Origin: Syntrophomonadaceae bacterium
GTDB lineage: Bacteria > Bacillota > Dethiobacteria > DTU022
DNA length: 64,000 nt
NCBI GenBank assembly: GCA_007121075.1
Contig: SKMK01000024.1
Coordinates: 1-64,000 of the forward strand
Direction: 5' to 3'
Shown: positions 1 to 64,000 of the stretch, one piece after another
How positions within the stretch are numbered: the stretch's first letter is position 1
Layout: the number at the start of each line of letters is the position of its first letter
Translations under genes and position numbers: made by a program
The notes under the pieces: model-generated
What the model saw: only the letters and a program-made list of their open reading frames with translations
Told to the model about the DNA's origin: nothing
Databases searched by the model: none

Positions 1-1278
1 CAGGCTGATTATCTTTTCAGCATGGCTCAGGGTTGAGCCCATGTCCGCTACCCGGCCCCGGGTGGGTAAAACCACCTGGTCGTGTTTCTTAATTATGTTT
101 TGTACCGCGTCCACCGATATCCCTAAAAGGTGGGCCAAATCTGGCAAACTCAGGGCCGCTCCCTGTTCGTAAGCCTGGGTGCAAAGCCTTTCTAAGCGCT
201 GCCACTTCAGTTCATTGGCGCTGGTCCGGTTAATCAAGGCCCAGTCTTCGAAAGTGATGTAATCTAAGCAGACCAGGTTTAAACTCACCTCGGCCAGGCT
301 GCGGCCGGGAGGTTCGTTTGAGACCACCCCGAAGGTGATAATTTGCCCCGGGGTTCTGCCACTAGACTTTAAACGGATCGCTAAGTCCCTTAGCTCCTGC
401 ATAAAATGATTGGCCATCGCTTTAGTGTAACCGTGGTCACCGGTTAGCCTGTCATAGAGCCGATCTTCTTCGTCTGCAGGCGCAATGCTTACCTTTCGGG
501 TCTCGACTTTTCCCAGGCGCTCTTTAGCCGTCCCGGTCGTTTTTAAGGCCCGGTAGCCCTCTTGCCAGCCGCTGATAACATGGGCCGGAAAACCGGTGAC
601 AGCAGCCAGTTCTGCCGGATTTTCTTTCAAGGCTGCAACTGTTTCCTGGAAACCCTGCCACCACTGGTTCCAGGTCAGCCTGCTGACAGCCAGATCCCGG
701 CGAAGTTTACTCAGGTCTTCCCCCTGCAGGTAGCGTTTGATTGCTAAAACCGGCCGGTAGGTTGTCATTTGCTCCCTGGTCTGTTTGGTCAGACCAGAAA
801 GCGGCAAAATCACCCCCTGTTGCCAGAGCGGTTTCAGGCGTTCCCTTAAGGCCACCAGGGTCAGCGGCATCAGCAGGCAAAGTCGGTTCCCGTCCAGTAA
901 TGCATCCTGGCTGTATGCTTCTTCAATGAACCGGGCCAGCCGGCCCTGCTGCATCACCCTGGTGCCGAATTCTTCTAACAAAAGAGCGTCTTCTTCGGCA
1001 ATCATCGTAAGCCGGGCCTTTATTTCCGCCTGCTCGCTGCGGGGCCGGCGGAAGTGACTGTTTAAACCTTCTATCAAGGGTATCTCAATTTGGCCCGGTC
1101 CAAGGTTCAAACGGCTTTCCACATAGCGTAGTGCATCTATGGAGATCAGGGCCGCTTCGTCACTTGAAACTTCCTTTTTCGAGCGAATCTCTGATGCCAG
1201 GTGGTTCAACAGGGTCTTGGCCTGCACCGAGTGGGCCTGGCTAATTATTCGCTGCCGGTAGTAAACAGGTCTTCCCAT
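1..1278 (-). CDS. DUF1670 family putative DNA-binding protein, partial (3' end beyond window)
   Basis: An uninterrupted reading frame of 426 codons runs from an ATG at 1278 off the left edge, so the C terminus is missing. The start is preceded by GGTGAGGAAA, a fair ribosome binding site. The C-terminal visible part (AYEQGAALSLPDLAHLLGIS, then a GRVADMGSTLSHAEK segment) matches the DUF1670 pattern as I remember it: a helix-turn-helix-like segment followed by a conserved arginine/glycine stretch ending in a T-L-x-H motif. DUF1670 proteins are common in Clostridia and have no established role; DNA binding is inferred from the helix-turn-helix look. It is transcribed away from the tetR operon. 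Confidence 0.7.
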   Translation of the reverse strand, partial: MGRPVYYRQRIISQAHSVQAKTLLNHLASEIRSKKEVSSDEAALISIDALRYVESRLNLGPGQIEIPLIEGLNSHFRRPRSEQAEIKARLTMIAEEDALLLEEFGTRVMQQGRLARFIEEAYSQDALLDGNRLCLLMPLTLVALRERLKPLWQQGVILPLSGLTKQTREQMTTYRPVLAIKRYLQGEDLSKLRRDLAVSRLTWNQWWQGFQETVAALKENPAELAAVTGFPAHVISGWQEGYRALKTTGTAKERLGKVETRKVSIAPADEEDRLYDRLTGDHGYTKAMANHFMQELRDLAIRLKSSGRTPGQIITFGVVSNEPPGRSLAEVSLNLVCLDYITFEDWALINRTSANELKWQRLERLCTQAYEQGAALSLPDLAHLLGISVDAVQNIIKKHDQVVLPTRGRVADMGSTLSHAEKIISL

Positions 1279-1837
1279 TTTCCTCACCGCCTGCTTTTTG
1301 CTACCGTCTTTATTAAACCAGTGACCTGGGTTTTCCTGTTAAATAGCCTTTTTATTCAGGAAAAGGCGTTCGTGTGGATTTGTGGATAATCCGCTTTAGA
1401 TAGGCAGATTAACCACAAGCTCCACACTTCACTTGCTTTCACCATACATTATGCTGTGATACAATTAGATCCAACCCGAGATGTTAGATCAAATGCCGGT
1501 TGATGAAGAAAGCCCCGTGCATGCAGTAAGCGCAGTTTGTTTTTGGCGCAAGTCTGATAGAAATTTTGCCCCGACTTTTACAGTTTAAAAAGGCGAAAGC
1601 CCCAGTTATGTTGATAAAAATGGGCTTTTTTAAATCTCGCGTTAAATAATTTTTGTTATGCTACAGTTTGATGTTTTTCAAGGAATTGTTGAACGCCTCC
1701 CGCCGCAAACAAATATTGTAGTAGTCTCCTGCCGTAAATTACTGGTGCAGGTATAACCCCTAGTCACACTTCACATTCCGTTTTGTAGAAATCTTTTAAT
1801 TCAAGATCTGACCCCAACAAAAAATTTTGATCAGGGG
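1279..1837. other. intergenic region with no gene seen
   Basis: No reading frame with coding character is visible between the DUF1670 gene and the tetR promoter. AAAGCCC at 1596-1602 can pair with GGGCTTT at 1622-1628, followed by a short T run to 1631. This resembles a rho-independent terminator on the plus strand, but no plus-strand gene is seen upstream, so it may be a relic. Confidence 0.4.
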
Positions 1838-1866
1838 TTGACAGGGGGTTGGAATCAGGGTAATAT
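1838..1866 (+). promoter_or_regulatory. sigma-A type promoter of tetR
   Basis: TTGACA at 1838-1843, a 17-base spacer and TAATAT at 1861-1866 form a near-consensus promoter. The TetR palindrome begins four bases after the -10 element, so a bound repressor would cover the transcription start. Confidence 0.85.
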
Positions 1867-1870
1867 AAAC

Positions 1871-1887
1871 ATACCGACGGTCGGTAT
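1871..1887. promoter_or_regulatory. TetR-family operator O1
   Basis: ATACCGAC-G-GTCGGTAT is a perfect 17-base palindrome just downstream of the tetR -10 element. A near copy lies at 2646-2662 inside a longer palindrome after tetR. Paired operators flanking a TetR gene indicate autorepression plus control of the downstream genes. Confidence 0.85.
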
Positions 1888-1929
1888 CTCGAATGATTGA
1901 TGGTTAATTATCAAACGGAGGCCGCGAAA

Positions 1930-2628
1930 ATGTCTGAAACACTGCGAAAAGACAACCGGAAACACGAATTCATGGCTGCCGCCCTGGAGCTATTTTACCG
2001 GAAAGGCTATGAGAATACGACGATCAAGGATATCATTGATGAACTGGGGGTTTCCAAGGGCGCCTTCTACCATTACTTCGAGTCCAAGGAAGATATTATA
2101 ATAACCATCGCCACCGAGTTTACCCGCCGGGCGGCCAGCATAGTTAAGGAGATTTTTGAGCGTCCCGGCCTGACGGCGCTGGAAAAGATGAACCTTGCTT
2201 TCGAATCGCTCAATGAATACAAGATCAGGGAATCGGAGTGGCGGACCAAGTTCAAGGGCGCGATCCAGAATGATGAAAACCTGAAACTACAAAATATGAT
2301 CATCAATTCTATGAAAAATGAAATTCGCGGCCTCTATGCCGAATTGGTCGAAACCGGGGTCAAAGAAGGGGTGTTTGGCGACCCCGTTGATTCTATGGAC
2401 ATGGCCGAATTTCTGCTTGATGTCGGCTTTAACCTGACCGGGGCGCTACATGACCTGCAAAACAGCTACTACGACCGGGAAAACGGTATCAGTTACGAGG
2501 AGTTCCTGGAAAGGTTGGACCGAAAAGTCTATTTTTATGAAGTAGTCCTGGAAAGGATGTTACAGGTCAGGGAAGGAAAAATTGACCTGCGCGGCCCGGT
2601 TATGAAACGGGTCCGATTGATGGAGTAA
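1930..2628 (+). CDS. TetR/AcrR family transcriptional repressor
   Basis: A 232-residue protein. The N-terminal helix-turn-helix spans about residues 30-50 (TTIKDIIDELGVSKGAFYHY, the classic TetR signature). The rest is a helical ligand-binding domain that cannot be assigned a ligand. ATG at 1930 is chosen over an in-frame ATG at 1897 because CGGAGG at 1916-1921 is correctly spaced from it. It sits between two matching palindromic operators and is followed after about 100 bases by a rifampicin-phosphotransferase-like gene and an MFS exporter. It most likely represses itself and those two genes until a toxic compound binds. Confidence 0.93.
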   Translation: MSETLRKDNRKHEFMAAALELFYRKGYENTTIKDIIDELGVSKGAFYHYFESKEDIIITIATEFTRRAASIVKEIFERPGLTALEKMNLAFESLNEYKIRESEWRTKFKGAIQNDENLKLQNMIINSMKNEIRGLYAELVETGVKEGVFGDPVDSMDMAEFLLDVGFNLTGALHDLQNSYYDRENGISYEEFLERLDRKVYFYEVVLERMLQVREGKIDLRGPVMKRVRLME

Positions 2629-2640
2629 AAAAATTTTCAC

Positions 2641-2667
2641 AAAACATACCTACGGTCGGTATGTTTT
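2641..2667. promoter_or_regulatory. TetR-family operator O2
   Basis: AAAACATACC and GGTATGTTTT are perfect 10-base arms around TACGGTC. The core ATACCTACGGTCGGTAT differs from O1 by one base. It lies right after the tetR stop codon and upstream of the phosphotransferase-like gene, where it could control a second promoter or block read-through. Confidence 0.85.
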
Positions 2668-2674
2668 GCAGATG

Positions 2675-2703
2675 GTGACAGTTGGGTCCGTCCCCACTGT
2701 CAC
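2675..2703. repeat. REP-like palindrome (GTGACAGT...ACTGTCAC)
   Basis: GTGACAGT (2675-2682) pairs with ACTGTCAC (2696-2703), and GGG pairs with CCC inside, leaving a short loop. A degenerate relative sits at 6690-6719, at the other end of the same operon. Dispersed GTGACA/TGTCAC hairpins with G/C-rich loops of this look are, from memory, frequent in clostridial intergenic DNA. Confidence 0.6.
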
Positions 2704-2732
2704 ACAAAGCACATGAAAGGGAGTGGAGGTTA

Positions 2733-5396
2733 ATGGAAAAAGTCGGGTTCGTAAAGTTGCTTAATGAAGTTGGTAAGGAAGATTTGCCTGCTGCCGGAGG
2801 CAAGGGCGCCAACCTGGGCGAGATGATTAAAGCCGGCCTGCCGGTTCCGGAAGGCTTTGTGCTGCTGGTTGATTCATACCGCGAGTTTGTTGAGGCCAAC
2901 GGTCTGGAAAAGCAGATCGAAAAGCTTTTGGCCGGGCTGGATGAAAAAGTAAATGAAAGCAGTGAATGCGCTGTTTCAGCTGAAAGAGCGATAATTCTTA
3001 AGGAAACCGCGGAAGAGATCAAGGGACTGTTTGCCGGTGGCAAAATCCCGGAAGGGGTCAAGGAAGATATCAACCGGGCCTATGAAGAACTGGGCCGCCC
3101 CGGGGTGGCTGTCCGTTCATCGGCTACGGCTGAAGATCTGCCCGGTGCTTCTTTTGCCGGCCAGTACAGCACTTTTTTAAATATCAAGGGAGAAGAAAAG
3201 CTTTATGAAGCCGTAAAAAACTGCTGGGCTTCGCTTTGGAATGAGCGGGCCGTTTCTTACCGGGCCCGTCAGGGCATTGGCAGCAAAGACCTGGCCCACG
3301 GAGTAGTGGTTCAGAAGCTGATTGACTCGGAAAAATCGGGGGTTATGTTTACGGCCAAGCCGGTGAACGGGCGCAGAGATCAGGTCTCGCTCAGCTCATC
3401 CTGGGGCCTCGGTGAAGCGATTGTTTCAGGCGAAGTTGAGCCGGACCAGTGGGTGATCGACAAAAAAAAGGGCCGGGTGATCAGTGAATATATCGCCGTC
3501 AAAAAAGTAATGACTGTAAAAAGGGAAGGAGGCAGCGAGCTAGCAGACATAGATGAGCAGAGGCAAGCTGCAGTTACTCTTAATGAAGAGGAAAGAAGTG
3601 AACTGCTCAAGCTGGCCCTGGATGTGGAAGAATACTTTGGTTTTCCCCAGGATATCGAGTGGGCTTATGAAGGGGGCCGCTTTTACCTGGTCCAGACCAG
3701 GCCGATTACTGCCCTGTTCCCCGTTCCTGACGCCTGCGGCCATGAAGATGAACTGCGGATTTATGTCAATATCAACATGGCCTGGCAGGCGGTCAAAGAT
3801 CCCTTTACCCCCCTCGGGTTCGACTTCTTTGAAGAGCTGACCAGGGACATGGTATCAAGGCTTAGCAAAGGCCGGCCCAAAAAAGAAGAACTTGACCTGT
3901 GGTGGTTTCATAACCTGGCCGGCAGGATGTTTTTCGACATGACCGATCTGCTCAGGCTGGAAAGAGTTCAGAACAGGCTTAAACAAAAATCGCTTGACCC
4001 CCTGGACCGGGAGCCGATGACGACGAAAGCGCTTCTACAGGTCATGGAGCAAAATAAAGCTGAGCTGATGGCCGGTGACAGGGAAAAACCCAACCTGAGA
4101 AGGTTGATCCATCCGGGGTTGGTAGGCCTGTTGCTGAATGTAATGGGCAAGGCGTTATACGGCGCATTCAATCCGGAAAAGGGCAGAGAGAAAGCGTTTC
4201 GGATAGCTGAAAATACAATCGCCCGCCTGGAACAGGAAAGCCGCTCCCTGAAGACGGTTGAAGAGAGACTTAAATTTGTCGAGGATAACTGCGGCGCAGT
4301 ATTTATGGGCGTAACCTCGGGGTTTTTTTACGGTGTCCTGACCCTGCGCGTCATGGACCGGGTCAAGGAAGTGCTGGAAAAAAACCAGCTTGATCCTACC
4401 GAGCTGGAAAATGCAGGCAAGGCACTGCCCTACAACGTGACCACGGAAATGGGGATGGACCTGCTCAGGGCGGCTAAAAGCTTAGATGAAAGAGAAAAGA
4501 GGGCCGCTCCCGGAGAGGAAGAGGTGACTGCTTTTCTTGACAAGTACGGCCATAAATCTTCCTTTGAATTCGATGTTGGGACCGCAACCTGGAAAGAGGA
4601 ACCGGGATATATCCTGGACCTGATCAATTACTATATCGATAGCAAAGATTACGATCAGCGCATAGAGCGGTTTTACCGCGAGCAGCAGGAGGCTGAAGAG
4701 GCCATTGAGCGGATCGAAAGTGAACTGAAGGCGGCAGCCGGCAGGGGAGCAGCCCGGCGGGCCGGGAAAATGCTCCGGGGTTACCGGCAGCTGTTCGGCA
4801 TGCGGGAAGTGCCCAAGTTCTACGGTTCCAAGGCTTTCGGTATCTTCCGGGCGGTGATGATTGAGGCCGGTGAAGAACTGACCAAAGAAGGACGGCTGGA
4901 AGATAAATTGGACATATTTTACCTGACCCGGGAGGATATCCGTTCCTACCATGATTTAAAGCCCCTGGTGGAGCAGAAAAAACCTGGTTACTACCGGGAT
5001 TTGAACCGCCCCGCTCCCAGGATCCTGACCGGCACCGGGGAGAGCATTTATGCCGTGGTTGACCGGGTGGCCGAAAATGCTTACCGGGGGATAGCCGTTT
5101 CGCCGGGGGTTTATGAGGGCAGGGTTAAAATCCTTGCCGATCCCTCCGAAGGTGGCAAGCTTGAAAGCGGAGACATCCTGATTACCGTGGCCACCAACCC
5201 GGCCTGGACCCCGTTGTTCTTGAGGATCGGGGCTCTGGTCATGGAAACGGGCGGGAGCATGTCGCACGGGTCGATCGTATCGCGGGAGTACGGGCTTCCG
5301 GCGGTAGCCGGGGTGGCCAACGTCACCACTGACCTGAAAGACGGCCAGAAGGTCAGGGTAAACGGGGAAACGGGCATTGTGGAAATCCTGGATTGA
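2733..5396 (+). CDS. PEP-synthase-like phosphotransferase, resembling rifampicin phosphotransferase (Rph)
   Basis: An 887-residue protein, started at ATG 2733 because GTGGAGG lies just upstream. Residues ~1-340 form a PPDK-type ATP-grasp domain (GGKGANLGEM near 20, RSSATAEDLPGASFAGQ near 130). The middle is an unrecognised helical domain. The C terminus holds the swivelling phosphohistidine domain (TGGSMSHGSIVSREYGLPAV, His ~845). The TIM-barrel PEP/pyruvate-binding domain of true PEP synthase is absent. This order and the ~870-890 residue length match Rph, which moves the ATP beta-phosphate onto rifamycins via the histidine. TetR control and an adjacent exporter support a drug-inactivation role, but the real substrate is unknown. 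Confidence 0.8.
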   Translation: MEKVGFVKLLNEVGKEDLPAAGGKGANLGEMIKAGLPVPEGFVLLVDSYREFVEANGLEKQIEKLLAGLDEKVNESSECAVSAERAIILKETAEEIKGLFAGGKIPEGVKEDINRAYEELGRPGVAVRSSATAEDLPGASFAGQYSTFLNIKGEEKLYEAVKNCWASLWNERAVSYRARQGIGSKDLAHGVVVQKLIDSEKSGVMFTAKPVNGRRDQVSLSSSWGLGEAIVSGEVEPDQWVIDKKKGRVISEYIAVKKVMTVKREGGSELADIDEQRQAAVTLNEEERSELLKLALDVEEYFGFPQDIEWAYEGGRFYLVQTRPITALFPVPDACGHEDELRIYVNINMAWQAVKDPFTPLGFDFFEELTRDMVSRLSKGRPKKEELDLWWFHNLAGRMFFDMTDLLRLERVQNRLKQKSLDPLDREPMTTKALLQVMEQNKAELMAGDREKPNLRRLIHPGLVGLLLNVMGKALYGAFNPEKGREKAFRIAENTIARLEQESRSLKTVEERLKFVEDNCGAVFMGVTSGFFYGVLTLRVMDRVKEVLEKNQLDPTELENAGKALPYNVTTEMGMDLLRAAKSLDEREKRAAPGEEEVTAFLDKYGHKSSFEFDVGTATWKEEPGYILDLINYYIDSKDYDQRIERFYREQQEAEEAIERIESELKAAAGRGAARRAGKMLRGYRQLFGMREVPKFYGSKAFGIFRAVMIEAGEELTKEGRLEDKLDIFYLTREDIRSYHDLKPLVEQKKPGYYRDLNRPAPRILTGTGESIYAVVDRVAENAYRGIAVSPGVYEGRVKILADPSEGGKLESGDILITVATNPAWTPLFLRIGALVMETGGSMSHGSIVSREYGLPAVAGVANVTTDLKDGQKVRVNGETGIVEILD

Positions 5397-5523
5397 ACTT
5401 GAAGGATGTTATTAAGCCGGTTTGCTCCGGCAGGCACCACGGCGGCCGTGGCAGCACAAGCCGGTTATATATCAAACTCAGAAGAGCCCACCGGGTTATA
5501 TCTACAGGGGAAGGGGCTGGATT

Positions 5524-6687
5524 ATGAACCAAAAAAATATTGTCATTCTATTCATAAGCATCGTTATCGCCATGCTCGGCTACGGGATGGCCTACACCGT
5601 CCTGCCTTTTTTCATCGAAGAAATGGGGGGAGGAGGAGCCCAGTTCGGGACTTTACTGTTCCTGTTCGGACTGATGCAGCTGCTGTTTGCCCCGGTCTGG
5701 GGAAAAGTTTCCGACAAGTATGGCCGCAGGCCGATCCTGGTTGTCGGCATGATCGGCCTGGGCAGCGCCATGGTTTTCTTCGGCTTTGCCACCGAAATCT
5801 GGATGCTTTACGTGGCCCAGGTCGGTTCAGGTGTATTATCGAGTGCCATGCTGCCGGTATCGATGGCCTACATCAGCGACAGCAGCAGCGAGGATTCCAG
5901 AAGCGGGGCCATGGGCAAGATCGGGGCCGCCGCCGGACTCGGGGTAATAATCGGCCCCGGCTTTGCCGGCCTCCTGGCCGGGATATCGCTTACCTTTCCC
6001 TTCTTTGTTGCCGCCGGGTTTTGCCTGCTGACCTGTATTACCATCCTGCTCCTGCTTCCGGAGTCCCTGCCCCCGGAGAAGCGATCGGAAACCTTAGAAA
6101 ATATCACCCTGATGGAAGTGAGGGGTATGGGCCAGGCCCTTTATACCCCGATTGCCCTGGCCCTAATCATCGCTTTTGCCATCAACTTTGGCAAGTCGAA
6201 TTTTACCGGGGCTTACGCCCTCTTTGCCGCCGGCACGTTTGGTTTTGGCACCGAAGAAGTGGGCACTATCTTGATGGTGACCGGCTTGATTTATGCCCTG
6301 GCCCAGGGATTGGTGATCGGCCCCCTGACCAAAAAATTGGGTGAAGGGGGCGTGATCAAGCTGTCCCTTGCCGGCAGCGCTGCCGGCTTTTACCTGATGC
6401 TGCTGGCGGTTGACTATGTGACCATGCTCGTCACGGTGGGCCTGTTCAACCTGTTTAATGCCCTGCTTAAGCCCTCTACCATGGCCTTCATCTCAAAAAA
6501 AACCACCATCACCCAGGGCTCGGCCATGGGCATTGCCGAATCCTACATGAGTCTGGGCCGGATGATCGGGCCCCTGTGGGCTGGCTACATGCTTGATGTC
6601 AACCTTAACCTGCCCTACATCAGCGGGGCCGTATTTTTCCTGTTCATTTTCACAGTCAGCCTGGTGCTGAAAGACAAGCTCCGCTGA
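5524..6687 (+). CDS. MFS drug:H+ antiporter-type exporter
   Basis: A 387-residue, 12-helix major facilitator protein. Motif A between helices 2 and 3 reads GKVSDKYGRRPIL near residue 60, typical of the Bmr/TetA-like drug:proton antiporters. ATG 5524 is chosen because purine-rich AGGGGAAGGGG precedes it; the longer reading frame upstream adds a non-membrane, low-quality extension. It is the last gene of the tetR operon, 127 bases after the phosphotransferase-like gene. Export of the compound sensed by the TetR protein is the likely role; the substrate cannot be read from the sequence. Confidence 0.88.
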   Translation: MNQKNIVILFISIVIAMLGYGMAYTVLPFFIEEMGGGGAQFGTLLFLFGLMQLLFAPVWGKVSDKYGRRPILVVGMIGLGSAMVFFGFATEIWMLYVAQVGSGVLSSAMLPVSMAYISDSSSEDSRSGAMGKIGAAAGLGVIIGPGFAGLLAGISLTFPFFVAAGFCLLTCITILLLLPESLPPEKRSETLENITLMEVRGMGQALYTPIALALIIAFAINFGKSNFTGAYALFAAGTFGFGTEEVGTILMVTGLIYALAQGLVIGPLTKKLGEGGVIKLSLAGSAAGFYLMLLAVDYVTMLVTVGLFNLFNALLKPSTMAFISKKTTITQGSAMGIAESYMSLGRMIGPLWAGYMLDVNLNLPYISGAVFFLFIFTVSLVLKDKLR

Positions 6688-6689
6688 AT

Positions 6690-6719
6690 GTGACAAAATT
6701 GCCCCGCCCCCACTGTCAC
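6690..6719. repeat. degenerate REP-like palindrome after the MFS gene
   Basis: GTGACA (6690-6695) and TGTCAC (6714-6719) flank a C-rich loop. The arms match the hairpin at 2675-2703. It may end the tetR operon transcript. Confidence 0.5.
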
Positions 6720-6758
6720 TCCTTCTTTTTAATGTCCTGCGGCTTCCCGGATTATCGA

Positions 6759-7115
6759 TCAATCCAGGAAGCGCTGGATCTCGACAGTGTAGCCGTCCGG
6801 ATCAGTCAGGAAGAAGTGGTAAATGTTGAAGCGGGGGTTGGTTTTTGGCCCGCCTGCCATTTCGGTACCCTTTTCTTTCAGCCTTGCATACCACCTGTCC
6901 ACGTCTTTTGCCAGGAAGGTCAGGATCGGGCTCTTTTCCCGGGCAGTCACCGCCATGTGGGAGCAAAACCCAATCATTCCTCCGCCGGGAACTTTGTAAA
7001 TCCGGCACAAGCCCTGATCCTTGTAAAGTTCAAGTTCAAGCTTGCCCCGATAAAAACTGTCTGTTTCTGACAGGTCGGACACGCCAAAAAATGCAATCGA
7101 TCCGCTAAAAGACAT
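6759..7115 (-). CDS. VOC (glyoxalase/bleomycin resistance/dioxygenase) superfamily protein
   Basis: A 118-residue single-domain protein. It has the paired beta-alpha-beta-beta-beta modules of the vicinal oxygen chelate fold: an N-terminal FFGVSDLSETDSFYR segment and a C-terminal FFLTDPDGYTVEIQRF segment with the family's usual D-P-D-G-Y and metal-binding glutamate. The ribosome binding site GGGGGAGG precedes the ATG at 7115. It converges on the tetR operon and diverges from the prd operon. Substrate unknown; such proteins are often small-molecule lyases or resistance proteins. Confidence 0.85.
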   Translation of the reverse strand: MSFSGSIAFFGVSDLSETDSFYRGKLELELYKDQGLCRIYKVPGGGMIGFCSHMAVTAREKSPILTFLAKDVDRWYARLKEKGTEMAGGPKTNPRFNIYHFFLTDPDGYTVEIQRFLD

Positions 7116-7625
7116 ATAAATTCCTCCCCCTTGTGGGTCCGGTTTGTTTTAGTATTTTAAATCAAAACGGCTTCTCTTAGAAGGATCTTAATCTATTTTC
7201 ACCCATTAGCATAGATGATTAAGGTGGTATTATAAACTTTCAGCCGATTAGATGCGGCCTCAATATACCTGCAAAACAGGAGAAATTTTTACAGCTTTTG
7301 CTGTAAAAGAATGGGATAATAGTGGGGGCAAGATTTTCAGAAAGCGGGGAAATAGAGTCAACTACAATAAAAGGAGCAAGTAAAGAAAAAATACCCGGTG
7401 GAAACGGTCAGTGGGAACCGCATACTTTAAAGCTAAAATCGGGGTCAGTTGCCGGCCGGATCGACTTGGTTCCTTTTATCGAGCTGGAGTCTGTTGAGGT
7501 ATTTCTGGCAGAAAACTTATTGTTCCAGTTGCCAAAATACAGGCTTTACTTTTTATAACCCGTTTAAAGGAATCTATAAATACTTTGAAGAATAAACCTG
7601 ATAATAAGGAGGAGGAAAAACCATT
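7116..7625. promoter_or_regulatory. divergent intergenic region and long leader of the prd operon
   Basis: About 510 bases separate the VOC gene from prdC. TTTTACAGC (7287-7295) and GCTGTAAAA (7300-7308) form a perfect 9-base dyad around TTTT and could be an operator or a hairpin. Possible promoter parts (TTGCCA near 7530, A/T-rich -10 about 7550) are weak. A 78-codon frame at 7322-7558 lacks a ribosome binding site and is not accepted as a gene. I recognise no riboswitch or T-box. An ideal ribosome binding site, AAGGAGGAGG, ends the region. Confidence 0.5.
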
Positions 7626-8915
7626 ATGAAAATACATTATCCCCTGCTGCAGCATGTGGGAGCCCCGGCCGTACCTGTTGTTGCCCCCGGCGATACTGTA
7701 AGCAGGGGCCGGCTCTTAGCTGAACCGAACGGCCTGGGAGCGAATATTCACGCCGGAGTATCGGGAACAGTAGAAGAGGTCGCCGGCGACAGGATAATTG
7801 TAACCGGAGAAGAAAAGCAAAGAGCTGATTTTATACCAATTGATGAACCTTCCGATTACCTCGAGGCAATCAGTGAAGCAGGCATTGTCGGCGCAGGCGG
7901 AGCCGGTTTTCCCACCGCTATAAAGATTAAATCTCTAAAAAACGCAAAAATGGTTATTGCCAACGGAACGGAATGCGAGCCCATGCTTCAGCATAACATA
8001 AAGTTTATGCAGGACCATCCAGATGTTCTGATCCGGGGCCTAAAATATTTGCAGGAAATAACAGGGGCTCCGATCGCCTTGATCGTTTTAAAAGAAAAAA
8101 ACAAAGCGATGGCTCAAGAGCTGCATAAAATGTGTACGCAGGAAAAGCGAATTCGGATTAAATTGCTGCCCGATCGATACCCCGCCGGAGATGAAAGGGT
8201 TATTGTACGGGAATTGGTGGGTCTGGAAATGAAACCAGGTGAGCTGCCTACAGAAAACGGCCTGCTGATTCAAAATGTGGAGACCATAAAGCGGATCGTA
8301 GAGGCTATTGAACTCCGGAAGCCCTTTATCGACAAGGATATTACCGTGGCGGGGCGAGTTCGAAACGCCCAAAAAGGACGGCCCTTTATGGATGTTCCCC
8401 TCGGGATGCCGGTTGGACTTTACATTGAAGCTGCCGGTGGAGTTATAGAACCGCATGGAGAAATTGTTGTAGGCGGCCCTTTCACTGGCAAATCAGGAAC
8501 ATTTTCTTCGCCGGTCATTAAGACCACGGGGGGAATAATGGTCGGCATGCCTTTTCCCAGGGCAGAGAAGGTATTTGGTGTTCTGGCCTGCGAATGCGGG
8601 GCCCAGGAAGAAAGATTGTATAAGATTGCCCGGGAAATGGGAGCAAAAGAGGTAATCGCTGCCAAATGTAAGAGGATGGAAGAAGTTAACGGACGCTTTC
8701 GCTGCACCAAGCCCGGGATATGCCCGGGCCAGGCGGAAACGGTCATAGAATTTAAGAAAAAAGGGGTTGATGCGCTGCTAACCGGTTCCTGTGAAGAATG
8801 AACTAATACCATTACTGATGTAGCTCCTCGTGTAGGAGTTCCGGTTTACCACAGCACAGACCATATCATGAGAGCGGCTGGAAATCGCCTGGTTAGAAAA
8901 ACAAAGTCTAAATAA
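7626..8915 (+). CDS. prdC: PrdC, RnfC-like electron-transfer selenoprotein of proline reductase (UGA = Sec392)
   Basis: The frame runs 391 codons to TGA at 8799-8801, then continues 37 more codons to TAA at 8913-8915. The join reads TGSCEE-U-TNTITDVAPR, which fits my recollection of PrdC, so the UGA is read as selenocysteine 392 of a 429-residue protein. A hairpin 22 bases after the UGA (CTCCT 8824-8828 with AGGAG 8834-8838) could serve as bacterial SECIS. The middle has the RnfC-type GAGGAGFPTAIK motif near residue 95. PrdC passes electrons from NADH-linked carriers to proline reductase. It is the first gene of the operon, behind AAGGAGGAGG. Confidence 0.93.
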
Positions 8916-8945
8916 ATTATTTTTAAGTAAAGGCAGGTGTTGTTT

Positions 8946-10799
8946 GTGTCCATTACACCCGAAGACGCGAAGCGTTATGAAGATGAGCCAGCAGTGTTAT
9001 GCTGTCGTAAGGATAAAGGATCAGAAATTGATGCCGCCAGCCTGGAAGAGCCGTCTATTCTTCCCGATCTAATTGATTCCGGCCTGTTGGCTATTCCTGA
9101 TGATTGTTTAACTATAGGGGAGGCTTTGGGAACCAGATTGAACCGGGATGTTGACGCTCTTTCTCCTTTAACGCCTGATTTGGTAGAAGGGGAAGTAGCC
9201 TCTTCGGCTCCGGCGCAGGCTGAAAGACCGAAACAGCAACCCAAAGCAGAGGCGGCTGGCCGGAACGATTTCTCTCAGGCCCAGCCTCCTGCCGGCAGTG
9301 TTAAAATAAAAATTGGTAAAGGTGAAGATATTTACCTGGAAATACCGGTAGGCACATCCGGAATGCAAAATGTTCCGGCACAGGTTGGTGAAGAAATACA
9401 GGAAGGCCGGGAAGCTCAGGTAAAAGCGGCAGGTGAAAAAGAACAGAAGAGAACAGTTGAAGAGAGGAAACTTGTTCGCAAGTATTACCCGGTTGAAAAG
9501 ATAGAATTTGGTTCGGAAACCAGGCTCGAGGGGAATACCCTTTATATAAGGGAAAGCATTGTCGAAGAAGCCGCCGCTCAAAATGACCTGGTTGTTTCGC
9601 TTAAACTCGATATTGTTACTCCGGAAGATTATAAAAAATACAGTGAAACCATTCTCGATGTTCAGCCTGTAGCGACTAAAGAAGGAGATAGCTCTCTTGG
9701 AAGCGGTGTTACCAGGGCTCTGGATGGAGTGGTTGTCCTGGTTACCGGCACCGATGCCGAAGGAGTGCAAATCGGTGAGTTTGGTTCCACCGAAGGTAAA
9801 CCGGAAGAAACAATCATGTGGGGAAGACCCGGGGCCCCCGATACAGGCGATATTATCATAAAAACCGAAGCCGTCATCAAAGCAAAAATGAACATGGAAA
9901 GAAGAGGCCCTGTTGCCGTGCACGAGGTGACCGATTATATAATCCAGGAGATTCGAGAAGCGCTCAAACAGGCCGATGAAAACATGTTTGACCGGGAAGA
10001 GGAACTGGCCTATAAAAGAAGACCGCATCAGAAAAAGGTGCTGGTGATAAAAGAAATCATGGGCCAGGGAGCCATGCATGATAATGCCGTTTTACCTGCC
10101 GAGCCAGGCGGGCTGGATGGCAGTATATCCATAATTGACCTGGGTAACCTGCCGGTGGTTTTAAATCCCCTGGAAGCTCTTGATGGTGGGGTGCATGCTC
10201 TAACTTGTGTAGGTCCGGCATCCAAAGAAAATACCAGGCATTACTGGAGAGAACCTCTGATTTTAGAAGTCCTTAACGACGAAGAACTGGATCTGGCCGG
10301 CATCGCTTTTATCGGATCCCCTCATTTGAACTCAGAGAAATACTTTGTTTCTGAAAGGCTGGGCATGATGGTGGAAGCAATGGATGTTGACGGAGTTTTT
10401 ATAGGAACTGAAGGTTTCGGCAACAACCATATTGATTTTGCTATTCATCATTACCAGATGGGAATTCGCGGCATTCCAGTCGTGGGGCTTACTTTTTCCG
10501 CCGTTCAGGGCGCCCTGGTGATGGGGAATGAGTATATGAGGAACATGATTGAACTAAACAAATCGGAAGAAGGAATCGAAAACGAAGTTCTGGCCAATAA
10601 TACTCTTTGCCCTGAAGATGCTGTGCGGGCCACATCCATGTTGAAAGCGGTAATGGCCGGCAAAGAAATCAAAGCTGCGGAAAGCTCGTACAACCGGAAC
10701 GTTAAAGAAAATAACCTGGATCTAATCAAATCACAAACCGGCAGGAATGTTGAAGCTGTCCCCAATGAAACCTCATTATCATCCCGTAGAGGGGAATAG
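8946..10799 (+). CDS. prdA: PrdA, D-proline reductase proprotein (pyruvoyl-forming)
   Basis: GTG at 8946 (MSITPEDAK...) is chosen over GTG 8937 because it fits the known PrdA N terminus and the AGGCAGG spacing. The protein has 617 residues. Cys421 lies in ALTCVGPASKE, the site where PrdA is cleaved and the new N-terminal cysteine turns into a pyruvoyl group. That carbonyl binds D-proline during reductive ring opening to 5-aminovalerate, the acceptor half of a Stickland fermentation. Residues ~85-170 are a low-complexity Gln/Glu/Ala-rich linker. The mature subunits assemble with PrdB, encoded 34 bases downstream. Confidence 0.95.
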   Translation: MSITPEDAKRYEDEPAVLCCRKDKGSEIDAASLEEPSILPDLIDSGLLAIPDDCLTIGEALGTRLNRDVDALSPLTPDLVEGEVASSAPAQAERPKQQPKAEAAGRNDFSQAQPPAGSVKIKIGKGEDIYLEIPVGTSGMQNVPAQVGEEIQEGREAQVKAAGEKEQKRTVEERKLVRKYYPVEKIEFGSETRLEGNTLYIRESIVEEAAAQNDLVVSLKLDIVTPEDYKKYSETILDVQPVATKEGDSSLGSGVTRALDGVVVLVTGTDAEGVQIGEFGSTEGKPEETIMWGRPGAPDTGDIIIKTEAVIKAKMNMERRGPVAVHEVTDYIIQEIREALKQADENMFDREEELAYKRRPHQKKVLVIKEIMGQGAMHDNAVLPAEPGGLDGSISIIDLGNLPVVLNPLEALDGGVHALTCVGPASKENTRHYWREPLILEVLNDEELDLAGIAFIGSPHLNSEKYFVSERLGMMVEAMDVDGVFIGTEGFGNNHIDFAIHHYQMGIRGIPVVGLTFSAVQGALVMGNEYMRNMIELNKSEEGIENEVLANNTLCPEDAVRATSMLKAVMAGKEIKAAESSYNRNVKENNLDLIKSQTGRNVEAVPNETSLSSRRGE

Positions 10800-10833
10800 G
10801 CTTAAGTCTAAAGATCATAAAGGAGGTAATATA

Positions 10834-11571
10834 ATGACCGAGATGACCTTAGTGAAAGGCCTGCAGTCAGAGATCAATGTTCCCTTATCCCCGGAACCGG
10901 TTTGGACGCCTGTGGAAAAAGAATTGCAGGATATGAAAATAGCTCTCGTCACAGCAGCCGGTGTCCATCGCAAGCAGGACAAGAAATTCAACCTGGCTGG
11001 TGATCATACCTTCCGAGAAATTCCCGGTGATACTCCAGCTTCGGAACTCATGGTGACTCATGGCGGGTATGATAATGCAGATGCCAACAAAGATATAAAC
11101 TGTATGTTCCCTCTCGACCGTTTGCATGAGCTGGCGGGAGAAGGATTTGTAAAAGAATCTGCAGACACCCATTTCGGTTTTATGGGTGGAGGCGGTGATC
11201 AAATTAAGTTGAAAGAAGAAACCGGCCCGGAAATTGTAGAAATTTTAAAAAACGAGGGTGTTGATGCTGTCGTTTTAACAGCTGGGTGAGGGACCTGTCA
11301 CCGCTCTGCCGTGATTGTGCAGAGAGCGATTGAAAATGCGGGTATCCCGACCATACTAATAGCTGCCCTTCCTCCCATAGCCAGACATTATGGAACTCCC
11401 CGCGCCTCAGCACCCCTGGTGCCCATGGGGGCAAACCTGGGTGAACCAAACAACCAGGAAAAACAGAGAAATGTGCTGCGCGACACTTTGAAGCAATTAG
11501 TGGAAATAACCACACCGACAACTATAGTGCCTTTGCCGTACCGGTATACCGGCGGAGAGGAAGCTTCATAG
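10834..11571 (+). CDS. prdB: PrdB, selenocysteine subunit of D-proline reductase (UGA = Sec152)
   Basis: The frame from ATG 10834 (behind AAAGGAGG) meets TGA at 11287-11289 and continues without a break to 11571, giving 245 residues. The local sequence VLTAG-U-GTCHRSA is the PrdB active site; residue 152 is Sec and the nearby Cys155 is its redox partner. Downstream of the UGA, CGCTCTGC and GCAGAGAGCG (11303-11328) form a hairpin suited to a bacterial SECIS. PrdB supplies the selenolate that attacks the alpha-carbon of proline bound to the PrdA pyruvoyl group. It lies four bases before prdD. Confidence 0.95.
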
Positions 11572-11574
11572 AGC

Positions 11575-12342
11575 ATGAGCCAAAAAGCAGAGGCTTCAAC
11601 AAAACGACTTGTTATAAAGGTTTATCATGTCGAAGAAGTGAAATTTGCCCCCGAGAGTAAATTTGAAGGCGGTACACTATTTGTCGAGCATGAGAATTTG
11701 CCTTTGTCCGGGGAACTTGTACCTCTGCTCAGCCGAATCGAGGTAGATATCCTAAAACCCGGACAGCTTCATAGGGAAGTTCCATCCATTCTCGATGTGA
11801 TTCCCATTGCCTGCAAGGTTTTGGGGCGCCTGGGAGAAGGAATTACTCATACCCTGACCGGGGTTAGCACAGTTTTGACTTTGGCCGATGCCGGTGGGAA
11901 ACCGCCGGCTCAAATCGGCAGCTCGGCCGGCTTTTTAAACGAAAAGATGTTAACCGATCGCCCCGGCACCCCATCCGGCCGGGATTTTATTATCTTGATC
12001 CGGCTTAATTTGAAGGAAGGGGTTACTTTTTCCCGAAAAGGAATTATGGCAGCCCACCAGGCAGCGGACGATTATCTTCAAAAAATCCGAAATCAATTAA
12101 AGAAAATAGACGGGCAGGCCTATACGGAAAAACACGTTTTTGAAGAACTTTTAGATCACGGTAAAAAAAAGGTTCTTCTCATAAAACTGCTTCCGGGTCA
12201 AGGCGCAATGCATGACTTTTTTGTTTTACCCAATGAGCCATGCGGAGTTGAAGGTAGCCGCTCCATAATCGATCTGGGAAACATGCCCGTATTTTTAACT
12301 CCAAATGAATACCGGGATGGAGCTCTGAGGGCCTTGACTTGA
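11575..12342 (+). CDS. prdD: PrdD, paralog of the N-terminal part of PrdA
   Basis: A 255-residue protein that aligns with PrdA from about residue 175 to the cleavage point: shared blocks include KVYHVEEVKF/KYYPVEKIEF, PGQGAMHDFFVLPNEPCG/MGQGAMHDNAVLPAEPGG and SIIDLGNMPV. It stops with ALT, exactly where PrdA has ALT followed by the pyruvoyl-forming cysteine; a UGA stop occupies the cysteine position. PrdD is therefore a naturally pre-cut counterpart of the PrdA N-terminal chain. Its exact role in proline reductase assembly or activity is not established. It is translated four bases after prdB. Confidence 0.9.
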   Translation: MSQKAEASTKRLVIKVYHVEEVKFAPESKFEGGTLFVEHENLPLSGELVPLLSRIEVDILKPGQLHREVPSILDVIPIACKVLGRLGEGITHTLTGVSTVLTLADAGGKPPAQIGSSAGFLNEKMLTDRPGTPSGRDFIILIRLNLKEGVTFSRKGIMAAHQAADDYLQKIRNQLKKIDGQAYTEKHVFEELLDHGKKKVLLIKLLPGQGAMHDFFVLPNEPCGVEGSRSIIDLGNMPVFLTPNEYRDGALRALT

Positions 12343-12416
12343 AAGAACTTGCTTTTAACCCAAACAGTATTGGACCGTGCTTTGAAGGCTGAATAATGTT
12401 CCGGGAGGAATAAAAC

Positions 12417-12875
12417 ATGGGAATTGGCCCTTCTACCAAGGAAACTACCAGGCACCATTTCAAAGATCCCCTTTTGGAATTACTGGGTGATGATAACGAT
12501 TGCCGACCGGTGGGGGTAATAGTGGTAGGAATAGCGGCTGATTATGAAAGCAAGAAATATATCATCGATCGCCTTGGCACATGGGTGGGCGCCCTTAAAC
12601 CTGACGGAGCCATAGTTTCCATGGACAGCTGGGGCAACAGCCATATAGATTTCAATCTTTTACTGGAAAAGTTGTCAAATATGAAAATTACAGCTGTGGG
12701 GCTTTGCTTTCAGGGAAAACAAGCCGAACCGGTAACCCCGAACAGCTCCCATGCTGTTGTGGTTGATACCAGCAAGTCTCCAGGAGGGCGGGAGACTGAA
12801 ATTCTTGGGGAAAACAATATCAACAGGCAGGATGCCCGCAAAGCACTGGCAATGTTGAAATTACTGAGCAATTAG
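12417..12875 (+). CDS. prdE: PrdE, paralog of the C-terminal (pyruvoyl) part of PrdA
   Basis: A 152-residue protein beginning MGIGPSTKETTRHHF, which aligns with TCVGPASKENTRHYW of PrdA; the initiator methionine and Gly2 occupy the places of Thr and the pyruvoyl-forming Cys. The rest follows the PrdA C-terminal chain (SWGNSHIDFNLLLE versus GFGNNHIDFAIHHY; NNINRQDARKALAMLK versus NTLCPEDAVRATSMLK). Without that cysteine it cannot form a pyruvoyl group. GGGAGGAA precedes the ATG. With PrdD it forms a split, cofactor-free copy of PrdA. It ends the operon; no proline racemase (prdF) or prdR is visible in the window. Confidence 0.9.
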   Translation: MGIGPSTKETTRHHFKDPLLELLGDDNDCRPVGVIVVGIAADYESKKYIIDRLGTWVGALKPDGAIVSMDSWGNSHIDFNLLLEKLSNMKITAVGLCFQGKQAEPVTPNSSHAVVVDTSKSPGGRETEILGENNINRQDARKALAMLKLLSN

Positions 12876-12924
12876 CACTTCTGGCTGATATATCGTTTGA
12901 ATCAAATCTCTTAAAAATAAGGTT

Positions 12925-13518
12925 TCAAAGTTCTCCCGCTGAAGTTACTCGGAGCAAGGGGTAAAGCGGGTTTTTCCTGTACATTTCTATGGTCCGGTTG
13001 TGGTTGCTTTCCGGGTAAGCGGCGGTGCAGTCTTCAAGCAGGATGGTCTTGAAATCGTGACATATGGCATCCAGGACAGTGGCCAGAACGCAAAAGTTGG
13101 TGGTGACTCCCGCTACTGCGCACAGGGTTATATTTTGATCGCGCAGGCTTTTTCCCAGCCCGGTTTGAAAAAAAGCAGAAAACCGCGGCTTGGGCAACCA
13201 GGTATCGTATTCCAGCTTGTAGTCGAGACTGCTTGCAATTTCTGCCCCACGGGTTCCAACCAGTGAATGAGGCCGGAGACGGCCGGTAAAAATAAAATCA
13301 TTTTGATAATAAGCATCGGTGGAAAAAATAACCGGCCATTTCTGTTCCCTGAATACCCGGATCAGGTCATTTATGGGCGGAACAATCTTTCTGGCCGCTT
13401 CTGTGATCGGCAGAGGATGTTCGGCTTCTAAATTATCTTTGACCATGTCGATGATCAGAAGTGCCGGTTTTTCTCCGGCTAAAATATTCTTTTCTTTCCC
13501 CTGGTTCGAATTATCCAA
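12925..13518 (-). CDS. isochorismatase-family cysteine hydrolase
   Basis: A 197-residue protein with the catalytic triad of the family: Asp in LLIIDMVKD (~24), Lys in LPKPRFSAF (~110) and Cys in TTNFCVLAT (~143, preceded by the usual VAGVTTN strand-turn). Members hydrolyse amides such as nicotinamide, ureidoacrylate or N-carbamoyl compounds through a cysteine thioester. The substrate cannot be chosen from the sequence. The gene converges on the prd operon from the other strand, with about 50 bases between stop codons. Confidence 0.88.
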   Translation of the reverse strand: MDNSNQGKEKNILAGEKPALLIIDMVKDNLEAEHPLPITEAARKIVPPINDLIRVFREQKWPVIFSTDAYYQNDFIFTGRLRPHSLVGTRGAEIASSLDYKLEYDTWLPKPRFSAFFQTGLGKSLRDQNITLCAVAGVTTNFCVLATVLDAICHDFKTILLEDCTAAYPESNHNRTIEMYRKNPLYPLLRVTSAGEL

Positions 13519-13608
13519 CAGCAGATCCCTCCCGGTGCAGATATGTATAAAAGCGAGCCTGCCGTTAATCCAGGCTCATCGACAGGCCCGCCTTACTGGA
13601 CTGCTGTA

Positions 13609-14409
13609 TTAACGCAGATATATTTTTTCTACTACAAATTCGCCTTCAAAGCTTTCGCCGTCGGCATCGTGGACTTCCCAGCCGGTAACCATCTGAAAAT
13701 CTCCAAAATCAGCTACTTTTATAATAGCAGAACCCGACTCGCCTTCTGGAACGGCAGGCGGGCCTGCGCTTATTTCAATGGAATGAACCCTGGCGGAAAG
13801 ATCGCCGTAAGTTTCGGTATCAGTACCGATATGCCTGTGTGTTATCCCATCAACAGTATGTCTACCGAGATTTGCTATGTTATAAGCATCAACCTGGTGA
13901 AACGGCAGCATTACCATAGACATCATCGGCGCAGCAACCATTTGGGCCATCTCGGCCGGAAATTCTTCGCCATTTGTTACAAGCCTCCTGAACTCACCGT
14001 CACCGTCAATCCACATTGTAAAGTTGCCTTCTCCTTCAATACTAAACTCGACCTTGTCGGTTTGTACTCCCTCGACTTCTTCTGTCCCTAAATGCTTGTA
14101 ATTAATGCTGAATTTTTCGCCCCCCACTTCCCCTACGCTGTATTGGATTTCTTTAATTGTGGCTACAAAATCCTGGTAGGTTTCCGGGGCTACCCAGTAG
14201 TCAACATCAAAAAGTTCTTCCTCGCCATCTATCTCAGGGTCCACATCTTCATCAACATCAGCTTCTTCAACCGGAGCATCTTCTTCGGGCTCGGCCGGTT
14301 CTTCGACTGCTTCTGGCGTCTCCTCGGTTTCTCCACATCCCGCGGTAGCAATCATTAATACTACCACTAAAAAAACCAGCAATCCCAATCCTTTTTTCAT
14401 TTTTTCCAC
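13609..14409 (-). CDS. lipoprotein of unknown function with acidic linker
   Basis: A 266-residue protein with a lipoprotein signal peptide: a basic start, a hydrophobic run and the lipobox IATAGC, giving a lipidated cysteine at ~25. Residues ~28-65 are a strongly acidic Glu/Pro/Asp linker that would hold the folded part away from the membrane. The remaining ~200 residues look beta-rich, like a LolA/LppX or DUF4412-type lipoprotein, but I cannot name the family. It probably acts on the outer face of the cytoplasmic membrane. It stands alone between two unrelated minus-strand genes. Confidence 0.8.
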   Translation of the reverse strand: MEKMKKGLGLLVFLVVVLMIATAGCGETEETPEAVEEPAEPEEDAPVEEADVDEDVDPEIDGEEELFDVDYWVAPETYQDFVATIKEIQYSVGEVGGEKFSINYKHLGTEEVEGVQTDKVEFSIEGEGNFTMWIDGDGEFRRLVTNGEEFPAEMAQMVAAPMMSMVMLPFHQVDAYNIANLGRHTVDGITHRHIGTDTETYGDLSARVHSIEISAGPPAVPEGESGSAIIKVADFGDFQMVTGWEVHDADGESFEGEFVVEKIYLR

Positions 14410-15001
14410 CCGCCCTTTTTATATTTTTTCATGAGATATTTTTCCTATTGAATTATAATTCTTGAGATAATATGCTATTCCTGCAAAAGATGATACAATC
14501 AATAATTAAAATTTAAGACAAACCAAATCAACCCCCCTTTCCCGGTTGTTAATTGTGATTTGTTTTGGCAGGGTTGTAGCTTTTTGCCGGTAAGCAGGTA
14601 TGAGTTTTATTGCAAGAGGTTTCATTGTCCATCATCACCTGTAAAATCCATCGTTTACCTCGCCAGCCTGGTGATGCCGCTGTCATGGTGCCTTTATACA
14701 TGTTTTCAGATCGTCATTGCCAAAAGCATCAAGCATTAAAAAAGGATCAAAGTCTTAAACATCTGGTTTCCCGATAACCCGGGTCACTTTTACTCCGGCA
14801 CCGTCAACCTTTTTTCCTTGCAATTATCTTTTTATTTTACGCAGCAATTAAATCATTCCCTGCAAAGGGATTGTCAGTGCAAAGCCAATTAACTATTAAA
14901 ACTATAGACATTATATTAATATGGTGAAAAAAAGTCAATTCCCCTGTTTTAAATTGTACAAATTCTAACTGTGGCCGAGATCTGGCTGGGGGCGAGACAA
15001 T
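14410..15001. other. intergenic region, no gene seen
   Basis: About 590 A/T-rich bases between two minus-strand genes. The part next to 14410 must hold the lipoprotein promoter (a TATAAT-like hexamer on the minus strand near 14450). A GCAAAGCC string near 14881 recalls a c-di-GMP aptamer core, but the GNRA-capped stem is missing. I see no RNA gene or coding frame. Confidence 0.4.
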
Positions 15002-15400
15002 CTATATTTTCTCTTTTGCCCTGGATATAAATTTTTCTTGATCGACGATAAAACGTTCATGCCAGCCCTCTCCGATTGGGCCGGCCTCATCTTCTGCTGA
15101 AACCTGGAAAACAAGCCTTTTGCCATCCACTTTAACCAGTTCGGCACGGGCGGTTGCAGTCATACCGACCGGTGTAGCCGCTGTATGGGTGATGTCGATT
15201 TTAATTCCTACAGTGGTCCGTCCTTCAGGCAAATGTCTTTCCAGGGAGTTGATAGCAGCAATTTCCATCAAGGCGACCAGCATCGGGGTGGCAAAAACAG
15301 GGACGCTGCCGCTGCCAATTTCAAGGGCCGTGTTAGATTCGCTTACGGTTGTTTCGGCTTTTCCGGTCAGGCCCGGTTCCATTTTGGTCATTTCTGACAA
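15002..15400 (-). CDS. FlK-like hotdog-fold thioesterase
   Basis: A 132-residue hotdog protein resembling fluoroacetyl-CoA thioesterase FlK and its relatives: GLTGKAETTV at the start, GSGSVPVFATPMLVALMEIAA around residues 29-49 with the helix-borne glutamate, and a VGIKIDITHTAATPVG strand pair. Family members hydrolyse short acyl-CoA thioesters. In an amino-acid-fermenting anaerobe a role in short-chain acyl-CoA turnover is more likely than fluoroacetate resistance. The ribosome binding site AGGAGAGTT precedes the ATG. It is a single gene. Confidence 0.82.
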   Translation of the reverse strand: MSEMTKMEPGLTGKAETTVSESNTALEIGSGSVPVFATPMLVALMEIAAINSLERHLPEGRTTVGIKIDITHTAATPVGMTATARAELVKVDGKRLVFQVSAEDEAGPIGEGWHERFIVDQEKFISRAKEKI

Positions 15401-15543
15401 CTCTCCTTTGTTTGCAGTTTTTGGCTGTTGTTTGCTCCCATTTTATATTATGTCCTGGTATGTTTATATCTTTTTAAATACCACGCGTCAATTAATTAAG
15501 TGTAATTAAGTGGTAAAAGTGTTGACATAAAGGCAGGATTTTT

Positions 15544-15848
15544 ATGAAAGGTAACGAATTATACCAAGTCCAGGGTGTGCTGACTGATATTACCGATCGG
15601 AAAAAAAAGCTGAAGAAAAGATTATCTACATGAGCTTCCATGATAACCTGGCCGACCTATAAAACCGTTATTATTTGGATACAGAAATTAAAAGGCTTTA
15701 TGTAGACCGGCAGCTTCCGATCAGCATTATTATCGCTGATGTCAATGGTTTGAAACTGATTAATGCCATCTATAACCACGTTAAAGGCGATGAAATGTTG
15801 AAATGTGCTGCCAGTAATATTAGGAAAGCGCGCCGGCAGTCAATTTGA
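15544..15848 (+). pseudogene. decayed PAS/GGDEF diguanylate cyclase fragment
   Basis: ATG 15544 starts GNELYQVQGVLTDITDRKK, the end of a PAS/PAC domain. One extra A in the run of eight at 15600-15607 shifts the frame. The other frame continues IIYMSFHDNLADL, then a TAA at 15660-15662 replaces the usual tyrosine of the L-Y-N-R motif, then NRYYLDTEIKRL and IIIADVNGLKLINAIYNH, the first half of a GGDEF domain. The sequence ends at a TGA (15846) before the GGDEF motif itself. A full N terminus is also missing. This is a relic of a c-di-GMP signalling enzyme. Confidence 0.85.
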
Positions 15849-15959
15849 TCCCGGGCTGGTAAAAATATTCCTGGCCATAATTGATGATCGGGAAGGATAA
15901 GATTGGAAAAAACAGAAAAGGTATTCTATAAAATTTGGGTTCAGGCAGGGTGATCTGCT

Positions 15960-16157
15960 ATGGCCGAGCAAAATGATGAACTGCTCAAATTGACCAGGGA
16001 AGTCAGGCAGCTATCTGATTATATTGCCAGCCTGAAACGGAAAAAGAACAGGATGCCCGAGGGGCCGGAAAAAGAACAGCTTGCCGAAGATATCAAAATG
16101 AGGCAATTCCAGGCCCTGTTTTATCTTGAAAAAATGGAAAACCTGGCCAAAGATTAA
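15960..16157 (+). CDS. small coiled-coil protein, unknown
   Basis: A 65-residue charged protein (30-40 percent Lys/Glu/Arg) with heptad-like leucines in two helical stretches separated by MPEGPEKEQ, as in a helical hairpin. GCAGGGTGAT lies a few bases before the ATG. It ends 17 bases before a GNAT acetyltransferase gene in the same direction, so the two are probably co-transcribed. I recognise no family. Coding status rests on the start context and spacing. Confidence 0.55.
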   Translation: MAEQNDELLKLTREVRQLSDYIASLKRKKNRMPEGPEKEQLAEDIKMRQFQALFYLEKMENLAKD

Positions 16158-16174
16158 AGGAAGAATGATTAGGG

Positions 16175-16666
16175 ATGGTCAATACAAGCGGGATAATTAT
16201 TCGAACTACAATCAAGCCAGGAGATACAGGCTATATTACCTTTATGCACGGAAAACTTTACGCTGAAGAATGCGGTTTTGACCATACCTTTGAACCCTAT
16301 GTTGCCATCCCCCTTTCTGAGTTTATAAAAAATCAAGGTCCCAGGGAACGGATCTGGATTGTAGAAAGAGACGGCCTGGTAATGGGCTCGGTGGCAGTAG
16401 TAAAGTGCAGTGATGAGCAGGCTCAGCTGCGCTGGCTGCTGCTTGACCCTGAAATCAGAGAACGCGGGGTAGGCAGGCAATTAATCGAGGAAGCGCTTGC
16501 TTTTACCCGCCGCTGCGGTTATTCTTCCATTTTCCTCTTAACCGTGGACATCCTGCCCCGGGCAGCCGGCCTGTATAAATCTTTCGGTTTCAAGGTTACT
16601 GAAGAAACAAAGACCCGGATGTGGGGCAGAGAGATGACCGAACAAAAATATGAACTGAATCTGTAA
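16175..16666 (+). CDS. GNAT-family N-acetyltransferase
   Basis: A 163-residue protein with the GNAT fold: VMGSVAVVKCSDEQAQLRWL beta strands 2-4 around residue 70, then the acetyl-CoA pyrophosphate loop written here as RERGVGRQLIEEAL (Q/R-x-x-G-x-G/A, about residue 95), then LLTVDILPRAAGLYKSFGF typical of strand 5 and helix 4. The N-terminal YAEECGFDHTFEPYVA segment is shared with the GNAT domains fused to MarR regulators. The acceptor is unknown. It follows the small coiled-coil gene by 17 bases. Confidence 0.88.
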   Translation: MVNTSGIIIRTTIKPGDTGYITFMHGKLYAEECGFDHTFEPYVAIPLSEFIKNQGPRERIWIVERDGLVMGSVAVVKCSDEQAQLRWLLLDPEIRERGVGRQLIEEALAFTRRCGYSSIFLLTVDILPRAAGLYKSFGFKVTEETKTRMWGREMTEQKYELNL

Positions 16667-17017
16667 TCATCTTGGCCCTCTAAATAAATATTACCCACTG
16701 GTTTCCAGGTTCAGCCCTTCTTCGACTTATCTATACCTTTATTTACCTGTAAGCAGCATAAGCATTCTAAAACTAGATGTATCATTTATCCTGGCTGGCA
16801 GGTATTTTTCCGGAAATGTAGAAATATCATATAATTCCAACAAACCGGCTCGGTTAGCTTATTCCTCTAACGCCTACCATCATTATAGCGCAGGAAGCAG
16901 CAGGCGCCGGCGGAAAGAGAGGACGCCGGGAAGTCGGACAGGCCAAGTCCTGATACTGTGCAGTTTTTTAATCTTAAGTTGAGCATATAAAACTAACCGC
17001 TTGTTGGAGGTATAAAA
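16667..17017. other. intergenic region with a possible structured RNA leader
   Basis: Between 16888 and 16969 several pairings are possible: GCGCAG (16888) with CTGTGC (16956-16961), CGGCG with CGCCG around 16910-16926, and GGAC with GTCC around 16937-16950. A T run follows at 16964. This could be a terminator-linked leader of the next gene, but no known riboswitch core was recognised. The rest of the region holds nothing identifiable. Confidence 0.35.
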
Positions 17018-17905
17018 ATGTTCAAGAACCGGGATAAAATCATGGCTCGAGTGGCGGAGATGCCGAAAGGAGAAAAATCAGCGTCAAACCGTTACTGGTG
17101 CCTGACCTGCAAAATGCTCTTTTCTATGGAGGAACCGGTCTGTCCCTATATGCCCAGAATTTGTATCAACAGTCCCATACCGATAGAGCTGGTAGGGCCG
17201 GAATCTACAATCAGCCTGGAAAAGATTGGCCTCTTTTACCCGAAAATACCCCAGAAAATGCTGGCCTTTCTGGCAAAAGGTGATCCCCAAAAAGCAGCTG
17301 CCAAATGGGTGGAAGTATACCTTGATTTCCTCGATCAATGGAACTTTGAGTACAGGCACGAGCCGCTGCAGACTATTAAAAGCTTCATCATCACCATATC
17401 AGGAAGTGAAACGGGGCAGCGGATTCGCTCGGGAGAGATTACCCTGGTGCTGACCGATCTGGAAAAAGTTTGGGATGAAGATATTTTCTTCGAGCTTTTG
17501 GAACCTGCCCTGGACCTGTTAAAAGAAAAGCTGGGCGTAAAGGAGAAGATTACCCTGGACAGCCTTGAAATTCTGGGCGATATGGATACAGGCAAGTATT
17601 TTTGCCCGATGTGCAGTAAGTTCTTTGAGTTTTCGACCCAAAAAGATTCAATCACCTGCCCGTTAATGGCCCAGAAATGCATGGCTGTGCCCACCAATAT
17701 CAATAACATCAAGTACAAACTAGAACATTTGGTCCGGGTTTACGATTATACCCCTGATATCTACATGAGGATGGCTGAAGCGCTTGAACCGCAGTCTGGA
17801 GCGAAGGATTACCTGCGCCAGCTGCTTGAAGAAGAATGGCTGTTCGAGGTGGATGAAGAACAGCTTGATTCGCTGTGCCGTCTGCTCGGCATAAAGAGCT
17901 CTTAG
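17018..17905 (+). CDS. unknown protein with two duplicated Cys4 (zinc-ribbon-like) modules
   Basis: A 295-residue protein with two matching cysteine modules: YWCLTCKMLFSMEEPVCPYM...C near residue 27 and YFCPMCSKFFEF...CPLM...C near residue 195. Both follow the plan C-x2-C-x(11-15)-C-P-x-M-x3-C, as expected for zinc or Fe-S binding. Helical regions follow each module, so the whole chain looks like an ancient duplication with an inserted middle part. The gene has GTTGGAGG before its ATG and lies 84 bases upstream of the fused beta-oxidation gene. I do not recognise the family. Confidence 0.75.
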   Translation: MFKNRDKIMARVAEMPKGEKSASNRYWCLTCKMLFSMEEPVCPYMPRICINSPIPIELVGPESTISLEKIGLFYPKIPQKMLAFLAKGDPQKAAAKWVEVYLDFLDQWNFEYRHEPLQTIKSFIITISGSETGQRIRSGEITLVLTDLEKVWDEDIFFELLEPALDLLKEKLGVKEKITLDSLEILGDMDTGKYFCPMCSKFFEFSTQKDSITCPLMAQKCMAVPTNINNIKYKLEHLVRVYDYTPDIYMRMAEALEPQSGAKDYLRQLLEEEWLFEVDEEQLDSLCRLLGIKSS

Positions 17906-17989
17906 GAGCAGCGATTATAATTGAAATAACGGGTTTGTTTTTAGCCCGGCGGGAAATCGAAGGATCAACTACATCAGAGGAGGTTAATA

Positions 17990-20029
17990 ATGGGAGGTAT
18001 GTACAAGGTAGGTATCGTAGGCGCCGGTAATATGGGGAGCGGTGTAGCCCAGAAAATGGCCCAGGAAGGTCTGGATGTTAAGTTGGCCGATATTGCGGAT
18101 GAATTCCTGCAGAAAGGCCTGGACAACATCAAGCAGACCCTGCAACAGGGGGTGGAACGGAAGATCTTTACCCAGGAACAGGTTGAAAACACCCTCTCCA
18201 GGATTAAAGGGACAACCAGACTAGAAGACCTGGCTGACCGGGACCTTGTATTAGAAGCGGTCTTTGAAAATGAAAAGGTAAAAGGTGAAGTTTTCAGCTC
18301 CCTGGACGGAATTTGTCCCCCGGATACGGTTTTGGCTACCAACACCTCGAGTTTCAGGGTCATGGATCTGGCCGGTTATACCAGCTACCGGGATCGGGTC
18401 ATTGGGATGCACTATTTTTATCACCCGGCCATGAACCGTCTCCTTGAAATTGTCTGCCATGAAGGAACCAGTGAAGAAATCCTCAATAAAGCGCTGCTTA
18501 TCAGTAAACTGCACGGTAAAACTACAATTGTAGTCAAGGATTCCCCCGGTTTTGCAGTAAACAGGTTTTTTATTCCCTGGTATGTCGAAGCGATCCGTAT
18601 CCTTGAAGAAGGAGCGGCTAATATCCCCACTATCGAAGAAGCGGCCAAAAATGCTTTTAAAATTGGCATGGGCCCCTTTGAATTGATTAATGTTACCGGG
18701 GTGCCTATTGCTTACCACTCCGCCGTTGTCCTCGGTAAAGAAATCGGGCCTTTTTACGATGCTCCGGATCTTTTACGCAAACAGTTCGAGTCAAAGCAAA
18801 ACTGGGATCTCAGCGGTGATGTGGATGAATCCAAGTTTTCGCTGGTTTCTGATCGCCTTTACGCTACAGCGATCGGGGTGTCATCGGACCTGGTTGAAGA
18901 GGAAGTGGCGACGATGGAAGATACGGACCGGGGCGCAAAAATCGGGCTGCGCTGGCGCTACGGACCTTTTGAACTGGCCAACCGGATCGGGATTGATGAA
19001 GCTTACCGTATTGTCAGCGAGATGAGCAAACGCCACCCGGATTTCAAAGTTTCAGGCCTGATTAAAAAGCAGAAAGAAAAAGGCGAGCCCTTTACCTTTA
19101 AGTACGTGGACCTGGAGATCAAAGGTAATATTGCCTACATTACCATCAACAGGCCGGAGGCGATGAATGCCCTCAATCCCGCGGTGGTGGATCAGCTGGC
19201 CCGGGAATTTGATCAGGCAGAAAAGGATCCCTCAGTAAACGGAATTGTCATACAGGCGGCCGGCAAGGAGTTCGTGGCCGGGGCAGATATCGGCTTTTTC
19301 GTGAAAAATATGAAAAACGATAATTTCAAGGCCATTTATGAATTTACCCGTCAGGGCCATGAACTGCTGAAGAGGATCGAAGAATCACCCAGAACCACAA
19401 TAGCTTTGCTGGACGGGCTGTCTTTGGGCGGCGGCAGTGAGCTGGCCCTGGCCTGCCAGGCTATCGTGGCCACTACCGGCGGTTCGCTCGGCTTCCCCGA
19501 AACAGGCATCGGTATTTATCCCGGACTGGGAGGCATGTACCGATTGAGCAGGCATGTCGGCCCGGAACTGGCCAAGTACTTCGTCTTTACCGGCAAAACC
19601 CTGCGGGCTAAGGATGCTTTTGAGCTGGGCATTGTAAACAGGCTGGTGGAGTTGCCGGAAGTAGAAAGGGCAATCAAAGAGTTGATTGATGAGGGAGTTC
19701 CCGATAAGTACAGTTTCCGGGAGATCCCTGCTTCTTACAGCCAGATTAAAAATGCCTTTTCTCCTGAAAACGTAAAACTTATGCTTAAAGGGCAGCCTCC
19801 CCAGGGAGTTGATGAAGAGTTTGCCTCTAAGACGGCCCGGATCGTTTCTAAAAAGGCGCCTTTGGCCTTGAAGATGGCCAATGAACTGATCGACGCCCAG
19901 GCCGGTGCCGATACCGATAAGGCTATAGAACTCGAACTGGATCGGTTGCAGGAGATATTCTCCACCGAAGATGCCCTGGCCGGCTTGCAGGCCCCTCCGG
20001 GACGGCCTCCCGAATATAAGGGCCGGTAA
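17990..20029 (+). CDS. fused 3-hydroxyacyl-CoA dehydrogenase / enoyl-CoA hydratase
   Basis: A 679-residue bifunctional enzyme. Residues 1-~375 are 3-hydroxyacyl-CoA dehydrogenase: NAD-binding GIVGAGNMGSGVA near 5, catalytic His in MHYFYHPA near 145 and two C-terminal helical domains. Residues ~380-600 are a crotonase domain: EFVAGADIGFF, LDGLSLGGGSELALA oxyanion-hole region and GFPETGIGIYPGLGG. The order dehydrogenase-then-hydratase is opposite to FadB/FadJ and like archaeal crotonyl-CoA hydratase/3-hydroxybutyryl-CoA dehydrogenases. It interconverts enoyl-, 3-hydroxy- and 3-oxoacyl-CoA. AGAGGAGG precedes the ATG; a terminator follows the stop codon. Confidence 0.9.
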   Translation: MGGMYKVGIVGAGNMGSGVAQKMAQEGLDVKLADIADEFLQKGLDNIKQTLQQGVERKIFTQEQVENTLSRIKGTTRLEDLADRDLVLEAVFENEKVKGEVFSSLDGICPPDTVLATNTSSFRVMDLAGYTSYRDRVIGMHYFYHPAMNRLLEIVCHEGTSEEILNKALLISKLHGKTTIVVKDSPGFAVNRFFIPWYVEAIRILEEGAANIPTIEEAAKNAFKIGMGPFELINVTGVPIAYHSAVVLGKEIGPFYDAPDLLRKQFESKQNWDLSGDVDESKFSLVSDRLYATAIGVSSDLVEEEVATMEDTDRGAKIGLRWRYGPFELANRIGIDEAYRIVSEMSKRHPDFKVSGLIKKQKEKGEPFTFKYVDLEIKGNIAYITINRPEAMNALNPAVVDQLAREFDQAEKDPSVNGIVIQAAGKEFVAGADIGFFVKNMKNDNFKAIYEFTRQGHELLKRIEESPRTTIALLDGLSLGGGSELALACQAIVATTGGSLGFPETGIGIYPGLGGMYRLSRHVGPELAKYFVFTGKTLRAKDAFELGIVNRLVELPEVERAIKELIDEGVPDKYSFREIPASYSQIKNAFSPENVKLMLKGQPPQGVDEEFASKTARIVSKKAPLALKMANELIDAQAGADTDKAIELELDRLQEIFSTEDALAGLQAPPGRPPEYKGR

Positions 20030-20042
20030 AAAACAAATGCAA

Positions 20043-20070
20043 AAGGCGGGGGATTTTACCCCGCCTTCTT
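20043..20070 (+). terminator. rho-independent terminator after the fused dehydrogenase/hydratase gene
   Basis: AAGGCGGGG (20043-20051) and CCCCGCCTT (20059-20067) form a perfect 9-base stem, with a short loop and CTTCTTC following. It lies 13 bases after the stop codon. Confidence 0.8.
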
Positions 20071-20191
20071 CAATTAAAATAACACAGCTGATAAAGAGAA
20101 TGGCAGCAGTTCTTACACTTGCCCGGGGTGATAAGAGACTTCATGAAGCCCAAAAAGGCGGTAATAATACGGTGAAATAAAGCCAGCTCTA

Positions 20192-20845
20192 TTAGTTATC
20201 TTTTTGTTCAACCAATGGGAGAAAGCGGCAGCCGCCAAGGCTTTCCCGATTGATATTGCCCCGGCTGTCTTTGCTGATCACCAGGAGCTCCTGCCCGCCC
20301 ATGTCGCCGACGGGGATGACCAGTTTGCCCCCGGGGGCCAGCTGTTCCAGAAGGGCCGGGGGGATCTTTTCGGATGCGGCTGCTGCCAGAATTCCGTCAA
20401 AGGGAGCTTCTTCAGGCCAGCCTTTGGTTCCGTCACCGATCCTGTAGGTTACATTATCATAGCCCAACTCGTCGAGCATTATGGAAGCGGACCGGGAGAG
20501 TTTCTCAAACCGTTCAATGGTGTAAACGTGCCCGGCCAGTTCTGCCAGGATTGCGGTCTGGTAGCCGGAACCGGTCCCGATATCCAGGACTTTTTCATCA
20601 CCTTTAAGCTCCAGGGCTTCGGTCATCAGGGCGACGATATAGGGTTGGGAGATGGTTTGGTCATGTTCTATGGGCAGGGGGTGGTCCTCGTAAGCCAGGG
20701 GCCGCTGGTCCGGGCCTACAAAAATATGCCTGGGAATTTTTAAAAAGGCATCTAAGACTCTTTTGTCTCTTACACCACGGGCCTTAATCTGGCTTTCAAC
20801 CATGTTTTTCCGGAGCCACTCGTAGCTTTCCCCCATCATTGCCAT
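20192..20845 (-). CDS. pcm: protein-L-isoaspartate O-methyltransferase
   Basis: A 217-residue SAM-dependent methyltransferase that repairs isoaspartyl residues in damaged proteins. Family marks: MVESQIKARGV, PRHIFVGPDQRPLAYEDHPLPI, the substrate loop TISQPYIVALM, SAM-binding motif I VLDIGTGSGYQTAILAEL near residue 87 and LAPGGKLVIPVG near 180. Length is typical. The start may be one of three methionines in the first five residues; GGGAATG-like purines precede them. It is a lone gene converging on the beta-oxidation fusion. Confidence 0.95.
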   Translation of the reverse strand: MAMMGESYEWLRKNMVESQIKARGVRDKRVLDAFLKIPRHIFVGPDQRPLAYEDHPLPIEHDQTISQPYIVALMTEALELKGDEKVLDIGTGSGYQTAILAELAGHVYTIERFEKLSRSASIMLDELGYDNVTYRIGDGTKGWPEEAPFDGILAAAASEKIPPALLEQLAPGGKLVIPVGDMGGQELLVISKDSRGNINRESLGGCRFLPLVEQKDN

Positions 20846-21132
20846 ATACGCTCATTCCCTTCTCAAGTTTGAAATGATTACTTGCTACTAATATAACATT
20901 GCCTTCTATGTGTTATCAATCGAAAGTAGTATGATACAATTTTTACTGCGGCAGCCAGGACAAAAAGGCAGAATCACAGGCCCTGGTTTTTCCCGGTTTG
21001 ACTGGTTTGATCAATAACAGCTATAATCATGGCAAGTAAGTTTCGGGCAATGTGAAAGTCATTATTGATCCGGTGCAATTTATTGTAGAGCGGCATTAAA
21101 AGTAAGCGCTTAAGGAGGAAATTGAGAAAATT

Positions 21133-21615
21133 ATGAAAGGAAAATCAGTCCAGGAAAGCAAAGCGATGATTATTCAGCAAATGACCCAGGCCGATGCCAA
21201 TCTGGCGGGAAACGTGCACGGCGGTTCGATTGTGAAGCTGGTTGACAGCGCTGCCGGCATGGTTGCGGCCAGGCACTCCTCAAGCAATGTGGTTACCGTA
21301 TCAATAGACAGGTTGGATTTTTACCACCCCGTTTATATCGGAGAATTACTTAAGATTAATGCTTCTATAAATTATGCAGGCAAAACCTCGATGGAAATTG
21401 GGGTCCGTGTGGAAGCGGAAAACGTGATGACCGGAGAAATCAGGCATACTGCTTCGGCTTACCTGACTTTCGTGGCCCTTGATCAACATGGTAAGCCCAG
21501 ACCAATTCCTCCGCTATTTCTTAATACCGAAGAAGAAAAAAGACGTAACAGTGAGGCTTATGAAAGACGTAAAATCAGGCTGGCCGAACGAAACAGGGAA
21601 AATAATACCAGCTAA
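21133..21615 (+). CDS. hotdog acyl-CoA thioesterase (YciA/BFIT-like)
   Basis: A 160-residue hotdog thioesterase. It has the family's QMTQADANLAGNVHGGSIVKLVDSAAG block (residues ~18-42; N-x-x-G-x-V-x-G-G with the catalytic aspartate in the following helix), a DFYHPVYIGELL strand pair and a basic C-terminal tail (EAYERRK...). Such enzymes release CoA from medium and long acyl-CoAs. AAGGAGG precedes the ATG with normal spacing. It is a single gene, followed by a terminator-like hairpin at 21719. Confidence 0.88.
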   Translation: MKGKSVQESKAMIIQQMTQADANLAGNVHGGSIVKLVDSAAGMVAARHSSSNVVTVSIDRLDFYHPVYIGELLKINASINYAGKTSMEIGVRVEAENVMTGEIRHTASAYLTFVALDQHGKPRPIPPLFLNTEEEKRRNSEAYERRKIRLAERNRENNTS

Positions 21616-21718
21616 AAATTCTTTGCTAAAAAAGATTATTTAGGTGATATTGTGGTTATCTCTGGCTATTGTTTTGAAAATAGGGAAGCTGCTTTATTAT
21701 CAGTTTTTTGAAGTTTCG

Positions 21719-21766
21719 GAAGGAGTTATTGCGTTCGGTTAGAAATAACACCTTCGGGATTTTTTT
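21719..21766 (+). terminator. terminator-like hairpin between thioesterase and membrane-protein genes
   Basis: GAAGG-A-GTTATT (21719-21730) pairs with AATAAC-A-CCTTC (21744-21755) around a single A/A mismatch, followed by GGGATTTTTTT. It lies 104 bases after the thioesterase stop. Confidence 0.65.
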
Positions 21767-21821
21767 CGCCTAAAAAATCTAGTTGTCTTTAAATCAAAAC
21801 AGCAAAGGTGGCGTGTGACAT

Positions 21822-22823
21822 ATGAAGGCAATTAAAATTATCTTCCTCGTAATTCTATCTTTTCTTTTAATCGTGGTGGGATGGTCCTATCTGCTTGGTA
21901 TGAGCCTGGAAAAGACAGTTTTTACTCTTTCTTATTACGAGGAACTGTTAGAACAGGAAGAAATTGATTTGGAGAAAATTATTTCCGGAATTATTGAAGA
22001 GATTGATCTAGATATGGAAGATGAGCCGGTTGAAGAATATGGGGATGTAATGATACCGGAAATGGACAGGCTGCTTAGTAATATAATGAACGACGCCCTT
22101 AAGGAGACTATTGAAGTATCCTGGGTTGAAGAACAGATCCTGCTTATAATTGAAGATATGCTTAACCTGGCCAGGGGCGAAACGGATACGCTTACTGTTG
22201 TGATTGAACTGGACCATTTTCAGGAAGAATTCATGAAAAATATGGAGCAACGGGTCAGGGTGGTTACAGAAGAAGAGCTTGTTGAAGCCGGAGTTCCCGA
22301 AGATAATGTTGAACAGGTGAAAGAGATGTTTGTAGAGGAGTTTGCCGCAATGACGGAAGATGTTCCCGAAAAAAACGGCGAAGCTCCCCAGTTGCCTTTA
22401 GAAATTGATCTGGGACAAATGATGCAAGAAGGTGAGCTTTCTCCGGAGTTGGAAGAGACTTTGTCAAAAGTGCAAATGTTCCATGTCTTTTTCCCCGTCC
22501 TGCATTACATTGTCTTTGCGGTCCTGCTCCTGCTGATCTGCCTGTTAGCCGGTTTGTGGGGAGGTTTAAAATGGTTCGGCGCATCTTTGCTGATTACAGG
22601 AATTACTTTTCTATCCGGCGCAACCTTTATTCGAAGCCTGGTATTAATGCCCCTGTTAGTTGAGGCAGGTGAGGAATTGCCCTTCGGGTTTGATGTTATA
22701 AGGGTGGCTGTTAATCATACCCTTTCTATGATGTATATCCCGTCCCTGGTTTTTGGAGTGGTGGGCCTTATTGTTCTGGTTGGAGCGGTTATTATAGGAA
22801 AAAGAGTGGGCAGCAAGGTTTAA
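21822..22823 (+). CDS. membrane protein of unknown function with large acidic extracytoplasmic domain
   Basis: A 333-residue protein. One N-terminal membrane helix (residues ~4-27), then about 190 residues rich in Glu/Asp that would lie outside the membrane, then three more helices (~225-250, ~253-280, ~300-325). The acidic part has long amphipathic helices. There are no catalytic motifs I can name. Sequence repeats are not obvious. It stands alone behind a terminator-like hairpin; the start codon has AAAGGTGG a few bases upstream. Confidence 0.75.
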   Translation: MKAIKIIFLVILSFLLIVVGWSYLLGMSLEKTVFTLSYYEELLEQEEIDLEKIISGIIEEIDLDMEDEPVEEYGDVMIPEMDRLLSNIMNDALKETIEVSWVEEQILLIIEDMLNLARGETDTLTVVIELDHFQEEFMKNMEQRVRVVTEEELVEAGVPEDNVEQVKEMFVEEFAAMTEDVPEKNGEAPQLPLEIDLGQMMQEGELSPELEETLSKVQMFHVFFPVLHYIVFAVLLLLICLLAGLWGGLKWFGASLLITGITFLSGATFIRSLVLMPLLVEAGEELPFGFDVIRVAVNHTLSMMYIPSLVFGVVGLIVLVGAVIIGKRVGSKV

Positions 22824-22846
22824 TTCAAGCCTAAACTACAAAAAAA

Positions 22847-23095
22847 TTATCCACTGCTGGAATACTTCCGCCGGGATTGTTTTTGGAGCAGCATAAGCTT
22901 GTCTGCTTTTTTATATACTTCTTCAAGTTTTGTAGCACTTTTTGAAGCGGTTGCGGATCCAGCGGAAGTCTCAAAATCCTGGTATTGCAAAATCGATCGC
23001 GCGCTTTCAAGCAGGGCATTATGCTCAGCTTTTAGGGTTCTTAATTCAGTTGCCAGCCCTTCCCTGCTCAGTTTATCATATGACCGGTTAACCAT
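22847..23095 (-). CDS. small helical protein, unknown
   Basis: An 82-residue protein, mostly charged helix with a Ser/Ala-rich break in the middle (SAGSATASKSATK). AAGGTGGAGA lies six bases before the ATG at 23095, which supports real translation. It converges on the membrane-protein gene and diverges from sfsA. No family recognised. Confidence 0.5.
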   Translation of the reverse strand: MVNRSYDKLSREGLATELRTLKAEHNALLESARSILQYQDFETSAGSATASKSATKLEEVYKKADKLMLLQKQSRRKYSSSG

Positions 23096-23297
23096 TCATA
23101 TCTCCACCTTAATGGGCTTGAATAAAACAAGTAATTACTGGATAGTTTTTGTTTGTTTATTTATATTTTTAACCTGGTCAGGTAATTGAAAATGCAATAT
23201 GTTTTATAAATGTTGCCTTCACAGGAAAAGATCTTACTATTTTAATTATAAAGCTTTCTATAAAGCTTTTCCATGTTAGGTTAAAAAGCTTGACGAA

Positions 23298-24521
23298 GTG
23301 CCTTATAAAATGAATACTTTACGTATGTATAGTTATCCTTTTTCTTTTTCAAAAATAAGCGGGCGCCTGGTCAAAAGAGTGAACCGTTTTGTGGTTGAAG
23401 CTGAAGTAAAGGGCCGGATCGAGCAAGCTTACCTGCCCAACCCCGGCCGGCTCTGGGAGCTGCTCTTGCCGGGTACTGAGCTAATGCTCAGCCCGGATCT
23501 TTCCAGGGGTAAAATGGCTTACACAGTGCTGGCCTGCCGAAAAAATGGGCTATGGGTGCTGCTTCATACCCATCTGACCAACAAGATTATCCACTGCCTT
23601 GTTGATGAAGGCCGGCTCAGGGATTTCGAGAATTACAGGGTTATCCAGGAAGAACCGGCTTGCGGCCGGCACCGCTTTGACCTGCTCTTGAAGCATAGAA
23701 ATACCGGGGCCGAATGTTACCTGGAGGTAAAAACCTGCACTCTTTTTGCCGGGCGGGTGGCCATGTTCCCGGATGCTGTGACTAACAGGGGCTCTGAACA
23801 TCTTCTCAAGCTTAAAGAAATCTCGGCCGCGGGAATTAAAACGGCCTGCCTGTTTGTGGTTTTGAACCCGGAAACAGAATACTTTCTCCCTGCTTACCAT
23901 ATTGATCCGGGATTCGCAGCAGCCTTCAAGGAAGTAAAAGAACAGGTCCAGTTGAGCGCTGTAGCCTTAGGTTTTGATGCCGGTTTCAGCGAGATCGAAA
24001 CCATCAAACCGCTTCTTTTACCTTTTGATTTATTAAATGCCGAACTGCAGGATGGCGGGGCTTACCTGCTCTTGATCAGCCTGAAAAATGACAGGGTGAT
24101 CAACGCAGGTGGGTTGGGGCCAAAATTTTTCAAATCGGGGTGTTACATTTACGTGGGCTCGGCGAAGCGGAACCTGAGCAAACGAATGGCCCGCCATACC
24201 AGGAAAAGGAAGCAAAAGCGCTGGCATATCGATTACTTAATTGGGGAAGCAGTCAGGATCATACCCGTGCCAATCATCACTGCTGATGACCTGGAATGCG
24301 GGCTGGCCGATGCCTTGTGCCAAATCGCAGATAATCCTGTTAAGGGGTTTGGTTCCTCGGACTGCCGCTGTAACAGCCACCTCTTTTATTTTGCCAAAAA
24401 CCCGCTCCAGCAGCCCTGTTTTATCGACTTAATCCAGGATTACCGTATCCGGCGCCTTGAGCAAAAACTAGATAATTTGACAAACCCGGGGTTTTGGTCT
24501 ACAAAAAGAAGAGGATATTAA
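23298..24521 (+). CDS. sfsA: SfsA nuclease fused to a DUF123 (GIY-YIG-like, Uri-type) domain
   Basis: A 407-residue two-domain protein. Residues ~15-235 are SfsA: RVNRFVVEAE, YLPNPGRLWELLLPG, a nuclease-like RFDLLL...CYLEVKTCTL (D...E-x-K) and FPDAVTNRGSEHL. SfsA binds DNA and is now classed as a nuclease. Residues ~250-375 are a DUF123 domain (COG1833): GAYLLLISL, GCYIYVGSA, RHTRKRKQKRWHIDYL and a C-terminal Cys/His cluster GFGSSDCRCNSHLFYF. DUF123 is related to GIY-YIG endonucleases. Both parts point to DNA or RNA cleavage. The start codon could be MNTL five codons on. Confidence 0.88.
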   Translation: MPYKMNTLRMYSYPFSFSKISGRLVKRVNRFVVEAEVKGRIEQAYLPNPGRLWELLLPGTELMLSPDLSRGKMAYTVLACRKNGLWVLLHTHLTNKIIHCLVDEGRLRDFENYRVIQEEPACGRHRFDLLLKHRNTGAECYLEVKTCTLFAGRVAMFPDAVTNRGSEHLLKLKEISAAGIKTACLFVVLNPETEYFLPAYHIDPGFAAAFKEVKEQVQLSAVALGFDAGFSEIETIKPLLLPFDLLNAELQDGGAYLLLISLKNDRVINAGGLGPKFFKSGCYIYVGSAKRNLSKRMARHTRKRKQKRWHIDYLIGEAVRIIPVPIITADDLECGLADALCQIADNPVKGFGSSDCRCNSHLFYFAKNPLQQPCFIDLIQDYRIRRLEQKLDNLTNPGFWSTKRRGY

Positions 24522-24566
24522 AAATCTGTGCAGGACTTTAACATTTTGTAAAGGATATGATTTAAG

Positions 24567-25154
24567 TTGATCAGCAGGCCAATATTTCTCAACCTGGGAG
24601 TAATAGTGGTTTTTTTGTTTGCGCTAGGAGTCGGAGGAGCCGTTACTGGCGATGTTGACTCTGATGGCACGGAAATACACCTGCTTTCCCTTGAGGAAGC
24701 CTGCGCAAGAGACAAAGGAAAAGGGCTTGTTTGGGAAATTGCTACTGGTAACCATCACCACGCGGAAGATTTATGGGCATTGGAAGAACCGGAAATGGAT
24801 CTGCCCATTTCTGCTCTAATGATGGGGAACAATATCGGAGGATTAGCGACTAAAGGCTGGACCCAGAAGGGGATTGCCTCCTGGTATGGAGATAATTTTC
24901 ATGAAGGCCCTACCGCCAGCGGCGAAACTTACGATATGTATACCCTGACTGCGGCTCACCGGGAGCTTCCTTTTGATAGTATTGTAAAAGTGACCCGTCT
25001 CGACAACAATGACTCGGTTGTCGTCAGAATCAACAACCGCGGACCTTTCATCGAAGGCAGGATTATCGATCTATCCAAGAAGGCGGCCGATGAGCTGGGG
25101 ATGAAAGGGCAGGGACTGGCCAAGGTCAGAATCGAGGTCATCGAGGTACCCTAG
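24567..25154 (+). CDS. RlpA-like double-psi beta-barrel protein, secreted
   Basis: A 195-residue protein starting with TTG 24567 (AAAGGAT upstream). A hydrophobic stretch at ~6-25 is a signal peptide or anchor. Residues ~95-195 are an RlpA-type double-psi beta barrel: [40 protein letters not shown] and [14 protein letters not shown], including the conserved His and Asp of RlpA lytic transglycosylases. It probably cleaves or binds peptidoglycan. No SPOR domain is present, as usual in Gram-positive members. It follows sfsA by about 45 bases and may be co-transcribed. Confidence 0.85.
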
Positions 25155-25384
25155 TATAGGCCCATAATAAAGTAGTCTACGCCGGTATTACCGGGTGGAA
25201 CATGGATAGTTGTGATTATTACACATTTTTTTAATCAGGGAAGCGGAAATGACAGGCCCTGGTTTATGAAAAAATAATCTACGTTAACCTGGAAGGCTTA
25301 TCAATTGGTCCTGTATATTTTCAATATATTAGATCAGGGAGATTTGTGACTCAAGCCTTGCTTTAGAAAAGCGGTGCTCTATAG

Positions 25385-25854
25385 TTGCCAATAGAAATCC
25401 TGGCCGGGCAGGGAGAGGATAATGTGGTGCTTCAAAATATCGAGATCAATCCCCAGTTTGAAGCGGCCCTGGATATGATGGAAAACACAGGCCGCCACGT
25501 TTTCATTACCGACAGGGCCGGGACCGGTAAATCGACCCTGCTTGAGTATTTCCGCTCCCTAACTGAAAAGAATCTGGTTGTTTTAGCCCCTACCGGGTGG
25601 CGGCTGTTAACATTGCCGGGCAGACCATCCATTCTTTTTTCGGTTTCCGGCTCGATGTGACCGTGGAAAAGGTCAGGCGGCAGGCCAAAAAGAAAGCTTC
25701 TCCCATTTACGAGAACCTGGATGCCATTGTGATTGATGAAATTTCGATGGTCCGGGCTGATCTCCTTGACTGCATTGACGAGTTCCTGAGGATAAACGGC
25801 AAAAAGCCCGGGGAGCCTTTCGGGGGTATCCAGATGATCTTTTCAATGAATTAA
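25385..25854 (+). pseudogene. broken PIF1/RecD-like helicase gene (frameshifted, truncated)
   Basis: The start encodes NPQFEAALDMMENTGRHVFITDRAGTGKSTLLEY, a Walker A of the PIF1-like helicase group (family usually GRAGTGKST). At about 25598-25604 one base is missing from a codon expected to read G-V-A-A-V-N, and the second frame carries on with AVNIAGQTIHSFFGF and the Walker B IDEISMVRADLLDCID. The frame ends at IQMIFSMN, just where the family has a G-D-x-x-Q-L-P-P-V motif; the remaining two thirds of the helicase are absent. The next gene starts on the other strand at this junction, suggesting a deletion. Confidence 0.88.
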
Positions 25855-25855
25855 T

Positions 25856-26395
25856 TTACCGCTTCTCCGGGCTAAAGAGCCTGGTTAACGTGGTTAAATC
25901 CCTTTCCAGCAGGTTGTAAAGATGGTCGATGTTTGAGGCCATCTTTTTTATTTTTTCTGAAGAAAGTTTTGGGCCTTGATGGTGAAAATTAAGATAGAGG
26001 ATGAGGTAGTTTTCCAGCAAAGAAGCTGTTTCTGGAGAAAGAATAGGAGGTCTTTTTTCAGGGAAAGGGCTTTTCATTAACCTGAGCAGGCGCGCATGCC
26101 AGTCCAGGCTCGCAGGAATCCATTTGTCGATAGTCCTGGCCATTTGCAGCAGGCAGTCCTCGACATGGAGGTAGAAGTCGAATATCAGGCAGCCGAAATA
26201 AAAAAGCCTGTATTTGTCTGTATGCTTATCTAGCAGAGCCTGGTTTTTGTTTACCTCTAAGGCGATTTGATTCATTTCAGCCAGGTTGCCCTCGATCACA
26301 GAGCACAGCCTGACCAGGCCTTCTTTTGAGGGTGCCGGACTTTCATGCCGGTATTTTTTAATGTCGATTGTCTGTGCCTCCTCCCCCGGGTCCAA
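25856..26395 (-). CDS. HepT-like domain protein (toxin-family fold), orphan
   Basis: A protein of up to 179 residues that follows the pattern of HepT-like ribonuclease-toxin proteins: a long first helix, FGCLIFDFYLHVEDCLLQMA, ARTIDKWIPASLDWHARLLRLM, RPPILSPETASLLENYLILYL. Where active members have R-x-x-H in an F-R-H-x-x-R-x-x-Y block, this protein reads LNFHHQGPK, so the catalytic arginine seems lost. No nucleotidyltransferase (MNT) antitoxin gene is next to it. The TTG at 26395 has no ribosome binding site; GGGGGAGGAGG lies inside the frame and points to ATC 26368. It abuts the broken helicase gene. Confidence 0.65.
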   Translation of the reverse strand: MDPGEEAQTIDIKKYRHESPAPSKEGLVRLCSVIEGNLAEMNQIALEVNKNQALLDKHTDKYRLFYFGCLIFDFYLHVEDCLLQMARTIDKWIPASLDWHARLLRLMKSPFPEKRPPILSPETASLLENYLILYLNFHHQGPKLSSEKIKKMASNIDHLYNLLERDLTTLTRLFSPEKR

Positions 26396-26505
26396 TTATT
26401 TTCGAGCTGAAGCTAAACACTTTAACTTTCCACCGCTACTTATAATATAAACCAAAAATTTACCGGTGAAAACAAGGCGGAGTGAACCGGAAGAGGCATC
26501 TTTTA

Positions 26506-26712
26506 TTATATAAAAAGAGCTCCCAACCGGACGACCAGTCCGCCAACTATAAAGGCGCCGGTTTGAGAAATACAGGGCACTGCCAGGCAGACCAGGATAG
26601 TAACAATAAGCCTTTCTTTGCGTGAAGAAAGCGATCTGCCGGCCATGATGGCCGGTATACCGTAGCCGTAGCCAAGGGTAAGGAGGTTCAATAGCCTGCG
26701 CCAAGTTGTCAA
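26506..26712 (-). CDS. possible small membrane protein
   Basis: A 68-residue frame starting with TTG 26712, with two hydrophobic segments (LLTLGYGYGIPAIMAG and IVTILVCLAVPCISQTGAFIVGG) split by a basic loop (RSLSSRKER), a membrane-hairpin pattern. No clear ribosome binding site is visible. An overlapping 102-codon frame (26396-26704) has less natural composition. Kept as a tentative gene. Confidence 0.35.
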   Translation of the reverse strand: MTTWRRLLNLLTLGYGYGIPAIMAGRSLSSRKERLIVTILVCLAVPCISQTGAFIVGGLVVRLGALFI

Positions 26713-26851
26713 GTTGGTCGATGTCTGCGGCTGTTTATTATTAATTTTCAGGAGTAACTATTTCTCCCGCGCGGGTTCTATTATTTCCATGTCAGCCAGA
26801 TCGCCTGGAATTAGCTTGTGGGTCAGGTTCAGCTCGTCTTCTTTTTGAGAG

Positions 26852-28048
26852 CTACTTGCGCACCTTCAGCTTTTTAATGGCTCCTTCCAGGCCTTCCACG
26901 GTTAGCTCGTACATGGGGAAGATCTTGCGGATCATAGATATGGTGTAAGAGCCGGTGACGCTGCTCCAGTACGGGCCCGGGATGGGGTTCAGCCAAACGG
27001 AATGGCTGAAGTGATTGGCAATGCGCTGCAGCCATTCAATTCCCGGTTCATCGTTGTGAAAGGACCAGTCAATGGCCCCGCCCCGCATGGTCAGTTCACT
27101 CGGGGCCATGCTGGCATCGCCGAGGAGGATGATCTTGTATTCCGGCCCAAACATGCGCAGGAAGTCTTCGGTGGGGATGGCGCTGTCCATAAGGCAGTCC
27201 GGATCGAGATAGAGGTGCTGGTAGATACAGTTGTGAAAGTAGAAAAAGCGCAGGTCCTTGAAGTGGCTGGCCCGGTTCATGGCCGTAAAAAGGCGGCTGC
27301 AGAGGTGCAGGTACGGATCCATCGAACCGCCCGAATCCATGAGCAGCACCACTTTGAGGGTATTCTTCCTGCTCCTGCTCCAGACCAGCTGGAGCATGCC
27401 TCCCTTGTCTCCCGTAGCCCGGATAGTTTCATCGAGGTCCAGCTCGTTCCGGGGGCCTTCTTCTTTGCTGCTGAGCTGCCTCAATTTTCGCAGGGCCACT
27501 TCAAACTGTCTTACCCCGATGGTGGCATCGGTCCTGAAGCCCCGGAAATCCCTTTGGGCTGCCACCTGAACGGCCGATTTATTTACAGAATCGCCCCCGA
27601 TGCGGGCTCCGGCCGGATGGTAACCGGAATGGCCGAAGGGAGAGGTCCCCCCGGTGCCAATCCATTTTGATCCGCCGTGGTGCTGTTCTTTTTGCTCCTG
27701 CAGCCGCTCCTCGAGACGGCGGCGCAGGTCGTCTAAATCCCAATCCTGGAACCGGCGCCTTTCCTGATCTGATATTTGCGGGGGAGGGAGCGCTTCTTCC
27801 AGCCATTCTAAAACTTTTTCGGTCAGCTCCGGCGGCGTTTCAACCCCCTGGAAGTAGCTGTAGAAGGCCAGGTCATAACGGTCATAATGGGCTTCGCTTT
27901 TAACCAGCACCGCCCGGCCCAGGTGGTAAAATGCGGTCAGGCTGGATGAGGCCATGCCCCGGCTGAGGGCTTCCACCAGCATCATCCATTCAGTAATAGC
28001 TACGGGTACCCCGTAAGCTCTCAGCAGGTAAAAGAAGTTGATAAACAT
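26852..28048 (-). CDS. VWA-domain protein (CoxE-like), partner of MoxR ATPase
   Basis: A 398-residue protein. The N-terminal half is helical with a variable glycine-rich linker (about residues 130-170). The C-terminal half is a von Willebrand A domain with a MIDAS-like LLMDSGGSMDPY near residue 235 and a later ILLGDASMAPSEL. The MIDAS departs from D-x-S-x-S at the second position (D-S-G-G-S), as in other CoxE-type proteins from memory. The gene follows the MoxR gene by 25 bases. MoxR/VWA pairs act as metallo-chaperone-like remodelling machines that mature an enzyme; the client is not visible nearby. Confidence 0.88.
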   Translation of the reverse strand: MFINFFYLLRAYGVPVAITEWMMLVEALSRGMASSSLTAFYHLGRAVLVKSEAHYDRYDLAFYSYFQGVETPPELTEKVLEWLEEALPPPQISDQERRRFQDWDLDDLRRRLEERLQEQKEQHHGGSKWIGTGGTSPFGHSGYHPAGARIGGDSVNKSAVQVAAQRDFRGFRTDATIGVRQFEVALRKLRQLSSKEEGPRNELDLDETIRATGDKGGMLQLVWSRSRKNTLKVVLLMDSGGSMDPYLHLCSRLFTAMNRASHFKDLRFFYFHNCIYQHLYLDPDCLMDSAIPTEDFLRMFGPEYKIILLGDASMAPSELTMRGGAIDWSFHNDEPGIEWLQRIANHFSHSVWLNPIPGPYWSSVTGSYTISMIRKIFPMYELTVEGLEGAIKKLKVRK

Positions 28049-28073
28049 AAAACTGGTCCTTTCGAAAAGGCCT

Positions 28074-28976
28074 TTAGCGGAGGCGTGGAATGCCTGCAGC
28101 CGACTTGATCTGCCTGCCCTGACTGTGCAGGCGCTGCAGGATGGTATTGAAATCCTGGTCTTTTTTTAACAGAACTCCCAGGAAAGGAAATTCGGCGCTG
28201 ATTTTGTCGGGGTTAATACCCCCGATGGCCAGGGCCTGGGCCCAGTCCAGCAGTTCACTGGTGCTCGGTTTTTTCTGAAGGCCGCCGATACCGCGGATCC
28301 AGTAGAATGCTGCGAGGGCTTCTTCTAAAAGTTTTTGTTCCAGATCGGGATGGTGAACTTTGATGATTTCTTCCATCATTGCAGCATCAGGAAAGGCAAT
28401 GTAATGGAAGATGCAGCGGCGCAGGAAGGCGTCGGGCAACTCTTTTTCGGCATTGCTGGTGATGACGACAATGGGGCGGTGCCGGGCTTCGATAGTTTCC
28501 CCGGTTTCCGGGATATTGAAACTCATGATGTCCAGTTCCCAGAGCAGGTCATTGGGGAATTCCAAATCGGCCTTGTCAATTTCATCAATTAAGAGGACCA
28601 CCTGGTTTTCTGATACAAAGGACCGGCCCAGCTGGCCCAGCTTGATATAGTGGCGGATATCGGAGACGTCGTGGTCGCCGAACTGGCTGTCGTAAAGCCG
28701 CTGGACGGTGTCGTAAATGTAAAGTCCATCTCCTGCCCTGGTGGAAGACTTGATGTTCCAGATTAACAGATCTTTGTTCAGGTTGTGGGCGATGCTCTGG
28801 GCCAGCATCGTTTTCCCTGTGCCCGGTTCGCCCTTGATTAAAAGGGGCCTTCCGAGGGCCATCGCTACGTTGACGCTGTTTTGCAGCTCTTCTGAGGCGA
28901 TATAGTCGCCGGTTCCGGTAAATGAGGTATGGTTGTCGGGCAATGTTTCAGCCTCCCCTGTATTTTGCTTGATCAT
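28074..28976 (-). CDS. MoxR-family AAA+ ATPase
   Basis: A 300-residue AAA+ protein: Walker A GEPGTGKT at residues 49-56, Walker B VVLLIDEIDKAD near 130, sensor 1 VVITSNAEKELPDAFLRRCIFHYIAFPD with the arginine finger near 190-200 and a helical lid. It resembles CoxD-type MoxR proteins. It is the first gene of a two-gene operon with the VWA protein. The pair probably unfolds or loads cofactor into a partner enzyme; CoxD/CoxE do this for CO dehydrogenase, but no such enzyme is encoded here. Confidence 0.93.
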   Translation of the reverse strand: MIKQNTGEAETLPDNHTSFTGTGDYIASEELQNSVNVAMALGRPLLIKGEPGTGKTMLAQSIAHNLNKDLLIWNIKSSTRAGDGLYIYDTVQRLYDSQFGDHDVSDIRHYIKLGQLGRSFVSENQVVLLIDEIDKADLEFPNDLLWELDIMSFNIPETGETIEARHRPIVVITSNAEKELPDAFLRRCIFHYIAFPDAAMMEEIIKVHHPDLEQKLLEEALAAFYWIRGIGGLQKKPSTSELLDWAQALAIGGINPDKISAEFPFLGVLLKKDQDFNTILQRLHSQGRQIKSAAGIPRLR

Positions 28977-29068
28977 GGTTTTGCTGTGCTCTATTGCATT
29001 CTACTTGATAAACCGGGCCCTCGCAACTTATAACTATTTTTTACACAGAGATTACTGCTTTTTTCCGG

Positions 29069-29926
29069 TTATTTGGAGCCCCTGGTTGTGACCTCTACTT
29101 CTTTTTCCAGCCCTGAGATTACTTCCAGGGCTTTTTTGAAGTAGGCATCCTGTTCAAAGCTAAGTTTTATAGCTTCCCGGGGGCATTCCAGGACGCACCG
29201 TCCGCAGCCGCGGCACTTGTTTTGGTCAATTTCAGCTTTGCTTTTTTGCAGGGAAATGGCCCGGACGAAGCAGGAGTTCAGGCAGTTGCCGCAGCCCTCG
29301 CACTTTTCAGTTACGGTAATTTCTACCCCGTTCATCTTGTGGACCTTGTCTGTTATTGAGCCCGGTAGTACGGTGAGCAGCTGCCACAGGCAGCAGCATT
29401 CACAGCAGTGGCAGACTGTAATCATAGGCTCTGAAGGTTTGACTCCCAGGTAGAGTTTGTCCAGGCGATTTTTACCGACTGTATTGAACAGCCCCGCCTC
29501 TTCCGCCCTTCGCTGCAGGGCTTTGGCTTTTTCAATGCTGACTTCCCGGCCGAACCCGGGATTGATACTGCGGGCCCCTTCACCGATAAAAAGGCACCCC
29601 ACGTCAATCGGGTAGCTGCTGCAGCCGTTGGTCTGCCGGCATATACAGGCATTCATGGCAAAAAGGTAGGAGGAGTTTTCAATGAAATGATCGACCACCA
29701 CTCCCGGCAAAACAACCTTGTCCCTTTTTTGCAAGGCCCGCCTCAGAGGCAGGATTTTGAGCAGGAGTTCTTTGAGCAGAAGCCGCCTGAGTGCTTCACC
29801 CAGGAGTGGAAGGCGGAACAACCGGCCGAAATGGAAGCGGGCCGGCCAGGCAATTTTGAGTAGTTTTTGCTTTGATCGCGCTATGTTGATAACAGGCACC
29901 CTCCCCTTACTGCCTTCAATATTCAA
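29069..29926 (-). CDS. 4Fe-4S ferredoxin-type protein with extra cysteine motifs
   Basis: A 285-residue protein. Near the C terminus it has two ferredoxin motifs, CEGCGNCLNSC and CRGCGRCVLECP, for two [4Fe-4S] clusters. Further upstream are ACICRQTNGC (about residue 95) and a dense CHCCECCCLW (about 172), which may bind another cluster or metal. The N terminus is basic. The TTG start at 29926 has CAGGAAGGC upstream. It diverges from the DUF169/Fe-S reductase pair about 200 bases away and may deliver electrons to it; this is inference. Confidence 0.85.
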   Translation of the reverse strand: MNIEGSKGRVPVINIARSKQKLLKIAWPARFHFGRLFRLPLLGEALRRLLLKELLLKILPLRRALQKRDKVVLPGVVVDHFIENSSYLFAMNACICRQTNGCSSYPIDVGCLFIGEGARSINPGFGREVSIEKAKALQRRAEEAGLFNTVGKNRLDKLYLGVKPSEPMITVCHCCECCCLWQLLTVLPGSITDKVHKMNGVEITVTEKCEGCGNCLNSCFVRAISLQKSKAEIDQNKCRGCGRCVLECPREAIKLSFEQDAYFKKALEVISGLEKEVEVTTRGSK

Positions 29927-30127
29927 GCTGCCTTCCTGCTTTACCTGCCTTCTGCTTTAATCCCGCAGGAATTCGCCTGCAGTTGTGCCGGTGTGAGATA
30001 ATTTAAGGGAGGCCGAATTATCAAACTGGATCCTGCACTGATCATTATCTGCTGCGCTATCCATCCGGCGCAGGTAGATCAGTTGAAAATGTTGAAATAA
30101 AGTGAAAGCGAACAACATGACTTTTTT

Positions 30128-31000
30128 GTGAGACCATTTCATTTTTCCCTGGAGGTGGTTTCCATCGAGGCCAACACAGCCCCTGTAGGGATAAAACTGG
30201 CTCCTGCCGGTTTAAATACAAGCCCGGGCCATGGCTACAAGCTTTATTCCGGGCCCGCCTATTGTGATGCGGTGAGCAGAGCTTCATGCGGTGAAAGGCT
30301 GCTTATTACTTCAGGGTCGATCACTAGATGCCGCTGGGCTCCGGTGGTCCTGGGACTTAAAAAGGCAGAAAACAGGTTTGAAAAGGGCCTGGCTCCGCGT
30401 TTTGAAAACATGGAATCCATCTATGCCTTTCCGCTCGAACAGAGGAATGAAGAAACACTTCAGCCGGACCTGGTAATCGTTCGAGACAGGCCCAGCTTGA
30501 TTGCAACGATGTTTAAAGAGCTTGCAGATGGCCGGCTTGAGGGACCTCATGCATACCGGTTCGACACGAGCGCCCTGGCAGTGATTTACAGGGAAAAGGC
30601 AGTGCCGAGGGCAGGCGCAGTCAAAATCTTTAACCGCTTGATTTACCATCTGAAAGGTCGCCGCTGGTTTAGGAAAACAGCGGAGTTTGCCCTGAAAAGC
30701 CCGCCGGCCTGTTATCTCTTCGACAAATTCATTGCCCGGTTTTTAGCCGATATGTCCGTTTGCCGCAATTCCACAGTTATTCCGGCTCTAAAAGAAAAGG
30801 CTAACTGCTCGTACTTTTGCAGCGGGGCCATATTCTGGGGCGGCAATGATCCTGCCTACATGACGGCCGGTATATCTTATGACCTTTTTTGCCGCCTGGA
30901 AAATAAGCTTGTATTAACCGGGTCGGGTGAAAACAGCACTGAAATTTTGGAACAGAGGAGGGCGGATTCCGAAAGGAGGGGTCAAAATCGGCAGCTTTGA
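30128..31000 (+). CDS. DUF169 family protein
   Basis: A protein of up to 290 residues. Features fit DUF169 (COG2043): an early VGIKLAPAG strand, GPAYCDAVSRAS with a conserved cysteine, VVLGLKKAENRFEKGLAPRF, ALAVIYREKAVPRAGAVKIFNRLIYHLKGR and later Cys residues (SVCRNSTVIPAL, NCSYFCSGAIFWGG). DUF169 proteins have no agreed function and often sit by redox genes. The start is uncertain; ATG and GTG codons lie nearby, with CTGGAGG inside the frame at about 30150. Its 3' end overlaps the next Fe-S gene. Confidence 0.7.
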   Translation: MRPFHFSLEVVSIEANTAPVGIKLAPAGLNTSPGHGYKLYSGPAYCDAVSRASCGERLLITSGSITRCRWAPVVLGLKKAENRFEKGLAPRFENMESIYAFPLEQRNEETLQPDLVIVRDRPSLIATMFKELADGRLEGPHAYRFDTSALAVIYREKAVPRAGAVKIFNRLIYHLKGRRWFRKTAEFALKSPPACYLFDKFIARFLADMSVCRNSTVIPALKEKANCSYFCSGAIFWGGNDPAYMTAGISYDLFCRLENKLVLTGSGENSTEILEQRRADSERRGQNRQL

Positions 31001-32186
31001 CTTTTTTCGCTACGAGTGCTGCACCCTGTGCGGCGAGTGCCTCTACCGGTGTCCCTACATTGATCTAAGCCGGGAAGAAGCGGTGGAGGAAAAAAGAAGG
31101 TTTTTGGAAGGGAAAGAGTCACTGGTCCCAGAGCGCTGTATCAGCTGTTATGCTTGCAACTTGTTCTGTCCCAACGGTTGCAGCCCTTACGAGCTTGTTA
31201 CCCGGCGGTGGTTTGAAAGGTACCGGGATAGAGGCCTGCCTGTAAGAGCCCGGTATCTAATGCCCACCTTGCAACCCAACTTCAGGTCCGATTTGGTCCA
31301 GGGTTTGGACATGCGGGAAAAGGAGCTGCTTGAAAAGTGGCGGCAAACCCCACCCGAGGGGGAACTGGTGTTATATCCCGGTTGTAACAGCCTGGCCCTG
31401 CCCCATCTCCTGGATGCTTCATTTATGAATGGGATCTCTGTTTCCGGGAGCTGGGACCTCTGCTGCGGTGAAATGTATTACCGCATGGGCCTGTTTGATC
31501 AGGTTATGCGAAGGGCTGAAGAATTGACCGACTATTACCGGGACAAAAAGATCGGAACTATGCTTTTTAATTGCCCGGCCTGCTTGAACATGTTTAGAAA
31601 TGTTCTTCCGGACCAGTTCGGTGCCCGCTTTAATTTCAGGACCGCCTACCTGGAGACTTATTTGCTGGAGCAGATCGAGGACGGAAATATTCGACCGATT
31701 AACAAGATAGGCAAGACAGTGACGATTCACGATTCCTGCCAGGGGCGCATCCTGGGGAGAGAGGTGATGTCTGCTAACCGCAGGCTCCTCGAGCAGTGTG
31801 GCATTGCAATCGTGGAAATGGAGCATTCCGGCGAAGATGGTTTGTGCTGCGGGGCCGCTGCCGGGGCAAACAGGCACAACCCTTTTGATATTCTTTCCTC
31901 CGCTTCCAGGGCACTAAAGGAAGGTGAAAAAGTGATGAAGCAAGGTGCCGTTGAGCTGGCCCTCTACTGCGGCGGCTGCCAGCTGACTTTATGCGCCTCC
32001 CGGTTTATTGTTCCCACCCGGCAGCCTGTGCGCCATGTCCTGGAATATGTTAAAGAGGCCTGCGGCGAAGGAAGCCACAATCCTACAAAGAAACGGTGTG
32101 TGCAGATGCTGTTAAATATCCTGGTCAAGTGCTTTCCCAAATACTTATCTTCCAGGCGGTTTTGGATCAGTAATAAGCCCGGTTGA
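30927..32186 (+). CDS. HdrD/GlpC-type Fe-S reductase with two CCG domains
   Basis: Up to 419 residues from GTG 30927. Two [4Fe-4S] motifs are at the start (CTLCGECLYRCP, CISCYACNLFCP), then two cysteine-rich CCG domains (LCCGEM...NCPACLNMF and GLCCGAAAG...LYCGGCQLTL), as in heterodisulfide reductase HdrD and GlpC. Such proteins pass electrons to quinones, disulfides or membrane partners. GTG 30927 has no ribosome binding site, while AAAGGAGGGG lies five bases before an in-frame ATC at 30987; using that codon would cut the overlap with DUF169 from 74 to 14 bases. The true start may therefore be 30987. Confidence 0.88.
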   Translation: MKTALKFWNRGGRIPKGGVKIGSFDFFRYECCTLCGECLYRCPYIDLSREEAVEEKRRFLEGKESLVPERCISCYACNLFCPNGCSPYELVTRRWFERYRDRGLPVRARYLMPTLQPNFRSDLVQGLDMREKELLEKWRQTPPEGELVLYPGCNSLALPHLLDASFMNGISVSGSWDLCCGEMYYRMGLFDQVMRRAEELTDYYRDKKIGTMLFNCPACLNMFRNVLPDQFGARFNFRTAYLETYLLEQIEDGNIRPINKIGKTVTIHDSCQGRILGREVMSANRRLLEQCGIAIVEMEHSGEDGLCCGAAAGANRHNPFDILSSASRALKEGEKVMKQGAVELALYCGGCQLTLCASRFIVPTRQPVRHVLEYVKEACGEGSHNPTKKRCVQMLLNILVKCFPKYLSSRRFWISNKPG

Positions 32187-32253
32187 TCTTAAAAGGGGTT
32201 TACTGATTTTTATAGAATGTTATTAATTATTATCATAAGGAAGAAGGTGCAAT

Positions 32254-32460
32254 AATGAAGTACGGAGACAGGAGCCAGGTCAAAGGCAGGGTTAAATATA
32301 TTAAGAAAGGGAATATTATGTCGGAGGTTTAGTGGAACTGCCAGGTGGGGGAGAAAAGATTTAGGTGATGATTATAAATTCATTGCGGGATTTGGACCTT
32401 AAGGTGGGCGATGAAGTTAAAGTTGTGGCATATACGGTAATTTCCTGCCGGTTAAAGAAT
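32254..32460 (+). pseudogene. decayed Mop/TOBE molybdate-binding protein gene
   Basis: ATG 32254 behind AAGGAAGAAGG begins MKYGDRSQVKGRVKYIKKGN, close to Mop proteins, but hits TAG at 32329-32331. The next frame reads VELPGGGEKI, a TAG, then VMIINSLRDLDLKVGDEVKVV, matching the second half of a TOBE domain (I-T-N-x-S-x-x-x-L-x-L-x-x-G-x-x-V). A frameshift and a nonsense codon have therefore broken a ~70-residue molybdate/tungstate-binding protein. The remnant ends just before the aldolase gene, whose AGGAGC lies at its edge. Confidence 0.82.
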
Positions 32461-32470
32461 AGGAGCTTAT

Positions 32471-33241
32471 ATGAAAAATATGATCAGGGAAAAAATTCAG
32501 GAGGAAGCAACCCTGGGAGTTTTCCAGGGTTTTAACTCTTCAAGCATGGTGGAGATAGTCGGCTACGCTGGAATGGATTTCATAGTTTTTGACTCTGAGC
32601 ACGGTTACATGTCGCCTGAAACCATGGAAAACATGGTCCGGGCTGCAGAATGCAGTAAAATTACCCCGTTGATCCGGGTCCCTCAAAACGAAAGGCAGTA
32701 TATCCTGCGGGCCCTCGATATTGGAGCCATGGGCATCCATGTCCCTATGATCAACACCAGGGAGGATGCTGAAAAGGCTGTTTATCACGGCAAGTATTAT
32801 CCCCGGGGAGGAAGAGGTCTGGCTTTTTCAACACGATCTGCCGGTTACGGGATCGGGCTAAACAAGAGGCAGTACCTGGAAAAAAGCAACCGTGAAACCA
32901 TGATTGTCGTGCACCTGGAAACCAGGACAGCTATGGATAACCTTCCCCAGATTCTCGAGGTGGAAGATATCGATGTCCTGTTTATTGGTCCGACCGATCT
33001 GGCCCAATCGCTTGGTTATTACGGAGACCCAGGCCATGAAGAAGTGCAGGAAATGATCTCTGGAGCGATAAATTTGATCGTCAAAGCCGGAAAGGTTCCC
33101 GGGGTATTTGTAAGTGATCTTGCTGCAGCTTCCGGGTGGATCAGTTTGGGAGTAAAATATATTGCAGGGGGCGTTAGTGGTATATGTTCCGGGGCTTTTC
33201 AGAAATTTAAAGAGGACTTTAAAGGCCTGATAACTGAATAA
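32471..33241 (+). CDS. HpcH/HpaI-family aldolase
   Basis: A 256-residue TIM-barrel class II aldolase/citrate lyase-family protein. Marks: GMDFIVFDSEHGYM near residue 35, LIRVPQNERQYILRALDIGAMGIHVPMI near 75, metal ligands in HLETRTAMDN (Glu ~150) and IGPTDLAQSLG (Asp ~177), and the Gly-rich end. Such enzymes cleave 4-hydroxy-2-oxo acids to pyruvate (or glyoxylate) and an aldehyde. The natural substrate is unknown. GGAGC precedes the ATG. The gene stands alone. Confidence 0.9.
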   Translation: MKNMIREKIQEEATLGVFQGFNSSSMVEIVGYAGMDFIVFDSEHGYMSPETMENMVRAAECSKITPLIRVPQNERQYILRALDIGAMGIHVPMINTREDAEKAVYHGKYYPRGGRGLAFSTRSAGYGIGLNKRQYLEKSNRETMIVVHLETRTAMDNLPQILEVEDIDVLFIGPTDLAQSLGYYGDPGHEEVQEMISGAINLIVKAGKVPGVFVSDLAAASGWISLGVKYIAGGVSGICSGAFQKFKEDFKGLITE

Positions 33242-33460
33242 GATCTCTGAATTTCCGGTTTAAAGAATAAAATGGTGTACCGGCTATTGAGGAAAAGGAT
33301 GAATTGATTTAAAAAGCTAAGGCGGCAGGAGGAATGTTAAATTGCCCTGAACAGGGACAGGGTCGATTTGAGTTAAGCGGTAAAACAAGCTAAAGTGTTA
33401 ATATTGTGTTATAATCATTTATAAATTAATATCTTTTCCAGTTAGAAAAGGAAGACAACT

Positions 33461-34855
33461 ATGATTAGATTCAGCTTGTTCCGGACCTTGAGTATACGTT
33501 GCTCCCATTATATTATCAGTTCCGCTTTAATTATCTTATTAGCGCTTGGCTCATTCCATTATCAGAACAGCCAGGTATATGTAGTGTCTGCTGGTGGGCA
33601 TGAACTGGGTGTAGTAGAAGATGCCCGGGAAATAGATTTTTTTGTTGAAGAATTAACCGAAGAGTACAGCGCCCTTTACAGCATGGACCTGGAGTTCACT
33701 AAAAAAATAACCATGATCAAAGAACTGCGACCGGACTGTGAACCGGACCCGGAAACGGTTCGTAAAAGAATCAGGCAGATCGGCTCCTTTTTAGCCGATG
33801 CCTACATGATCAAGGTTGATGGAAAACCCTTTGTTCCGGTGGCTAGTGAAGATGACCTGGATCAGGTGGTTGAAGCACTTAAAGATGAATATACCGGTGA
33901 ATGTGAACGCGCCACCGCTAAAGTGCTTGATTTTATAGTTGCAGAAAATCTTGACCTGCAGGAAATCCGGGTTGAGCCGGAGCAGGTTTTTACAGCGGCA
34001 GAAGCAGCCTCACTGCTTAAAGCTAATGGCAGTAAAGCTCCTCTTATAATGGCGGATGCCGGCTTGTTTGAAGACCGACTAAATGATTTGCATCTTCCTT
34101 CTATACTTGAGCATGAGTTCAACTCGGCTCCATCCCATTTGGAAGTGGTGGTCCCTGGTTCTGAACCAGTAACGGAAAAGACTCCTGTCGAAGATATTAC
34201 CGTAAGCGTAAAATCCCTGGAAGAAGTTACTGAAATTGAACCGATTCCTTATTCAACTGAATATATTTATGATGATGATATGCTTATCTCAGAAAAAGAA
34301 GTTAAAGAAGTTGGCAGTGACGGAGAAAAAGAGATTGTTTACCAGGTAGAACGGGAAAACGGGATTGAAATCGAGCGTAAGGTTATTAGTGAAAAAGTTA
34401 TAAAAGAACCTGAACCGCAGGTTGAGATCAAGGGCCTTAAAGAACCGCCGTCGATTGGGACCGGCCAGTTTGTGTGGCCCGTCCGGGGTAAAGGGGTCGT
34501 CTATAATGGATTTAGTTCCAGGCACACGGGGATCGACATCCACATCGAGCAAGGCACCAGTGTTCTTGCCGCCGATGACGGCGTAGTAACATTTGATGGT
34601 TATGGAGATACCCAGGGTAAATACTTGATCCTTCGGCATGGTAAATACTGGACCCTTTATCTGCATAACAGTGAACACCTGGTTTCAAAAGGAGACCGGG
34701 TATCCAGGGGCCAGCCAATTGCCAAAGTTGGGGCCACAGGACGTGCATTCGGTTCACACCTTCACTTTGAAGTGCGGGTCGATGATGGCTCCCGGGAGTG
34801 GAATTCCTACTACCAGCACCGGCCTGTTGACCCCTTGCAGTTTTATAACCGCTGA
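33461..34855 (+). CDS. M23 metalloendopeptidase with G5-like domain
   Basis: A 464-residue cell-wall enzyme. An N-terminal membrane helix (~20-38) anchors it. Residues ~45-210 are helical. Residues ~220-320 contain a G5-like segment (EIEPIPYSTEYIYDDDM...GSDGEKEIVYQVERENG...ERKVISEKVIKEP) that may bind glycans. Residues ~340-455 are the M23 lysostaphin-type peptidase with zinc ligands in RHTGIDIH (H-x3-D) and HLHFEVR. It is expected to cut peptide crosslinks during growth or sporulation, as SpoIIQ- and CwlQ-like proteins do. A TATAAT hexamer lies about 50 bases upstream. Confidence 0.9.
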   Translation: MIRFSLFRTLSIRCSHYIISSALIILLALGSFHYQNSQVYVVSAGGHELGVVEDAREIDFFVEELTEEYSALYSMDLEFTKKITMIKELRPDCEPDPETVRKRIRQIGSFLADAYMIKVDGKPFVPVASEDDLDQVVEALKDEYTGECERATAKVLDFIVAENLDLQEIRVEPEQVFTAAEAASLLKANGSKAPLIMADAGLFEDRLNDLHLPSILEHEFNSAPSHLEVVVPGSEPVTEKTPVEDITVSVKSLEEVTEIEPIPYSTEYIYDDDMLISEKEVKEVGSDGEKEIVYQVERENGIEIERKVISEKVIKEPEPQVEIKGLKEPPSIGTGQFVWPVRGKGVVYNGFSSRHTGIDIHIEQGTSVLAADDGVVTFDGYGDTQGKYLILRHGKYWTLYLHNSEHLVSKGDRVSRGQPIAKVGATGRAFGSHLHFEVRVDDGSREWNSYYQHRPVDPLQFYNR

Positions 34856-34859
34856 TTAT

Positions 34860-35504
34860 CTATAAATCGCTTTGATCTTTACCTAACGACATTAAGTGAC
34901 AGGTGTCATTTAGTTTAACCAGGATGAAACCGGCTTCGGTAAAGTTTAGTTCGTTGATACAGGCGGTATTTTGCCTCAGTTTCCAAAAAGCGTTAGAGCC
35001 AAGACCCAAGAGCCGGCAGAGAAGGGTCTTGTTGACTGCACGGTGTGAAATAATCACTTTTGTTTTATGAGGCCGGGCAAAGGCCAGCCTGTAAATTGCT
35101 TTTTCAGTACGATCAGCAATAGCATCAAGACTTTCTCCGCCGGGAAAGGTTACTTTTTCCGGTTCTTTTTCCCACAGTGCAAACAATTCAGGGTAGCTTT
35201 CCCGGACCTGGGGCAGGGTTTTTCCTTCCCATTTTCCAAAACATATATCGTTAAAAGCTTCTTCCTTGACAATTCTTTTCTCCTGTTTGTAGAAAGCGGC
35301 AGCAATGCAGGCAGTTTCATAGGCCCTGGAAAGGGGGCTTGAAAAAAACTGTGGATCTTTAAGTTTCCACTGAAAGAGAGCTTCACCCAGAGCGCCAGCC
35401 TGCCTGCGTCCAAAATCGTTTAAAGGTATGTCAGCCTGTCCGCGGAAAATTTCTTCCTGGTTCCACCGGGTTTCGCCGTGGCGTATAAGTAGTATGTCTG
35501 CCAT
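34860..35504 (-). CDS. histidine phosphatase (phosphoglycerate-mutase-like) family protein
   Basis: A 214-residue enzyme of branch 1 of the histidine phosphatases. The catalytic phosphohistidine loop LLIRHGETRWNQEEIFRGQ is at residues ~5-23; the second histidine is in ISHRAVNKTLLCRLLG near 150; SSPLSRAYETA near 57 holds the phosphate-binding arginine. Related proteins include CobC (alpha-ribazole phosphatase) and broad phosphatases; no cobalamin genes are adjacent. It converges on the M23 gene with four bases between stops. Confidence 0.92.
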   Translation of the reverse strand: MADILLIRHGETRWNQEEIFRGQADIPLNDFGRRQAGALGEALFQWKLKDPQFFSSPLSRAYETACIAAAFYKQEKRIVKEEAFNDICFGKWEGKTLPQVRESYPELFALWEKEPEKVTFPGGESLDAIADRTEKAIYRLAFARPHKTKVIISHRAVNKTLLCRLLGLGSNAFWKLRQNTACINELNFTEAGFILVKLNDTCHLMSLGKDQSDL

Positions 35505-35690
35505 GTCGCACCGCCTTCTTATATTTTAGCTAACTTTTCAGGGGTAAAAAACTGTTGACAGCTTCCGGGCTCGATAATACAAATCTAATTATAGCCCCGG
35601 TTAATTATCGGCACAAGAGGGCCCTGTAGCGTTTACCTGGAAAAGCTGCATTGCCGGCAGCAACTCAAAAACATCCCCTTGTAGGGTTTT

Positions 35691-35718
35691 TTGAGATAAC
35701 GGTGAAAGTTGTTATAAT
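35691..35718 (+). promoter_or_regulatory. promoter of the tenA-like gene
   Basis: TTGAGA (35691-35696), a 16-base spacer and a perfect TATAAT (35713-35718) lie 60 bases before the start codon. Confidence 0.65.
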
Positions 35719-35778
35719 TTATTTATGCAGCTTGATTAAAAAATATACAGGGCCTATACAGTAAAGGAGGGGCTGATT

Positions 35779-36417
35779 ATGTCGTGGAAAACTGCCAAGA
35801 GGCTTTGGGAAGCCAACCAGGATCTTGCCGAAGCCTGTTTGAATCACCCTTTTGTCCGGGGGATAGCAAGTGGTGATCTTTCCCGGGGAAGCTTTAAGTT
35901 TTATGTTGGCCAGGACGCTTTCTTCCTGGAGTCTTTTGCCCGGGCTTATGCTTTAGCCCTGGCCAAGGCACCAACCGGGACTTCGATCTATGCTTTTCGA
36001 GATCAACTTGACGGAGTTCTTGATGAGCTGCGTTTGCATCAAACTTATGCTAAAAGGTGGGGGATCGAGTTGGCCCCGGAACCGGCCTCGGCAACCAGGT
36101 CTTACACCGATTTCCTGCTCAGAGTGGCCTGGAGCGAACCTGTTGAAAGTATTATGGCGGCAATGATGCCCTGTATGCGCCTTTATTCCTACCTGGGTCA
36201 ACAGCTAGCCCCCCGGCTTAACCCGGACAGTCCCTACCGGGAGTGGGTTGACACTTACTCGGCTGATGATTTTGATTTACTGGCCGGCAAATTAGAGGAT
36301 TTATACAATGAACATTTGGGCCATGAGCAGCCCGCTACCCGGGCGGAAGGTTACTACCGCACTGCCATGAAACTGGAACTGGCTTTCTTTCAGCAGGCTT
36401 ATGAATATTCCTTGTAA
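35779..36417 (+). CDS. tenA: TenA/THI-4 family thiaminase-II-like protein
   Basis: A 212-residue all-helical protein. FYVGQDAFFLESFARAYALALAKAP near residue 41, MMPCMRLYSYLG with the expected active-site cysteine (Cys132) and a C-terminal glutamate in MKLELAFF fit TenA-C enzymes. TenA salvages pyrimidine from degraded thiamin by deamination/hydrolysis of amino-HMP. The gene has its own promoter and AAAGGAGG; it is not under the TPP riboswitch found at 45.5 kb and lies apart from the thi operon. It converges on the antiporter gene with four bases between stops. Confidence 0.88.
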   Translation: MSWKTAKRLWEANQDLAEACLNHPFVRGIASGDLSRGSFKFYVGQDAFFLESFARAYALALAKAPTGTSIYAFRDQLDGVLDELRLHQTYAKRWGIELAPEPASATRSYTDFLLRVAWSEPVESIMAAMMPCMRLYSYLGQQLAPRLNPDSPYREWVDTYSADDFDLLAGKLEDLYNEHLGHEQPATRAEGYYRTAMKLELAFFQQAYEYSL

Positions 36418-36421
36418 ATAA

Positions 36422-37624
36422 TTAACTTGTGGCTGTTTTTTCGCGCGGACCCAGCTTCGTTTCACCAGAAGAGATCAAGGCAAATCGTTCGCCTAAAGGT
36501 CCGATTACCGAACATACTGCAACTGCGGCCAACTCAACTGCGGTTATAACCGGTGCAATATCGGGATAAGTTTTTTGGACAATGATCAGCAGTCCGATAG
36601 TCAAACCGGCCTTGGAAAACATGCCAAAACCAAGATATTTTTGGATTTTACGTTCTGCTCCGGCCAGCTTTGCTCCCAGGAAAGTGCCTCCCACCTTGCC
36701 AATGCCACGGGCCACTATATAGGCTGCTGTAATTAACCAGTTTTCTAGAAGGACATCAATACGCAAACTGGACCCGGCTAACAGGAAAAAAGCTATATAG
36801 ACCGGAAGATCAATGTCGTCGAACGTATGAACCAATTTTGCAGGACTGTGGTGCACATTGGCGATAAGGACTCCGGCCGTCATGTTGGCCAAAAGCGGTG
36901 ATAAATGAAATATTTGTGCTATACCGCTGTTTAATAACACGAAACCAATTAACAAAACCAGGATTTGAATTCTTCGATCCAAAAACCGGGCACAGATCAG
37001 AATTATCATGCCGCTGGCTGCCCCTAAAAGCAATGAGCCGGCAATTTCAACCAACGGCTCATAAAGAGACATAATTTCCAGTGTTCCTCCGCGCAGAAAA
37101 ACTCCTGAAACCGCCATTACAATGGCGAAAAAGATCAGGCAGGCCGCATCTAAAAATGCCACTACCCCAAGTAGGGTCGTGGTAAACGGGCCCCTGGCCT
37201 GGTATTCTCTTACATTAGCCATCGGAGATGCGGGGGCGGAGGCGGTAGCTATGGCTCCAAGGATCAGGGCTACCGGGATCGGAACATCAAACACAAAGTA
37301 CATAATCGCGAATACAACAATAGATGTTCCTACAACCTGGAGTATTGTAATTGCGGCTATCGAGCCAATGATGCTTTTCATTTTTTTGTACTCAAGCTCT
37401 CCGCCTATGGTGATAGCGATCATGCCCAGGCCAAAAAGCTTGATTAGCTCAAATTCTTCGTTCAATTGTTCGGGAACAATGTGCAAAAGAGACGGGCTCA
37501 TCAGGAGTCCAACTACTATGAATCCTACAACCATCGGTGCTTTAACTTTTTGGGCCAATTTACCGCCCAGTAAACCAAGTAATATAATTAATGCTAAGCC
37601 TAAACTTTGCTGGTAAACAGGCAA
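36422..37624 (-). CDS. CPA2-type cation:proton antiporter (KefB/NapA-like)
   Basis: A 400-residue membrane protein with about 12 hydrophobic helices, including the broken-helix GAIATASAPASPMANV (T-x-x-x-P region) near residue 133 and VVAFLDAACLIFFAIVMA (a D-A rather than the usual D-D or N-D pair). No cytosolic Rossmann (TrkA-N) domain is attached. Such proteins exchange Na+ or K+ for protons. It follows a PII-like protein by 21 bases in one operon; the small protein probably regulates the transporter. Confidence 0.85.
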   Translation of the reverse strand: MPVYQQSLGLALIILLGLLGGKLAQKVKAPMVVGFIVVGLLMSPSLLHIVPEQLNEEFELIKLFGLGMIAITIGGELEYKKMKSIIGSIAAITILQVVGTSIVVFAIMYFVFDVPIPVALILGAIATASAPASPMANVREYQARGPFTTTLLGVVAFLDAACLIFFAIVMAVSGVFLRGGTLEIMSLYEPLVEIAGSLLLGAASGMIILICARFLDRRIQILVLLIGFVLLNSGIAQIFHLSPLLANMTAGVLIANVHHSPAKLVHTFDDIDLPVYIAFFLLAGSSLRIDVLLENWLITAAYIVARGIGKVGGTFLGAKLAGAERKIQKYLGFGMFSKAGLTIGLLIIVQKTYPDIAPVITAVELAAVAVCSVIGPLGERFALISSGETKLGPREKTATS

Positions 37625-37645
37625 GACTATCTGCCTCCTAATATG

Positions 37646-37996
37646 TTATTGTTTGTTGTTAGGTGAAAAACCTTTCAGCCTGGCCAGGGGAAAAACACAA
37701 GCAATGCCTGTTCCCGGTTCATCAAAACTGCCTGTGATTTTTTCCACTTCCTGGACCGCCCGGTCGTATTGTTCCAGGCTTTCTACAACGGACAAAATGG
37801 TAGTATTATAGGGTCGGCACTGTTCGTAAATTAAAGATCTCAGTCCGCCTACTACCGGGCTTTCGCAGTTCATAAAAGTTTGCCCCATACCCCGGGAATC
37901 GAAGATAGTGGCTCCCCTGATCCCAATATTGTAGAACATCTCCAGTATTTCGTTAACTGTTTCTGTTTTGTTTATAACAATCACCATTAGATACAA
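37646..37996 (-). CDS. PII-like (GlnB-related) regulatory protein
   Basis: A 116-residue ferredoxin-like fold protein. MVIVINKTETVNEILEMFYNIGIRGATIFDSRGMG recalls the first beta-alpha-beta of PII-like proteins, and YNTTILSVVESLEQYDRAVQEVEKI the second. It lacks the PII T-loop tyrosine region. PII-like proteins often pair with transporters and bind nucleotides to switch them. It leads the operon with the antiporter. The annotated start may be the second methionine (37987), which has a better distance to GGAGG. Confidence 0.7.
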   Translation of the reverse strand: MYLMVIVINKTETVNEILEMFYNIGIRGATIFDSRGMGQTFMNCESPVVGGLRSLIYEQCRPYNTTILSVVESLEQYDRAVQEVEKITGSFDEPGTGIACVFPLARLKGFSPNNKQ

Positions 37997-38159
37997 TAAG
38001 TGCCCCTCCTTTCATTAAATTCGATAGAAGCGCCATTTACACATGGTGGATGATGATCGAGTATTCAATTTCCTGTAAGTAATATCCTGCAAAAAATTGA
38101 CTTAAGGGGATAGTATCTTTGCCAGATAAAAAAAGGAAAAGCCGGCGGGAAATAAAATA

Positions 38160-38181
38160 AAGCCGGCGTTTAAGCCGGCTT
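38160..38181 (-). terminator. terminator of the cold-shock gene
   Basis: AAGCCGGC (38160-38167) and GCCGGCTT (38174-38181) form an 8-base stem. Read on the minus strand it is followed by TTTATTTTATTT. A further AAGCCGGC copy at about 38139 might give an alternative pairing. Confidence 0.8.
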
Positions 38182-38222
38182 ATTAAGTAAGATTAATATT
38201 TCTAGTATTGGGGATAAACCTA

Positions 38223-38420
38223 TTAGAGCTTTACTACATTTGTAGCTTGCGGGCCCCGGTCGGCTTCGATTACCTCGAATTCAACTTGTTGGCCTTCCTC
38301 TAATGTTTTGAACCCTTCTTCCTGGATAGCAGAGTAATGAACGAAAACATCATTACCATCTTCTTTTTCGATAAAACCGTACCCTTTTTCAGGGTTAAAC
38401 CACTTAACACTGCCTTGCAT
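38223..38420 (-). CDS. cold-shock protein (CspA family)
   Basis: A 65-residue OB-fold RNA chaperone. RNP1 (KGYGFIE) and RNP2 (VFVHYSAI) are intact, and the start [13 protein letters not shown] is typical. ATG 38420 is preceded by TTAGGAGG. It binds single-stranded RNA and prevents structures at low temperature or during growth. A GC-rich hairpin ends the transcript about 40 bases after the stop. Confidence 0.97.
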
Positions 38421-38800
38421 TAAATAATAACCTCCTAAAATATAGCCCTCAGGGGCGTTCGTTGTATGATAAACAATAACATAAATATGATGAGGAAGCA
38501 AGGGCTATGGCCTGCTCAAGCCATTTGCGCTGTAGGTAATAATTGCTTTAAAAAAGCTAGTTGCCCCAATGTCAAAGATCGCAAATGGCTCTGTTCATCA
38601 ATATTTTATGTAGATGAAGGCCATGGTTTTATAAAAAGCTCCAGATGGGAGGAAATATTGTTCAGAGCTATAATTAAATAAGTCATAATTGTTTAAGTGA
38701 TCCAGTTAAGCCTGTATAATTGTGTAACTTAGAGCCACTTCTTCTCACCTTTGGTTAGAATGTAATTGACGAAAAAAACCTAACTGAGAGGAGATTTGAA
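38421..38800. other. intergenic region with a long inverted repeat
   Basis: AGCCATTTGCG (38519-38529) and CGCAAATGGCT (38580-38590) are a perfect 11-base inverted repeat around 50 bases. No gene is accepted here; a 71-codon frame (38466-38681) overlaps the repeat and lacks a good start context. The 60 bases before 38801 may be the left end of an IS256-type element. Confidence 0.4.
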
Positions 38801-38907
38801 ATGGCTCAATACCAGGTTACAGTACATTTAAAAAATTTACATCAACTTTTATGGCTAATTCAAAAGATTCAGGAATGTCAGCGTTGCTAAAAACAGTATT
38901 GAAAAAG
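38801..38907 (+). pseudogene. 5' remnant of an IS256-type (mutator) transposase gene
   Basis: ATG 38801 behind GAGAGGAG encodes MAQYQVTVHLKNLHQLL, then frame is lost. Shifting one base after the T run at ~38850 gives FMANSKDSGMSALLKTVLKK, which together recall the N terminus of IS256-family transposases. The frame ends where the racemase gene begins, and no other part of a transposase is present. This seems to be a truncated, frameshifted element start. Confidence 0.6.
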
Positions 38908-38917
38908 GGAGGTCCTT

Positions 38918-39616
38918 ATGAAAACAATTGGCATGCTGGGAGGAATGAGCTGGGAATCGACTCTGAGCTATTACCGCGTGGTTAATGAAGGTGTTAAAGA
39001 AGCCCTGGGAGGACTTCATTCCGCAAAAGTGGTTCTCTACAGTGTTGACTTTGCCGAAATTGAAATGCTGCAGCACAGGGGGGACTGGGAAAAGACGGCT
39101 GAAATACTGGCAGAAGCTGCCGTGTCTGTGGAAAAGGCGGGTGCAGATCTTTTAATAATCTGCACCAATACCATGCATATTGTCACCCCAAAGATCGAGA
39201 AAGCCATCACAATTCCGCTTCTCCATATTGCTGATGCGACCGCTGACACTTTAAAAAAGGACGGGATTAACCGGGTCGGCCTTCTGGGGACCAGGTTTAC
39301 CATGGAACAGCCCTTTTACAGAAACCGGCTGGAAGAGAAGTTTAATATTGAAGTTATAGTCCCAAATGAGGAAGAGCGCAGGATTGTCCATGATGTCATC
39401 TACCGGGAGCTTTGTCTCGGGAAAGTCAGGGAAGAATCAAAGGAACGATTTCTTGCTATAATAGACGGCCTGGAGAAGCAAGGTGCGGAAGCGGTAATCT
39501 TAGGCTGTACGGAAATTGCTCTTCTGGTAAACCAAGATGATACCGGGGTACCACTTTATGATACCGCGGTTATCCACGCTAAAAAGGCGGTCGAAATGGC
39601 CCTGGAAAGAGCTTGA
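38918..39616 (+). CDS. aspartate/glutamate racemase family protein
   Basis: A 232-residue protein of the Asp/Glu racemase superfamily. Start MKTIGMLGGMSWEST is diagnostic of the YgeA/RacX branch. The two catalytic cysteines are in LIICTNTMH (~Cys82) and ILGCTEIALLV (~Cys193). It interconverts L- and D-amino acids without PLP. YgeA-type enzymes have broad specificity. It is not a proline racemase of the PrdF type. AAAGGGAGG precedes the ATG. Confidence 0.92.
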   Translation: MKTIGMLGGMSWESTLSYYRVVNEGVKEALGGLHSAKVVLYSVDFAEIEMLQHRGDWEKTAEILAEAAVSVEKAGADLLIICTNTMHIVTPKIEKAITIPLLHIADATADTLKKDGINRVGLLGTRFTMEQPFYRNRLEEKFNIEVIVPNEEERRIVHDVIYRELCLGKVREESKERFLAIIDGLEKQGAEAVILGCTEIALLVNQDDTGVPLYDTAVIHAKKAVEMALERA

Positions 39617-39726
39617 ATAGTTTTATAATTCCATGGGGCAGGACTAAAAGCTTGAACAGCGAAATGTTTGTTTTAAATGTTTATCTCTAAATTTTTCCAC
39701 GCTTAACGGTTAAGGAGGTTATATTG

Positions 39727-40413
39727 ATGAAGATGGTCTATGAGGGTAAAACCAAAGATGTTTTTGAGTTGGAGGACGGCAACTACCTCTTACAATTCAA
39801 AGATGATGTTACCGGGGAAGAGGGAGTATTCGATCCCGGCGCCAACAGGGTAGGACTTACTATCGAAGGGGCCGGCAGGGCGGGCCTGCGTCTTTCAAAA
39901 ATGTTTTTCGAACTACTGCAAGAAAGGGGTATTCCCACCCATTATGTTGAGGCCGACCCGGAAAAGGCAACCATGACGGTTAAACCGGCTCAACCTTTCG
40001 GCAACGGGATTGAAGTAATTTGCCGTTTTAAAGCGGTGGGAAGTTTCATGCGCCGTTACGGCATGTATGTGCGGGAAGGCCAATCCCTGGACAGGTTTAT
40101 TGAATTTACTCTAAAAGATGACGATCGCGGAGACCCACCCATCACCGAAGATTGTTTGGCCACACTTGGGCTCTTGTCCGAGGAGGAGTGCGAGACAATT
40201 AAAAAGTTAACCCGGGAAATATGCACCATCATCAAAGATGAGCTGGAGGAAAAGGGCATTGAGCTTTATGATATTAAACTTGAATTCGGACGGTTGAAAG
40301 AAGACGGCCTGATTGTTTTGGTTGACGAAATATCAGGCGGTAATATGAGGGCCTACAAGGATGGTGAGCGTCTCGAGCCCCTGGAGCTGGAAAAGGCCCT
40401 GCTCAGCGGATGA
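39727..40413 (+). CDS. purC: phosphoribosylaminoimidazole-succinocarboxamide synthase (SAICAR synthetase)
   Basis: A 228-residue enzyme joining aspartate to CAIR in purine biosynthesis. It has the start MVYEGKTKDVFE, the catalytic core VICRFKAVGSFMRRYG, KDDDRGDPPITEDCL, YDIKLEFG and LVDEISGGNMRAY. In most PurC the second block reads E-x-x-x-R-x-x-x-x-G-S; here F-K-A-V-G-S keeps the glycine-serine. ATG 39727 is chosen over TTG 39724 from the spacing to AAGGAGG. It stands apart from other purine genes. A strong hairpin follows at 40501. Confidence 0.92.
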   Translation: MKMVYEGKTKDVFELEDGNYLLQFKDDVTGEEGVFDPGANRVGLTIEGAGRAGLRLSKMFFELLQERGIPTHYVEADPEKATMTVKPAQPFGNGIEVICRFKAVGSFMRRYGMYVREGQSLDRFIEFTLKDDDRGDPPITEDCLATLGLLSEEECETIKKLTREICTIIKDELEEKGIELYDIKLEFGRLKEDGLIVLVDEISGGNMRAYKDGERLEPLELEKALLSG

Positions 40414-40500
40414 TGGGTAACGCCGAATTAAGTAAGGCGGTTGTGATATTTTTGATATGCGGTTGTGATTCCTGGCAAGAAATGTTTTAGGGTAGTTTTA

Positions 40501-40535
40501 AAGAAACCAGGGGAAAGGTTTTCCCCTGGTTTCTT
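40501..40535. terminator. long hairpin after purC, possibly bidirectional terminator
   Basis: AAGAAACCAGGGGAAA (40501-40516) and TTTCCCCTGGTTTCTT (40520-40535) make a perfect 16-base stem with a three-base loop, between the convergent purC and secreted-protein genes. The T-rich stem end rather than a separate T run would help termination. Confidence 0.75.
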
Positions 40536-40582
40536 GCAGGTGCATTTAGAGGCTTATAGCGATATTCCTTTACCAGGAATTT

Positions 40583-41104
40583 TTAAAACAGGACATGCCA
40601 CGCTGGAAGTGCAGCCTTGCCGGGCGCTAAATTATCCATCGAAAAAGTTTCTATAATCTCCGCTTTTCCTTCCACGACCATGTCTTCATATACATAACCG
40701 TGCGACCACTGGCTGCTGATATCAATATACCGCCTGGTAGTGCCTCCCGTGGTACTGGCTTCCTGCTCAATATGGAAATAATCTCCCACGTAGTCTTCGC
40801 CTTTTACCACTTCCGGCTGACCTTCTTCGTCCAGCTTGATCCCGAAGGCGTCTTTTTTGACTTCATAGGTAGTGCCTTCTTTGACCTTTTCGTCATAAGA
40901 CCCGTAGGCTGCCTCAAAATCTTGTTTCAACCTGCCTTCTTCTCCGGGCTCTGCTTCAACCTGGACGGCCCAGATCTGATCGCTTACAGCTTCTTTTTTC
41001 CCCTCTTGAAAGCTGATGGTAGAACTTACAGTAAACCCGGTTGTGAAAAGTGCGATCCAGCATATTGTTATTGCCATCAGATTAAATTTATTATTACTTT
41101 TCAT
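40583..41104 (-). CDS. secreted protein, member of an unnamed paralog family (copy 1)
   Basis: A 173-residue protein with an N-terminal membrane/signal segment (IAITICWIALFTTGFTV-like run at ~10-27). The C-terminal block EQEASTTGGTTRRYIDISSQ, then WSHGYVYEDMVVEGKAEI and FSMDNL is closely matched by the partial gene at 63634. The middle is charged. There are no cysteines apart from one in the signal region, and no catalytic motif is recognised. AAGGAGATC precedes the ATG at 41104; TTGACA (41203-41208 on the minus strand), 17 bases and TTAATT make a likely promoter. Confidence 0.8.
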   Translation of the reverse strand: MKSNNKFNLMAITICWIALFTTGFTVSSTISFQEGKKEAVSDQIWAVQVEAEPGEEGRLKQDFEAAYGSYDEKVKEGTTYEVKKDAFGIKLDEEGQPEVVKGEDYVGDYFHIEQEASTTGGTTRRYIDISSQWSHGYVYEDMVVEGKAEIIETFSMDNLAPGKAALPAWHVLF

Positions 41105-41385
41105 AATCCTAAGATCTCCTTATTTTTAAGCCTGGACACAGCATTTTCAGATCTCCGCTTGCCTTCTTTTTCGCTTTGAAATTAACATATAGAATTATGT
41201 TATGTCAATTTCCATCGCCGGCGGTATTTGGCGTTTTAGCCCCCGGTACAGTTTAATTCGCGGGTTTTTAGATACTTACATAACGGAAGGATAAAGGGTT
41301 AGTTTGCCATCGTTTGGGTAAGAATATAAAATAAATACAGGTTATATTAGCTTTAACCCGGATCATAAAGGAGGATAGAGCAGGT

Positions 41386-41649
41386 TTGTCCAGGAAAAGT
41401 CATACTCTTGATTTACATCCCATTTACAATAAGGGAGATAAGATTGATGCTGCGCTGGAGCAGGCAATGAATGATGCCGAAGAAGCGAAGGCCAGCGAAC
41501 TGGAGATAATCTGCGGCAAAGGAAGCGGACAGTTAAAGAAACGGGTCCTCCGGTTTCTTGATCGTAAAGATATTCGGGCCCGCTATCGCCGCCTGAAAAA
41601 GGACCCTGATGATTTTGGCCGGGTTTTTGTATATTTTAAGTGGAAATGA
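41386..41649 (+). CDS. Smr-domain protein
   Basis: An 87-residue stand-alone Smr domain. It has the signature start SHTLDLHPI (D-L-H), a long helix with AL-x-x-A, then LEIICGKGSGQLKKRVLRFL (the G-K-G-S/N-G-x-L-K-x-x-V motif) and a basic tail. Smr domains cleave or nick nucleic acids, and small ones act on RNA or in mRNA quality control. The gene starts with TTG behind AAAGGAGG. Confidence 0.88.
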   Translation: MSRKSHTLDLHPIYNKGDKIDAALEQAMNDAEEAKASELEIICGKGSGQLKKRVLRFLDRKDIRARYRRLKKDPDDFGRVFVYFKWK

Positions 41650-41767
41650 CCCCGGCGCTATGGAAAGAGATGCTGTTTGGGTTTTTCGTCCCGGCCCGGG
41701 CTCCAGCTTTTTTATACTTTCTTGATTAGAACGGCCTTACAAAATGAAATGGAGGAAGATCTTATTT

Positions 41768-42589
41768 ATGACCGAGAAGACGATCATTACTGTTGCCCCT
41801 ACAGGGAACGTGCCCACGCAGGATCTTAACCCCCATACCCCTGTAACTACGGAAGAGATAGTCCAGGATATTTATCGCTGTTACCTGGAAGGCGCCTCTG
41901 TAGCCCATGTCCATGCCCGGGATGAAAAGGGTTGCCCCACAGCGGATCCTGATGTGTTTGAAGAGATCATCGAAGGGGTCAGGCAGAAATGCGATATTAT
42001 TATTCAGCTTTCAACCGGGGCCAGGGGAGGAAGCTATGAAGAAAGGGGCCATTGTGTCGAACTTAAGCCAGAGATGGCCAGTTTGACCACCGGGTCTTCA
42101 AACTTCCCCGGAGCTGTAAATTATAATCCACCGGATTTAATCGAAAATTTGGCCCGTAAAATGTTTGAGGCAGGAGTTAAACCGGAGCTGGAAATATTTG
42201 ACCTGGCCATGATCGACGGCGCCCTGAATTTATTAAAAAAAGGGTTGCTGAAAGAGCCTCTGCATTTTAATCTGGTCCTGAATGTGCCCGGCTCGCTGAA
42301 AGGAACCCCGAAAAACCTTTTTATACTCAAGGAAAGTTTGCCTCCGCAGTGCACCTGGACTGTTTCGGCCATTGGCAAAAGTCATAAAAATCTAATGGCC
42401 CTGGCTTTGGTCCTTGACGGCAATGTAAGGGTGGGCATTGAAGATGTGATCGAACTGGAAAAAGGAAAGCCGGCAAGCAATTTAGAGCTGGTCAGGAATG
42501 TTAAAGAAATAGCTAAAGTGCTGGGCAAAGACATAGCCTCTCCTTCCGAAGCCAGGGAAATATTAAATCTGGGCAAAGGTGCTCGGTGA
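41768..42589 (+). CDS. BKACE family beta-keto acid cleavage enzyme (DUF849, Kce-like)
   Basis: A 273-residue TIM-barrel enzyme of the 3-keto-5-aminohexanoate cleavage group. Marks: IITVAPTGN, ASVAHVHARDEKG (zinc-binding H-x-H), IIIQLSTGARGG, and KPEMASLTTGSSNF with the catalytic E-M-x-S. It condenses a beta-keto acid with acetyl-CoA to give acetoacetate and a CoA ester; Kce itself works in lysine fermentation, but other members take different substrates. ATG 41768 fits GGAGGAAG better than ATG 41744. No kdd/kal/kamD genes adjoin it. Confidence 0.9.
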   Translation: MTEKTIITVAPTGNVPTQDLNPHTPVTTEEIVQDIYRCYLEGASVAHVHARDEKGCPTADPDVFEEIIEGVRQKCDIIIQLSTGARGGSYEERGHCVELKPEMASLTTGSSNFPGAVNYNPPDLIENLARKMFEAGVKPELEIFDLAMIDGALNLLKKGLLKEPLHFNLVLNVPGSLKGTPKNLFILKESLPPQCTWTVSAIGKSHKNLMALALVLDGNVRVGIEDVIELEKGKPASNLELVRNVKEIAKVLGKDIASPSEAREILNLGKGAR

Positions 42590-42978
42590 AATTTGCGCCG
42601 GATACAACGCGAGAGTAGATGGAAGCAGTACGCCTGATTAATCGTTTCCTCCAATTAAAAAAGTGCTTAAAAATGGGCAAGAACTTCAACTTTGCCGACC
42701 GGGAAAAAGAAATTAAAAAGAGATAGCCTCTTGCCGCAATATCCCTGTGGAGGCCGCTTCCGTAGCCCGGGAAAGCGGTTTCTTTTAGGCACCTTGTAGA
42801 ATTCAGCTCATTTTGCAAAAATCCTCTTAAACATTTGGACTGACAAATATATTTCAAATAGCACCAGGAGAGCTCCTGAAAATTTTTCAGGCGAGAGGCT
42901 GAATATAAGGTGCAACGTGAAAAGGGGTAAAGGGATTGACAAAGCAGGGGTAAAACTAAAGAACAGTGTTTCTCTTCT
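42590..42978. other. intergenic region with structured segment and inverted repeat
   Basis: At 42861-42913 a three-way junction can be drawn: GCACC/GGTGC outside, CAGGA/TCCTG and TTCAG/CTGAA inside. ACAAAGCAGGGG (42939-42950) and CCCCTGCTTTGT (42989-43000) form a 12-base inverted repeat whose far arm lies in the end of the HAD gene; it could be a terminator. A 35-codon frame at 42619 has no ribosome binding site. No known RNA family was recognised. Confidence 0.4.
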
Positions 42979-43884
42979 TTATTCTGCTCCCCTGCTTTGT
43001 TTAAGGATGTGATCTTTTAAAAACAAGTGGGCTTTTTCAATTAATTTAAGGTAGGATTGGCTTAACCCTTCGCTGTTTTTATGGGAATGCTCAAGAAAGA
43101 AAGGAAAAGTGTGCAGAGGGGTTTGAAAAACTTCTTTTAAGGTGGCGGAAACTTTTTCCCGGCGGTCCAGTGCTTTTGTTTTTCCACCGTAAAAGTCTTC
43201 TTGCTCGTTAAAACCGAAGTCGTCTATAAGTAATATTTGTTTATACAACCCCGGGCCAAGGAAAGCTCCGAGGATATCCCAGAATTCTTTAGTTGACTTG
43301 TGGCAGCCCAGGTCAGCTGAGGTGGCGACAAAAAACCTCTCCTGTCTCAGGGCTTGATCCAGTGGGGCTGCCTTTAAGTCAATTTTAAAGAGCTCGTTGA
43401 TAATATGTCCTGTGGCCTCGGCATAATGATCGGTGGCGATGGTAGTATCCGTATCTTTCCGGCTGTTAAGAAATTCTAAAGCCGGAGCCCAGCGCGGATC
43501 AACCAGGGAGTAGGAAAAGTAGGCGTTAACAAAATGGGAAACCGCTTCCCTGATCTTTCCGGGCACCGGTTCATGTCCATTTTTGCTTAAGTACCGTTCA
43601 ACCTGTTCGGTTAAAACTTCTACATAACCCCTCTGGGTGGTGCTTCCTTCTTCCCAGGTTGGTTCCACCAGTTCATTCCAGAGAGTTTTGGGATCAGTTA
43701 TGCCCATATTGGCCAGCCCGCTGTTATTCAGAGCCTGGCGGATAGTTTTATTTTTGCCGAACAAAACAGCTCCAAGGCTAAGAGTTCCGGAAAAATCAAA
43801 GATCACCAGGGTGCTGCGGTCAATAGCTTTGGTTGTGAAGCCTGTGCTGTTTTCTCTCATTGTGGCAATCGCACCTTTCTCCAT
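42979..43884 (-). CDS. HAD-superfamily hydrolase in the thiamin operon
   Basis: A 301-residue HAD-fold protein. Motif I reads VIFDFSGTLS near residue 28, so the second aspartate of D-x-D-x-T is serine. Motif III/IV region is ILLIDDFGFNEQEDFYGG near 218 (paired acidic residues). The gene is third in the operon, 28 bases after thiE and under the TPP riboswitch. A thiamin-related phosphatase (such as on HMP or thiamin phosphate) is a reasonable guess. Its changed nucleophile motif could alternatively mean a non-phosphatase reaction. Start could be MRENS eight codons later. Confidence 0.78.
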   Translation of the reverse strand: MEKGAIATMRENSTGFTTKAIDRSTLVIFDFSGTLSLGAVLFGKNKTIRQALNNSGLANMGITDPKTLWNELVEPTWEEGSTTQRGYVEVLTEQVERYLSKNGHEPVPGKIREAVSHFVNAYFSYSLVDPRWAPALEFLNSRKDTDTTIATDHYAEATGHIINELFKIDLKAAPLDQALRQERFFVATSADLGCHKSTKEFWDILGAFLGPGLYKQILLIDDFGFNEQEDFYGGKTKALDRREKVSATLKEVFQTPLHTFPFFLEHSHKNSEGLSQSYLKLIEKAHLFLKDHILKQSRGAE

Positions 43885-43912
43885 CCATGTATTACCAGGC
43901 CCTGCTTTAGTT

Positions 43913-44551
43913 TTACAAACTTTTACCGGTGTTTTCCCTGATCAGGGCACTCAGTTTTTTGGCTGCCGCCTCGGGATTGGTGGCGGAACAGAGGGCTGAA
44001 ACTACGGCAATGCAGTCCGCGCCGGCCCTGACCACTTCGGCTATATTAGCTTCATTTAAACCGCCGATGGCGACCAGGTTGTGGTGGGAGTTTTTTCGCA
44101 CCCAGGCCATGCCGGAAAGGTTCCAGCTGCCCTTTGTGTCGGTTTTGGTCGGAGTTTCAAATATCGGGCTGACTCCCAGGTAATCGGCATCGTACTGTTC
44201 GGCTCTATGGACCTGTTCTTCATTTTCTACGGAAACCCCGATGATAGCATCCGGGCCGAGCAGTTTTCTGGCCATTTCATACGGCATATCTTCCTGGCCA
44301 ACATGGACTCCGTCTGCTCTCACAGCCATGGCCACATCAACGCGGTCGTTGATGATCAGGGGGACATTGTGCGCGGCCAGGATTTCTTTGATCCGGAAGG
44401 CTTCGTCGATAAAGTCCCGGGTGGGAAGATCTTTTTCCCGGAGCTGGACTATGGAGACGCCACCTTTAACACACTGTTCAACCACTTTTTCCAGGGGCCT
44501 TCCCAGGCACAAATCCCGATCTGTTACTAGATAAAGGCCGCTAATTTTCAT
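43913..44551 (-). CDS. thiE: thiamin-phosphate synthase
   Basis: A 212-residue TIM-barrel enzyme that joins HMP-pyrophosphate to thiazole phosphate. Marks: LYLVTDRDLCLGR, VSIVQLREKDLPTRDF, PLIINDRVDVAMAVRADGVHVGQEDMP, IIGVSVENEEQ, YLGVSPIFETPTK and VAIGGLNEANI. Length is typical. The ATG overlaps the thiM stop codon (TAATG), giving tight coupling. It is the second gene of the riboswitch-controlled operon. Confidence 0.97.
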   Translation of the reverse strand: MKISGLYLVTDRDLCLGRPLEKVVEQCVKGGVSIVQLREKDLPTRDFIDEAFRIKEILAAHNVPLIINDRVDVAMAVRADGVHVGQEDMPYEMARKLLGPDAIIGVSVENEEQVHRAEQYDADYLGVSPIFETPTKTDTKGSWNLSGMAWVRKNSHHNLVAIGGLNEANIAEVVRAGADCIAVVSALCSATNPEAAAKKLSALIRENTGKSL

Positions 44552-45354
44552 TACTCCACCCTCAGCTTTCCTCTCAGATCTTCAAAAGTCATGTTGTAGA
44601 GGGCATCCAGGAAAGCAATTTGAAAGCTGCCGGGCCCCCTGCAGTAATCTGAATCGGCGGCCAGTTCACCGGTGATACCCATGGTAGCCATGGCCCCGGC
44701 GGTAGCCTTAAGCGGAGAAGGATTTACGGAGGCAAAAGCGGCGCAAAGCACCGTAGCGGTGCAGCCCAGGGCGGTCACCTTTGGCATCAGGTGGTGGCCG
44801 TTATGGACTTTAACGGTGTTGTTGCCGTCAAGGATGTAATCAACTGCGCCGCTGATGCAAACAGTTGATCCGTAAGTTTCCACCAGGCTTTTGGCGGACT
44901 CCAATGCCGACTCCGAGGATTCGGTGCTGTCGACTCCCCGGGTAGTCGCGGCCGAGGCTGCGGCGGCGTTAATTTCAGAAGCGTTGCCCCTGATGATTGT
45001 CGGTGGGCCGGAAGGGAAAAGGACATGAATAGCATTGTTGCGCAAACCGGTGGCTCCGGCTCCGACCGGGTCAAATACGATAGGGATGCCGGATGATTTG
45101 GCTTTTTCGATGGCCAGCTTCATGGCCCTGATCCAGGGGTCGCTTAACGTCCCGATGTTTACGACCAGGGCTCCGGCAATTTCCAGCATATCTTCCACTT
45201 CGTTTTCGGCGTGGGCCATTACCGGTGAAGCGCCCAGGGCCAGCAAGGCATTGGCGGTGTTGTTCATGGCCACGTAATTGGTGATGCTGTGGACCAGGGG
45301 CACTTTCTCCCTGATCGTCGCAATATCCTGCCATACACTTTCTGAGGTAATCAT
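44551..45354 (-). CDS. thiM: hydroxyethylthiazole kinase
   Basis: A 267-residue ribokinase-like enzyme that phosphorylates salvaged hydroxyethylthiazole. Marks: VHSITNYVAMNNTANALLALGASPVMAHA, GALVVNIGTL, IPIVFDPVGAGAT, IIRGNASEINA, and VTALGCTATVLCAAFA with the active-site cysteine. GGAGGAGA precedes the ATG. It heads the operon thiM-thiE-HAD and is controlled by the TPP riboswitch and terminator upstream. No thiC/thiG genes are here, so the cluster looks like salvage. Confidence 0.97.
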   Translation of the reverse strand: MITSESVWQDIATIREKVPLVHSITNYVAMNNTANALLALGASPVMAHAENEVEDMLEIAGALVVNIGTLSDPWIRAMKLAIEKAKSSGIPIVFDPVGAGATGLRNNAIHVLFPSGPPTIIRGNASEINAAAASAATTRGVDSTESSESALESAKSLVETYGSTVCISGAVDYILDGNNTVKVHNGHHLMPKVTALGCTATVLCAAFASVNPSPLKATAGAMATMGITGELAADSDYCRGPGSFQIAFLDALYNMTFEDLRGKLRVE

Positions 45355-45440
45355 GGTTTAAACTGTTCTCCTCCTTCTTGATTCAAGTGATATTTTGTAA
45401 AGGGGAGCTCGCCGGGGCAGATAAAGGGAAGGCGAATAAC

Positions 45441-45466
45441 AAAAACCACCCTATCCGGGTGGTTTT
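45441..45466 (-). terminator. riboswitch-linked terminator before thiM
   Basis: Read on the minus strand, AAAACCACCC-GGATA-GGGTGGTTTTT is a perfect hairpin with a T run. It follows the TPP aptamer directly and precedes thiM, so it is the expression platform. Confidence 0.9.
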
Positions 45467-45473
45467 CTGCCGC

Positions 45474-45571
45474 CTGCTCCCTCCGCCGGCATTATCCGGA
45501 TCAGGTTTCTCGGTCACCCCCACAGCAATTTACAAGAGAGTATCTCAGCCTGGTTTGTCCAAGCTCCCGCT
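45474..45571 (-). ncRNA. TPP riboswitch (THI box)
   Basis: The minus-strand RNA carries the conserved THI-box blocks in order: GGGAGC, AGGCTGAGA (plus-strand TCTCAG at 45543-45548), GGTGACC, AACCTGATCCGGATAATGCCGGCGGAGGGA. With thiamin pyrophosphate bound, the downstream terminator forms and thiM-thiE-HAD is shut off. Confidence 0.97.
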
Positions 45572-45768
45572 TTTACAACCTTTATTTATCTTTATATTAC
45601 GTTGTTTTTCTTAAAAAGTCAACATTTCGAATTGCATCCCGGAAAGCCCCTTTTTCCATTTTTAAAGGTGCAGGGGTTGCTTAGTGGATCGCGAATACAT
45701 ATTAAACAGCAGCAAATATCTATGAAAACATTACGGCAATGGGTCAATGTCGGTGGAGGTGGCTGGTT

Positions 45769-47112
45769 ATGGGTGAAGGGCCTTTGGATAATGAACCCCG
45801 GCAGGAGGATGAAAATGTAGGGCAGGCTAGAAATAAATTTTCCTATGCGAAGATCTGGTGGATTGGTTTTGGTTTCCTGGGAGTGCAGCTGGCATTTACC
45901 ACTTACAATGCCTTCCTGCCTTTAATGTACCGAACTTTTATCGAGTCAAGGGCTTTAATCGGCCTGTTAATGGGAACCGACAACCTGATTGGCCTGCTGT
46001 TGATCCCCGTAGTCGGGGCCTGGTCCGACCGGGTCAATTCCCCGCTGGGGCGCAGGCTTCCTTTTGTTTTGGTCGCCCTTCCCGTGGCGGCGCTGACCTT
46101 TTTTGCCATTCCTTTTGCTTCAGTTATGCTCTGGACCCTGATTATAACTGAGATACTGTTTACCACGGCCATGCATTCCTATCGTGGGCCGGTTATCTCC
46201 CTGATGCCCGATCACACTCCCCCGGAAAAACGTTCTGCCTCAAACGGGATTATCAATCTGATGGGCGGAGTTGGAACCCTGATTGCTTTCGGAGGCCTAT
46301 CGCTGATTTATGATATTGACCCGCGGTTGACTTTCGGGATCGGAGCGTTGATCCTGCTTTTGACCCTGGTGATAGTGTTTAAAAAAGCCGACCGTCACCC
46401 ACCCTATATTGACAATTCGCCTGTGGAATCGAAAAACCCGATCCTGGAAGCGGCCAGGGGAATCCGGGTTCTGTTCAGCCCTGCTTATTTCGGCCAGTTT
46501 TTGGTCCTGGCGGCGATGCTTTCCTACTTTATCGGTTTTGCCGGGCTCGATGCCATGTTCCCGATTTACGGCGTGGAGACGCTGGGCTTGACTGAAGGCC
46601 GGGCTGCTTTTATCCTGACTACTTTTGCCGGCTCTTTCCTGGTGTTTGCCCTTTTAGCCGGCTGGATTGGAACCCGTGTGGGTAAGGTTCCGACTATGCT
46701 GCTGGGGCTTTCCATCGTCCCGGTTTTGTTCTTCGTCGCCATACCGGTGCGCAACCCGGTAATACTGGGTGCTATTTTTGTGGTGGCCGGCTTTGCCTGG
46801 GCCCTGGTCAATGTACAGGCCATGCCCTTGATTGCCGACCTGGGGGGGCGAGATCGGGTGGGTTTTTATGTTGGCCTATATTATATTTTTACCATGTTTG
46901 GGCAGATGATCGGGCCCTTCGTGCTCGGTTCAGCCATGGACCTGATGGGCAATCACGGTATGTTTGTGGCCGGGGCCGTGGTTTATGCCCTCGGGTTTGT
47001 GCTGCTTAGGGCCGGATACAAAAGGCTCGGCGCCGATCCGGAAGAACTGGCCCGCACAAGCCAGCTTGATCAGTTCGAGGCTGAGGTGGGGGAAGCTGCC
47101 AGGGGCAGCTAA
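45769..47112 (+). CDS. MFS transporter (SLC45/sugar-cation symporter-like)
   Basis: A 447-residue, 12-helix transporter. Motif A is GAWSDRVNSPLGRRLPFVL near residue 78, with an expanded loop as in the sucrose/SLC45-like and GPH-type symporters, and SLMPDHTPPEKRSASNG near 140. ATG 45769 is preferred to 45739 because GGTGGAGGTGG lies just before it. The substrate is unknown; the placement after the thi operon does not prove a thiamin link. Sugar or nucleoside uptake is possible. Confidence 0.85.
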   Translation: MGEGPLDNEPRQEDENVGQARNKFSYAKIWWIGFGFLGVQLAFTTYNAFLPLMYRTFIESRALIGLLMGTDNLIGLLLIPVVGAWSDRVNSPLGRRLPFVLVALPVAALTFFAIPFASVMLWTLIITEILFTTAMHSYRGPVISLMPDHTPPEKRSASNGIINLMGGVGTLIAFGGLSLIYDIDPRLTFGIGALILLLTLVIVFKKADRHPPYIDNSPVESKNPILEAARGIRVLFSPAYFGQFLVLAAMLSYFIGFAGLDAMFPIYGVETLGLTEGRAAFILTTFAGSFLVFALLAGWIGTRVGKVPTMLLGLSIVPVLFFVAIPVRNPVILGAIFVVAGFAWALVNVQAMPLIADLGGRDRVGFYVGLYYIFTMFGQMIGPFVLGSAMDLMGNHGMFVAGAVVYALGFVLLRAGYKRLGADPEELARTSQLDQFEAEVGEAARGS

Positions 47113-47252
47113 TATAACCCGGGCCGCCTTAAGGGAGGCAGCATTACCTGGATTGTTCCACCGGTTATTATGCAGGCGCCGCTATGGTTTACAGGCGATA
47201 TAAGGCGGATTAGCCATTAATGAATCCGAATCAGAATATTTGAGGTCAAATG

Positions 47253-48002
47253 TCACTGCAGTATTTTTTTCAGTTCCTGCGGAAAATCGGTAATAATAGC
47301 CTCAATGTTTTCAGAAGCCAGATACTTCATTTGTTCTGGATCATTTACTGCCCAGGGATAAAGGGGGATGCTGTGAGCCCTGAAGCCGGCCAGTAGATCC
47401 GGGTCCTGCAGGTAGTAAAAGAGGGGATGGACGGAATAGCAACCCAGGAAACGGGCATAGTGCCAGGGCTCTTTTATTTCTTCCAGGTAGATGATGCCGG
47501 TGCGGATGGATGGGTTCAACCGGCGGCAGTTGACCAGGCTCTCGGCATTGAAGGAAGAAATAATGACTTTTTCTTCGAGGCTGTAAGTGGCGATCTGCTT
47601 TAGGACCGCTTCTTCCAGGCCAGGATAAGTGGTGAAGCGGTTTTTTAACTCTATATCAAAAAGCGGGCAGCTGTCCTTGTAGGTGGTTAGGACTTCTTCC
47701 AGGGTGGGCACAGCCGCACCTTTGAATTCAGAGGTAAACCATGATCCGGCATCAAAGGTTTTAAGTTCAGCCAGGGTAAGTTCCTTAACCGGCCCTGCGC
47801 CGGAGGTGGTGCGTTCCGCGCTCTCGTCGTGGATTACTACCGGGATGTTATCTTTGCTCAACTGAACGTCGAATTCGAGGCCGTCGGCACCGATCTCGAG
47901 CGCCAGATCGAAAGCCGCAAAGGTGTTTTCGGGGGCCAGGGAAGAAGCCCCGCGGTGAGCAATATTTAGGGTGCGATTTTCAGGGCCGCGAATAGTGATC
48001 AA
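47253..48002 (-). CDS. glycerophosphodiester phosphodiesterase
   Basis: A 249-residue TIM-barrel GDPD. The catalytic segment is NIAHRGASSLAPENTFAAFDLALEIGADGLEFDVQLSKDNIPVVIHDE, which holds the HRG...E-N-T and E-x-D motifs and the second histidine. ELKNRFTTYPGLEE and VISSFNAESLV follow the family. It hydrolyses deacylated phospholipids to glycerol-3-phosphate and an alcohol. No signal peptide is present, so it acts in the cytoplasm. It diverges from the HAD phosphatase gene at 48109. Confidence 0.95.
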   Translation of the reverse strand: MITIRGPENRTLNIAHRGASSLAPENTFAAFDLALEIGADGLEFDVQLSKDNIPVVIHDESAERTTSGAGPVKELTLAELKTFDAGSWFTSEFKGAAVPTLEEVLTTYKDSCPLFDIELKNRFTTYPGLEEAVLKQIATYSLEEKVIISSFNAESLVNCRRLNPSIRTGIIYLEEIKEPWHYARFLGCYSVHPLFYYLQDPDLLAGFRAHSIPLYPWAVNDPEQMKYLASENIEAIITDFPQELKKILQ

Positions 48003-48108
48003 CTCCTGGGCAAATCATGTCCGGGCTGTTATTACGGACTTGTTCCATCGCCGTTATTATACTAGAGCAGGGGAAATAAGCAAGAAAAAGATCCGGGTTG
48101 GTGAACTG

Positions 48109-48897
48109 ATGAAGAAGCTGCAAGCGGTTGAGTTTTTTTTACTCGATTTGGACGGAACTATTTATCTTGGCAACGAATTAGTCGCCGGGGCACAAAGGTT
48201 TTTGAGGGTTCTGAAGGAGTGTAATAAAAAGACGATTTTTTTAACCAATAACAGCTCAAAGAACCGGTACAGCTACCGGGACAAATTGCAGAAATTGGGT
48301 ATTGAGGTCAGCCCGGAACAGATTTTTACTTCCGGTGAGGCCACTGTACTCTACCTGAACCGCGAAAAACCGGGGGCAAAGGTTTTTTTGCTCGGGACCC
48401 CTCTTTTGGGCGAAGAGTTCAGGAATGCCGGTTTCGAATTAATTGATCAGGGGACCCCCGACTATGTGATTCTAGGTTTTGACACGACTCTGACTTATGA
48501 AAAGCTGTGGAAAGCGTGCGATTACATCCGGGATGGGGCAGCCTATATCGCCACCCATCCTGATCTTAACTGCCCGGTGGGAGAAGGCAGGTATATGCCC
48601 GACGCGGGAGCGATGATCAAGTTTATAGAGGCCTCAACCGGAAAAACTCCCCTTGTGATCGGTAAACCGAACCTGCATATGATCGACAGCCTTTGCAGCA
48701 AGTATGAATTTGAAAGAGATAAGGCGGCCGTGGTCGGGGACAGACTTTATACCGACATCCAGCTGGGCATAAATGCCGGTATGATTACGGTCCTGGTTTT
48801 AAGCGGGGAAACAACTGTGGAGCAGTACCGTTCTTCAAAAGTCAAAGCATCATATGTTTATCCCTCGGTTCAAGAGCTGGCCAAAGAAATTAAATAG
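48109..48897 (+). CDS. HAD-IIA family phosphatase (NagD-like)
   Basis: A 262-residue HAD phosphatase of subclass IIA. Motif I FLLDLDGTIYLGNELVAGA, motif II FLTNNSSKN, the C2a cap, then motif III/IV KPNLHMID...AVVGDRLYTDIQLGINAGM. Members dephosphorylate sugar phosphates, p-nitrophenyl phosphate or 2-phosphoglycolate. ATG 48109 is chosen because the family starts just before motif I; longer starts add an unlikely tail overlapping the GDPD gene. A hairpin shared with the selenoprotein gene ends it. Confidence 0.9.
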   Translation: MKKLQAVEFFLLDLDGTIYLGNELVAGAQRFLRVLKECNKKTIFLTNNSSKNRYSYRDKLQKLGIEVSPEQIFTSGEATVLYLNREKPGAKVFLLGTPLLGEEFRNAGFELIDQGTPDYVILGFDTTLTYEKLWKACDYIRDGAAYIATHPDLNCPVGEGRYMPDAGAMIKFIEASTGKTPLVIGKPNLHMIDSLCSKYEFERDKAAVVGDRLYTDIQLGINAGMITVLVLSGETTVEQYRSSKVKASYVYPSVQELAKEIK

Positions 48898-48900
48898 AAA

Positions 48901-48923
48901 ACAGGCTGTTTCAAACAGCCTGT
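48901..48923. terminator. shared terminator of the HAD-IIA and HesB-like genes
   Basis: ACAGGCTGTT (48901-48910) and AACAGCCTGT (48914-48923) form a 10-base stem between convergent genes. On the minus strand it is followed by TTTTCTATTT, a good T run; on the plus strand the tail is weaker. Confidence 0.8.
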
Positions 48924-48928
48924 AGTAT

Positions 48929-49204
48929 TTACATCTCGTCTATCTTCAACCACTTCCAGCGCAGGAAACCTGCCAGATCTATTGTGATCTGCTTGTTGAG
49001 AAGTGAATTGCTGACATAGACTTTTATACCGTCAAACTCCCGGATCGAATAGTTTGCAGTGTTGCTTGGTTTGCCCTCGCGCACGGCGGTTTCAATCTGC
49101 CCGCCGCATCACCCGCCTATTCCCTGGTACTGGTAAAGGGTAAATTCCCGGGCCAGTTTTGGCATATACTCAAGGGCCTTCGGGGTTACCGATACTTTGG
49201 CCAC
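48929..49204 (-). CDS. HesB/IscA-like selenoprotein (UGA = Sec32)
   Basis: GTG 49204 behind AAGGAGGAGC opens a 91-residue frame with one in-frame TGA at 49109-49111. Around it the protein reads YQGIGG-U-CGGQIETAV, the site known from HesB-like selenoproteins; the frame then continues NYSIREFDGIKVYVSNSLLN as in IscA/HesB proteins and ends at TAA 48929. GGCGG and CCGCC just after the UGA can pair as a SECIS-like stem. HesB/IscA proteins bind Fe-S clusters; the Sec-Cys pair suggests a redox role. It ends next to the shared terminator and lies 185 bases from a C_GCAxxG_C_C gene. Confidence 0.92.
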
Positions 49205-49388
49205 GATTGCTCCTCCTTTTCTATTAAAATCTACTAATATTATAGAATAAATAGGGATATAATGTCAACTAAATAAGTCAGCCCGTCCTGCCATTTACTT
49301 TTCAGGGGTGGGAGAGCTGTGATAATGCCGAACAATTATGGTTAAAACTGCCATTACACTGGAAAGGCATTCCGGCCGGGGGTAGGGT

Positions 49389-49913
49389 TCAGGATTCATC
49401 CTTTGGAGAGATGCCTTTTTCGAGGAGTATTTCCGCCGTCCAGCAGGCTACCTGGCCCGAAACATTGGTGCACTTGTCATCATGGCCGCCGGCTTTCTCA
49501 AACTTTTGGTAGTCTTCGGGATCCCACAGCTTATAAGAGCGGCCGACAACATTCTTTTGGACTTCAGCGCAGGTTACTCCTCCGAACTCTTTGGTAAATT
49601 TCTGGTGGAGCTGCCGGGAGTAAGAGAAGTTTTTCTTGCGGGCGGCAGTTTTTTGCCCGAACTGCGATCTTTCCCGCCCGTAATAACTGCTGATCGCGGC
49701 CAGGCCCCCGACCAGGGCTCCGCAGGTTCCCTCCCCGCTGAGTGCCCCTCCTCCGGCAAAGGCGTGAGCCGCTTTTATGACTGGATCGTCAATACCGTCA
49801 AAGAAATCCTGCAGGGCGGCCAGGACTGCCTGGGGGCAGGCCCCGTATTTTCCCTCGTATTCATAGGCCCGGTTGTAAATATCCTCCAATAGCTGCCGGT
49901 GGTCTTCTGCCAT
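49389..49913 (-). CDS. C_GCAxxG_C_C family redox protein
   Basis: A 174-residue protein of the C_GCAxxG_C_C family. Cysteines occur in YGACPQAVLAAL (~26), GEGTCGALVGG (~64), GGVTCAEVQKN (~115) and DKCTNVSGQVACWTAEILLE (~145 and 155), in the order that names the family. In related bacteria one or more of these are selenocysteine; here all are Cys. Some members are membrane-linked or fused to redox partners; this one is soluble. Function is unproven. It is followed downstream by the HesB-like selenoprotein in the same direction. Confidence 0.87.
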   Translation of the reverse strand: MAEDHRQLLEDIYNRAYEYEGKYGACPQAVLAALQDFFDGIDDPVIKAAHAFAGGGALSGEGTCGALVGGLAAISSYYGRERSQFGQKTAARKKNFSYSRQLHQKFTKEFGGVTCAEVQKNVVGRSYKLWDPEDYQKFEKAGGHDDKCTNVSGQVACWTAEILLEKGISPKDES

Positions 49914-50180
49914 CTCGATCTGCTCCTTTTGAGGTTTTTTAGTGCTTATTTTATATTCTTTTTCAGGTCCGCATCTCCTTTAAAAAGTTTTCGGAAACAG
50001 CAATGGTTGATGGGGAAGGTTTTTTTGTTCAAAGCTATTTTTGAGGATTGCTTATGCTAAACGGAAAGATTCTTGTCGAATTTGTATCCCTCCCCGGTGT
50101 GGCAGGAACCGGTTGGCAGGGTGTTGAATTTTATTTTTAAGTAGCCGTAACAGAAGTTACTTGTAGAGGAGGGGAAGGTC

Positions 50181-51929
50181 ATTAAATATGCGGACTTAAT
50201 CTGCCAGGCCAGAGATGAAATAAGGAATAACGGACCTGTTATTGATGATATCAGGAGCGAGGCGGTAAAGCTTGGTACCAGCATCAAAATAGGGCGGACC
50301 GCCTTTTTTGATGAAATGGGAGTATCATCGGAACTTGAATATAAAAGGCAGGCCATGAAAGAGAAACGGATCATGGTTCATGCCCATATTGGAATGAGCA
50401 GTTGGGAGGCGACAGCCGAGGCCCTGAAAAAACTGTATTTTGAGGCAAAGGAAAGGGGCGTCCAGGTAGACCGTTACGGGTTGTGCCTGGACCGGAGAAT
50501 GGGGTTACCGCGGCAACTGCGTCGCAGGGTCCCTGCAGAAACAGGACCAACCCTGGAAAACCCGGAAGACTGGTTGGAAGTAGCCAATCTGGTCCCGATC
50601 CAGCCTCACCTGGGAGACTCGATGATCGGGTTTCCAGCTTCGGCAGAAAACACTCTGCTGGCCCTGCAGGCCGGGGTAACCACAATCGGGAACCTTTCCC
50701 AGTATTTTTCAATGCAGGCGCCGATGTGGCGTGACCAGCTTGAAACCGCCGTGGAAACAGTTAAGGCCATGGCCATCATCGGGTTGTTGAGAGAAAAGGG
50801 CACCTTGCTCCATTCCTACCTGGAAGACGGGCTCGGAGCTCTGTTTTATGATTGTGCCACGGTAGCCGGATGGGCCATGCTGGAAAAGTACCTGGCGGAA
50901 GAGTTGCTGGGGACAAAACTGACCCACTGTAATGGAGGGTTAACTTCTGATCCGGTTAAAAGAGCCGGATGGATTTTTGCTCTTGATCAGATTCATGACC
51001 ACGACTGCATCGGCTCCATGTTTTACGGGGATACCATCTCTTTCACAGATGATTTTGAATGGAACCGGGGGATGGTGGCCGAATATATGCTTTGGGATGC
51101 CATGGCCCAGGTGGCCTGCCCCACCGGGCATGCACTTCATCCTTTGCCGGTCACGGAAGCGGTCCGTGTCCCTTCAGGCGATGAAATACTGGACATCCAT
51201 ATTTTTGCCCGCCGGGTAATCGGGACGGCCGAAAAAACTGCTCCTTACATCGATTTCAGTAGATCCCGCGAGTTTGCCGCGCGAATGGTAAACGGGGGGA
51301 AAGAAGTGTTCCGCAATGCCCTTGACGGTTTGCAGGAAGCGGGGGTTGATACCCGGAACCCGCTGGAAATGCTTTATGTCCTTAAACAGCTCGGGGCGGC
51401 GGCTTTTGAAGAGCTGTTTGGGGCCGGCAAACCGGGTGAAGGTTTTCCCAGGGGCAGGGTACCCGTGATTCCCACTGATGTATTTGAACATACAAAGGCC
51501 AATCAAAAAAAGCTGTGGAAACAACTATCACCGGAAATGCTTGGCAAAGCCAGTAGCAAATTATTTGTTCTTGCCTCCACCGACGTGCATGAACATGCCC
51601 TTTTCCTGCTTCACCAGCTTTTACAGCAGGCCGGTGCTGATGTAATTAATCTCGGCCCGGAAATGAATACCGACCAGATCGCTGCGGCAGCGGGACAGTA
51701 CGACCCCCATGCCCTGGTGGTCAGCACCCATAATGGGATGGCCCTGGAATATGCACAGAATTTAAAGAAGGAGCTCCAGCAATTAAACTGCCGCGCTCCG
51801 GTATTTTTCGGGGGCAAGTTGAATCAAAAACTCGAAGATCGGGTAATGCCGGTAGACGTGAAAGATGAAATCAAGGAGCTCGGCTTTTACCCCTGCCAAG
51901 AAATAAGTGATTTATTCTTGCTTTTATAG
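50181..51929 (+). CDS. unrecognised fused TIM-barrel-like / B12-binding protein
   Basis: The frame is open from 50151 and has no ATG, GTG or TTG before ATG 50316, yet AGGAGGGG (50167-50174) lies six bases before an in-frame ATT at 50181 and the intervening codons look coding. From ATT it has 582 residues; from ATG, 537. The C terminus (~460-580) resembles a cobalamin-binding domain: LASTDVHEHALFLLHQLL (D-x-H-x-x-A in place of D-x-H-x-x-G), VVSTHNGMAL and APVFFGGKLN. The first ~350 residues recall glutamate-mutase-E-type barrels (GFPASAENTLLALQAGVTTIGNLSQ) without matching a family I know. A B12-dependent mutase or methyltransferase is a guess. It precedes the GldA-like gene by 36 bases. Confidence 0.78.
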   Translation: MKYADLICQARDEIRNNGPVIDDIRSEAVKLGTSIKIGRTAFFDEMGVSSELEYKRQAMKEKRIMVHAHIGMSSWEATAEALKKLYFEAKERGVQVDRYGLCLDRRMGLPRQLRRRVPAETGPTLENPEDWLEVANLVPIQPHLGDSMIGFPASAENTLLALQAGVTTIGNLSQYFSMQAPMWRDQLETAVETVKAMAIIGLLREKGTLLHSYLEDGLGALFYDCATVAGWAMLEKYLAEELLGTKLTHCNGGLTSDPVKRAGWIFALDQIHDHDCIGSMFYGDTISFTDDFEWNRGMVAEYMLWDAMAQVACPTGHALHPLPVTEAVRVPSGDEILDIHIFARRVIGTAEKTAPYIDFSRSREFAARMVNGGKEVFRNALDGLQEAGVDTRNPLEMLYVLKQLGAAAFEELFGAGKPGEGFPRGRVPVIPTDVFEHTKANQKKLWKQLSPEMLGKASSKLFVLASTDVHEHALFLLHQLLQQAGADVINLGPEMNTDQIAAAAGQYDPHALVVSTHNGMALEYAQNLKKELQQLNCRAPVFFGGKLNQKLEDRVMPVDVKDEIKELGFYPCQEISDLFLLL

Positions 51930-51965
51930 AAATTGATCAAGAAGCTTTAACGGGGGGTGTAAGGG

Positions 51966-53108
51966 ATGGCTGATAAAATAACCACAGATAACAGTTTGGT
52001 CGGTTTGGCCGGTGAAGGGGCCGGTAATTACCGGGCAGCTGTATTTCCCGGGAAATACCTGCAGGGTCCCGGTATCCTGGCTCTGACCGGCACTGCTGCT
52101 GCTGAACTGGGCGGAAAGTCCCTTCTGGTAGGAGGGAAAAAGGCTCTTGCCGAAAGTTACGCTCAGATAAAAAATGCCCTTGATGAGAAAAGTATCATCC
52201 ATGAAACTTTTCCTTTTGGCGGTGAATCCACAGAAAGGGAAATAGAAGCTGTGGCCGGACAGGCCAGGAGGAGTGGAGCAGAAATGATTATCGGCATCGG
52301 CGGCGGGAAAGCAATTGATACGGCCAAGGCTGCCGCCTGCCAGGCCGGGGTCAAGGTTATGATTGTTCCCACCGTGGCGTCCACGGATGCTCCAACCAGC
52401 ACCATTTCCGTTATCCATGACGAAGCAGGCCAATTTATAAAATATTACCGGGCTGGAAGGAACCCCGATGTGGTTATTGTCGATACCAGGGTTCTGGCCC
52501 GTGCCCCGTCACGTTTCTTATGTGCCGGTACCGGTGGCGCCCTGGCGGTCAGCTATGAAGCTGAAGCTTCGGCAAAAGCAGGCGCATTGAATATGGCCGG
52601 GGGATTGCCTTTTGGCGCTGTTACCGGGTGGGCCGTTTTAAGCAGGGAACTAATTTTCAAGTACGCCGGGATGGCTAAATTGTCGGCTGACCGGGATCTG
52701 GTCACACCTGCTCTTGAATCGGTCGTAGAAGCAAACCTGCTCTTGAGCGGGATCGGATTTGAAAGCGGAGGGTTGGCGGCGGCCCATGGCGTATACCACG
52801 GTTTCCGTTCTGCTGTTCCCGGGTTGAAGTGCCTGCACGGCGAGGTGGTAGCGTTTGGGACCCTGGTCCAGCTGGTTTTGGAAAACCGTGATGAAGCAGA
52901 AATACGCCCGGTGATCGACCTTTATGAGGGTTTGAATCTGCCTTCCAGCCTCGATCAGCTTGGGCTTGCCGATCCCGGCCCGGAACTATTACAAGAAGTG
53001 GCCCGCTATGCCTGCGAGGCGGGGACCACTAAGAATATGCCCTTTGCGGTGGACAGCAGCATGATGTTAGAGGCAATCTTGTTTGCCGATGCCTTTAACA
53101 GGGTTTGA
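51966..53108 (+). CDS. glycerol-dehydrogenase-like protein lacking a metal ligand
   Basis: A 380-residue group III iron-type alcohol dehydrogenase resembling GldA. NAD loop IGIGGGKAIDTAKA near 110 and PTVASTDAPTS near 135 are intact, and the C-terminal histidines (AAAHGVYHGF, CLHGEVVAFG) are present. But the metal-binding aspartate of the G-x-G-D-A-L motif is glycine here (AGTGGALAVSYEAEA, residue 191), so normal zinc binding is doubtful. It lies 36 bases after the B12-type gene behind GGGGGGTG, surely co-transcribed. It may use a different chemistry or act as a partner protein. Confidence 0.85.
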   Translation: MADKITTDNSLVGLAGEGAGNYRAAVFPGKYLQGPGILALTGTAAAELGGKSLLVGGKKALAESYAQIKNALDEKSIIHETFPFGGESTEREIEAVAGQARRSGAEMIIGIGGGKAIDTAKAAACQAGVKVMIVPTVASTDAPTSTISVIHDEAGQFIKYYRAGRNPDVVIVDTRVLARAPSRFLCAGTGGALAVSYEAEASAKAGALNMAGGLPFGAVTGWAVLSRELIFKYAGMAKLSADRDLVTPALESVVEANLLLSGIGFESGGLAAAHGVYHGFRSAVPGLKCLHGEVVAFGTLVQLVLENRDEAEIRPVIDLYEGLNLPSSLDQLGLADPGPELLQEVARYACEAGTTKNMPFAVDSSMMLEAILFADAFNRV

Positions 53109-53999
53109 TCCAAGATGGTCCAGGATATGGCGGCGTAATTCCATAGAAGAAGCGGAGCCGGTAACGTGTCCCTTTTCAATTACCTTCACCGGTATATTAT
53201 TCCCGTAGGATGTTTTTTGCCTTTCAAAGCGGATCAGTTGGTCATATCGAGCCAGCAGGGGAAAAACCTTATTTCCCCCGGCGGAGAAGCATTTTTCAAA
53301 ATTGAGGGCGTTTTCCAGTGCTGCCGGGTTACTCAAGGCTAAGCGGTCTGTCAGATTGCGGTAAACCGAACGGGTAAAAACATCAGCGGGGACGATTCCG
53401 GCCAAAAGCGGAATATAAGTGTCGGCGGTGTTGAATAAAGCGCAGTGGAGGTTTGTAACCCAACCTCCAAGGCTGATTCCGCTCACTATAATTCGGGTGT
53501 CTTTTCCCGCGGCATACTGCCTGAGGGCTTCGATCATTTTAACCGATACCATCATCAAAGTGGTAAAAGTTGACAGGCGACCCATCTGTTCAAGATAGAG
53601 CCTGAAAGAGCGGTGGAAGGGGGCCCTGATCAGGATCAGGTTGGCCGGGAAAAGTTTTCCTGCGGACAGGAAAATATCATGGAAAGTATTCCTGGCTAAC
53701 AAACTGCGGTTAAAGGGCCGTTCGTTATTACCGTGATGGTAAATTACCGTAGGGTAATCTTTGCCCATCCACCTGACCAGGTGAAAAGCGGGATCTAATT
53801 CCCCAATAGGTGTCCGGGCCGGTACTTCATAGTATCCCTCCCCGTGTACCTGCGGCCATTTCAGGGTGATGGAATCCAAAATATCCTCGTATGGAGGGCT
53901 TTCCAGGCTTTCCCGAAACAACTTATTTCTCCAGAAAATAATTGAAGCTAAATATACGGGCAGGGTGTCAATTAAAACGTGCAGGTTCAAAACCACCAC
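53067..53999 (-). CDS. alpha/beta hydrolase
   Basis: A 310-residue alpha/beta hydrolase-fold protein. TVIYHHGNNERP near 85 is the oxyanion-hole strand, the nucleophile elbow is IIVSGISLGGWVTN (G-x-S-x-G, ~Ser174), and VKVIEKGHVTGSAS near the end gives the catalytic histidine. The acid is probably in LLARYDQLIRF. Substrate unknown. Its 3' end overlaps the end of the convergent GldA-like gene by 42 bases. Confidence 0.83.
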   Translation of the reverse strand: MVVLNLHVLIDTLPVYLASIIFWRNKLFRESLESPPYEDILDSITLKWPQVHGEGYYEVPARTPIGELDPAFHLVRWMGKDYPTVIYHHGNNERPFNRSLLARNTFHDIFLSAGKLFPANLILIRAPFHRSFRLYLEQMGRLSTFTTLMMVSVKMIEALRQYAAGKDTRIIVSGISLGGWVTNLHCALFNTADTYIPLLAGIVPADVFTRSVYRNLTDRLALSNPAALENALNFEKCFSAGGNKVFPLLARYDQLIRFERQKTSYGNNIPVKVIEKGHVTGSASSMELRRHILDHLGSNPVKGIGKQDCL

Positions 54000-54086
54000 T
54001 CCTCCAGGACATTATGGATCAGGGCCGGGGCCTGGTTTAACTTTGCTTTATGATTTTTTGATTGTCCAGTTTATTTATCACTTTTG

Positions 54087-55130
54087 TTAAATGGATCCGG
54101 TATTCAGGTCCAGGGGGTCGGTTTTGTTTAAAAATGAAGCCAACAGATCAATAGCCGCCTCCAGGTCATTTCGGTTGACCATTTCATTTACTGTATGGAT
54201 ATAGCGGCAGGGGACGGAAAGGGTGGCTACAGGGATTCCGGTCCGGCTGAGCTGGATACTCCCGGCGTCGGTGCCGCCCCGCGGGAGTATTTCCATTTGA
54301 TGTTTAATATTTTCACTGCGGGCTATTTCCCGGAGGCGTTTTACCAGGTTGTGATCGGATATAGAGGCAGAGTCCATTATTTTGATGGCCACGCCTTCAC
54401 CGAGCCTGGTTACGTATTCCGGTTCTTCCCCGCCTGGATAATCGGCAGCCAGGGTTACGTCCAGGGCAATTCCTAAATCCGGGACGATCCCAAAAGATGA
54501 AGTCAGCGCTCCGCGTAGGCCGACTTCTTCCTGGACGGTAGCTACCATGTAGATATCTGCCCGGTGCTGCTGAATTTTTTTTATAGCTTCCAGCATTACC
54601 AGGACTCCGGCCCGATCATCCATCGCTTTGGAACTGTAATTATTCCCGATCCGGGCGAACTCCTGACGGAGGCTTACCGGGTCGCCTATCTCGACTTTTT
54701 CCTTGACCTGTTCATGGGGCAAACCCAGATCGACAAAAAAGTCCTTGATCTGAAGCTGTTTTTTCTTTTCTTCTTCGGTGAGGATATGAACGGGTTTGGT
54801 AGAGGGGGAAAGGTTGCCAATCAGGTCTACCTTTCCGTGAACGATCACCCGCCGGCCCATGAGCATGCGGGGATCAAAACCTCCTACCGGCTGCAGCCGG
54901 ACGAAACCTTTATCATCGATATATTTAACCAGGAATCCGATCTCATCCATGTGAGCGGCCAGCATGATCTTACCCTGGCCGGAACCTTTCTTTAAACCGA
55001 TCAGGTTGCCCAGGGCATCGGAGCGGACCTCATCGCAGCTGGCTTCCATCTCTTTTCTGATCACTTCCCTGATCCTTTCTTCTCTTCCTGCAACACCGGG
55101 GGTTTGGGTTAGCAGTTCCAACAATTTCAT
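54087..55130 (-). CDS. M42 family aminopeptidase
   Basis: A 347-residue cobalt/zinc aminopeptidase of the M42 group (older name endoglucanase/CelM). Ligands sit in LAAHMDEIGFLVKYID (His/Asp ~65), SSKAMDDRAGVLVMLEAI (Asp ~180), VATVQEEVGLRGA (Glu-Glu ~213) and ALDVTLAADYPG; the C-terminal histidine is in VPCRYIHTVNEMV. ATG 55130 is chosen because GGAAAGGTGG precedes it; the longer frame adds a non-family tail. It trims peptides in the cytoplasm and fits an amino-acid-fermenting lifestyle. Confidence 0.95.
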   Translation of the reverse strand: MKLLELLTQTPGVAGREERIREVIRKEMEASCDEVRSDALGNLIGLKKGSGQGKIMLAAHMDEIGFLVKYIDDKGFVRLQPVGGFDPRMLMGRRVIVHGKVDLIGNLSPSTKPVHILTEEEKKKQLQIKDFFVDLGLPHEQVKEKVEIGDPVSLRQEFARIGNNYSSKAMDDRAGVLVMLEAIKKIQQHRADIYMVATVQEEVGLRGALTSSFGIVPDLGIALDVTLAADYPGGEEPEYVTRLGEGVAIKIMDSASISDHNLVKRLREIARSENIKHQMEILPRGGTDAGSIQLSRTGIPVATLSVPCRYIHTVNEMVNRNDLEAAIDLLASFLNKTDPLDLNTGSI

Positions 55131-55421
55131 GAAGATTCCACCTTTCCAAATAGATAACATTACAATTAGTATATGTGAAGATCTGCTGTGATGCAAAACG
55201 GTACAAAGAAAGGCCTGTTTGATTTTGATTACAACGGTATGCTTCGATTTAATCAGCAGAAACATAAAAGCCCGTTGAAGTGTTAAGCGAATATTTGTTT
55301 CCGGAACGAGGACTTAAAAAATTTACCCGCCAGCTATTGACTCAGTGGTTTCACATTGTAGCTTTAAGATAGCTAAGAATTTTGCTATAATTATAATATA
55401 AACAGTAGGAGAGATATATTG

Positions 55422-56078
55422 ATGAATGAAATGGACAGAAGCATGAAAGGTTGCCTGAAAAACATACCGGGTTATATAAATTATCTCTGCCGGGGTTACT
55501 ATGTGCCAAAAGAACTGAAAGAAGCAATGGCAGCAGAAGAAGATGTTATTCTGCATTTAAGCGATACTCCTTCTTATGCGTACCGTTCGGTTGTAACCCT
55601 GGTCGATATTTTAAAACCGCGGATTATCATTCACACCGGCGACCTGGCTGATGATATAAAGCTGGAACTATATCCCGACCTTTCATTCAGGTACAGGGAA
55701 AAAGTGGTGCCCTTTTTGCGGGAGCTTGAGAAATCCGCTGCGGGGGAAATTTACATTGTACCCGGTAATCATGACCTGAAAAGCTTGCTAGATAAAGAAG
55801 CCGGCAGGAGCCGGATTGTTCCCGATGGCACGGTGATTGAAATCCAGGATCGGAAGGTGGGGCTTGCTCACTGCCAGGAAGATCTGCCCCCGGGAGGAGA
55901 CTACAACCTCTACGGGCATAATTTGGACAGTCCGGCCGATGGAAATTCCTGCACTTTAAACGGCTGCCGGAGTATCAACATTATCCTCTACCCATCGTGG
56001 CGGGTTTACCATATTCCTTATCCCGTGGGAACCAACCACGAGAGACAGTACAACCTTACGAGCGGACGACTGCTTTAA
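55422..56078 (+). CDS. calcineurin-like metallophosphoesterase
   Basis: A 218-residue metallophosphoesterase. Metal-binding motifs: HLSDTPS (an altered D-x-H, here D-T-P), IIIHTGDLADD (G-D), EIYIVPGNHDLKSL (G-N-H-D), LAHCQ and YGHNLD (G-H). The first motif lacks its histidine, so only one metal site may be complete. The N terminus (residues 1-40) is extra. AGTAGGAGAG precedes ATG 55422 and TATAAT about 30 bases earlier gives a promoter. Substrate unknown. The next gene follows by 41 bases. Confidence 0.85.
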   Translation: MNEMDRSMKGCLKNIPGYINYLCRGYYVPKELKEAMAAEEDVILHLSDTPSYAYRSVVTLVDILKPRIIIHTGDLADDIKLELYPDLSFRYREKVVPFLRELEKSAAGEIYIVPGNHDLKSLLDKEAGRSRIVPDGTVIEIQDRKVGLAHCQEDLPPGGDYNLYGHNLDSPADGNSCTLNGCRSINIILYPSWRVYHIPYPVGTNHERQYNLTSGRLL

Positions 56079-56119
56079 TATATTAGACATGTATGAAAAG
56101 TAAAGGTGGAATTTAGCCA

Positions 56120-57154
56120 ATGATTTTGGTGCGAACCGGTCCCCGCTTTCTTTTCCTCAGGAACAGTGACCGAGAACAGCTATTAGGGTTGCTGGAAAAG
56201 GAGTACTCATCTACAAGGAAACCCCTTGATCAGGCCATTGAAGAAAGCAGTGAAGGGGATACAATCATCTTCGTTCTGGAAAAAGACGAGGAGAAGGAGC
56301 AGATAAGCGGTTCCACATCCGTTCTGCTGACGGACATCGGCTCATCCCCCCTCCTGGTATCCATGATTAATAAAAAACACCTGCAGGAAAATATCGAAGA
56401 AGCGGAACTGGGGCCGGGCCTGCTGGTGATGAAAGCTCCCCCACCGGGTGAGACGATCCTGGAAAAAGTGCGAAAAGAATATGATGCCCTTTCCATCCCC
56501 TTGAAAGAAGCAATTATGAAAGGACACTCCGACTGGAGTGTGGTCTGTTTTACCGGCTGCCCCCTTTCAAGGTCTTTGAGCACATCCGATCTGCTGGACG
56601 ATACCCTGCTTATTAAAAAAAGCGTGCCGGATTTGTACCAGGAATTGAGACGCCAGGCAGTCAAGTATTTGACCGAGGAACTGGAAGAGGGAGAATGGCG
56701 GGAATTTAAAATCAACATTTATGATTACTGGGGACGTTACAACCTCCAGCACGAGCGGATCACCACTGTAATTGAAGACCTGGAAATCGGGTTTATCCTT
56801 GGTGAAATTTGGTCGCTCGATCATCCTTTTGTGCTGATGTCTGTCCCTGTATTCCAGATCCAGCTTTTTTCTTACATGAATCCCAAGGAAGTTAAAAGAA
56901 TCTTGATGGCGCTGGAATATGACGAACAAGGCAAACGGCTTGTCGATTTTGATCTTTATTTCCAAAAGAAAAAAGTAGAATGGGGTGGAGTTGAAAAAGG
57001 CAGGCAAACGAACCGTATAGATGTTGCCCTGTCCTACAGGGAAAAGTACATGTCAATGCTTACTGCTGATAGCAGAGAGAAGCTGGCCCGCTTAGAGCAA
57101 ACCCTGCATGAATGTGAAGAAAAAGAAAAGTGCGAACAAGAGGAAAACAAGTAA
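56120..57154 (+). CDS. unknown protein with an internal repeat
   Basis: A 344-residue soluble protein. Two N-terminal segments resemble each other: LLEKEYSSTRKPLDQAIEES and then DTIIFVL (from ~residue 23), and KVRKEYDALSIPLKEAIMKG and then WSVVCFT (from ~115). Each is followed by a short strand-rich piece. The C-terminal third (YWGRYNLQHERITTVIEDLE...) is helical and ends in a Glu/Lys-rich tail. No catalytic motif is recognised. AAAGGTGGA precedes the ATG. It probably shares a transcript with the metallophosphoesterase gene. Confidence 0.72.
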   Translation: MILVRTGPRFLFLRNSDREQLLGLLEKEYSSTRKPLDQAIEESSEGDTIIFVLEKDEEKEQISGSTSVLLTDIGSSPLLVSMINKKHLQENIEEAELGPGLLVMKAPPPGETILEKVRKEYDALSIPLKEAIMKGHSDWSVVCFTGCPLSRSLSTSDLLDDTLLIKKSVPDLYQELRRQAVKYLTEELEEGEWREFKINIYDYWGRYNLQHERITTVIEDLEIGFILGEIWSLDHPFVLMSVPVFQIQLFSYMNPKEVKRILMALEYDEQGKRLVDFDLYFQKKKVEWGGVEKGRQTNRIDVALSYREKYMSMLTADSREKLARLEQTLHECEEKEKCEQEENK

Positions 57155-57311
57155 CCAAATAGCCTGTACCTCAAAAAATCGCGATCTTGCTTTGTTGTAA
57201 TAAATGTTCGTTTATTTCCCCGTGATTGCTCCTGGATTTAATTGTGATTGATTTATTAGCCCCGCTTATAGCGGTCTCAATTACCGGCAATAAAAACAGG
57301 GTAGCTCTATT

Positions 57312-57983
57312 TTAAAAGCCCCGGGTTTGGCCCTGCCATGGCGGTTCTTTTTCGGCCTGAAACTCTTCCACACCGGGCCCACCCAGGCGACGCAACCGCC
57401 AGATCCCATAAATATAGCTTAAAACCAGGACCACGATAATGACCGGCCAGCCCAGGAGGGCATTAACCCAGGCCAGCCTGGCCGGATCTCCACTTTGAAA
57501 CAAGATGATCTGGATGATCAGCCGGATCAGAATCAGAGCTGTCCAGAACAGGGTCACTTCCAGGTAAGCCGGTTTGACATCCCGGCGCCAGAACCACTCC
57601 AGGGGCCATCCCCGGGTGAGATGACTGGCCCAGGCGGCAAGCGGTTTGCCAGCAGTAATACTTCCCAGGGCCAGGGTTAAGAGAAGGGCACTGCCGGCAA
57701 TGGCCGGAATAAAATAGCCTGCTGCGCTGCGGGTCAGGTAAGCTAACCCGGAAGCAAGGGAAACTCCCACCAGGCCGCCCAGGGCATACATCCAGGTATG
57801 CTTGCGAATAATCCGGATTACTCCCAGCATGATGGCCAACCCCAGGGCCGTGACTACCGCAGCGTCAAGTCCGAAGAAGCCGTTGATCAGAACAAACACA
57901 AGTGGTGGCAAAAGGGCGTCAAAAGTCTGGCCCGATACCACCGATTTCAATTCTTCAAGGATTTCACTTTGTTTTATTCCCAA
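57312..57983 (-). CDS. DUF3159 family membrane protein
   Basis: A 223-residue membrane protein with six or so helices. SGQTFDALLPPLVFVLINGFFGLDAAV, VIRIIRKHTWMYALGGLVGVSLA and a W-P-L-E-W-F-W-R-R segment before YLEVTLFWTALILIRLIIQIILF fit DUF3159 as I recall it. Function unknown. A GGTAATATT-like segment, not a strong ribosome binding site, precedes the ATG. It is a single gene. Confidence 0.72.
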   Translation of the reverse strand: MGIKQSEILEELKSVVSGQTFDALLPPLVFVLINGFFGLDAAVVTALGLAIMLGVIRIIRKHTWMYALGGLVGVSLASGLAYLTRSAAGYFIPAIAGSALLLTLALGSITAGKPLAAWASHLTRGWPLEWFWRRDVKPAYLEVTLFWTALILIRLIIQIILFQSGDPARLAWVNALLGWPVIIVVLVLSYIYGIWRLRRLGGPGVEEFQAEKEPPWQGQTRGF

Positions 57984-58394
57984 GGTAATATTCCTTTTGC
58001 TAGATTTATCTACCTACAGTTATGGCGTAATATTAGCAAAAACTTCTCTAACGGTCAAAAAAGGGTGGAAGGTCCACTGAGTCAATAAAAATTTACTCAC
58101 ATTGGAAGGACTATTTTCATAAAGAAAGGGGTTATATAATTCTCAGCCAGATGGCCAAGAGTGTCCTTTCCTGGCTGGTTTTGTTGCTGTAAAGCAGCTT
58201 TAGCAAAAGATGTAAGGGCATGGAAGAAATGTTGGTCATGCCCTCTTGTGATCCAGGGTTTGATTAATTTGTATTTAGTGTTAGAATATAGAAACCATTA
58301 TTTTACTAAAACCAGAGTGGCAATCACCTCCGGCAGCGTCCGGCCAGTTTTTAAGATCTAGAAGGAAAGATTTTCGCCCTGGAAGGGACAGCTG
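57984..58394 (+). promoter_or_regulatory. intergenic region with three consecutive hairpins before the CHAP gene
   Basis: CAGCCAG/CTGGCTG (58144-58150, 58171-58177, then GTTTTG), TAAAGC/GCTTTA inside TTGC/GCAA (about 58182-58205) and AGGGCATG/CATGCCCT (58215-58222, 58237-58244) stand in a row. They may form a terminator or a structured leader for the CHAP-dockerin gene. No ydaO or other known riboswitch core was found. Nothing else is seen in the region. Confidence 0.4.
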
Positions 58395-59528
58395 ATGATC
58401 AAACTTAGACTGGTGGTTATAATTCTAACAGCGGCCCTGCTTCTAATCCCTGTTTTTTCCGTGGCGGCGGATGAAGACTACCCGGTTATGACCCGGGAAG
58501 AATTTGATAACTGGCCAGAGCTGCCTGAATATACCATTTTCAATCCATTTCCCTCCAAAGGTACCAACTGCACCTGGTATGGCCATGGCCGGATGATGCA
58601 GCTGGGGTACTGCCCTTATGCCCTGGACAGCATGCGCTTCAGCGCTTACCGGTGGGCCGACGATGCGGATAGGGGAGCGGAGGTTGTTGAAGAACCGGTA
58701 GCAGGCTCGATCGCTTTTTGGGATAGCGAAGCCTCATTTGGCGGTTCGCTGGGGCACGTGGGCGTGGTTGAAAAAATTAAAGAAGACGGTTCAATCCTGG
58801 TTTCTGATTCAAGCAGTTCACGAAGTGCTTACAACCTGTTCTCGATTGACCCGGATGACAGGAGATGGCCGACAGCCTTTATTACGGTCCCTGAAGGCCC
58901 GGGGCGGTCTCAAAAATTTTCACCGCAAGAAACAGTCCGGACTACTGCCGTTAACCTTTATTTCCGTCTGGAAGGGGTGGACCAGGATCCGGTTTTAGTA
59001 CCGCAACACACGGAAGCATTAATTAAGGCACATCCAAGTAACGGTATTTTCGCATCGCAGGCCTGGAGCACTTCTTCATATCACTACTGGTGGTATGCAT
59101 CGGTGGAAATTGAAGGGGAACTAAAAAACGGCTGGCTGGCCGAAACATACCTGGAATTTTTCGCTGCCCCTGACCCGGAACAAAATCAGGATGAAAAGGA
59201 TTCCGAAAAAAATCCAAAAGATGGGTCTGGCCATGAAGAGGAAAACACCCCAAAAGATATTGATGAAAATGACGAAGCGAAAAATATCCCGGAAGATGCT
59301 GATAAAAATGAAGAAAATTCCTTCCCGGAACCGAATCAAATTCCGGGCGATATTGACGGCGATGGTAACGTAGATGTCCTGGATGTAACCCTGGCCATGC
59401 AGCATGTCCTGAACATAGTGGATTTAACCGGGAAACAGGTGGAAGCCGCCGACCTGAATGGTGACGGCATCGTTGATGTGCGGGATGTGGTTCTGATTAT
59501 GCAGCAGGCCCTGGGGTTAAACGGTTGA
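58395..59528 (+). CDS. secreted CHAP-domain peptidoglycan hydrolase with SH3-like and dockerin domains
   Basis: A 377-residue exported protein. Signal peptide at 1-25 (ending SVAADE). A CHAP amidase/endopeptidase follows: NCTWYGHGRMMQLG with catalytic Cys near 58 and GHVGVVEKI with His near 120. Residues ~185-260 resemble a bacterial SH3 domain (TTAVNLYFR...WYASVEI...GWLAETYLEFF). Then an acidic Asn/Glu/Lys/Pro linker, and a dockerin at 315-377 with two calcium loops, DIDGDGNVDVLDVTLAMQHV and DLNGDGIVDVRDVVLIMQQA. The dockerin would attach it to a cohesin protein. CTGGAAGGGAC precedes the ATG. Confidence 0.9.
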   Translation: MIKLRLVVIILTAALLLIPVFSVAADEDYPVMTREEFDNWPELPEYTIFNPFPSKGTNCTWYGHGRMMQLGYCPYALDSMRFSAYRWADDADRGAEVVEEPVAGSIAFWDSEASFGGSLGHVGVVEKIKEDGSILVSDSSSSRSAYNLFSIDPDDRRWPTAFITVPEGPGRSQKFSPQETVRTTAVNLYFRLEGVDQDPVLVPQHTEALIKAHPSNGIFASQAWSTSSYHYWWYASVEIEGELKNGWLAETYLEFFAAPDPEQNQDEKDSEKNPKDGSGHEEENTPKDIDENDEAKNIPEDADKNEENSFPEPNQIPGDIDGDGNVDVLDVTLAMQHVLNIVDLTGKQVEAADLNGDGIVDVRDVVLIMQQALGLNG

Positions 59529-59580
59529 GTCATTAAAGCATAAGGCAACCAGCCAGGAAATGTAATGTGTACAAAAAAAG

Positions 59581-59600
59581 AAGCCCGATTTTACGGGCTT
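59581..59600 (-). terminator. terminator of the secreted repeat-protein gene
   Basis: AAGCCCG (59581-59587) and CGGGCTT (59594-59600) pair; on the minus strand TTCTTTTTTT follows. It ends the gene at 59672 and may also serve the CHAP gene from the other side. Confidence 0.85.
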
Positions 59601-59671
59601 TAAGCTTCTATCCTAAACTATGGGGAGGGATAGATATATTGATGATAGCTTTTATGCCATCTAATTTATGA

Positions 59672-60280
59672 TTAATTTCCCGGATTTCCGGGTTTTCCTG
59701 CACCTTCGGGACGGCCCCTGTTGCTATTATTTCCGGCGCCGGCGCTGTTATTGGCATTCCTGGCTGCTTCGGAAACACTCTGTCCAAACTCTGCTCCATT
59801 GTCACGCGCTTGACTGGCAACTGCCTGGCCGAAAGCTTTTCCATCTTCCGGGGTTAATTCTTCTTCTCCGGTCAAAGCTTCGTGGACTGCCTTAGCAACT
59901 TCCGACCGCTCATTGCCATTATCGCCTTCGTTCTGAGCTTTGGCAGCTTCCCGGGCCGCTTCCGAAACTAACTCACCCAGGTTGATCTCCTCGTCTTGAG
60001 CTCTTGCCGATACTTTTTCTCCGAAAGTGGTGTCCAGATCTTTGGGGGACGTGGCATCTCCGCTGAGGGCATTATGGACGGCTTCTGAAACAGAGAGTGG
60101 TTCTTCCTCAGCCCCGTATTCATTTTCTTCGTTGGGGTCAGTTTCATCCTCTTCAGGATTAGTAGCATCGGTCTCAGCGTTCAAACCAAACACTCCTGTC
60201 GCTGGAGAATACCCGGCAAAGGCAATCCCGCTGCCGGCTAAAACAACAATTAACAGTGCAATAATTAATGTTTTGCTCAT
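59672..60280 (-). CDS. secreted two-repeat protein under c-di-GMP riboswitch control
   Basis: A 202-residue exported protein with a signal peptide (residues 1-22, ending AFAG) and an acidic linker (~35-60). Two repeats follow: SVSEAVHNALSG...FGEKVSARAQ...LGELVSEAAREA (about 63-112) and EVAKAVHEALTG...FGQAVASQAR...FGQSVSEAARNA (about 127-175). Each is a pair of amphipathic helices. The C terminus is Asn/Gly/Pro-rich. Alanine-rich helices suggest a surface or matrix protein. GGAGGCAG precedes the ATG, and a class I c-di-GMP riboswitch lies 72 bases upstream. Confidence 0.82.
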   Translation of the reverse strand: MSKTLIIALLIVVLAGSGIAFAGYSPATGVFGLNAETDATNPEEDETDPNEENEYGAEEEPLSVSEAVHNALSGDATSPKDLDTTFGEKVSARAQDEEINLGELVSEAAREAAKAQNEGDNGNERSEVAKAVHEALTGEEELTPEDGKAFGQAVASQARDNGAEFGQSVSEAARNANNSAGAGNNSNRGRPEGAGKPGNPGN

Positions 60281-60351
60281 GGTTCGATCTGCCTCCTTAT
60301 TAAGTCAGGGCCAAACTTAGTGCCACGGGATTTAATGCCGGTTGAAAACCA

Positions 60352-60436
60352 GATTCGGCAGCCTGGCGATCCTGGTTCGTTTCCAAACTGTAGACCCATG
60401 GCTTTGCGCGCTTTCCTTTCGGAAAAGTTGCCTTTA
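60352..60436 (-). ncRNA. c-di-GMP-I (GEMM) riboswitch
   Basis: The minus-strand RNA reads AAGGCAACUUUUCCGAAAGG, then AAAGCGCGCAAAGCCAUGGG, UCUAC, a variable arm, then CCAGGAUCGCCAGGCUGCCG. This matches class I: a GAAA tetraloop on a U/C-rich stem, the GCAAAGCC joining segment and the final GCC...CUGCCGA. It controls the secreted repeat protein. Confidence 0.9.
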
Positions 60437-60699
60437 TCGTTTGGTTCTGCTCATGTTTTATGTAAATAATACCTAAGTATGTTTGCTATGTCAACATTCA
60501 TGATGGAAAATTAATTCCTGATCTTGGCCTTGAAAAAGGAGAAACAGCAACAAAGTAGAATTGAATAGTAAAAACATAATAATGTGAAAACTGTAATGAT
60601 TGCGAGAAAAACTGAAATGACCCGCTTTCAGGAAGGGCTTATATGCTTATAAGGTCTAGCGGCCTTAAATAGTTATTTCATATTTCAGGAGGTGTGGTT

Positions 60700-61968
60700 A
60701 TGAGTTCTGAGCAGTTTAATATTGATGTTTCAAAAGTAGCTGAAATTAATGATTTCCTGGCCGATCCCAATAACCACCTGGTAAATGAACTTGTAAAAGT
60801 GGTCAACAAATACGGTACTGTTGATGAAATTAACACTGCAGCTGAAGAAGCGAAAAAATTATCCAGCTTAATGGAACGCCTTGACAACCTGGGTTCACCC
60901 TACTTAAAAGATCTGGACTGGTTAATCGGAGCAAGGGACAAGGGTGAATTTGTGCCGGTTTCTGATTTTTACCGGGATGTATTGGGTGAATCTGCAGACC
61001 TGGCAGGCATGTCTTTTAATGAAGGCAATGCGGTAACCCTTGAAATCAGTGCCCTGCAGTACTTCCCCTGGCTGATCAGCGAAGCCAAACGATCCATAGG
61101 AAAAAGAGAAATTATGCCTGGACGCTATATCCGGGTCCGCAAAATGAAAGAGCAGGAACGTGACCAGGGCGACATTCTGGCAGTTGCGGTGGCTATGCAG
61201 GTAATTGGGGCCAGCTATGTGGAGAGCCTTGATACGAAAGGCACAGATGGGGCGAATATCCACCTTGGCGGTCCTGAAACCATTACCGGTTATTTTGGCG
61301 GCATCGGCCAACCCAACGACTATGCCCTGATGTGGGTCGACGAGCTGCTTTACTATTACACCCGGTACGGAATTAATGAAGTCCTGAATATCAACGCGGG
61401 AACTATTTTACTGGGTTACCTCCTCTATAAGATGGGCATAAATATCAAGTTTAAAATTTCGGTTTTTATGGGTAATGACAATCCCTATTCGGTCTTATGG
61501 ACCCTGCTCATGGCCAGAATGCTTTCCAGGGAAGACGAGACCACTCCCCTGGTCGGTTTCAACTTGAGCAATTCGGTTAACAACAAAACCCTTGAATTGA
61601 CCTCGGCTGTCCGGCGCCAGCTGGGCCTGGAAAACAAGGTCCGCATTGAACATCACATCACGGAGACCAAAAAGAGCATTGTCCGTCAGCCCTATGACCG
61701 CCTGGATGAGTTGATTGATATCGCCGGCACAGTCCCTAATATATCAGCCAAACATGAAGGAGGGTATCCCGACATGGAAGAGGAGTTGGATCACCCTTCC
61801 GATATCCTCGATTATTTCCGCGACAAGGACGAAATAACTGCAGCGGGGGATATGGAGGCGCTGGAAAACAATTACCTGATCAAGCACCAGGCTGTGAACC
61901 GGACAGCGAGAAAACTGGTTGAAAACGGCCTTTCCTTTACTGGCGCCAGGAACTTGCACCGGCGTTAA
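60700..61968 (+). CDS. unknown conserved-looking soluble protein
   Basis: A 422-residue protein that I do not recognise. The N terminus is helical and charged. A middle part (~115-300) alternates strands and helices with glycine-rich turns (HLGGPETITGYFGGIGQ, VLNINAGTILLGYLLYKMG, VFMGNDNPYSVLWTLLMARM), like a TIM barrel. Charged and polar residues at turn ends (SLDTKGTDGAN; IEHHITETKK) could form an active site. No membrane segment or signal peptide. ATG 60700 has AGGAGG at ideal distance; GTG 60694 would be too close. Single gene. Confidence 0.75.
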   Translation: MSSEQFNIDVSKVAEINDFLADPNNHLVNELVKVVNKYGTVDEINTAAEEAKKLSSLMERLDNLGSPYLKDLDWLIGARDKGEFVPVSDFYRDVLGESADLAGMSFNEGNAVTLEISALQYFPWLISEAKRSIGKREIMPGRYIRVRKMKEQERDQGDILAVAVAMQVIGASYVESLDTKGTDGANIHLGGPETITGYFGGIGQPNDYALMWVDELLYYYTRYGINEVLNINAGTILLGYLLYKMGINIKFKISVFMGNDNPYSVLWTLLMARMLSREDETTPLVGFNLSNSVNNKTLELTSAVRRQLGLENKVRIEHHITETKKSIVRQPYDRLDELIDIAGTVPNISAKHEGGYPDMEEELDHPSDILDYFRDKDEITAAGDMEALENNYLIKHQAVNRTARKLVENGLSFTGARNLHRR

Positions 61969-62279
61969 ATTACATTAATGTTCGTGTTCGCAGCCTGCTG
62001 TGCTCCGGGTTATCTCAAAGTCTAGTCCGGTATAACCCTGTTTTCCGGGAGAGGGGGGCAGCCTTTACAAGCCCTGGAGAGGCGATAATGAATTGATATC
62101 AATGAACAGGAAAAAGGTGAATTATGTTGAGATGTTCATGTAAATGATTGCCTTGAATGAGCCAAATCTCCTGCCCATTTCCGAGCAAAAGGCGGCCGAC
62201 TTATGTGTGCCGAAAGTTTAAATACCGGCTCTTCGGGCCGATGTTTTCCTGGAACAAGTTTTTAAGGTATAATCCTGTT
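61969..62279. other. intergenic region, nothing identified
   Basis: About 310 bases with no convincing gene, hairpin or known RNA. In-frame codons upstream of the U32 start (62157-62279) encode a basic stretch that does not look like the family. Confidence 0.4.
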
Positions 62280-63515
62280 ATGGAATTGTTAGCGCCTGCT
62301 GGAAACCTGGAAAAATTGAAAACGGCGGTTCGTTTTGGGGCGGATGCTGTTTACTGCGGCGCCGGCCCTTACTCTCTCCGTGTGCCCGAAGCCTCCCTAT
62401 CTCCCGAAGAGCTTGCCGAAGGAATCCGTTTTGCCCGTCATCATGGCAGCAGGGTCTACCTGGCTATGAACATCTTTCCTTTTGACGAAGACTTTGATGG
62501 TATGCTTGCTTATTTTAAAAAGGCAGTAGATATGGGGGTTGATGCCGTGATCTTTTCTGATCCCGGCCTTTTTTACGTCCTCTCCCGGCTTGAGACCGGG
62601 GTGGAGTTTCATTTGAGCACCCAGGCCAACACTACCAACTCGGAGAGCGCCCGGTTTTGGAAGGAACAGGGTGTGAGCCGGATTATCCTGGCCCGGGAAC
62701 TCAGCCTGGAACAGGTCAGTGCAATCAAAAAGCAGGTTCCGGGCATTGAACTGGAGGTTTTTATTCACGGAGCTATGTGCGTGGCTTTTTCCGGCCGCTG
62801 CCTGCTGTCTTCTATACTTACTGGCCGTTCTGCCAACCGTGGATTATGCACCCAGCCCTGCCGCTGGGAATACCGGCTGCGGGAAGTGGACCGGGAAGAG
62901 GAACTTGCCATACACGAGGACGAAAGGGGCAGTTATATCCTGAATTCAAGGGATCTCTGTATGATCGAGCATATCCCTGAGCTGGTTGCTGCGGGCGTGG
63001 ATGGCCTAAAAATTGAGGGCCGCATGAAAACCGCTTATTATGTAGCGGCTGTTACCCGTATCTACAGGGCTGCCCTGGATCACTATTATGATCCGGCTGT
63101 CAGTTATGAATTTGATCCCCGGTGGCGGGAAGAGCTGAAAAAAGTGCCACATCGTCCTTACACCACCGGCTTTTATTTTCCCGATCGGGATAATAAAACA
63201 GAGGATACCTGGAAAGCTTCGCCAACTAGAAAATATGATTTTGTGGGTACGGTTGACGAGCATAATCTTGACGGGAATACTATTAAAATTATGGCCCGGA
63301 ACCGGTTTTCAAAAGGAGATACCCTGGAAATACTCGAACCCACCCACGTTGAGGTGTTAAAAGTCAAGGTGGATCAAATAATCGATGAGCGGACTGGAAT
63401 TTCCCTGGAACAGGCTCATAACAGCTATGTGGTCAGGATACCGCTTACAGAAAAACCAGGATATAAAATAAGCCGTCATTCTATTGTCAGGTCAGGGGGG
63501 GCAGAAAACAGCTAA
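62280..63515 (+). CDS. peptidase U32 family protein
   Basis: A 411-residue protein. ATG 62280 (MELLAPAGNLEKLKTAVRFGADAVYCG) gives the canonical N terminus, so the longer frame from 62157 is not used. The U32 signature is ELEVFIHGAMCVAFSGRCLLSS, followed by GRSANRGLCTQPCRW with the cysteines that bind an Fe-S cluster, then LKIEGRMKTAYYVA. Bacterial members (TrhP, RlhA) help hydroxylate tRNA or rRNA, while others are described as collagenases. The C-terminal beta domain (~330-400) fits TrhP/YrrO-type proteins. Confidence 0.93.
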   Translation: MELLAPAGNLEKLKTAVRFGADAVYCGAGPYSLRVPEASLSPEELAEGIRFARHHGSRVYLAMNIFPFDEDFDGMLAYFKKAVDMGVDAVIFSDPGLFYVLSRLETGVEFHLSTQANTTNSESARFWKEQGVSRIILARELSLEQVSAIKKQVPGIELEVFIHGAMCVAFSGRCLLSSILTGRSANRGLCTQPCRWEYRLREVDREEELAIHEDERGSYILNSRDLCMIEHIPELVAAGVDGLKIEGRMKTAYYVAAVTRIYRAALDHYYDPAVSYEFDPRWREELKKVPHRPYTTGFYFPDRDNKTEDTWKASPTRKYDFVGTVDEHNLDGNTIKIMARNRFSKGDTLEILEPTHVEVLKVKVDQIIDERTGISLEQAHNSYVVRIPLTEKPGYKISRHSIVRSGGAENS

Positions 63516-63633
63516 AACTAGCATTGCTTAAGCATAGTGGAAGTGATAAGATCTAACCCAGGCAGTTATGCTGATCGTATGTGAATAGTTTTATCCAGAT
63601 ACGGGCATGACCCGGTTAAGGGGGCGATAACAG

Positions 63634-64000
63634 ATGAAATTGATTGATAAATATGTACCGATGTTGATCGCTGTTTTGGTTGGGTGTGCTTTTCTGGGCT
63701 TTGCTTTGACCCAAAATGCCTTTGCAAACAACGCTGACAATGACGATTTAGGGAACAACTTTGAAATGGAACAGGAAGCGGGGACTTCCGGGGGGACGGT
63801 CAGGCGTCATATTGATATCAGCAGTGGCTGGTCGGGAGCTTATCTCCATGAGAATATGACCGTTGAAGGCAAAGCGGAAATAAAAGAGAGTTTTAGTATG
63901 AGTAACCTCAAAGCGGGTTCAGGAAGCAGCCGGGGAACCGGTTCGGGCACTGGCAATTCAGGCTCAGGAAGTGAGAGCGCTACCGGAGTGGCCGGCGAAA
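63634..64000 (+). CDS. secreted protein, unnamed paralog family (copy 2), partial
   Basis: ATG 63634 behind AAGGGGGCG opens a frame that runs off the right edge after 122 codons. It has a signal peptide (hydrophobic ~8-30, then NAFANN). The block EQEAGTSGGTVRRHIDISSG, then WSGAYLHENMTVEGKAEI and FSMSNL closely matches the protein at 40583-41104. After it comes a Gly/Ser/Thr-rich low-complexity stretch (residues ~92-122), which copy 1 lacks. Function unknown; the C terminus is not in the window. Confidence 0.8.
   Translation, partial: MKLIDKYVPMLIAVLVGCAFLGFALTQNAFANNADNDDLGNNFEMEQEAGTSGGTVRRHIDISSGWSGAYLHENMTVEGKAEIKESFSMSNLKAGSGSSRGTGSGTGNSGSGSESATGVAGE

What the first reader, a model, noticed from the sequence alone, without database searches (positions are those of the whole stretch)
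50181..51929. Unrecognised B12-binding fusion protein
A ~580-residue chain joins a glutamate-mutase-E-like front part to a cobalamin-type back part with D-x-H-x-x-A in place of D-x-H-x-x-G. It does not match any mutase or methyltransferase I know, has an odd start codon, and is paired with an altered dehydrogenase. This is the best candidate here for an undescribed pathway.
Basis: partly seen in the sequence, partly recalled or inferred. Interest (0 to 1): 0.65.

Follow-up and report, generated by a model that had tools for sequence, protein, structure and literature searches.

The report
Undescribed vitamin B12 radical mutase family
A sediment bacterium carries an enzyme folded like the vitamin-B12 enzymes that rearrange carbon skeletons, but belonging to no described family; its relatives sit among amino-acid, proline and hydroxyproline genes, so it may open an unknown degradation route.

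Summary
The gene at 50181-51929 is real: ATT start with a GGAGG ribosome site exactly 8 nt upstream in three congeneric genomes, and dN/dS about 0.06. It encodes one 582-aa chain. AlphaFold (pLDDT 93.6) folds it as a coenzyme-B12 mutase: a TIM barrel plus a C-terminal B12 domain. Best fold matches are methylmalonyl-CoA mutase, ornithine aminomutase and glutamate mutase E. By sequence only the B12 domain is recognised; the barrel matches no Pfam, NCBIfam or PDB family. The closest known architecture, 2-methyleneglutarate mutase, was fetched and matches only in the B12 domain. The family is rare but spans Bacillota, Thermodesulfobacteriota, Chloroflexota, Actinomycetota and rhizobial plasmids. 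One branch pairs with MutL/GlmL, the partner of glutamate and methyleneglutarate mutases; the window's branch does not. Window-branch and rhizobial relatives sit beside ProC-like reductases, hydroxyproline genes, 2-oxoacid oxidoreductases and amino-acid transporters. The partner dehydrogenase has lost a zinc ligand (Asp to Gly). DxHxxA is a trait of the window's branch, not a defect. Best reading: an undescribed adenosylcobalamin-dependent carbon-skeleton mutase family, probably acting on an amino- or imino-acid-derived carboxylate. The reaction is not shown.

The parts
50168..50172 (+). Shine-Dalgarno GGAGG, 8 nt before the ATT start
   Evidence: sequence; same motif and spacing in L016 and L031
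50181..51929 (+). B12-dependent mutase-like gene, 582 aa, ATT start, stop codon included
   Evidence: open frame, conserved start, dN/dS about 0.06, AF2 model pLDDT 93.6
50361..51170 (+). residues about 61-330: TIM-barrel catalytic domain; invariant residues sit near the C-terminal ends of the strands (H67, H69, R98, H143, D146, N171, H211, D216, E326, R329)
   Evidence: secondary structure of the model, conservation, fold search
51171..51500 (+). residues about 331-440: helical linker with invariant E410
51501..51926 (+). residues about 441-582: Rossmann-type B12-binding domain
   Evidence: PF02310, 48 bits; model
51582..51599 (+). D-V-H-E-H-A motif (D468, H470, A473), expected lower-ligand histidine of base-off/His-on cobalamin
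51966..53108 (+). GldA-like iron-containing-alcohol-dehydrogenase homologue, same strand, 36 bases downstream; conserved next to the mutase in L016
   Evidence: NF006941 371.6 bits; PDB glycerol dehydrogenases E down to 6e-80; L016 gene
52536..52538 (+). codon Gly191, in the place of the Asp zinc ligand of glycerol dehydrogenases
   Evidence: alignment; ligand assignment from own knowledge
49389..49913 (-). C_GCAxxG_C_C redox protein, divergent from the mutase; same place in L016 and L031
   Evidence: PF09719; cluster c14

Best explanation
The gene encodes a member of an undescribed family of adenosylcobalamin-dependent radical mutases. Shown: one chain with a TIM-barrel catalytic domain and a C-terminal B12 domain with the Asp-x-His signature. 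Inferred: cobalamin binds base-off/His-on over the barrel mouth, Co-C homolysis gives the 5'-deoxyadenosyl radical, this takes a hydrogen from a substrate held by the conserved His/Arg/Asp/Glu set of the barrel, the carbon skeleton rearranges, and the hydrogen is returned. In the window's branch the substrate is most likely an amino-acid- or imino-acid-derived carboxylate (proline/hydroxyproline type), and an NAD(P)-dependent reductase (ProC-like in relatives, a GldA-like protein here) handles its precursor or product. In a sister branch MutL/GlmL is inferred to reactivate or assemble the enzyme.
For: Fold: MCM E 1e-12 to 1e-11 (1req_A TMq 0.57), ornithine aminomutase E 9e-10, glutamate mutase E component E 4e-9 (model pLDDT 93.6, pTM 0.93). 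B12 domain in all 24 relatives that reach it; His470 in all and Asp468 in all but one of the members that reach it in the expanded set. Conserved polar residues cluster near the C-terminal ends of the barrel strands. MutL directly beside the mutase in 13 loci of one branch and in the deep member L092, homologous to E. coli GlmL and to the MutL beside 2-methyleneglutarate mutase (30-36% identity, E 2e-47 or better). Two BtuR/CobA adenosyltransferases in the window's genome. Amino-acid context: ProC-like neighbours in L017, L018, L040 and rhizobia; hydroxyproline clusters in L019 and L096; 2-oxoacid:ferredoxin oxidoreductase in E. callanderi and, by reading the sequences, in L093; aminotransferase and glutamate dehydrogenase; aspartate-dehydrogenase-like gene; amino-acid ABC transporters.
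Against: No substrate, product or activity is known. In the window the only co-directional neighbour is a GldA-like protein of unclear activity, not ProC; MutL is absent from this genome and from five other clade I genomes. Branch III lies among sugar-type genes, so one substrate class cannot hold for the family. Invariant histidines on the barrel face are unlike the arginine-rich site of glutamate mutase (own knowledge), so the mechanism may differ. Methionine synthases also appear lower in the fold list (E 7e-9).
Confidence: 0.72

Rival explanations
1. It is a diverged 2-methyleneglutarate mutase, or a direct functional analogue, acting on a methylene dicarboxylate.
For: Same one-chain layout and similar length (582 versus 615 aa); MutL beside both Mgm and branch II; hhalign probability 95%.
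Against: BLAST matches only the B12 domain (28% over 96 aa); the A2 HMM gives these 613-615-aa proteins only about 30 bits; the hhalign alignment is convincing only in the B12 domain (my reading). No methylitaconate isomerase or nicotinate genes were seen beside the window gene or in the loci examined.
Confidence: 0.08
2. It is a corrinoid methyltransferase: TIM-barrel methyltransferase fused to its corrinoid protein.
For: Methionine synthases are lower fold hits and corrinoid-protein models match the B12 domain weakly.
Against: Mutases rank first by fold; the corrinoid cap domain PF02607 and methyltransferase barrel families are not found in any of 25 members; the MutL partnership is that of mutases.
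Confidence: 0.08
3. It is a PLP- and B12-dependent aminomutase of the OraE/KamDE kind.
For: Ornithine aminomutase is the second fold group; the neighbourhoods are amino-acid-like.
Against: No similarity to OraE or KamD barrels; only weak matches to OraE and KamE models in some members (E 0.005). A PLP lysine was not examined.
Confidence: 0.07
4. The window copy has lost catalysis and acts as a B12-binding or assembly protein beside an equally altered dehydrogenase.
For: DxHxxA, a lost Zn ligand in the partner, no MutL in the genome.
Against: All residues invariant in branches I and II are kept; strong purifying selection; the Ala is shared by most of clade I.
Confidence: 0.05

Closest known systems
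2-methyleneglutarate mutase (Mgm; Eubacteriaceae nicotinate cluster, L082/L085/L086)
   Same: one chain with the catalytic part first and the B12 domain last; similar length; MutL neighbour as in branch II
   Different: catalytic part not detectably related by BLAST/HMM; no nicotinate-pathway genes seen
Glutamate mutase GlmE/GlmS with GlmL
   Same: fold of barrel and B12 domain; MutL/GlmL partner in branch II
   Different: E. coli has separate E and S subunits; no sequence similarity in the barrel; no methylaspartate ammonia-lyase seen beside it
Methylmalonyl-CoA mutase family
   Same: best fold hit, same domain order in one chain
   Different: PF01642 not found, only 13-15% identity in the fold alignments, no acyl-CoA genes as neighbours
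D-ornithine 4,5-aminomutase / lysine 5,6-aminomutase
   Same: barrel plus Rossmann B12 fold; amino-acid context
   Different: no OraE or KamD barrel match; PLP not tested

Membership tests
AdoCbl-dependent radical mutases (superfamily) | TIM barrel plus Rossmann B12 domain | tested here: met
   AF2 model and Foldseek
AdoCbl-dependent radical mutases (superfamily) | D-x-H cobalt-ligand motif | tested here: met
   D468 and H470; His in all, Asp in all but one of the members that reach it
AdoCbl-dependent radical mutases (superfamily) | AdoCbl bound and isomerisation catalysed | not testable with these tools
   needs purified protein
2-methyleneglutarate mutase | catalytic-domain sequence similarity | tested here: not met
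   BLAST and HMM match the B12 domain only; hhalign extends over the whole length but is weak outside it
2-methyleneglutarate mutase | nicotinate-fermentation neighbours (PrpF-type isomerase, dimethylmalate genes) | tested here: not met
   present beside Mgm, not seen in the window or in the listed neighbourhoods of relatives
Glutamate mutase | GlmE (PF06368) sequence and a separate GlmS | tested here: not met
   no PF06368 match in 25 members; hhalign probability 0.9%; single chain
Methylmalonyl-CoA mutase family | PF01642 domain | tested here: not met
Ornithine/lysine aminomutases | OraE or KamD barrel | tested here: not met
Ornithine/lysine aminomutases | PLP-binding lysine | not tested
   no structural superposition available
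Corrinoid methyltransferases | PF02607 cap domain or methyltransferase barrel family | tested here: not met
GldA glycerol dehydrogenase (partner gene) | Asp/His/His zinc site | tested here: not met
   Asp replaced by Gly191, both His kept in the alignment

The most novel reading that the evidence does not exclude
A new coenzyme-B12 carbon-skeleton rearrangement in proline/hydroxyproline-type imino-acid catabolism, used by anaerobes and on rhizobial plasmids, with a histidine-rich active site (possibly metal-assisted) unlike any described B12 mutase.
Probability: 0.33. Interest if true: 0.85.

Novelty: new variant of a known kind. Interest (0 to 1): 0.6.

Why it matters
Few AdoCbl mutase reactions are known; a 2009 survey lists MCM, ICM, MeaA, glutamate mutase, methyleneglutarate mutase and lysine 5,6-aminomutase among the B12 enzyme classes (PMC2667541). 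A family with the same fold, an unrelated catalytic sequence and cultivable carriers (Eubacterium callanderi; Shinella, Phyllobacterium and Neorhizobium plasmids) makes a new radical reaction directly testable. It would also explain proteins now annotated only as 'cobalamin-dependent protein' or 'hypothetical protein'.

Tried and rejected
Paralogue in the genome: none beyond B12 domains. Membership of glutamate mutase, MCM, Mgm, OraE/KamD and methyltransferases: not met. Viral relatives: none by sequence or fold. Riboswitch before the gene: none. Promoter and terminator patterns: promoters at chance level, terminator-like sites somewhat above it (10 against 5.3) but several lie inside the gene, so not used. 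Chance open frame, or a start at the ATG of residue 46: rejected. Literature searches gave no description of the family in the held library (one search was rejected for wording).

Full report
Observation. The frame 50181-51929 is real. It is open from 50151. No ATG, GTG or TTG occurs in frame before residue 46, but three genomes of the same genus share ATT at 50181 with GGAGG exactly 8 nt upstream. Residues before position 46 are conserved in distant homologues. Window against L016: 78% protein identity, dN about 0.15, dS about 2.6 (saturated). The D-x-H-x-x-A motif is D468-V-H470-E-H-A473.

What it is. Sequence methods see only the B12 domain. From 25 relatives AlphaFold gives pLDDT 93.6 and pTM 0.93. 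Foldseek places it with B12 mutases: MCM (1req_A E 5e-12, TMq 0.57), ornithine aminomutase (E 9e-10), glutamate mutase E (E 4e-9) and, lower, methionine synthase (E 7e-9).

Family. Relatives were found in genome contigs, whole genomes and rhizobial plasmids. They are rare: 3 of 398 genomes of the phylum (own included), 2 of 400 Chloroflexota and 2 of 395 in the phylum of L017 (the centre included in each). The tree shows clade I with the window (Syntrophomonadaceae, UASB270, Olavius symbiont, Desulfobacterales, PL23a bin, Chloroflexi MAG-37, G1188), clade II (Lachnospiraceae, Eubacterium, Lutispora and others), a rhizobial clade, a divergent Solirubrobacter copy, the deep L092, and clade III. 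All members of I and II and the rhizobia keep H67, R98, H143, D146, N171, H211, S212, D216, H317, E326 and R329 (H69 is Gln only in Phyllobacterium). Clade III lacks the histidines, so its substrate is probably different.

Closest known enzyme. 2-Methyleneglutarate mutase was not detected in sequenced genomes in 2009 (PMC2667541). Here candidate nicotinate clusters were found through PrpF: a 613-615-aa B12 protein beside PrpF, MutL, dimethylmalate-type and nicotinate-type genes. The assignment rests on synteny, length and my memory of the residues D483/H485. The family matches it only in the B12 domain; hhalign gives 95% over the whole length, but the catalytic part aligns poorly. E. coli GlmE shows no match.

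Partners. MutL (PF13941) adjoins the mutase in 13 clade II loci and in L092, and is homologous to E. coli GlmL and to the Mgm-associated MutL. It is absent from the window's genome and from the genomes of L016, L017, L018, L019 and L020; L040's genome has one at a distance. Clade I and rhizobial members adjoin ProC-like reductases (L017, L018, L040, L096, L097, L099, L100). Hydroxyproline genes lie around L019 and L096. In L093 a 2-oxoacid:ferredoxin oxidoreductase follows (assigned by reading). In E. callanderi the cluster holds Por-like subunits, an aminotransferase, a HpaB/4-hydroxybutyryl-CoA-dehydratase-like protein and a sodium-dependent transporter, and glutamate dehydrogenase (by reading). 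Clade III lies with aldehyde dehydrogenase, sugar-isomerase-like, aldolase-like and FGGY-kinase-like genes (by reading).

The window. The mutase is followed after 36 bases by a GldA-like gene whose zinc-ligand Asp is Gly, conserved in L016. A C_GCAxxG_C_C redox protein diverges upstream. The genome has two BtuR/CobA adenosyltransferases and no PduO type, so AdoCbl can be made. About 37 kb away the window carries a D-proline reductase cluster (prdC, prdA, prdB with in-frame TGA, prdD): the organism probably handles proline, but linkage to the mutase is only by contig.

Mechanism. Shown: fold, B12 motif, conserved barrel face, selection. Inferred: AdoCbl homolysis, hydrogen abstraction, skeleton rearrangement. 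The substrate class (amino- or imino-acid-derived carboxylate) is inferred from relatives' neighbours; I give it about 0.45 for the window's branch.

Verdict. A mutase by fold, an undescribed family by sequence, reaction unknown. Interest 0.6.

Noticed in passing
window 7626-12872 (+): D-proline reductase cluster: PrdC, PrdA, PrdB, PrdD and a PrdA-like fragment. PrdB reads through an in-frame TGA at 11287-11289 (Sec, residue 152 from ATG 10834).
   Followed up: partly
window 50181-50183; L016 10001; L031 3229: ATT start codon conserved in three congeneric genomes with GGAGG exactly 8 nt upstream; such starts are rare and often regulatory (own knowledge).
   Followed up: partly
window 52536-52538: GldA-like protein with Gly in place of the Asp zinc ligand, conserved in L016 with dN/dS about 0.13: a possible zinc-free or non-catalytic member.
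   Followed up: partly
window 60353-60441 (-): c-di-GMP-I-GGC riboswitch (64.9 bits), upstream of a 202-aa minus-strand frame at 59675-60280.
   Followed up: no
window 41744-42586 (+): 3-keto-5-aminohexanoate cleavage enzyme-like gene (303.6 bits, below the model's cut-off of 382), a lysine-fermentation-type enzyme.
   Followed up: no
L082 7095-8939 (-), L085 743-2581, L086 12145-13989 (-): Candidate 2-methyleneglutarate mutase in nicotinate-type clusters of several Eubacteriaceae, beside PrpF and MutL.
   Followed up: partly
L036 1433-9850; L042 4151-13107: Clade III B12 proteins among aldehyde dehydrogenase, sugar-isomerase-like, FGGY-kinase-like and sugar ABC transporter genes: possibly a B12 mutase acting on a sugar or sugar acid (by reading).
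   Followed up: no
L041 654-1931: Mutase-like frame of 426 aa that matches query residues 19-199 and 393-568 and lacks the middle of the barrel, beside MutL: internal deletion or assembly fault.
   Followed up: no
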